From: a virus
DNA: 21,010 nt
Direction: 5' to 3' (one strand)
IMG/VR virus record: IMGVR_UViG_3300025151_000375
Span: 1 to 21,010 of that record
The translations under genes and the position numbers were made by a program. The notes beneath the pieces are model-generated. The model was given only the letters and a program-made list of their open reading frames with translations. It was not told the origin of the DNA and searched no databases. Shown here piece by piece: positions 1 to 21,010 of this stretch (position 1 is its first letter; each line of letters starts with the position of its first letter).

Positions 1-351
1 ATCAAACTCCCTATAGCATTAGTACTAGCAATGGCAGTCCAACTTGCAGGTGGAGTTTGGTGGGTTTCTCAACAGGCCGCTACAATTACAGCATTAGAAG
101 AAACAGTCAGTCAACTGGGTAGCCGCATGGCTATAGAAGACAATGTAAATCTTAGACGTGATGTTCAAGACAACACCTTGGACTTGTTAGATGTTTGGGA
201 TGACAGTGATGAATTATGGGAAGAAATAGCTAGATTAGCTACATCCATTAACTCAATTAACGAGTTAAAACAAAGATTAGCAGTAATAGAAAATGAACTA
301 AAATATATCAGCCGTGACCATAATGAGTCAAAGCACAGAGGTGCTATGTAA
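1..351 (+). CDS. Membrane-anchored coiled-coil protein, 5'-truncated
   Basis: The reading frame is open from the first base of the window, so the gene probably begins upstream; an ATG at 31 would cut the hydrophobic segment in two. The first ~20 visible residues form one membrane helix (LPIALVLAMAVQLAGGVWWV). The remainder is soluble, highly charged and helical, with heptad-like spacing (ITALEETVSQL near the start, LKQRLAVIENELKYI near the end). One N-terminal membrane anchor followed by a coiled coil is the layout of Rz-type inner-membrane spanins, but no specific family is recognised. The next gene also encodes a membrane protein, so the pair may serve lysis or virion assembly. It ends 43 bases before the next start. 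Coding status is good; function is unknown. Confidence 0.7.
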   Translation: MKLPIALVLAMAVQLAGGVWWVSQQAATITALEETVSQLGSRMAIEDNVNLRRDVQDNTLDLLDVWDDSDELWEEIARLATSINSINELKQRLAVIENELKYISRDHNESKHRGAM

Positions 352-394
352 ATTTACGCTGATTAAATTTGCCCTAACAGATTTAAGCTAACCA

Positions 395-856
395 ATGATT
401 GACCCCGTTACAGCTATTGCAGGAGCGACTGCAGCATACAATGCCATTAAGAAAGGTATATCTGTAGGTAGAGACTTACAGGATATGGGTGGTCAACTTT
501 CTAAATGGGCAGGTGCAATGGCAGACTTACAGTTTGCTGAAAAACAACAGTCCAAACCACCTTGGTACAAAGTGCTTGGTGGTGGTGTGCAAGCTGAAGC
601 GATGGAAATATTTGCTGCACGTAAAAAAGCAGAAAACATGCGTAGCGAATTAAAAGATTTTATTTCTGTTATGTATGGGCCATCTCAGTGGGAAGAAATA
701 CTAAGAATAGAAGCAGAACTTCGTAAGCAGAAAAAAGAACACGAGCATAGGCGAATGGAAATTAAACAAACAATAATAGAATGGACTGCAGGATTAGCGT
801 TGTTTATAATTTGCGTAGGGGCTTTAGTTGGATTTGCTTGGTTAGGAACTAAATAA
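395..856 (+). CDS. Phage protein with C-terminal membrane helix, unknown function
   Basis: This 153-residue protein opens with a weakly hydrophobic Ala/Gly-rich stretch (PVTAIAGATAAYNAIKKG, about residues 4-21). A basic and acidic helical region follows, with a very charged segment at about 100-125. One clear membrane helix lies at about residues 128-150 (AGLALFIICVGALVGFAWLG), near the C-terminus, so most of the chain would sit on one side of the membrane. No catalytic motif is visible. I recall similar proteins from uncultured marine phages but cannot name a family. Its TAA overlaps the ATG of the following large gene by one base, indicating translational coupling. No strong Shine-Dalgarno sequence precedes its own ATG. 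A role in lysis or in the virion membrane passage is possible but unproven. Confidence 0.75.
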   Translation: MIDPVTAIAGATAAYNAIKKGISVGRDLQDMGGQLSKWAGAMADLQFAEKQQSKPPWYKVLGGGVQAEAMEIFAARKKAENMRSELKDFISVMYGPSQWEEILRIEAELRKQKKEHEHRRMEIKQTIIEWTAGLALFIICVGALVGFAWLGTK

Positions 857-3800
857 TGGAAAATAAATTCAGTACCACATTAAATCAGTACACGTATACT
901 TTGCCTAATGGCAATACTATTATTACTACAGGAGAAACAGAGGATTTAGCTAGGCAACAAGCTGAAGATCAGTTTAGTAGATTTAAAGCACAGGGTTCAT
1001 TTGAAGGATTAACTGTACAAGATCTTGGAACTCCTGTCGCTAAACGGGCAGATGCAGAGGCATATATTATTAGAGGGTTAGACGTTCCTGTTGGCACTAA
1101 CATAACTCAAAACTTAGAACAAAGAAGCGAAGAGTTAGAAAGACAAGGTTACTCAATAGAAGGTGGTCGTGTTTCACGTGTACCCCCATCTGCAGATCCT
1201 GCGTTTAAAGAAGCTTTTACTAAAAAAGTATTAGACCACATTGTGGGTAATGCAAAAATTTCAGAGGATCAATTATCTATATACGATTTAAATAGCGATG
1301 GAGAGATAAGCATTAATGATGTTACATCTGCTCTTAGAGCTTTTAAAAATTTAGGCGCAGAAGAACAAAGATCAAAAGTACAAAGTGCGTTTAATACTTT
1401 TGTTGAAACTACACCAGAACTTTCTAGCAAAGCCTTTGTTGAAAAAATATTAGGTCATATAGTAGGTAAAACAGAATTAACTGCAGAAGAACAGTCGCAA
1501 TATGACTTTAATAAAGATGGAAAAATTGATCTTAGTGATAGTTTAGCCGTACAAAAACATAACGCAGGACTTAATGTAGATGAAAATATAGGAAGTGCTA
1601 TTAGTTCTTTTCATAGAGCTAATGTAGGTTTAGAAGAAACAGTTGTAGATTCGCCAATTAGTTCTACAACACCTGAAGAAGAATCTGACCCTTTTACACC
1701 TATGCCTGTGGTAGAACCTGACCCAGAAATTGTAGATGATTTAGAAGATACAGGAGATTCTACACTTGTAGATCAACTCGAACCTTATGAAGAAGAAGAC
1801 AAGGAAGATAAAGAAGATGAACCTTTAGATTTATTTGATGTTTTAGATAATACTAAACCCGATAAACCTGAACCAGAAAGAGAAAAATTTTATTACGTTT
1901 TAAGAAATTCTAAAGAAATAAGAATAGCTGAAAGTAGAGAGGCAGCACCAAAATCTATAGCATTTGGTTCTAATGATAAGAATGAAGTACTAGAATGGAT
2001 CGTAAAAAATTTTATAGAGGATACCGCTCCAGTAGATATTGCTCCAGAGCCTATAGATCCTCCAGAAGCAATTCCTGAACCTGATCCAACTCCCACACCT
2101 ACACCTACACCTACACCTGTGTCTACTCCTACTGGAGAGGGTGCATACTCTATTGGTAATACGCCATTTATAGCAAGCACTGTGCCTTCATATACTCCTG
2201 TACAGCAATACCAACCAAATACAAGTGCAGGTATGACCTTTGCCCCTGCGCAACAAGCTACAACATTTCAAGCTCAAGCAGTGCAGCCACAGTTTATGGG
2301 GCCAACAAATCCAGCTACAGGTACGTTTGTGTTGGGCCAGCCACAACAATTTACTACAGGGGTTATGGGAACAACGTCCTCATTGAATCCTACATATGGC
2401 TCTAGTTATTTTATGAATGAAGGGGGTGTCGTGCCTCAACAACAGATTAGACAACAACAAAATATGTTTGGTGGTTTTAAACCAGAAGCAATGCAACGAA
2501 TTGCGGGTAGCCTTGGCTATCAAGGAGACATGTCTGGTTTTAATAATTACCTAAATAATAATCCAGATAAAAAACAAAAGATGGATATGTTTAACCAAAA
2601 AGCTATGCAGATGGTAAATGGTGGTATGGTTCAAAAGTATTCAAACGGTGGACAAACTACACGTGTACTGAGCCAGCCGTATGTTCCTCAACAGCAACAG
2701 CCAGCATCAGGCACAGGTCTTGAAGATGTAATGGCAAACCAAGCCATTAATCCAGCCCTACCTACAGGTACTACAGTTACCCCTGTAGGCACTGTAGCAA
2801 CTGCAGATCAAATGGTTGGTGCTATGGACCCAACTGCAGGTATGGTATACGGAACTGCTGCAGTACCTACTGCTCTTGCCTCTACAACACAAGCAGGTAT
2901 GCCAGTAGCAACTGGTGCAAATCTTATGACTCCATCAACTGCTGCTGCTGACGTTGACAAGTTAATGGAAGGCGTTGACGCTGCACAGTTAGATAGTGCT
3001 CCAACGATAGATGCAGCCCAAGGTTCATCCAGTTTAAAGGTTAATGCAGCCCAAGGCACTGCAACAATGATGGAAAACCCTGTAACCAGAGAAATACAGG
3101 AAGGTGAACTTATTAGTGGCGCTGCAGATGCACAGAAAGCAGCTAAGTTTACAGAACAGATACAAGCTGCAACTGCAGAGCCTAGTGAAAAAGCTACAGT
3201 ACAAGGTCAACTAGCTGGCTTGATGCAACAGTTTGAGGGTGGTGACACACCTGCATGGGCTGCAGGAGCTATGAGAGCAGCTATGGGTACTATGGCTGCA
3301 CGTGGACTAGGTGCTAGTAGCCTCGCAGGACAGGCTGCTGTACAGGCCGCTATGGAGAGCGCACTGCCTATTGCATCTGCTGACGCAGCGACACAAGCAC
3401 AATTTGAACAACAGAACTTGTCAAATCGCCAACAACGTGCTATGCTTGCAGCACAACAACGTGCTCAGTTTATGGGTCAAGAGTTTGACCAAGCATTTCA
3501 AGCACGTGTTGCTAACGCATCAAAGATTAGTGATGTAGCAAATATGAACTTTACTGCTGAACAGCAGGTTGCTTTGGAAAACTCTCGTGCAGCAAATACT
3601 ATGAACATGGCTAACTTGTCTAATCGTCAAGCTGGCATTATGGCAGAGGCTGCTGCTATCGCTAACATGGACATGGCAAATCTAAACAATCGTCAACAAG
3701 CTGCAGTAATGAACGCACAAAACTTTTTACAAGTAGACATGGCTAATTTAAATAATAGGCAACAATCAGAACTGTTTCGTGCGCAGCAAAGAACACAGGC

Positions 3801-4386
3801 ATTGTTTACTGACCAAGCTGCAGAGAACGCAGCCGCACAGTTTAATGCTTCATCACAGAACCAAGTGGATCAGTTTTTTGCAAGCTTGGCAAATAATACT
3901 GCACAGTTTAACGCTTCTCAAGCTAATGCACAAGCACAGTTTAATGCAGGGCAGACAAATGTTGTTGAGCGTTTTAACACAGAAATTAATAACCAAAGAG
4001 AACAGTTTAATGCAAACAATCGTTTGGTAATTGATCAGTCTAATGCTCAATGGCGTAGGCAAATTGCAACTGCAGATACAGCCGCTATAAACAGGGCAAA
4101 TGAAATTAATGCTGCATCTTTGTTAGGGTATTCTACAACTGCGTACAATAACTTGTGGCAATATTATTCAGACAATATGTCTTGGGCATGGACCTCTGCA
4201 GAAAATGACAGATCACGTTATCACGATTTGGCTTTAGAAGAGTTGCGTAACGATAACGCAGTAGACCTTTCAAAGTTAAAAGAAGACTACGCAACATCGG
4301 AAGCTTTTGGGAGCTTGATTGCAACTCTGTTTACGGCAAATCTAACAGATTCAATAGCTGGTAAAATCTTTGGTGGATTTTTTTAG
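856..4386 (+). CDS. Large repeat-rich virion protein with two EF-hand/dockerin-like units
   Basis: This 1176-residue modular protein is probably a virion component. Residues ~1-110 form an N-terminal domain with a YTLPNGNTI motif. Residues 120-163 and 193-236 are a tandem duplication, each with HIVG followed by a complete EF-hand loop (D144/N146/D148/D155 and D217/N219/D221/D228). An acidic stretch (~270-345), a small domain with FYYVLRNSKEIRIAESRE (~346-386) and a Pro-Thr linker (~405-425) follow. A Gln-rich middle contains NEGGVV and NGGMV...NGG motifs. From ~854 to ~1071 the chain is Ala/Gln/Asn-rich helix with 22- and then 11-residue repeats. The C-terminus ends in a hydrophobic Gly/Phe-rich tail (KIFGGFF). 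No enzyme motif is visible. It starts by a one-base stop/start overlap with the upstream gene. A DNA-ejection, internal-core or tail-fibre-associated role is inference. Confidence 0.8.
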   Translation: MENKFSTTLNQYTYTLPNGNTIITTGETEDLARQQAEDQFSRFKAQGSFEGLTVQDLGTPVAKRADAEAYIIRGLDVPVGTNITQNLEQRSEELERQGYSIEGGRVSRVPPSADPAFKEAFTKKVLDHIVGNAKISEDQLSIYDLNSDGEISINDVTSALRAFKNLGAEEQRSKVQSAFNTFVETTPELSSKAFVEKILGHIVGKTELTAEEQSQYDFNKDGKIDLSDSLAVQKHNAGLNVDENIGSAISSFHRANVGLEETVVDSPISSTTPEEESDPFTPMPVVEPDPEIVDDLEDTGDSTLVDQLEPYEEEDKEDKEDEPLDLFDVLDNTKPDKPEPEREKFYYVLRNSKEIRIAESREAAPKSIAFGSNDKNEVLEWIVKNFIEDTAPVDIAPEPIDPPEAIPEPDPTPTPTPTPTPVSTPTGEGAYSIGNTPFIASTVPSYTPVQQYQPNTSAGMTFAPAQQATTFQAQAVQPQFMGPTNPATGTFVLGQPQQFTTGVMGTTSSLNPTYGSSYFMNEGGVVPQQQIRQQQNMFGGFKPEAMQRIAGSLGYQGDMSGFNNYLNNNPDKKQKMDMFNQKAMQMVNGGMVQKYSNGGQTTRVLSQPYVPQQQQPASGTGLEDVMANQAINPALPTGTTVTPVGTVATADQMVGAMDPTAGMVYGTAAVPTALASTTQAGMPVATGANLMTPSTAAADVDKLMEGVDAAQLDSAPTIDAAQGSSSLKVNAAQGTATMMENPVTREIQEGELISGAADAQKAAKFTEQIQAATAEPSEKATVQGQLAGLMQQFEGGDTPAWAAGAMRAAMGTMAARGLGASSLAGQAAVQAAMESALPIASADAATQAQFEQQNLSNRQQRAMLAAQQRAQFMGQEFDQAFQARVANASKISDVANMNFTAEQQVALENSRAANTMNMANLSNRQAGIMAEAAAIANMDMANLNNRQQAAVMNAQNFLQVDMANLNNRQQSELFRAQQRTQALFTDQAAENAAAQFNASSQNQVDQFFASLANNTAQFNASQANAQAQFNAGQTNVVERFNTEINNQREQFNANNRLVIDQSNAQWRRQIATADTAAINRANEINAASLLGYSTTAYNNLWQYYSDNMSWAWTSAENDRSRYHDLALEELRNDNAVDLSKLKEDYATSEAFGSLIATLFTANLTDSIAGKIFGGFF
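1213..1563 (+). repeat. Tandem EF-hand/dockerin-like units (two copies, 73-codon period)
   Basis: Two related units within the large virion protein, residues 120-163 and 193-236, are offset by exactly 73 residues. Each begins A-F-x-x-K-(V/I)-L-x-H-I-V-G and ends Y-D-x-N-x-D-G-x-I-x-x-x-D. The ends match the 12-residue calcium-binding loop at positions 1, 3, 5, 6, 8 and 12. Calcium binding is inferred from known EF-hand/dockerin chemistry. At DNA level the copies have diverged, so the duplication is old. Confidence 0.8.
3415..3810 (+). repeat. 22-residue helical repeats (six units)
   Basis: Within the large virion protein the motif N-(L/F)-x-x-x-Q-Q recurs at residues 854, 898, 920, 942 and 964. 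A degenerate copy at 876 keeps the hydrophobic second position. The spacing is 22 residues throughout, or two hendecads. Units resemble M-A-N-L-(S/N)-N-R-Q-Q. The composition is almost wholly Ala, Gln, Asn, Met and Leu, as expected of a long rod-like helix. Confidence 0.75.
3838..4068 (+). repeat. 11-residue hendecad repeats (six clear units plus one degenerate)
   Basis: Immediately after the 22-residue repeats, a (Q/R)-F motif, mostly Q-F-N-A, appears at residues 995, 1006, 1017, 1028, 1039 and 1050. A seventh degenerate copy (QSNA) is at 1061. The period is exactly eleven residues. An aromatic residue every eleven positions predicts a right-handed coiled coil or a long amphipathic helix. 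The copies differ at DNA level, so the pattern is maintained at the protein level. Confidence 0.8.
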
Positions 4387-4395
4387 GAGACAATA

Positions 4396-4590
4396 ATGTA
4401 TAGTGTAGGATTTCAGGCAATACAAAATTTAAAACTGCCAGAAGAAAAAAACCAAGCACCCGTTGGTGACGGGTTGCTTTCTAGACGTAATAATATGAGT
4501 CAAACAGAGCAGCCAAAAGAGCCAAAGGATCGTGTGGCACAATATGTTTCGCAGATTCGTAAAGCTAGAATGGAGTTAAAAAATGGTTGA
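4396..4590 (+). CDS. Small virion-block protein with GLLSRR motif
   Basis: A 64-residue, polar, basic protein that I do not recognise. The ATG follows a clear Shine-Dalgarno sequence (TAGGAG, eight bases upstream), ten bases after the preceding gene. Residues 26-31 read GLLSRR; the next gene product carries GLMSRR near its C-terminus. The C-terminal half (KDRVAQYVSQIRKARMELKNG) is probably a basic helix. The stop overlaps the next gene by eight bases (ATGGTTGA). A stable inverted repeat lies inside the coding region at 4454-4479. It may be a small accessory or assembly factor of the adjacent virion proteins; this rests on position only. Confidence 0.7.
   Translation: MYSVGFQAIQNLKLPEEKNQAPVGDGLLSRRNNMSQTEQPKEPKDRVAQYVSQIRKARMELKNG
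4454..4479 (+). other. Stable intragenic hairpin, attenuator-like
   Basis: AAGCACCCGT pairs with ACGGGTTGCTT with one bulged T and a TGGTG loop. It is preceded by a run of seven A and followed by only a short T stretch (TTTCT). It resembles an intrinsic terminator but lies inside an intact reading frame. The short T tract suggests, at most, partial attenuation or an mRNA processing/stability element separating the 1176-residue gene from those downstream. Confidence 0.4.
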
Positions 4591-5101
4591 TACCCCATCA
4601 GTATCTTTTGATAGACCCATACCAGGACAGAGTTTAACATCTGAGCTGGGCAATGCTCCTTGGCAACAGCCACCTCAATATAGCACAGTAGAAGAAGCTT
4701 TAGAGTTTTATATTCCAAGGCTAACCAACCAAGAGTTTTTAGATAATCTATTTGATGTAATGGAAACTGGCATTCCTTTGACTACAATTGCAAGCGCAAT
4801 GCAAAGTTCTGGGGTTATGAGTGGTAAGCATTCATTAGATGTAGGCATACTTATAATTCCTGTGCTTGTAGAAACGATGGCGTACCTAGCAGATGAATCA
4901 GAGGTAGAGTATAAGCTTGGATCGGGAATGGGTATAGATAATTCTAAACCAACAGACACTAGGATTGCACTAGCTACAAAGATGGCAAAAGAAAAACTTG
5001 GAGAAGAAACTGAGGAAGCACCAACAGTAGAAGAACCCTCAGAAGAACCAGAAAAAAAACCTATGGGTTTAATGTCTAGGAGAAGTGAAGATGTCGTTTA
5101 A
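4583..5101 (+). CDS. Putative virion-associated protein (PIPGQSLT motif)
   Basis: A 172-residue protein. Near the N-terminus is RPIPGQSLT (11-19), followed by a PW..PP element (26-31); I recall this combination from uncharacterised structural or assembly proteins of marine phages, without a named function. A hydrophobic helix at about 86-103 (DVGILIIPVLVETMAYLA) is more likely buried than membrane-spanning, given flanking acidic residues. The last 40 residues are acidic and low-complexity (EETEEAPTVEEPSEEPEKK), followed by GLMSRR (162-167), a motif shared with the preceding small protein. The start overlaps that gene's end by eight bases, and its own end overlaps the next gene by eleven, so the three are probably translated together. 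Confidence 0.78.
   Translation: MVDTPSVSFDRPIPGQSLTSELGNAPWQQPPQYSTVEEALEFYIPRLTNQEFLDNLFDVMETGIPLTTIASAMQSSGVMSGKHSLDVGILIIPVLVETMAYLADESEVEYKLGSGMGIDNSKPTDTRIALATKMAKEKLGEETEEAPTVEEPSEEPEKKPMGLMSRRSEDVV
5078..5082 (+). promoter_or_regulatory. Ribosome binding site that decides the start at 5091
   Basis: AGGAG lies eight bases upstream of the ATG at 5091 but only two bases from the in-frame GTG at 5085. The spacing favours the ATG. Confidence 0.6.
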
Positions 5102-6287
5102 TTTTGGTGGATTTATTAGTGGCTTATCTAAACAAATAGTAAGTGATATTGAAAGAGAAAAGGCAAAGCAAGATCAGTTTGACCTTTTAGCAGAACAAGA
5201 GGCTACTAAACTACGACTAGCAAATGCTGCCGAAAGACGTAAACAGCGTAAGGCTGACGCAGATAATATGGCATTTTTAAAGACGCTTGGTTTTTCTGAT
5301 GCAAAAGCACAATGGATTATGAAGGGTGGTGCTAATTCTGTACAGATGTATGCAAACTTTGCACAGACCGCTATGGAATCTGGCATTGATCCTGATACTA
5401 TACTAAAAAGTAATTTGATAAATGATGATCATAATGATCCTAGAAATGAAGCCAATTTAGAAGCTGTTAAAAATGCAGCAATAGGAAGGCCCATAGGTGT
5501 TGATCCATCTAATCCATACAGTTTAAATTTATCTGTGGTAAAAAGGCCAGAAGATGAAGAGAATTTAGAAATAAGTAGTATTGCAACGGGTTATGCAACT
5601 TCCCTCAATCAAAGATTAAGCGTTAAAAACAAGTTTGGAATAGACAGTGAAGAGTACAAAGCAGCAGATTCAAATGTAACATACTGGAAAAATGAAATGG
5701 AAAATGATCCGAGTAAAACTGCAGATACTCTTTTTAATAAAGACTCTCGTGAAACTATAATTAAAAATGCAAGATCCTACGCTTTTCAAGAAGCAGGGTT
5801 TAAATACAATATTGAAACAGGTATTGTACAAGTTATCGCAGGTAAACGGGGTCCACAGGCTGTTGCTTCTTTAGAGGCTGCAGGAGAAATAGCATTAGCC
5901 GCTAATCCAACTCCAAATTTTTCTGATGATGTATTAATGGCAAGAGCAATAGGGATTCAAAAAAGGGCTGAAAGAGATTTAAGTTCTCACGCAAAAGCAG
6001 TAGTAAATAAAACCGCAACAGCGGAAACACAAAAGTTTGGCTATAACAAAACTAAAATAGATGATACTGGGAAGTATGTAATAGGTAGTTTTGCGCAAGC
6101 GTTAAAAGATGGAGATGGTGGAAAACTAAAAGAAGGTGATGTAATTATTGTTAAACAAAAAAATCTAGACACTGGGGTTATAGAATTTAGAATAAAAGTG
6201 TACACAGGAATACCACGTGCAGAAACTCCCCTTGGTATATTTGATACATTTTATGACGCAGGTGTATACAGCACACCAAATCAATAA
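5091..6287 (+). CDS. Putative internal virion / DNA-ejection protein, 398 residues
   Basis: The ATG at 5091 is chosen over an in-frame GTG at 5085 because the AGGAG at 5078-5082 is correctly spaced only for the ATG. The N-terminus is Phe/Gly-rich (MSFNFGGFISGLSK). A strongly charged, Ala-rich helical segment follows (about 18-60) and is probably a coiled coil. The middle is mixed; the last ~80 residues look beta-rich (GDVIIVKQKN, VIEFRIKVYTG). No enzymatic motif is seen. It lies between a small virion-type protein and the 1269-residue protein, the place where podoviruses usually encode internal virion or ejection proteins. That role is inferred from position, size and composition only. Confidence 0.75.
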   Translation: MSFNFGGFISGLSKQIVSDIEREKAKQDQFDLLAEQEATKLRLANAAERRKQRKADADNMAFLKTLGFSDAKAQWIMKGGANSVQMYANFAQTAMESGIDPDTILKSNLINDDHNDPRNEANLEAVKNAAIGRPIGVDPSNPYSLNLSVVKRPEDEENLEISSIATGYATSLNQRLSVKNKFGIDSEEYKAADSNVTYWKNEMENDPSKTADTLFNKDSRETIIKNARSYAFQEAGFKYNIETGIVQVIAGKRGPQAVASLEAAGEIALAANPTPNFSDDVLMARAIGIQKRAERDLSSHAKAVVNKTATAETQKFGYNKTKIDDTGKYVIGSFAQALKDGDGGKLKEGDVIIVKQKNLDTGVIEFRIKVYTGIPRAETPLGIFDTFYDAGVYSTPNQ

Positions 6288-6299
6288 GGTATTTAAATA

Positions 6300-9200
6300 A
6301 TGGCTGGTATTAGTCCTTTATACACTCAAGAGCAAGAGCAATTAGGTGTAAGTAGTCTTTATTCAGGCAATAAAGCTACAAAAATAAGTCCTTTGTATAC
6401 AGGAGATCAAACAACTAAAAATCTTCCTATGCTATCAATGGAAGAAATAGATCCTGATTTTCAGGAATCTATACCTGAAGAAACAGTTACTATTGAAGAA
6501 GCAGAGGATGAACCTGAGTTTGACGAGACACAAGAGCAAGGGCAGACTACAATATATACGGCTGAAGATGACTTAGAGTCTCCTGTTGACGATGTGGATA
6601 GTATGCAGTATGATGCAGAAACTTTACTCCCACCAGAATTGCCAGAAGATGAACCTGATGATTTAGAAGCTGCGCAAGCTGAAAGAACACCACTAGAAAT
6701 TCTAGACGATGCCTTTGCTAGATTTGAAGAAAGTATCAAGTCTGGTGAAGAGTACGAAAAGACTATAAAAACAAGTGAATTTGCTGCAAGAACACAACTA
6801 GAGCAACGAGAGGGCGCAGAGGCTATAAGTATGCGTGTGTTCTCTGATCCAAATCTACGTCAATATCTAGATGAAAAAACTGAAGCAGAAATAATGGCAA
6901 ACGTAGAATCGTTTGGAGGCACTACACTTCTTTCAAGCGATGAAGAGATTACAGTAGAAGCTATTACTAATCAAAAATTAGAAACACTACAAAAGAACTA
7001 CGACAAAACAAAAGCGTATTTAGAAAGTAGAAACTTTGTAACTAGCAATCTATCTGAAGTACTTATAACTGCAGTAGATTCTGGTTTTCTTACCCTTCCC
7101 CAACTCAATGCTATCGTACTAGGCGATGAATTTATTAACCCTGCTACTGCAGTAGTAGAGGTTCCACACTATTTTGCTGATGTACAAGAGAACATACGTG
7201 ATGGCGAATACGGCTCTGCCGCTTTTAACACTGGGCTTGCCGCATTAAACATGGCTGCTGCGCTACCCCTTACACGAGTAGTGCAAAAAGGTGTAAATAA
7301 AGTTTGGAGTACGTTATCAGGTGGCGGTAAAGCGCATGGCGAAATTATAGAGGCCGCAGCCAATGAAGCTAAACTGTATGACGAAAAGGTAGCAGCAGCA
7401 AGAAAAGTAGCAAATGATAACAAAGAAACACGTACACAATTAATTCGTGAAATGGAAGAAAACCTGTCACCAAAAGATGGGGCAGGTAATATTATAGAAG
7501 ACCAAAGGATAAAAATATCTAAAGAATTAGAGGATGGTAATTTAGAACTTGATCCAGCATTAGTACGGGCTGCAGGTACTAAAAAGATTAGTGAATACTA
7601 CAGTGACATGGGTTATGTAGGCAATGATGGTAAGACTGTAAAACTTACTGACTATGCAATTAATGATAGCGCACTGGCACTCCCTATCCTTGATCCAGAC
7701 AAAATGGATATCTTTGTTGCCACAGTAATAGATCTGAAAAGTAACCCTAAGTTTGCAGAAAAATTAAATAAAAAAGGGCAGAGGCTTGTTGACAATATAT
7801 TTGATCTTACTTTGGAAAAAGACCTACTGGCCTCAGAAGAGTTACTAGACGTTTTAAATAAAAACGGATTGACTTTTGAAGAATATGTTCTTGGTGTAGT
7901 TGGCTCTGGTTCTCAGGCAGGTAAATTACTAAACCGTCTATCTACTATTAAACGTATAAAGCCAAAGTCCTTAAAAGAACAACAAGAAATAGAGGCAAAA
8001 ATTGCAACACAAAATGCTCTAGGCAAGATGTGGAATGGTTCTGTGTTACGTACTGAAAATATTCGTAGGGGTTTGATGGTTTCATCACTGGCAACAGCCA
8101 TGCGTAACTACCAATCTGCATTAATACGTGCGCCTATGGAATCTCTGTCTGATGTTATGGACACTGCAATACTGACATATGGTAACTCCCGTCATGCAGG
8201 TGACTCTCGCGCCAAAGCGTTAGTCAAATTTCATAACTCAGTCAACCCACTTGTTCGTGATGGCACATGGTCAGGATCTTTGAATAATCTGCGTTACATG
8301 TTCTATGATCAAGGACGTGCAGAAGAGTTCACAGACTACATACTTGACAGACCAGAGCTTGCTGAACAGTTTGAGAGAATGTTTAACAGTATTGGAGAGA
8401 TTCAAAAGGCAACGGGTAGGGGTCAAGCCACATCTAAAATGGGCCATGCAATTGACAAAGTAATGTCACGTGCGGAAGACTTTGCTTGGGCAGTCAATGC
8501 CCCTAACCGTTGGCAAGAGCACATGATTAGACGTGCTACATTTATGGCTGAACTTGAGAGACAAGTAAAAGTTAAATGGGGTGGAGACTTACAGACTATT
8601 ATTAAAGAGGGCAGAATACAGGAGTTGTTAAATGACGCTCCCACAGTTCGCCCAGAGGATGGTGAGTCTTTTATAAATCTTATAGAAACCGCCACAACTA
8701 AAGCACTTGATGTTACCTATGCATTACCGCCTGATCTTGAAGCATTTAAAATGATGTCTGAGTTCATTACAAAAACAGGTGCTACAGTTATAATACCTTT
8801 CCCACGTTTTATGTTTAGGTCAATGGAATATATGGGTCAAAACGTAGGTGGTATAGGGCAGGTTGCATTTAGAAAAGCAATGTTTAAAGAGGCACGTGAA
8901 GCAGGTTTAACTGCACGTGACAGGCAAGATATAACTCGTAACCTTGTAGGTCTAGCAGCTATGTCGGGCATGTACCAGTATTACACCAGTGAACATGCTA
9001 CAGAAGACTACACAATGATGGCGTATGAGGATAAACAGGTAGATATTACAGCACAATATCCGCTTAGACAATTTTCTTGGGTAGTAAATCTGGCAAAAAG
9101 AGTAAATGAAGGAACTGAAGACACTTGGAGCGGCCTCAATATGGAAGAGATAACGGAAACGTTTCTTGGTACTGCAGCCAGAACAGGTGTAGGCAACGTA

Positions 9201-10109
9201 TTTATTGATGAAATGACAGAGCTAATAAAAGGCACGGAAGATATTATTGATGAAAATAGACGTGCTAAAACAATAGGTCGTTTGCTAGGTCAGTATACCA
9301 ACACATTCTTAACTCCAGTGTTTCAAATGACTGAAGCACAAAGAGTTTCTGGCAGAAGAACAGGTGAAGCCAAAGACTTTTCTGGTAGTATCCCAAACAT
9401 TGAAGTTCAAATGCAGGAACTGGAACAGATCAGACAACAGTTTGGTAAGAACAGCCCAGAGGCACAGGAAGCAGAGGCAAGGCTGACACAAATGCCCTAT
9501 ACGGAAAGTACATTTATGCGTAGTTTCTACGAGCAGATGGCTAGACGTGGATTAGCTGCACCATCTTTTGAAGAAGAACTACCTAACCGTGTTACAATTG
9601 ATCAGGGTCAGGTAGAAAGACCAGACACTGCAACAAGATTATATTCTGGTATAACTATAATGGATAGGGATTCTGACACACGAAACTATTTAAAACAAAT
9701 AGGTTTTGCTGATGCTACGTATGAGCTAGGTAGTAAATCTAGAATACCAGAAAATAGACTTGCAGAAAACGAGTTTATCAGTAACTTGTTTCCTTTAATT
9801 GTAGACGCAGCAAAAGTTTTTGCAGAAGATCAGCATACACGCAAAAGAAATCAGAATGTAGCCGCACGTAAATTTATACGTGAGGGTGCGGAAATGCTTC
9901 GTCAAGAATTTAATGATCCAAACTTGGGGTCTGCTGATCAAAGGTCAATCATTGCTGATAGTATGCGTAGGCTTTCTGCTGACGATAGAAAGTACGGCAT
10001 AATGCGGTTCAAAGAAATGAATAATGGGAGGTTGCCAAGGTTAACAAGTTTAGAAGATCTGCTCATGCTTCTAGAGTTAAGTAAGGTAAAAATGTTTGAT
10101 GATTTATAA
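6300..10109 (+). CDS. Large internal-virion-like protein, 1269 residues
   Basis: The longest gene of the window and the last of its block. The N-terminus has three copies of (I/V)-S-(P/S)-L-Y-(T/S), at residues 4, 17 and 29. A very acidic disordered stretch (about 48-128) follows, then helical regions and a hydrophobic Ala-rich segment (about 304-328, GSAAFNTGLAALNMAAALPL). A long, mostly helical core begins near residue 588 (RGLMVSSLATAMRNYQSALIR). It includes the conserved-looking stretch AEDFAWAVNAPNRWQEHMIRR and the hydrophobic IIPFPRFMFRSMEYMGQ. I see no lysozyme or transglycosylase motif. Size, position and helical, partly membrane-active composition match large internal virion proteins of podoviruses. 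No sequence motif proves the role. The stop lies four bases before the terminator stem. Confidence 0.8.
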   Translation: MAGISPLYTQEQEQLGVSSLYSGNKATKISPLYTGDQTTKNLPMLSMEEIDPDFQESIPEETVTIEEAEDEPEFDETQEQGQTTIYTAEDDLESPVDDVDSMQYDAETLLPPELPEDEPDDLEAAQAERTPLEILDDAFARFEESIKSGEEYEKTIKTSEFAARTQLEQREGAEAISMRVFSDPNLRQYLDEKTEAEIMANVESFGGTTLLSSDEEITVEAITNQKLETLQKNYDKTKAYLESRNFVTSNLSEVLITAVDSGFLTLPQLNAIVLGDEFINPATAVVEVPHYFADVQENIRDGEYGSAAFNTGLAALNMAAALPLTRVVQKGVNKVWSTLSGGGKAHGEIIEAAANEAKLYDEKVAAARKVANDNKETRTQLIREMEENLSPKDGAGNIIEDQRIKISKELEDGNLELDPALVRAAGTKKISEYYSDMGYVGNDGKTVKLTDYAINDSALALPILDPDKMDIFVATVIDLKSNPKFAEKLNKKGQRLVDNIFDLTLEKDLLASEELLDVLNKNGLTFEEYVLGVVGSGSQAGKLLNRLSTIKRIKPKSLKEQQEIEAKIATQNALGKMWNGSVLRTENIRRGLMVSSLATAMRNYQSALIRAPMESLSDVMDTAILTYGNSRHAGDSRAKALVKFHNSVNPLVRDGTWSGSLNNLRYMFYDQGRAEEFTDYILDRPELAEQFERMFNSIGEIQKATGRGQATSKMGHAIDKVMSRAEDFAWAVNAPNRWQEHMIRRATFMAELERQVKVKWGGDLQTIIKEGRIQELLNDAPTVRPEDGESFINLIETATTKALDVTYALPPDLEAFKMMSEFITKTGATVIIPFPRFMFRSMEYMGQNVGGIGQVAFRKAMFKEAREAGLTARDRQDITRNLVGLAAMSGMYQYYTSEHATEDYTMMAYEDKQVDITAQYPLRQFSWVVNLAKRVNEGTEDTWSGLNMEEITETFLGTAARTGVGNVFIDEMTELIKGTEDIIDENRRAKTIGRLLGQYTNTFLTPVFQMTEAQRVSGRRTGEAKDFSGSIPNIEVQMQELEQIRQQFGKNSPEAQEAEARLTQMPYTESTFMRSFYEQMARRGLAAPSFEEELPNRVTIDQGQVERPDTATRLYSGITIMDRDSDTRNYLKQIGFADATYELGSKSRIPENRLAENEFISNLFPLIVDAAKVFAEDQHTRKRNQNVAARKFIREGAEMLRQEFNDPNLGSADQRSIIADSMRRLSADDRKYGIMRFKEMNNGRLPRLTSLEDLLMLLELSKVKMFDDL
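6309..6401 (+). repeat. Three N-terminal (I/V)S(P/S)LY(T/S) motifs
   Basis: Within the first 34 codons of the 1269-residue protein the motifs ISPLYT, VSSLYS and ISPLYT occur at residues 4, 17 and 29, spaced 13 and 12 residues. They lie just before a long acidic disordered region, a usual place for short linear docking motifs. The partner is unknown. Confidence 0.7.
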
Positions 10110-10112
10110 ATC

Positions 10113-10140
10113 AGGGGGCCGTTAAGCCCCCTTCTTTTTT
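10113..10140 (+). terminator. Intrinsic terminator between the convergent blocks
   Basis: AGGGGGC (10113-10119) pairs perfectly with GCCCCCT (10126-10132) around a six-base loop. A T-rich tail (TTCTTTTTT, to 10140) follows on the plus strand, so this is a strong Rho-independent terminator for the virion block. Read on the minus strand the same stem is followed by only a weak T-rich stretch (TGATTTATAA), so termination of the replication operon here would be less efficient. The stop codon of the 43-residue minus-strand ORF lies in the loop. Confidence 0.9.
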
Positions 10141-10253
10141 AGCTGTTCAATGAACCTCTCTAACATTTTTATTAGCTCTTCACGTAACTGATCGACATTG
10201 CTATCATTGTTACGCTGCTGTAGAAACTGCTTTGCCTCTTCTTCCAAGCTCAT
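10122..10253 (-). CDS. 43-residue charged helical ORF ending in the terminator
   Basis: ATG at 10253 to TAA at 10124-10122. The product is rich in Glu, Lys, Gln and Leu and looks like one amphipathic helix (EEEAKQFLQQ, LREELIKMLERFIEQLKKK). It overlaps the end of the RMF-like gene by 44 bases in a different frame and has no good Shine-Dalgarno sequence, so translation would depend on coupling. Its stop codon falls inside the terminator loop. The leucine spacing and position at the end of the operon support a real gene, but it may be fortuitous. Function is unknown. Confidence 0.5.
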   Translation of the reverse strand: MSLEEEAKQFLQQRNNDSNVDQLREELIKMLERFIEQLKKKGA

Positions 10254-10449
10254 ATTTTTTTATCCGTTCTAGCTGCTCAAAGTAGGCTTTGTTAAAGCCT
10301 CTCTCCCATTCACGGTGCTGCATTGTATCCGTATGGAATGGATTCCAAACCTTACCACGTTTGAAAGCTGTATAGCCTTGATCAAACTGAAATTTGAGAG
10401 GGGCATCGTACTTACCCAAACCACGTGCTTTTCTTGATTGTTTCTGCAT
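10210..10449 (-). CDS. RMF-like small protein
   Basis: A 79-residue basic protein. Residues 24-56 match the pattern of ribosome modulation factor: G25-Y26-x-A28-x3-G32, then N36-P37, then R46-x-W48-x2-G51-F52-x2-A55. RMF of Escherichia coli has GY.A...G, CPY and W..GWR.A in the same order and nearly the same spacing. Cellular RMF helps form hibernating 100S ribosomes; small phage and plasmid proteins with this fold exist with unclear roles. This one has an Asn-Pro where RMF has Cys-Pro and a longer basic C-terminal tail. AAGGAG precedes the ATG with good spacing. Ribosome binding is inferred from the pattern alone; it could be an RMF-fold protein with another target. Confidence 0.75.
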   Translation of the reverse strand: MQKQSRKARGLGKYDAPLKFQFDQGYTAFKRGKVWNPFHTDTMQHREWERGFNKAYFEQLERIKKYELGRRGKAVSTAA

Positions 10450-10460
10450 AGTAAATCTCC

Positions 10461-10934
10461 TTATGCTATTTCCAGTTTATAATCGGCATGTTCCTGCAAG
10501 AACTCCAGTGGTAGAATTGTCATAAGATCACCACGATTTGGACGTGTGTGTAATCCCCATTCTCCACGATAGTATTCTTTGCATTTTTCTCTGATAGTAT
10601 CAATAATTTTTTCAGGGTTTACTAGGTAAAAGTATTTGTGTGTCTTTATTGCCACATATCTATCAACACTATTAGGTACACCCCACCCGTCTTTGGACTT
10701 CCATTGAGGTGGGCGCTTTACCGTAACCAACTCCCACCAAATGGTATCATCTACAGGCCCATTCCTGTATTTACGTTTGGCTGCTTTTACATCTACCCTT
10801 CCAAACTCCTTGTCCAAGACATCCCAATGTTCGTGTATATCTTCATCTCGTGTAGCTTTACGAACAATGTTTTCCCCACGGAGAGCAATAAATTCCTGCT
10901 CTGCCTCTGTACCTTCACGCATAGATTTAGTCAT
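10461..10934 (-). CDS. Putative PD-(D/E)XK-type nuclease-like protein
   Basis: A 157-residue protein with an N-terminal helix containing EAEQEF, then HWDVLD (Asp38) and RVDVKAAKR (Asp48-x-Lys50), then a strand (TIWWELVTVK). A Glu-bearing helix, an Asp and a D-x-K on adjacent strands are the order of the PD-(D/E)XK nuclease core. The C-terminal half is rich in aromatic residues (YRGEWGL, HKYFYLVNP). Candidate roles are Holliday-junction or host-DNA cleavage, but the motif is short and I cannot name a family. A good AAGGAG sequence precedes the ATG. It sits between the ribonucleotide reductase and RMF-like genes in the same operon. Nuclease assignment is tentative. Confidence 0.65.
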   Translation of the reverse strand: MTKSMREGTEAEQEFIALRGENIVRKATRDEDIHEHWDVLDKEFGRVDVKAAKRKYRNGPVDDTIWWELVTVKRPPQWKSKDGWGVPNSVDRYVAIKTHKYFYLVNPEKIIDTIREKCKEYYRGEWGLHTRPNRGDLMTILPLEFLQEHADYKLEIA

Positions 10935-10952
10935 ACCTAATCTCCTTTTCTG

Positions 10953-12692
10953 CTATTCACACTTTCGTAGTCCAGTTTCTATATCATAGTAGCAAGCAGT
11001 GCCTTCGTCAACAAAATCTTTTGTTTCCTCTACTATTTCTTCTTCCGCTATATCCTCTGAGGTAGAAGCATTCAGAATGCCATAGCGTTTACCTGATGCG
11101 CGGAACGTAGTACATCCAGATGCACCACCTTCGTATGCTTGCATGTACACATCCTTAAACTCTTCCCACGAAACATCATCACCAACATTACATGTCTTTG
11201 AACAGGCACTGTCTACGTACTTGCTTGCAGCATTGAGCACCTTGACGTGATCAAACACTGAAAGGTCGTTTGCAGTCCTGCCGTTCACCCCAAAGACACG
11301 GTAGCCGTAGTCTTCTACTCGCTCTGTTTGAGGTCCATCGAATGTGATAATGGTTCTGTCGTAATAGTAGGAGAAGACAGGTTCGATTCCGCTTGAGATG
11401 TTGTCTGCGGAGAGACTAATGGTTCCTGTGGGGGCCACAGAAAGTAGATGGCTGTTACGAATGCCATAAGCAGCAATATCTTCCCTAATTTCGTCTGGTA
11501 AAGTTTGCGCAAACTCAGAATCCAAGAAACGCATGTCGAACATAGGGAACGGACCTTTCTCCAAGGCCAAAGAAATAGAACTTTTATATGCTGTATCACG
11601 TATTGTCTCCATAATTATTTCTAATTGGGCAATAAACTCAGGTGATCCATAGTCAAATCCTAATGCTTCAATCGCATTGGCAACACCTGTTACTCCCAAA
11701 CCCATGCGGCGTTTGGCTTTCGCCTCTTGTTCCTGTTGATGCAATGGATACACCGCACGATCCACTACATTATCCATAGCACGTACAACATGTGGAATGT
11801 CATTACGCAACTGATTGATATTAAACACATATTTATCATTTATCTCAACAATGTATTTAGCCAAGTTAAAAGAACCCAACAAACATGCACCGTTTGGTGG
11901 CAATGGCTGCTCTCCACAAGGGTTTGTTGCTGCAATAGTTTCACAGTAACGTAGATTATTCTTTCTGTTTATTCTATCAATGAATAGAATCCCAGGTTCT
12001 GCCCAATCCCATGTGCTACGTAGAATGTCATCCCACAAAGCACGAGCACTGATAGTCTTGTAGATATGTCCTTCAAATACTAGGTCAAAGTCACTGTCGG
12101 ACTTTACAGCTTCCATGAACTTGTCCGTAACACCTACAGATACATTGAAGTTTGTTAGGTCAGTACTGTTGTTCTTTGCACGTACAAACTCTTCAATGTC
12201 GGGATGATCAACACGTAACACACCCATTTGTGCTCCACGTCTGTGTCCTGCACTTGAGATTGTGCCACACACCGCATCAAACACATTCATAAAAGAGATA
12301 GGTCCAGAGGACTTGCTCTCTAGGCTGCGTATCATGGCCCCTCGTGGGCGTAACGTAGAGAAGTCATACCCTATACCACCCCCAAGTCTCATAGTCTCAG
12401 CGGCCCTTGTAGCGGCTTCCATGATGCCTTGCATACTATCCCTGATAGTCATGGATACGTAGCAATTGTATGGAGTCACACGTCTTGGTGATCCCATTGC
12501 TGACTGTACACGCCCTGCAGGTAAGAACCTTTGGTTGTACAGAATGTTTCTAAAATTAGAAAAGTGTGCTTCATCATCTTTCAGTGCTTCAGCTACACGT
12601 GTCATCGCTTCTTTAAATGTTTCGTTTTTACCACGATATTTCATGGCATGTATCTCTTCTGAGATGTTCAGTGTTGGTCCATAAGTTTCCAT
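10953..12692 (-). CDS. nrdJ: Adenosylcobalamin-dependent (class II) ribonucleoside reductase
   Basis: Reduces ribonucleotides to deoxyribonucleotides using a cobalamin-generated thiyl radical. The active-site signature NPCGEQPLPPNGACLLGS is present. N257, C259 (thiyl) and E261 form the catalytic triad. C270, eleven residues after C259, and C77 (YNCYVS) fit the substrate-reducing disulfide pair. GGGIGYDFS (104-112) and PTGTISL (421-427) are typical barrel loops. Two cysteines at the C-terminus (C567, C578) could pass electrons from thioredoxin or glutaredoxin. At 579 residues it is shorter than most bacterial class II enzymes and has no ATP cone, as in compact phage forms. No partner subunit gene is nearby, consistent with class II. 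It needs host B12. GGAG in the end of the 52-residue ORF serves as its ribosome binding site. Confidence 0.96.
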   Translation of the reverse strand: METYGPTLNISEEIHAMKYRGKNETFKEAMTRVAEALKDDEAHFSNFRNILYNQRFLPAGRVQSAMGSPRRVTPYNCYVSMTIRDSMQGIMEAATRAAETMRLGGGIGYDFSTLRPRGAMIRSLESKSSGPISFMNVFDAVCGTISSAGHRRGAQMGVLRVDHPDIEEFVRAKNNSTDLTNFNVSVGVTDKFMEAVKSDSDFDLVFEGHIYKTISARALWDDILRSTWDWAEPGILFIDRINRKNNLRYCETIAATNPCGEQPLPPNGACLLGSFNLAKYIVEINDKYVFNINQLRNDIPHVVRAMDNVVDRAVYPLHQQEQEAKAKRRMGLGVTGVANAIEALGFDYGSPEFIAQLEIIMETIRDTAYKSSISLALEKGPFPMFDMRFLDSEFAQTLPDEIREDIAAYGIRNSHLLSVAPTGTISLSADNISSGIEPVFSYYYDRTIITFDGPQTERVEDYGYRVFGVNGRTANDLSVFDHVKVLNAASKYVDSACSKTCNVGDDVSWEEFKDVYMQAYEGGASGCTTFRASGKRYGILNASTSEDIAEEEIVEETKDFVDEGTACYYDIETGLRKCE

Positions 12693-12697
12693 ATTAT

Positions 12698-12856
12698 TTA
12701 CTCCGTTATTATTTTTATTGACTTAATCGACATACCGTCTACATCGTGAATAAGATTATGTACTGTCTCATTCACGTCCTCTTCTACCATACCATCTACA
12801 GGTATTGGGTAATCATCTTCATCCAGTTCTACTGTTAAAAAGATCTTTACTATCAT
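12698..12856 (-). CDS. 52-residue hypothetical protein upstream of nrdJ
   Basis: An intact small frame, ATG at 12856 and TAA at 12700-12698. It is preceded by GAGGAA (12861-12866) four bases upstream and ends five bases before the nrdJ start, supplying that gene's Shine-Dalgarno sequence. The product is acidic with a beta-alpha-beta look: a strand MIVKIFLTVEL, an acidic stretch with DDYPIPVDG, a helix VNETVHNLIHDV, and a final strand SIKSIKIIT. The alternating hydrophobic residues and lack of rare features suggest a real folded protein. It overlaps the DUF3310 gene by 38 bases. Function is unknown; position suggests a link to nucleotide metabolism. Confidence 0.75.
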   Translation of the reverse strand: MIVKIFLTVELDEDDYPIPVDGMVEEDVNETVHNLIHDVDGMSIKSIKIITE

Positions 12857-13061
12857 TTTGTTCCTCAATCAATAGTTTGAGATACCACTGTGCTTTCTTT
12901 AGGTCTTCAACGCCATTCTTGTAGCGATATCTCCACAAATACTTCAGTATGTTACCCTGCAGATAGTGCTGGAAACCGTCACCAGTAGCTGCACGAATAG
13001 CATCAATGCATTCAATACCTGCTTGGTTATAGTGTGGTGGATTGTTTACTATGTCTGCCAT
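12819..13061 (-). CDS. DUF3310 family protein (related to T7 gp1.7)
   Basis: An 80-residue protein matching the DUF3310 pattern: NNPPHY (7-12), IECIDAI (16-22), F-x-x-Y-L-x-G-N-x-L-K-Y-L-W-R (30-44), KNG-x-EDLKKAQWYL (48-61). The family is common in phages. T7 gp1.7, which shares this domain, is a nucleotide kinase that phosphorylates dTMP and dGMP. This copy is close to the minimal domain length and lacks a Walker A motif, as expected for the family. Its place between the nuclease and ribonucleotide reductase genes fits a role in dNTP supply, but enzymatic activity here is inference. AAAGGAG precedes the ATG. Confidence 0.88.
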   Translation of the reverse strand: MADIVNNPPHYNQAGIECIDAIRAATGDGFQHYLQGNILKYLWRYRYKNGVEDLKKAQWYLKLLIEEQNDSKDLFNSRTG

Positions 13062-13074
13062 TCGTGTGCTCCTT

Positions 13075-13392
13075 TCAAAAGTTTACTTTAATTATATTGT
13101 CGTGTTTCTCTACGATCTCTCGCTTTCCTTTCTTCTCTTCTTCTAACACATTTTGTGTATACTTGTAAAGCATATCTCTGAACTTTTCATCATCTTCCAT
13201 CAGAGGCACTGCTGCACAAAGCATGGACCCAAGCTGCATTATATGGAAGTAATCATCTTCTGGCAGATCATTATCTTCCGAACTGGCTATACCAACAAGT
13301 AACTCACCTGTCCACGAACCCTTTTGATCAAGAAACGGAGACAGTCGTATGAGTATATCGTTGTCATCAAACTGTTGAAATATTGTACCCAT
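13075..13392 (-). CDS. Hypothetical acidic protein in the replication operon
   Basis: A 105-residue protein that I do not recognise. It starts one base after the endonuclease I stop and has a GAGG-type ribosome binding site (AGAGGATAAT before the ATG). The N-terminal half is probably beta (ILIRLSPF, WTGELLVGIA); an acidic loop (SSEDNDLPEDD) leads into a helical part (YFHIMQLGSMLCAAVPLM). The C-terminus is a charged helix (KYTQNVLEEEKKGKREIVEK) and a final hydrophobic strand (NIIKVNF). No catalytic or metal-binding motif is visible. Tight spacing to both neighbours shows it belongs to the operon. Confidence 0.75.
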   Translation of the reverse strand: MGTIFQQFDDNDILIRLSPFLDQKGSWTGELLVGIASSEDNDLPEDDYFHIMQLGSMLCAAVPLMEDDEKFRDMLYKYTQNVLEEEKKGKREIVEKHDNIIKVNF

Positions 13393-13393
13393 A

Positions 13394-13846
13394 TTATCCT
13401 CTCTTTACTTTCTTTAAAGGAAACTGGATAAACTCTGGGTGCATATTTTTACCTTTCTCCTTCAACCATTCTTGCGGTATTACACGATCACTGTACATAA
13501 ACTTATTGCGCTCACACCATAGAGCATACGTAGTCTTCGCACCCTTACTTAGCTTGCGTCTACTACTCTCAAATACGAAACGAATATCCAACTTGGGATG
13601 TTGTTTCTTGATACACATATGTTTACGTCTGTCATCTGCAGTGAACCTACCTTTTACCTCAACGATAATACCATTGGGCAAAATAAAATCTGGTGTATAG
13701 GTGCGGTACATCAAGTCTTCCCACTCTATCTTCATACATTCGTATTTGATAGGGATCTTGTGTTCCTTTAGGAAGTCTTTAACCTTGATTTCCAGACCGC
13801 TCCTATACCCGTGTTTCATGGCGGCTTTAAACTGATGGTGATTCAC
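13394..13846 (-). CDS. T7-type endonuclease I (Holliday junction resolvase)
   Basis: Cleaves branched DNA and, in T7, helps degrade host DNA and resolve replication intermediates. The match to T7 gp3 is clear along the chain: YRSGLE, TYTPDFILPNG, VEVKGRF, DDRRKH, QHPKLDIRFVFE, SSRRKLSKG and ALWCER all have counterparts. The catalytic residues known in T7 (Glu20, Asp55, Glu65, Lys67) correspond to E19, D53, E63 and K65. The 150-residue length is normal. The start is GTG at 13846, sharing one base with the TAG of the upstream gene and preceded by GGAAG at five bases. An in-frame ATG nine codons later (M10) would also keep all catalytic residues. Confidence 0.95.
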   Translation of the reverse strand: MNHHQFKAAMKHGYRSGLEIKVKDFLKEHKIPIKYECMKIEWEDLMYRTYTPDFILPNGIIVEVKGRFTADDRRKHMCIKKQHPKLDIRFVFESSRRKLSKGAKTTYALWCERNKFMYSDRVIPQEWLKEKGKNMHPEFIQFPLKKVKRG

Positions 13847-14070
13847 TAGAACTTCCAGTGAAAGTCAAGAGGTATTCCAAAGGAAGAAGTTTGTATACCT
13901 AGTTCCTTCAACTCTTGCTTAACCGCTTCGTCTGCTTCCTTACGAGCTTGCATAGCTGTACGTAATCCTGCGTACTTTGCCTCTCGCAACGCTTTCTTTT
14001 TTGCTGCAAGCTCCTGTTCCATTTCATTAATGTGATCTTGCATCTCTTTGATTTCATCATTTCCAATCAT
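13846..14070 (-). CDS. Small coiled-coil protein
   Basis: A 74-residue protein. The start at 14070 is chosen over an upstream in-frame ATG at 14184, because AAGGAG (14076-14081) lies five bases before it. The longer form would overlap the exonuclease gene by more than 100 bases. Residues 5-55 form a continuous, highly charged helix with heptad character (IKEMQDHINEMEQELAAKKK). The C-terminus is aromatic (FGIPLDFHWKF). It lies between the Cas4-like exonuclease and endonuclease I genes, two bases after the former. It could be an accessory or inhibitor of either nuclease; that is a guess from position. Confidence 0.78.
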   Translation of the reverse strand: MIGNDEIKEMQDHINEMEQELAAKKKALREAKYAGLRTAMQARKEADEAVKQELKELGIQTSSFGIPLDFHWKF

Positions 14071-14072
14071 GT

Positions 14073-14924
14073 TTACTCCTTCTCTACGTATTGCATAATG
14101 GGTGGCTCTTTTGCCTGTGATACCTTTGATGGTATCTCTTGCAACGTAGGCCAACACTCCTGACGGAAATCGCAAAACTTGCAACCAATGTCAAGTATGT
14201 AGTTACCCGTTTCTTTCCCCCTAAACTTTTCGGGTACAGGGGAAAAGCACCGACTGAAATCATTCTTTATAAGAGTCTCAGTGGTGTCTCGTATCTTGGA
14301 CAGTTGTTCTTGCATGTCTATGTTTGATTTGACATATTTGAACTCTCCATTTGCCTTGTTGATTACCCACCAACCCCCAGCCTTGTAGCCAGAGGCTTGT
14401 GCGTAACCAGCAAGCTGACTCACATAACCAAACGGATCACTCTCTGCAAGAGTCTCGTATGATTTGAACTTGTGTGTATAAGACCAAGCAGACGCTGACT
14501 TCACATCATCAACTGCACCATCAATCACAAGATCATAAGAGCCAGAGACATGAGTATTGTCAATGTCACGTACTGCAAGGCTAACTTTGTCAGTGTCTTT
14601 GTACTCTACACCAGCTTCCGTAAGCACACCTTTAAATACAGCTTCAACTATATCTCCAATCATCATGTTCATTACAAATGTCGTAGGCTTTGGTAAAGCT
14701 TTCTCAGGTTTATTCTTTTCAAACCAGAGTTGACAAGTAGGACGCCCAATGTTGGACATCCTTAATTTAAATTTGTCACGCTTATTACCAGCGCCAAACT
14801 GTCTACGCAACGCATCAGCAACTTCAGTAGCCACACGTTCAATGGTTTCCTCAGACATCTCTGACTTGCCATTGGCAGCGTCCTGAAGGTACTGATGTAT
14901 TGCCAGTTCAGCAGGATGATCCAT
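14073..14924 (-). CDS. Cas4/RecB-like PD-(D/E)XK exonuclease with predicted Fe-S cluster
   Basis: A 283-residue nuclease. Core motifs appear in order: GDIVEAVF (90-97), GSYDLVID (Asp131), DDVKSA (Asp140-x-Lys142) and QLAGY (Gln170...Tyr174). These are the RecB-family motifs II, III and the QxxxY helix. Cys64 and C248-x2-C251-x5-C257 match the four cysteines that hold a 4Fe-4S cluster in Cas4 and AddB nucleases. Such phage enzymes commonly process DNA ends in recombination or degrade host DNA. No CRISPR array or Cas1 is nearby, so this is a phage replication or recombination nuclease. The ATG shares a base with the stop of the SSB-like gene (TAATG), implying coupled synthesis. Confidence 0.88.
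   Translation of the reverse strand: MDHPAELAIHQYLQDAANGKSEMSEETIERVATEVADALRRQFGAGNKRDKFKLRMSNIGRPTCQLWFEKNKPEKALPKPTTFVMNMMIGDIVEAVFKGVLTEAGVEYKDTDKVSLAVRDIDNTHVSGSYDLVIDGAVDDVKSASAWSYTHKFKSYETLAESDPFGYVSQLAGYAQASGYKAGGWWVINKANGEFKYVKSNIDMQEQLSKIRDTTETLIKNDFSRCFSPVPEKFRGKETGNYILDIGCKFCDFRQECWPTLQEIPSKVSQAKEPPIMQYVEKE
14076..14081 (-). promoter_or_regulatory. Ribosome binding site fixing the coiled-coil gene start
   Basis: AAGGAG on the minus strand, five bases before the ATG at 14070. It decides for this start against the ORF-extending ATG at 14184. Confidence 0.7.
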
Positions 14925-15820
14925 TATGCAAATTCTTCCATGTCTGCATCTATGATATCATCTACGTCACCGAATGGAATGTCCTCGTGTTTATGCACGT
15001 TTTCATCCCATGCGTTGGAAATGTACTCATTGTAGTTTGCAATCCATGCAAGAAAGTTCGTAAGAGTTTCTTGTGCGTTTTCATCCAAATCCAATGTGTT
15101 TGTCACATCCAACTCCAACTCAGGCAGGAAGAAGCTGCTACCGTTAGGTAGGTTGCGCTCCTGTGTACCTGACTTGATCGTGTGCATTGGTGGTAGTCTT
15201 CGCATCTTTGCAAGCTTTGTAAAGATTCCCCCAGACATTTTAAATGCATCACGATTCTCAATCTCCCAGATAAAGGGAGTATCTACCAAGTCTTGATTGA
15301 CAGGATTACCGTTGGCATCCACAGGATTGACCAGTGATACTGTGCCAAACATAACACGTACCCGTTTAATCTGACGAATCAGATCTTGTGTCTTCTGAGG
15401 CAGAGCCTTGAAGTCTTCAATCCATCCTGCAGGTTTACCACAGTTGAACCCACCGTCATTGTCTTTCAGATCAATGTTCAAGTTGTCAGCCATGACAGTC
15501 TTGATGTAACGGTTGGGTGTTGAGTCATTGCCCTTCACGAAACGCTTGTACATGTAGCGTTGCATGTATGGACGAATGATTGCAGAATCAGCGTAGTAGG
15601 TAGGCCCATCTGGAATCTCCAGCTTGTACGTACCACCAGCTACAACCTCAAGCTTTACCTGCTTGCCGTTTACTTCCTGCTCACCCATGATAGGTGAGTG
15701 GTTAATGCGTAGTCGTGCAAGCGTAGAGCTATCACGGGATGGTTTGTTCTCCGCAGCCATCCCAAGTGTAGCTGCCATCTGATTGTAATCTGCAGTGTTA
15801 AATGTTTCTACTAGTGTCAT
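14924..15820 (-). CDS. Putative single-stranded-DNA-binding protein
   Basis: A 298-residue protein without an enzymatic motif. The last ~17 residues form a very acidic tail ending in a phenylalanine (DDIIDADMEEFA). T7 gp2.5 and bacterial SSBs end in the same kind of acidic, aromatic-tipped tail, which contacts polymerase and helicase. The body contains many aromatic and basic residues (YYADSAIIRPYMQRYMYKRF, IKRVRVMFG) suited to ssDNA stacking. It lies between the DNA polymerase and exonuclease genes, as SSBs do in T7-like phages. It has its own strong ribosome binding site (AAGGAG) and a predicted promoter just upstream, fitting a protein needed in stoichiometric amounts. The fold is not proven from sequence. 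Confidence 0.72.
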   Translation of the reverse strand: MTLVETFNTADYNQMAATLGMAAENKPSRDSSTLARLRINHSPIMGEQEVNGKQVKLEVVAGGTYKLEIPDGPTYYADSAIIRPYMQRYMYKRFVKGNDSTPNRYIKTVMADNLNIDLKDNDGGFNCGKPAGWIEDFKALPQKTQDLIRQIKRVRVMFGTVSLVNPVDANGNPVNQDLVDTPFIWEIENRDAFKMSGGIFTKLAKMRRLPPMHTIKSGTQERNLPNGSSFFLPELELDVTNTLDLDENAQETLTNFLAWIANYNEYISNAWDENVHKHEDIPFGDVDDIIDADMEEFA

Positions 15821-15853
15821 ATGTTTTCTCCTTTTCGTTTTTACAGAGCTATA

Positions 15854-15882
15854 GTTATATCACGCAACATCTTTTGTGTCAA
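15854..15882 (-). promoter_or_regulatory. Sigma70-type promoter inside the 3' end of the polymerase gene
   Basis: On the minus strand TTGACA (15877-15882), a 17-base spacer and TATAAC (15854-15859), preceded by TG at the extended -10 position (TGATATAAC). The TGA of that element is the stop codon of the polymerase gene. The -35 lies in its last codons. Transcription would begin near 15847, giving a leader of roughly 27 bases before the SSB-like ATG at 15820. The 39-base gap here is the largest between genes inside the operon. Confidence 0.75.
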
Positions 15883-17905
15883 GCCAATTTGGACCTATTT
15901 TTGCTTCTAATAAAAGAGGCACATTTAGATCAAGGTTCCAACGCTTGTTCACTAAAGATGTCAATACCTCATTAGTGCGGCTAATGATCCGTAGTACTTT
16001 CTCCTTCTCGTTAGGGTGTACGTCAATCACAATACTGTCATGCACTGTGTTGACGATACAACTGTTAAGTTTATTTACCTCTAGCATCTTGTCGATGTAT
16101 ATCAGAGATATGGGTACAATGTCAGCAGTAGCAAACGATTGTACAGGATAATTTTTTATCTGTGTGAAATATGTCACACCCCCATAACGTCTACGTTCAA
16201 CGTCAGGGAATGCGAACTCACGCCCAGATGGTGTAGTTATCTTTCCTGTGTTCAATGCTTCCTTTGCCAATGCTTCATGCCACTTGGCAATGCCACTGTA
16301 TTTCGTAGTGAACTGCCTGTAGTACGCAGCTTCCGCTTGTGTTCTGCCAAAGCCACTTGCTCCATACAAGGGAGCGAATGTGTGCGCCTTGGCCTCTTGT
16401 CTGCTCATAGCCTGACCTGCATCAGTGATAACCTTGGCAGTGTACGAGTGTACATCAAAGCCTGTAGTTACTTCGTCAATCGCAGTCCTGTCTTGCGATA
16501 GGAACGCAGCGACACGAAACTCAAGCTGGGCGAAGTCAGCTTCCATCACACACCCATGATCCCATCGTGATTTGAATACACGTTTGACAGGGAACGTACC
16601 ACCACGTGGCATGTTCTGCATGTTAGGATCTGCCCCTGACAGTCTACCCGTGCCTGTGCGATGCTGCAACAATCTCACATGAAGTTTACCATCAGGCTTG
16701 ACGTGTGTTGCAATGCCCTCTACAAAACTGGACAGGTAGGTTTCTACAGCAGATAGCCTACGCACATTTGATAGAAACTGTTCTGCCTCTGTGTTACCCT
16801 TGCTACGAGCAATACCCTCAAGGTAGACGAGATTATCCTTACTTGTACTAAAGCCATTAGCACTGATCCACTTGGCTGTAGGTGCAGTAAACCTTAGTCC
16901 TGCCACAGTATGGGTATCCAGAAATAGAAAGCCAGTAGCGTCACAATCATTACATCTGTTAGTTCTTGCATACGGTGTACCATCCTTCCTTACTTTTCGT
17001 ATATACCCATTACCTTTGCAGGTGTTGCACTGCTTTGCCTTCTGTTTGTACAACACATTGCTACTGTTTCGTACTTGGTACTTGTAGTCTTGTTCATCCA
17101 TTCTTTCATCAAACAGATCTGCCCAAAACTTTTTGTCCTTTGGCTTGCGGCTATAGATAACCCAAGACAATTGCTCTGGGCTATTGAGATTGATAGGTGT
17201 GTCACCCATCAGTGTGCGTACCTGTGCCTCTAGGCTTGCGATAAGCGTATCACGCTCTCTTGTAAACTCTTCACGCACCTCTTCAAGCACAGACAGATCA
17301 ACAGCAAAGCCACGTTGGTATATACGTGTGAGGTGTACAGCAAGTTGATTGGTCAGACGTATTGTTCCTTCCAGTGTACTGCATTCCTCGTACTGTGTCT
17401 GCAAACGCAAGTACAGTTGTTGTGTTGCTTTTACATCATCTATGCAATAGCTTGCAAGTTCTTCGTAGGGCATGTCACGAACTTGTTTACCAGCCTTCAA
17501 CCATTCTTTCATAGTGTCTTGCTTTTTTGTGTCAAGTTCGTAACGCTCTGCACAAGCCTCAAGGGTCAGTGGTTCTTTACGTCCACGTTGCAATACATAC
17601 TCGCCTAACATGGTATCAAAGATAGGCCCGTTGTATGTAAACCCTGACTCCCACAACCAAAGGAGATCGTGTGCGGCATTGTGCATAATTAATAAGGGAG
17701 CACAGTCAAGAAGATCTTGCACTATTTGTGCTCCCCTGTTGGTGGGTGGATGCTCTGCGTGATCAAATGTCACAGTAGCTTCGTTGCCAAGATCATCTAG
17801 CATACCCACCATAACCAATGTATTCTCAGGCTCAAACGGATCAAGGTGTGTCTTCCCATCCCGTTTGGTTACAGTGTTTTCTATGTCGAGTGTTAAGTGT
17901 TTCAT
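15860..17905 (-). CDS. Family A DNA polymerase with DnaJ-type zinc insertion
   Basis: The replicative polymerase, 681 residues. The 3'-5' exonuclease is intact: D7/E9 (LDIE), HNAAHD (Asp80) and YCIDD with D157. The polymerase motifs are intact: A, D457 in ADFAQLEFR; B, R502-x3-K506-x3-F510-x3-Y514-G; C, VHDS with D623. Residue F510 corresponds to Phe762 of E. coli Pol I. Between the two parts, residues 293-325 hold C293-x2-C296-x-G-x-G and C318-x2-C321-x3-G, the pattern of the DnaJ central zinc domain. This insertion is known from SAR116 phage HMO-2011 and relatives. No 5'-3' exonuclease domain is present, as usual for phage enzymes. AGAGGAAAC precedes the ATG, seven bases after the upstream stop. 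Confidence 0.97.
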   Translation of the reverse strand: MKHLTLDIENTVTKRDGKTHLDPFEPENTLVMVGMLDDLGNEATVTFDHAEHPPTNRGAQIVQDLLDCAPLLIMHNAAHDLLWLWESGFTYNGPIFDTMLGEYVLQRGRKEPLTLEACAERYELDTKKQDTMKEWLKAGKQVRDMPYEELASYCIDDVKATQQLYLRLQTQYEECSTLEGTIRLTNQLAVHLTRIYQRGFAVDLSVLEEVREEFTRERDTLIASLEAQVRTLMGDTPINLNSPEQLSWVIYSRKPKDKKFWADLFDERMDEQDYKYQVRNSSNVLYKQKAKQCNTCKGNGYIRKVRKDGTPYARTNRCNDCDATGFLFLDTHTVAGLRFTAPTAKWISANGFSTSKDNLVYLEGIARSKGNTEAEQFLSNVRRLSAVETYLSSFVEGIATHVKPDGKLHVRLLQHRTGTGRLSGADPNMQNMPRGGTFPVKRVFKSRWDHGCVMEADFAQLEFRVAAFLSQDRTAIDEVTTGFDVHSYTAKVITDAGQAMSRQEAKAHTFAPLYGASGFGRTQAEAAYYRQFTTKYSGIAKWHEALAKEALNTGKITTPSGREFAFPDVERRRYGGVTYFTQIKNYPVQSFATADIVPISLIYIDKMLEVNKLNSCIVNTVHDSIVIDVHPNEKEKVLRIISRTNEVLTSLVNKRWNLDLNVPLLLEAKIGPNWLDTKDVA

Positions 17906-17912
17906 GTTTCCT

Positions 17913-18161
17913 CTAATGGTCTGGTGTTATTTCGTCAAAGTCATCAGCTATGTATAACTCACTCCCATAATAATCGTCAAGCTGTTTTTGAAAGTCTTTG
18001 TCATTTGAGTAGCGATTCATTGCTTCTATTGCTTCATTCAGGTTCAGTTTATTACGTATCATAGCGTTGTATAGTTTCATTTCTTCATTCATATTACGTG
18101 TATTCATGGCGTATTTCTCCTTTGCACGTTGTCGTTCTTCATCCGTCATTTCTCTTATCAT
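17913..18161 (-). CDS. Small helical protein between thyX and polymerase genes
   Basis: An 82-residue protein that I do not recognise. The start at 18161 is preferred because its A is shared with the TAA of thyX (TAATG) and GAGGAAG precedes it. A longer frame from 18188 would overlap thyX. Residues 5-60 are predominantly charged helix with many Met and Asn residues (MNTRNMNEEMKLYNAMIRNK). The C-terminal 20 residues are acidic (ELYIADDFDEITPDH). It may bind a replication protein through this tail, but that is inference from composition. Seven bases separate it from the polymerase gene. Confidence 0.75.
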   Translation of the reverse strand: MIREMTDEERQRAKEKYAMNTRNMNEEMKLYNAMIRNKLNLNEAIEAMNRYSNDKDFQKQLDDYYGSELYIADDFDEITPDH

Positions 18162-18907
18162 TACTCTTCCTCTAGACAAAAGCCACATATGTCATTGTAT
18201 GATGGCCCACCACAACTCACGCATGTCTGCCATTTATCTTCGCTAACACCCCTTAGTAGGGCATCCCATGACACAGGAAACTTTATACTCATTGCGTTAC
18301 TAATTTGCTTTGCAACTTCACGTGTCTCTGCTTGTGTGTCATCTGCACATCTAAGTTTACACATATCAGCCCACGCATCTAGGCTACCTGACCAGTACCA
18401 CTCAGTCATCATTGACTGTGGTAGTATCATACGCGCTTGCTCTGGACAGACACCATCCTGTAGCATCTCTAAATAAGCTCTTCTAGCCCAAATAGAAGCC
18501 TTTGCTTCAGACCTCATAGTAGAACTAGATGGAACTATTGTACCGCCTGACCCCTGCTTCTTGTCTTCTGCCTTACGTCTGTATGTAGCAGGTTCATAAA
18601 ACTCAGGATCACTGTCCACATACCTACGACTGATCTCGTTCCAACGTAGGAACTTGTGCTTGACCAACTGCCTAGCCACAAATACAGGAGCTTTGACATG
18701 GAAGCTGGCAAAGCAATGACCGAATGGGCTGATATGTTTGTGCTCTGCAAGATAGTGTATTAGCTTTTTGTCCTTCTCTTCAAGAACCCATTTACCTATC
18801 ATGTTATCAACACAGACCATGCCTGACCGTTTGCCAAACGACACACGGGCAGCGTTCACAACTGTAATGTCACCACCCATGTGATCCAAGTTAGTTACTT
18901 TTATCAT
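18161..18907 (-). CDS. thyX: Flavin-dependent thymidylate synthase with C-terminal Cys4 knuckle
   Basis: Makes dTMP from dUMP using methylene-tetrahydrofolate and FAD/NADPH. The ThyX region HISPFGH (58-64) is followed by the signature at 83-96: K-H-K-x3-W-N-E-I-S-R-R-Y. The usual R-H-R is replaced by K-H-K, while N-E-x-S-x-R-Y is intact. Downstream, E-x-R (156-159) and a C-terminal FP-x-S-W stretch complete the ThyX part by about residue 220. Beyond it lies TCVSC...CGFC with C229, C232, C241 and C244, a Cys4 zinc-knuckle-like extension not part of the ThyX fold. The start overlaps the helicase stop by four bases (ATGA). With nrdJ in the same operon it provides DNA precursors. Confidence 0.93.
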   Translation of the reverse strand: MIKVTNLDHMGGDITVVNAARVSFGKRSGMVCVDNMIGKWVLEEKDKKLIHYLAEHKHISPFGHCFASFHVKAPVFVARQLVKHKFLRWNEISRRYVDSDPEFYEPATYRRKAEDKKQGSGGTIVPSSSTMRSEAKASIWARRAYLEMLQDGVCPEQARMILPQSMMTEWYWSGSLDAWADMCKLRCADDTQAETREVAKQISNAMSIKFPVSWDALLRGVSEDKWQTCVSCGGPSYNDICGFCLEEE

Positions 18908-20127
18908 GCTACGTACCTCGCTATCTTGTACTCCAAATCAGTGTGGACAATACCATGCCAACCAGACAACTTGTTCTTAACAATGTTGATGTGACGTTGG
19001 TTGTCCTCTTCCTCTTGCCCCTCTACTGTAGGGTTCTTGGAAATCATAATCATCAAGTCAGCTTCTGCCGCCTTACCTGTACGTGAACCTTCCATCATGG
19101 CTTGGTTCAGTACCACCTTGCCCTCTGCCTCTGCTGATAGCTGAGACATGTAGAAGATAGCACAGTCATGCTGCTTGGCTATTTGTCGGGCATAGATTGC
19201 ATTAGCCTTGAGTGCTTCATCAGGACGTGCAAACCCACCTGTCTTGGCAAACTTGTCACCCATGTCTAGTATCACAATGTCAGGCTTGTATGACTTGCAC
19301 ACAGACTCAACCCATGACATATCACGTCCTGTCGCATCCTTGAACATAATGTTCTTGCGTATTCTATCGTACACATCTGAAGCGGTAATCTTGTTCTTGC
19401 TGATCTGGAATTTATCCATGCCAGTAGCTGCCGTGATGTATCTATGTGCGACTCTGTGATACCCCTCTTCATTACATAACACGATACACTTTGCGCCTTG
19501 CCACGCAAATCCTTTAGGCCCAGCCACAAGAGAAGCATGGAAGGACGTTTTTCCTGTGTTTGGCCTTGCGCCAACCTCAATCAAGTGTCCTGCATTAATG
19601 CCCTCTACCTTACGTGTGAGCGTAGGTATATTGAACGTCCACTGTGACTCAAGGTCTGTCATAGCAAGTATCGTATCAAGACTAGTATCTTCCCACTCTA
19701 CTTTTAGGTTGGGCGTGAAGTCATCACCGTATGACTCTAGTAGATTACGCAAAGGCTCAAGACTAGACTTGTCACCATTCACATAGTCAAAGCCAAGGTT
19801 GGCAATGTCCTCGCCCACCACCTGTTGGAACAGCTTCGATAACACTTCTTGTGCTATATCACTGCCCATAGGCTTCTCACGTTTTACCTGATGGAACAGA
19901 TGGCTGTATGCCTGTTTCTGTGCCGTGGTAAGTGTGGGATTGTTTGCCATGAACAGAGCTTCTATTTCGTCAGGTGTGACGGTACGTTCGTATCTGTACA
20001 TAGCTGTATCAATAGACTGCTTGATCTTTCGCACGTCTTTGCTGAATAGCCTGTCTGGACACTTTGCCCCACGATGGTCATCGTAGAACTCTTTATCCAT
20101 AAGACTACGTATAAGTGATAATTCCAT
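18904..20127 (-). CDS. DnaB/gp4-type replicative helicase
   Basis: A 407-residue RecA-fold (SF4) helicase. Walker A is GARPNTGKT (186-194), the probable catalytic Glu is in CNEEG (220-221), and Walker B is DIVILD with D288. YMSQLSAEAEGK (327-337) matches helicase motif H3, and GSRTGKAAEAD...KNK-x2-G matches H4. The first ~150 residues are helical and do not look like a full DnaB N-terminal domain. In T7 the helicase is fused to the primase; here the primase is a separate gene ending one base before this start. It probably forms a hexamer that unwinds the fork ahead of the family A polymerase. Its stop overlaps thyX by four bases. Confidence 0.92.
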   Translation of the reverse strand: MELSLIRSLMDKEFYDDHRGAKCPDRLFSKDVRKIKQSIDTAMYRYERTVTPDEIEALFMANNPTLTTAQKQAYSHLFHQVKREKPMGSDIAQEVLSKLFQQVVGEDIANLGFDYVNGDKSSLEPLRNLLESYGDDFTPNLKVEWEDTSLDTILAMTDLESQWTFNIPTLTRKVEGINAGHLIEVGARPNTGKTSFHASLVAGPKGFAWQGAKCIVLCNEEGYHRVAHRYITAATGMDKFQISKNKITASDVYDRIRKNIMFKDATGRDMSWVESVCKSYKPDIVILDMGDKFAKTGGFARPDEALKANAIYARQIAKQHDCAIFYMSQLSAEAEGKVVLNQAMMEGSRTGKAAEADLMIMISKNPTVEGQEEEDNQRHINIVKNKLSGWHGIVHTDLEYKIARYVA

Positions 20128-20128
20128 A

Positions 20129-20917
20129 TTATTCTCCTAGCGTTGTCAGTTTCATCATGTCGGTTGGATTCCTGTACTTCAGGTCATCCGTCAGGCGTAA
20201 GACACGAACTGTGTCCACGTACCCTCGTAATTCTTTTGCGATTGCCAAAGTCTTTGGTAGTGCATCGGGGTCTAGCGCAATCACTGCTGTTGAGAACTGT
20301 GACAAGTGCTTCCTATGACCCTCTGATAATGATGTACCCAACACTGCTACCCCGACATATACATCATCACCTCGGCATCCAGTTCCGTCTGTTGCGCCCA
20401 CAATTGCCGCACTCACACAGTCCTCAACAACTACAGCAGTTTTACCACATCCGTAGGTGTATGGCAATACACTTTTTCCATATCTTTTCCATTTAGGTAA
20501 ACGCTTTGATAGGCTTCGCCCCGTAGCGTCTGCCAGTACACTGCCCTGCATAATAGGGAACACCACACGATGTTCCTTTACATCATACAGTAGCCCCAAG
20601 GATTTGGGGTCAAGCTTCCATTGGTCGCAGAACTCCCCGATTGCATCGTAGTCCTGCACAAACCAATCAGGCTTTGAAAAACCTACAGAGTGTGTCTCTG
20701 TTGCAACACTGCCAAGGGAGTTACGTATGTCATCTGCTGACAGATGCACACGCTTACCCCCAGACACAGAGCACCCTGCTTTGTAGCAGTTCCACACAAG
20801 TGAACCCATATTGTTAGTAATGGTAAACGTTTTGTACCCATTACATGTAGGACAATTCATACGTTTAGTTTCACCATTACTAAGTGATATGTCATTAATT
20901 ATATTTTTTATATTCAT
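20129..20917 (-). CDS. DNA primase (zinc-binding plus Toprim)
   Basis: A gp4-like primase as a separate protein of 262 residues (265 if started at GTG 20926). Numbered from the GTG form, the N-terminal zinc motif is C25-P-T-C28...C47-x4-C52. The Toprim domain follows: VVVEDCVSA with E168, and IALDPDA with D219 and D221. In T7 the zinc domain reads the template and Toprim makes the RNA primer. The ATG at 20917 is preferred, because GTG at 20926 lies directly against the AGAAAG sequence; neither start has a strong Shine-Dalgarno. It is the first gene of the operon inside the window and is followed one base later by the helicase. Confidence 0.9.
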   Translation of the reverse strand: MNIKNIINDISLSNGETKRMNCPTCNGYKTFTITNNMGSLVWNCYKAGCSVSGGKRVHLSADDIRNSLGSVATETHSVGFSKPDWFVQDYDAIGEFCDQWKLDPKSLGLLYDVKEHRVVFPIMQGSVLADATGRSLSKRLPKWKRYGKSVLPYTYGCGKTAVVVEDCVSAAIVGATDGTGCRGDDVYVGVAVLGTSLSEGHRKHLSQFSTAVIALDPDALPKTLAIAKELRGYVDTVRVLRLTDDLKYRNPTDMMKLTTLGE

Positions 20918-20950
20918 ATGTATCACTTTCTATGTTGTTCGTTTCACTCA

Positions 20951-20978
20951 AGGATACAGATACATTACGCATTGTCAA
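20951..20978 (-). promoter_or_regulatory. Sigma70-like promoter ahead of the primase gene
   Basis: On the minus strand TTGACA (20973-20978) is followed by a 16-base spacer and TATCCT (20951-20956; four of six matches). It lies about 35 bases before the primase start in the only sizeable gap at this end. It would drive the replication operon. A reading frame is also open through here from the right edge, so an upstream gene cannot be excluded. Confidence 0.5.
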
Positions 20979-20981
20979 TGC
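20969..20981. promoter_or_regulatory. Palindrome overlapping the -35, possible operator
   Basis: GCATTG-T-CAATGC is a perfect 6-1-6 inverted repeat. On the minus strand it contains the TTGACA of the predicted promoter, the usual geometry of a repressor site. The single copy and short arms make chance possible. Confidence 0.4.
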
Positions 20982-21010
20982 ATTATTTGCACTGTCATAC
21001 GAATGTTTCA

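Follow-up and report, generated by a model that had tools for sequence, protein, structure and literature searches.

HMO-2011-type phages belong to the most abundant phages of the ocean; a family A DNA polymerase with a zinc module serves as the marker of the group. All HMO-2011-type polymerases have been described as containing two CXXCXGXG motifs in a "partial DnaJ central domain" (PMC9038755, PMC6918029), and PF00684 is already noted in the GenBank record of HMO-2011. In individual datasets of GOV 2.0, the group accounts for as much as 19.7% of the family A polymerases (PMC9038755). In both publications the marker is presented as a DnaJ fragment, with no polymerase function stated. The architecture of the zinc-module polymerase is already published, and the enzyme studied here is another HMO-2011-type member. 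What we add is the exact site of the module in the thumb, its assignment to a DnaJ-like zinc center II, a conserved basic hairpin, and a candidate single-stranded-DNA-binding protein (SSB) gene next door. The thumb-tip site, the conserved basic hairpin, and the likely adjacent SSB gene lead to a concrete question about processivity, one that is testable with purified proteins.

The window, by which we mean the whole stretch of DNA analyzed (21,010 nucleotides of IMG/VR record IMGVR_UViG_3300025151_000375), is a 21-kb fragment of a viral genome. Its minus strand encodes a 681-residue enzyme (positions 15860 to 17905) that its translation, Pfam, and the polymerase tree identify as a family A DNA polymerase of the HMO-2011 type. 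A 3'-5' exonuclease domain (PF01612; E value, 2.5e-11) covers residues 42 to 171 (17393 to 17782, minus strand) and DNA_pol_A (PF00476; E value, 1.2e-53) covers residues 349 to 675 (15881 to 16861, minus strand). The latter match bears out the family A assignment made in an earlier note on this DNA, and the enzyme has the combination of family A polymerase and 3'-5' exonuclease that is expected of the HMO-2011 type. An AlphaFold2 model built from 63 sequences, with a pLDDT of 89.3 overall and 84 to 88 within the zinc module, has Bst and Klenow polymerases as its whole-enzyme structural matches. The replication module of the polymerase also includes, on the minus strand, a DnaB-like replicative helicase (18904 to 20127; PF03796, E value of 6.3e-13; phrog_19) and a primase (20129 to 20926; phrog_47, E value of 4e-14). 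The closest polymerase from an isolate is that of Roseobacter phage CRP-345 (80.6% identity; HMO-2011, 65.1%), and the polymerases of HMO-2011, CRP-1, CRP-345, and HTVC033P share the same domain order, zinc module, 21-residue spacing, and genomic neighbors. A tree of 30 rows groups the window enzyme, as anticipated and with strong support, with CRP-345, CRP-1, and HMO-2011; owing to long branches, the positions of MEP401 and of the Myxococcota row in this tree are uncertain. The zinc polymerases all lie on one side of a branch with support of 96/94, and the data are therefore compatible with a single origin.

Residues 293 to 325 of the translated enzyme read CNTCKGNG-YIRKVRKDGTPYARTNR-CNDCDATG. 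The motif first proposed for this site, C293-x2-C296-x-G-x-G, 21 residues, and C318-x2-C321-x3-G (16931 to 17029, minus strand), is exact to the residue, and it does lie between the exonuclease and DNA_pol_A matches, where HMO-2011-type polymerases have their partial DnaJ-like Cys4 module. The zinc module proper spans residues 286 to 328 (16922 to 17050, minus strand), as delimited by conservation, AlphaFold2 secondary structure and pLDDT, and the profile match to DnaJ center II. Its order is strand, Cys knuckle, basic hairpin, Cys knuckle, and start of a strand, with predicted strands (residues 286 to 292 and 326 to 334) flanking both knuckles. The two invariant Cys pairs, C293-x2-C296 (17018 to 17029, minus strand) and C318-x2-C321 (16943 to 16954, minus strand), are present in each of the 188 extracted full-length HMO-type polymerases, and the module is thus not a chance feature. 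Only 1 of 189 full-length relatives, the more distant enzyme of Stenotrophomonas phage StenR_269, is missing them. The pairs are 21 residues apart in 187 of the 188 and 33 apart in CRP-738 (L086:3001-5151), whose hairpin exceeds that of all other members by 12 residues and is also more basic, at net +11.

Among 47 nonredundant zinc polymerases, the positions that never change are the four Cys and Gly298, Gly300, Gly309, and Gly325. The hairpin (residues 303 to 317, RKVRKDGTPYARTNR; 16955 to 16999, minus strand) is recognized by its conserved basic residues. In the same sequences, positions 304 and 306, like position 287 ahead of the first Cys pair, are basic in 47 of 47, position 307 in 98%, and position 317 in 94%. 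The net charge of the module is +3 to +11, and the median for the whole protein is -2. The published wording of two CXXCXGXG motifs (PMC9038755) is exact for the first. The second is CNDCDATG here and CTECDARG in CRP-345, both with Ala at residue 323 in place of the Gly of that pattern, as in 14 of the 47 nonredundant sequences. Because CRP-345 was itself included in PMC9038755, the two-motif criterion cannot be strict.

The best match of the module profile among all PDB sequences is the Cys-rich domain of E. coli DnaJ (1exk; E value, 8.6e-6), and the part aligned consists of DnaJ motifs 2 and 3, that is, zinc center II. The earlier note's description of one zinc center of the DnaJ central domain agrees with this profile search, which points to a center II-like unit. 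The Pfam family fares less clearly: PF00684 does match residues 288 to 326 with an E value of 8e-5, but the score of 23.3 bits is below the curated cutoff of 32.7. Of 63 aligned members, 62 match PF00684 at an E value of <0.01, the exception being the zinc-free outgroup. The likeness to center II consists of CxxCxGxG, a hairpin, and CxxC. In contrast to the DnaJ Cys-rich domain, the module has one center rather than two and a hairpin of 21 rather than 18 residues; this hairpin is strongly basic, whereas that of E. coli DnaJ center II (GQVQMRQGFFAVQQT) lacks the conserved basic residues. A second zinc center, which would need four CXXCXGXG motifs, was not found in the region, where there are only two Cys pairs, and unlike DnaJ the polymerase has no J domain. 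Having one center instead of two, the module is, as judged from its sequence, a DnaJ-like single center and not a DnaJ domain, and the label "DnaJ-type" should not imply a chaperone function. Weaker matches of the profile in the PDB include Anti-TRAP, human DnaJA3, and phage antitermination protein Q; those to the Q and Anti-TRAP zinc domains fall on the same Cys region with E values of 0.09 to 9.3, near noise, as are a Q-like PHROG match (E value, 0.007) and Pfam Anti-TRAP in 8 of 63 members. Phage Q and Anti-TRAP proteins are small regulators, unlike the polymerase that carries the module.

More precisely, and judging by the alignment with E. coli DNA polymerase I and relatives, the interval between exonuclease and polymerase domains is the thumb-tip loop. 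Residue 251 of the window enzyme corresponds to Klenow residue 591 and its residue 351 to Klenow residue 606, and hence the 99-residue insertion at residues 252 to 350 (16856 to 17152, minus strand) stands for Klenow residues 592 to 605, in the loop into which the short thumb helix leads. Inserts at this thumb site are graded in length, from 20 to 26 residues in StenR_269, L207, and one Myxococcota sequence, through 50 to 55 in MEP401 and ICP2-like phages, to 99 to 123 in HMO-type polymerases. The thioredoxin-binding domain of T7 gp5 is likewise a thumb-tip insertion in a family A phage polymerase and has conserved basic residues. We take this T7 insert to lie before the FNPSS motif (T7 residues 334 to 338). 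The T7 domain precedes the FNPSS helix, whereas the window insert follows the matching helix, at its other end, and lacks a thioredoxin-binding sequence. For this comparison the helix was located by eye from the T7 sequence because MAFFT misplaced it. The SbetaalphaR motif of the G20c polymerase (PMC9629493) was considered as a counterpart and rejected, since it is found close to where the exonuclease domain ends and is not the same insertion.

The gene beside the polymerase (14924 to 15820, minus strand; 298 amino acids) likely encodes, on the evidence of AlphaFold2, VIA-align, BFVD, and synteny, a gp32-like SSB with an acidic tail, possibly a partner of the polymerase. Homologues in the same slot are annotated as hypothetical in isolates, and an SSB is not mentioned in PMC9038755. 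The product is predicted to fold into a beta-rich domain followed by a disordered acidic tail at residues 280 to 298 (14927 to 14983, minus strand; pLDDT of <50). Of the best five VIA-align rows, four are gp32 cores or complexes with Z scores of 6.6 to 7.7, all below 8; the other is an unrelated phiC31 integrase-RDF entry (9teh_I; Z score, 7.0), and from rank 6 on the Z scores are at most 3.3. The BFVD matches include a viral protein named SSB (E value, 2.7e-4). No PDB entry reached an E value of ≤0.001 in Foldseek, where MHC chains made up most of the matches and a gp32-Dda entry came fifth, and sequence-based searches yielded no match to an SSB family. We regard the second look with VIA-align and the BFVD matches as more telling for this fold than Foldseek. 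The acidic C-terminal tail expected of a gp32-like SSB is present, and the last 20 residues of the homologues carry a net charge of -3 to -10 (137 loci, StenR_269 included). The MEP401 protein in this slot ends in SIDDLESDIPF, a terminus that we take to resemble the bacterial SSB tip.

The position of the module in the alignment, its single Cys4 motif, its invariance, its basic charge, and its restriction to one clade are direct observations, and from the thumb tip a basic hairpin pinned by zinc would be well placed to hold the product duplex. The leading explanation, to which we give about an even chance, is that the module is a zinc-stapled, basic DNA grip that aids processivity. A single putative zinc and the four Cys would pin a DnaJ-center-II-like beta-hairpin at the tip of the thumb, with its basic side of conserved Lys and Arg residues facing outward; behind the active site, the hairpin may then hold the newly made duplex by its backbone, which would increase DNA affinity and processivity. 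By analogy, it could do from within the enzyme what the recruited thioredoxin clamp does at the thumb tip of the T7 polymerase. The location of the insert at residues 252 to 350 within the thumb, the conserved basic residues, the fixed Cys spacing, and the confident local model argue for such a grip, as do the shorter inserts of zinc-free relatives in the same loop, which are basic in ICP2-like phages. E. coli Pol I becomes less processive and less accurate when its thumb is truncated (Minnick 1996, as cited in PMC10061031). However, an acidic protein partner would suit the conserved basic residues equally well, and not every member has its most basic stretch in the module, as a median of 13% of 50-residue stretches match or exceed it.

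Such a partner is at the center of the main rival, which we rank second and consider possible but rather unlikely: the basic hairpin may dock the acidic tail of the neighboring SSB-like protein. That protein resembles gp32, its acidic tail recurs at 137 of 137 loci, and its gene lies directly after the polymerase or at most 0.9 kb away wherever there is enough DNA; moreover, acidic helicase tails in T7 bind basic polymerase patches, one of them near the thioredoxin-binding domain (PMC12593628), and for a C. perfringens PolA the thumb tip is the predicted binding site of its SSB (PMC10061031). We place docking behind the grip because acidic-tailed neighbors are also found in the zinc-free StenR_269 and MEP401, and the tail can thus exist without a zinc module. 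The SSB identity is based on fold similarity at Z scores below 8. Tentatively, the two could be combined, in that HMO-2011-type phages might own a self-contained processivity system in which the zinc-pinned thumb hairpin both holds on to DNA and receives the acidic SSB tail; with the same modest probability, phage-encoded parts might here do what T7 achieves with borrowed host thioredoxin. It is less probable that the zinc site is a mere structural staple folding a long thumb loop that has no partner. The Cys and Gly residues are the most conserved positions and conservation within the insert is lowest in the flanks at residues 259 to 285, as a staple would have it, but the conserved basic residues 287, 304, 306, and 307 and the K-D-G turn would be superfluous for a bare staple. 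DnaJ zinc center II matters for work with DnaK, and the profile match to this center could suggest that the module, as a piece of DnaJ, brings in the DnaK chaperone of the host. PMC9038755 points to the involvement of DnaJ in lambda replication. We nevertheless rejected this as the main reading and consider it very improbable, given the lack of a J-domain match, the single center, the score below the Pfam cutoff, the E. coli center II hairpin without the conserved basic residues, and the weak matches to the same type of zinc motif in the nonchaperones Anti-TRAP and Q antiterminators.

When an 87-residue module query was run against 50,697 phage records, only HMO-type polymerases were returned below an E value of 1e-5, and other hits appeared from 0.7. 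Cellular genomes gave 11 loci, mostly on viral-looking marine MAG contigs; Myxococcota locus L258 is without the zinc module. The contigs that encode the HMO-type polymerases at L249 to L254 and L257 were assigned to MAGs of marine bacteria or archaea and are probably phage, and two contigs each turn up in two different MAGs. A StenR_269 query in IMG/VR recovered one locus only. In StenR_269, a thioredoxin-domain protein (L089:2382-2648) is encoded two genes ahead of the zinc-free polymerase with its short thumb loop. The family A polymerases of MEP401, ICP2-like, and VP41s3 phages (L087:6001-8111, L088:2953-5046, and L090:1724-4054) consist of two open reading frames, split after the PNLQN motif, and a small open reading frame lies between the halves in MEP401 and VP41s3. 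The window also encodes a ThyX (18161 to 18907, minus strand) whose C terminus is a Cys4 tail, CVSCGGPSYNDICGFC, that is common to CRP-1 and absent in CRP-345 and CRP-3.
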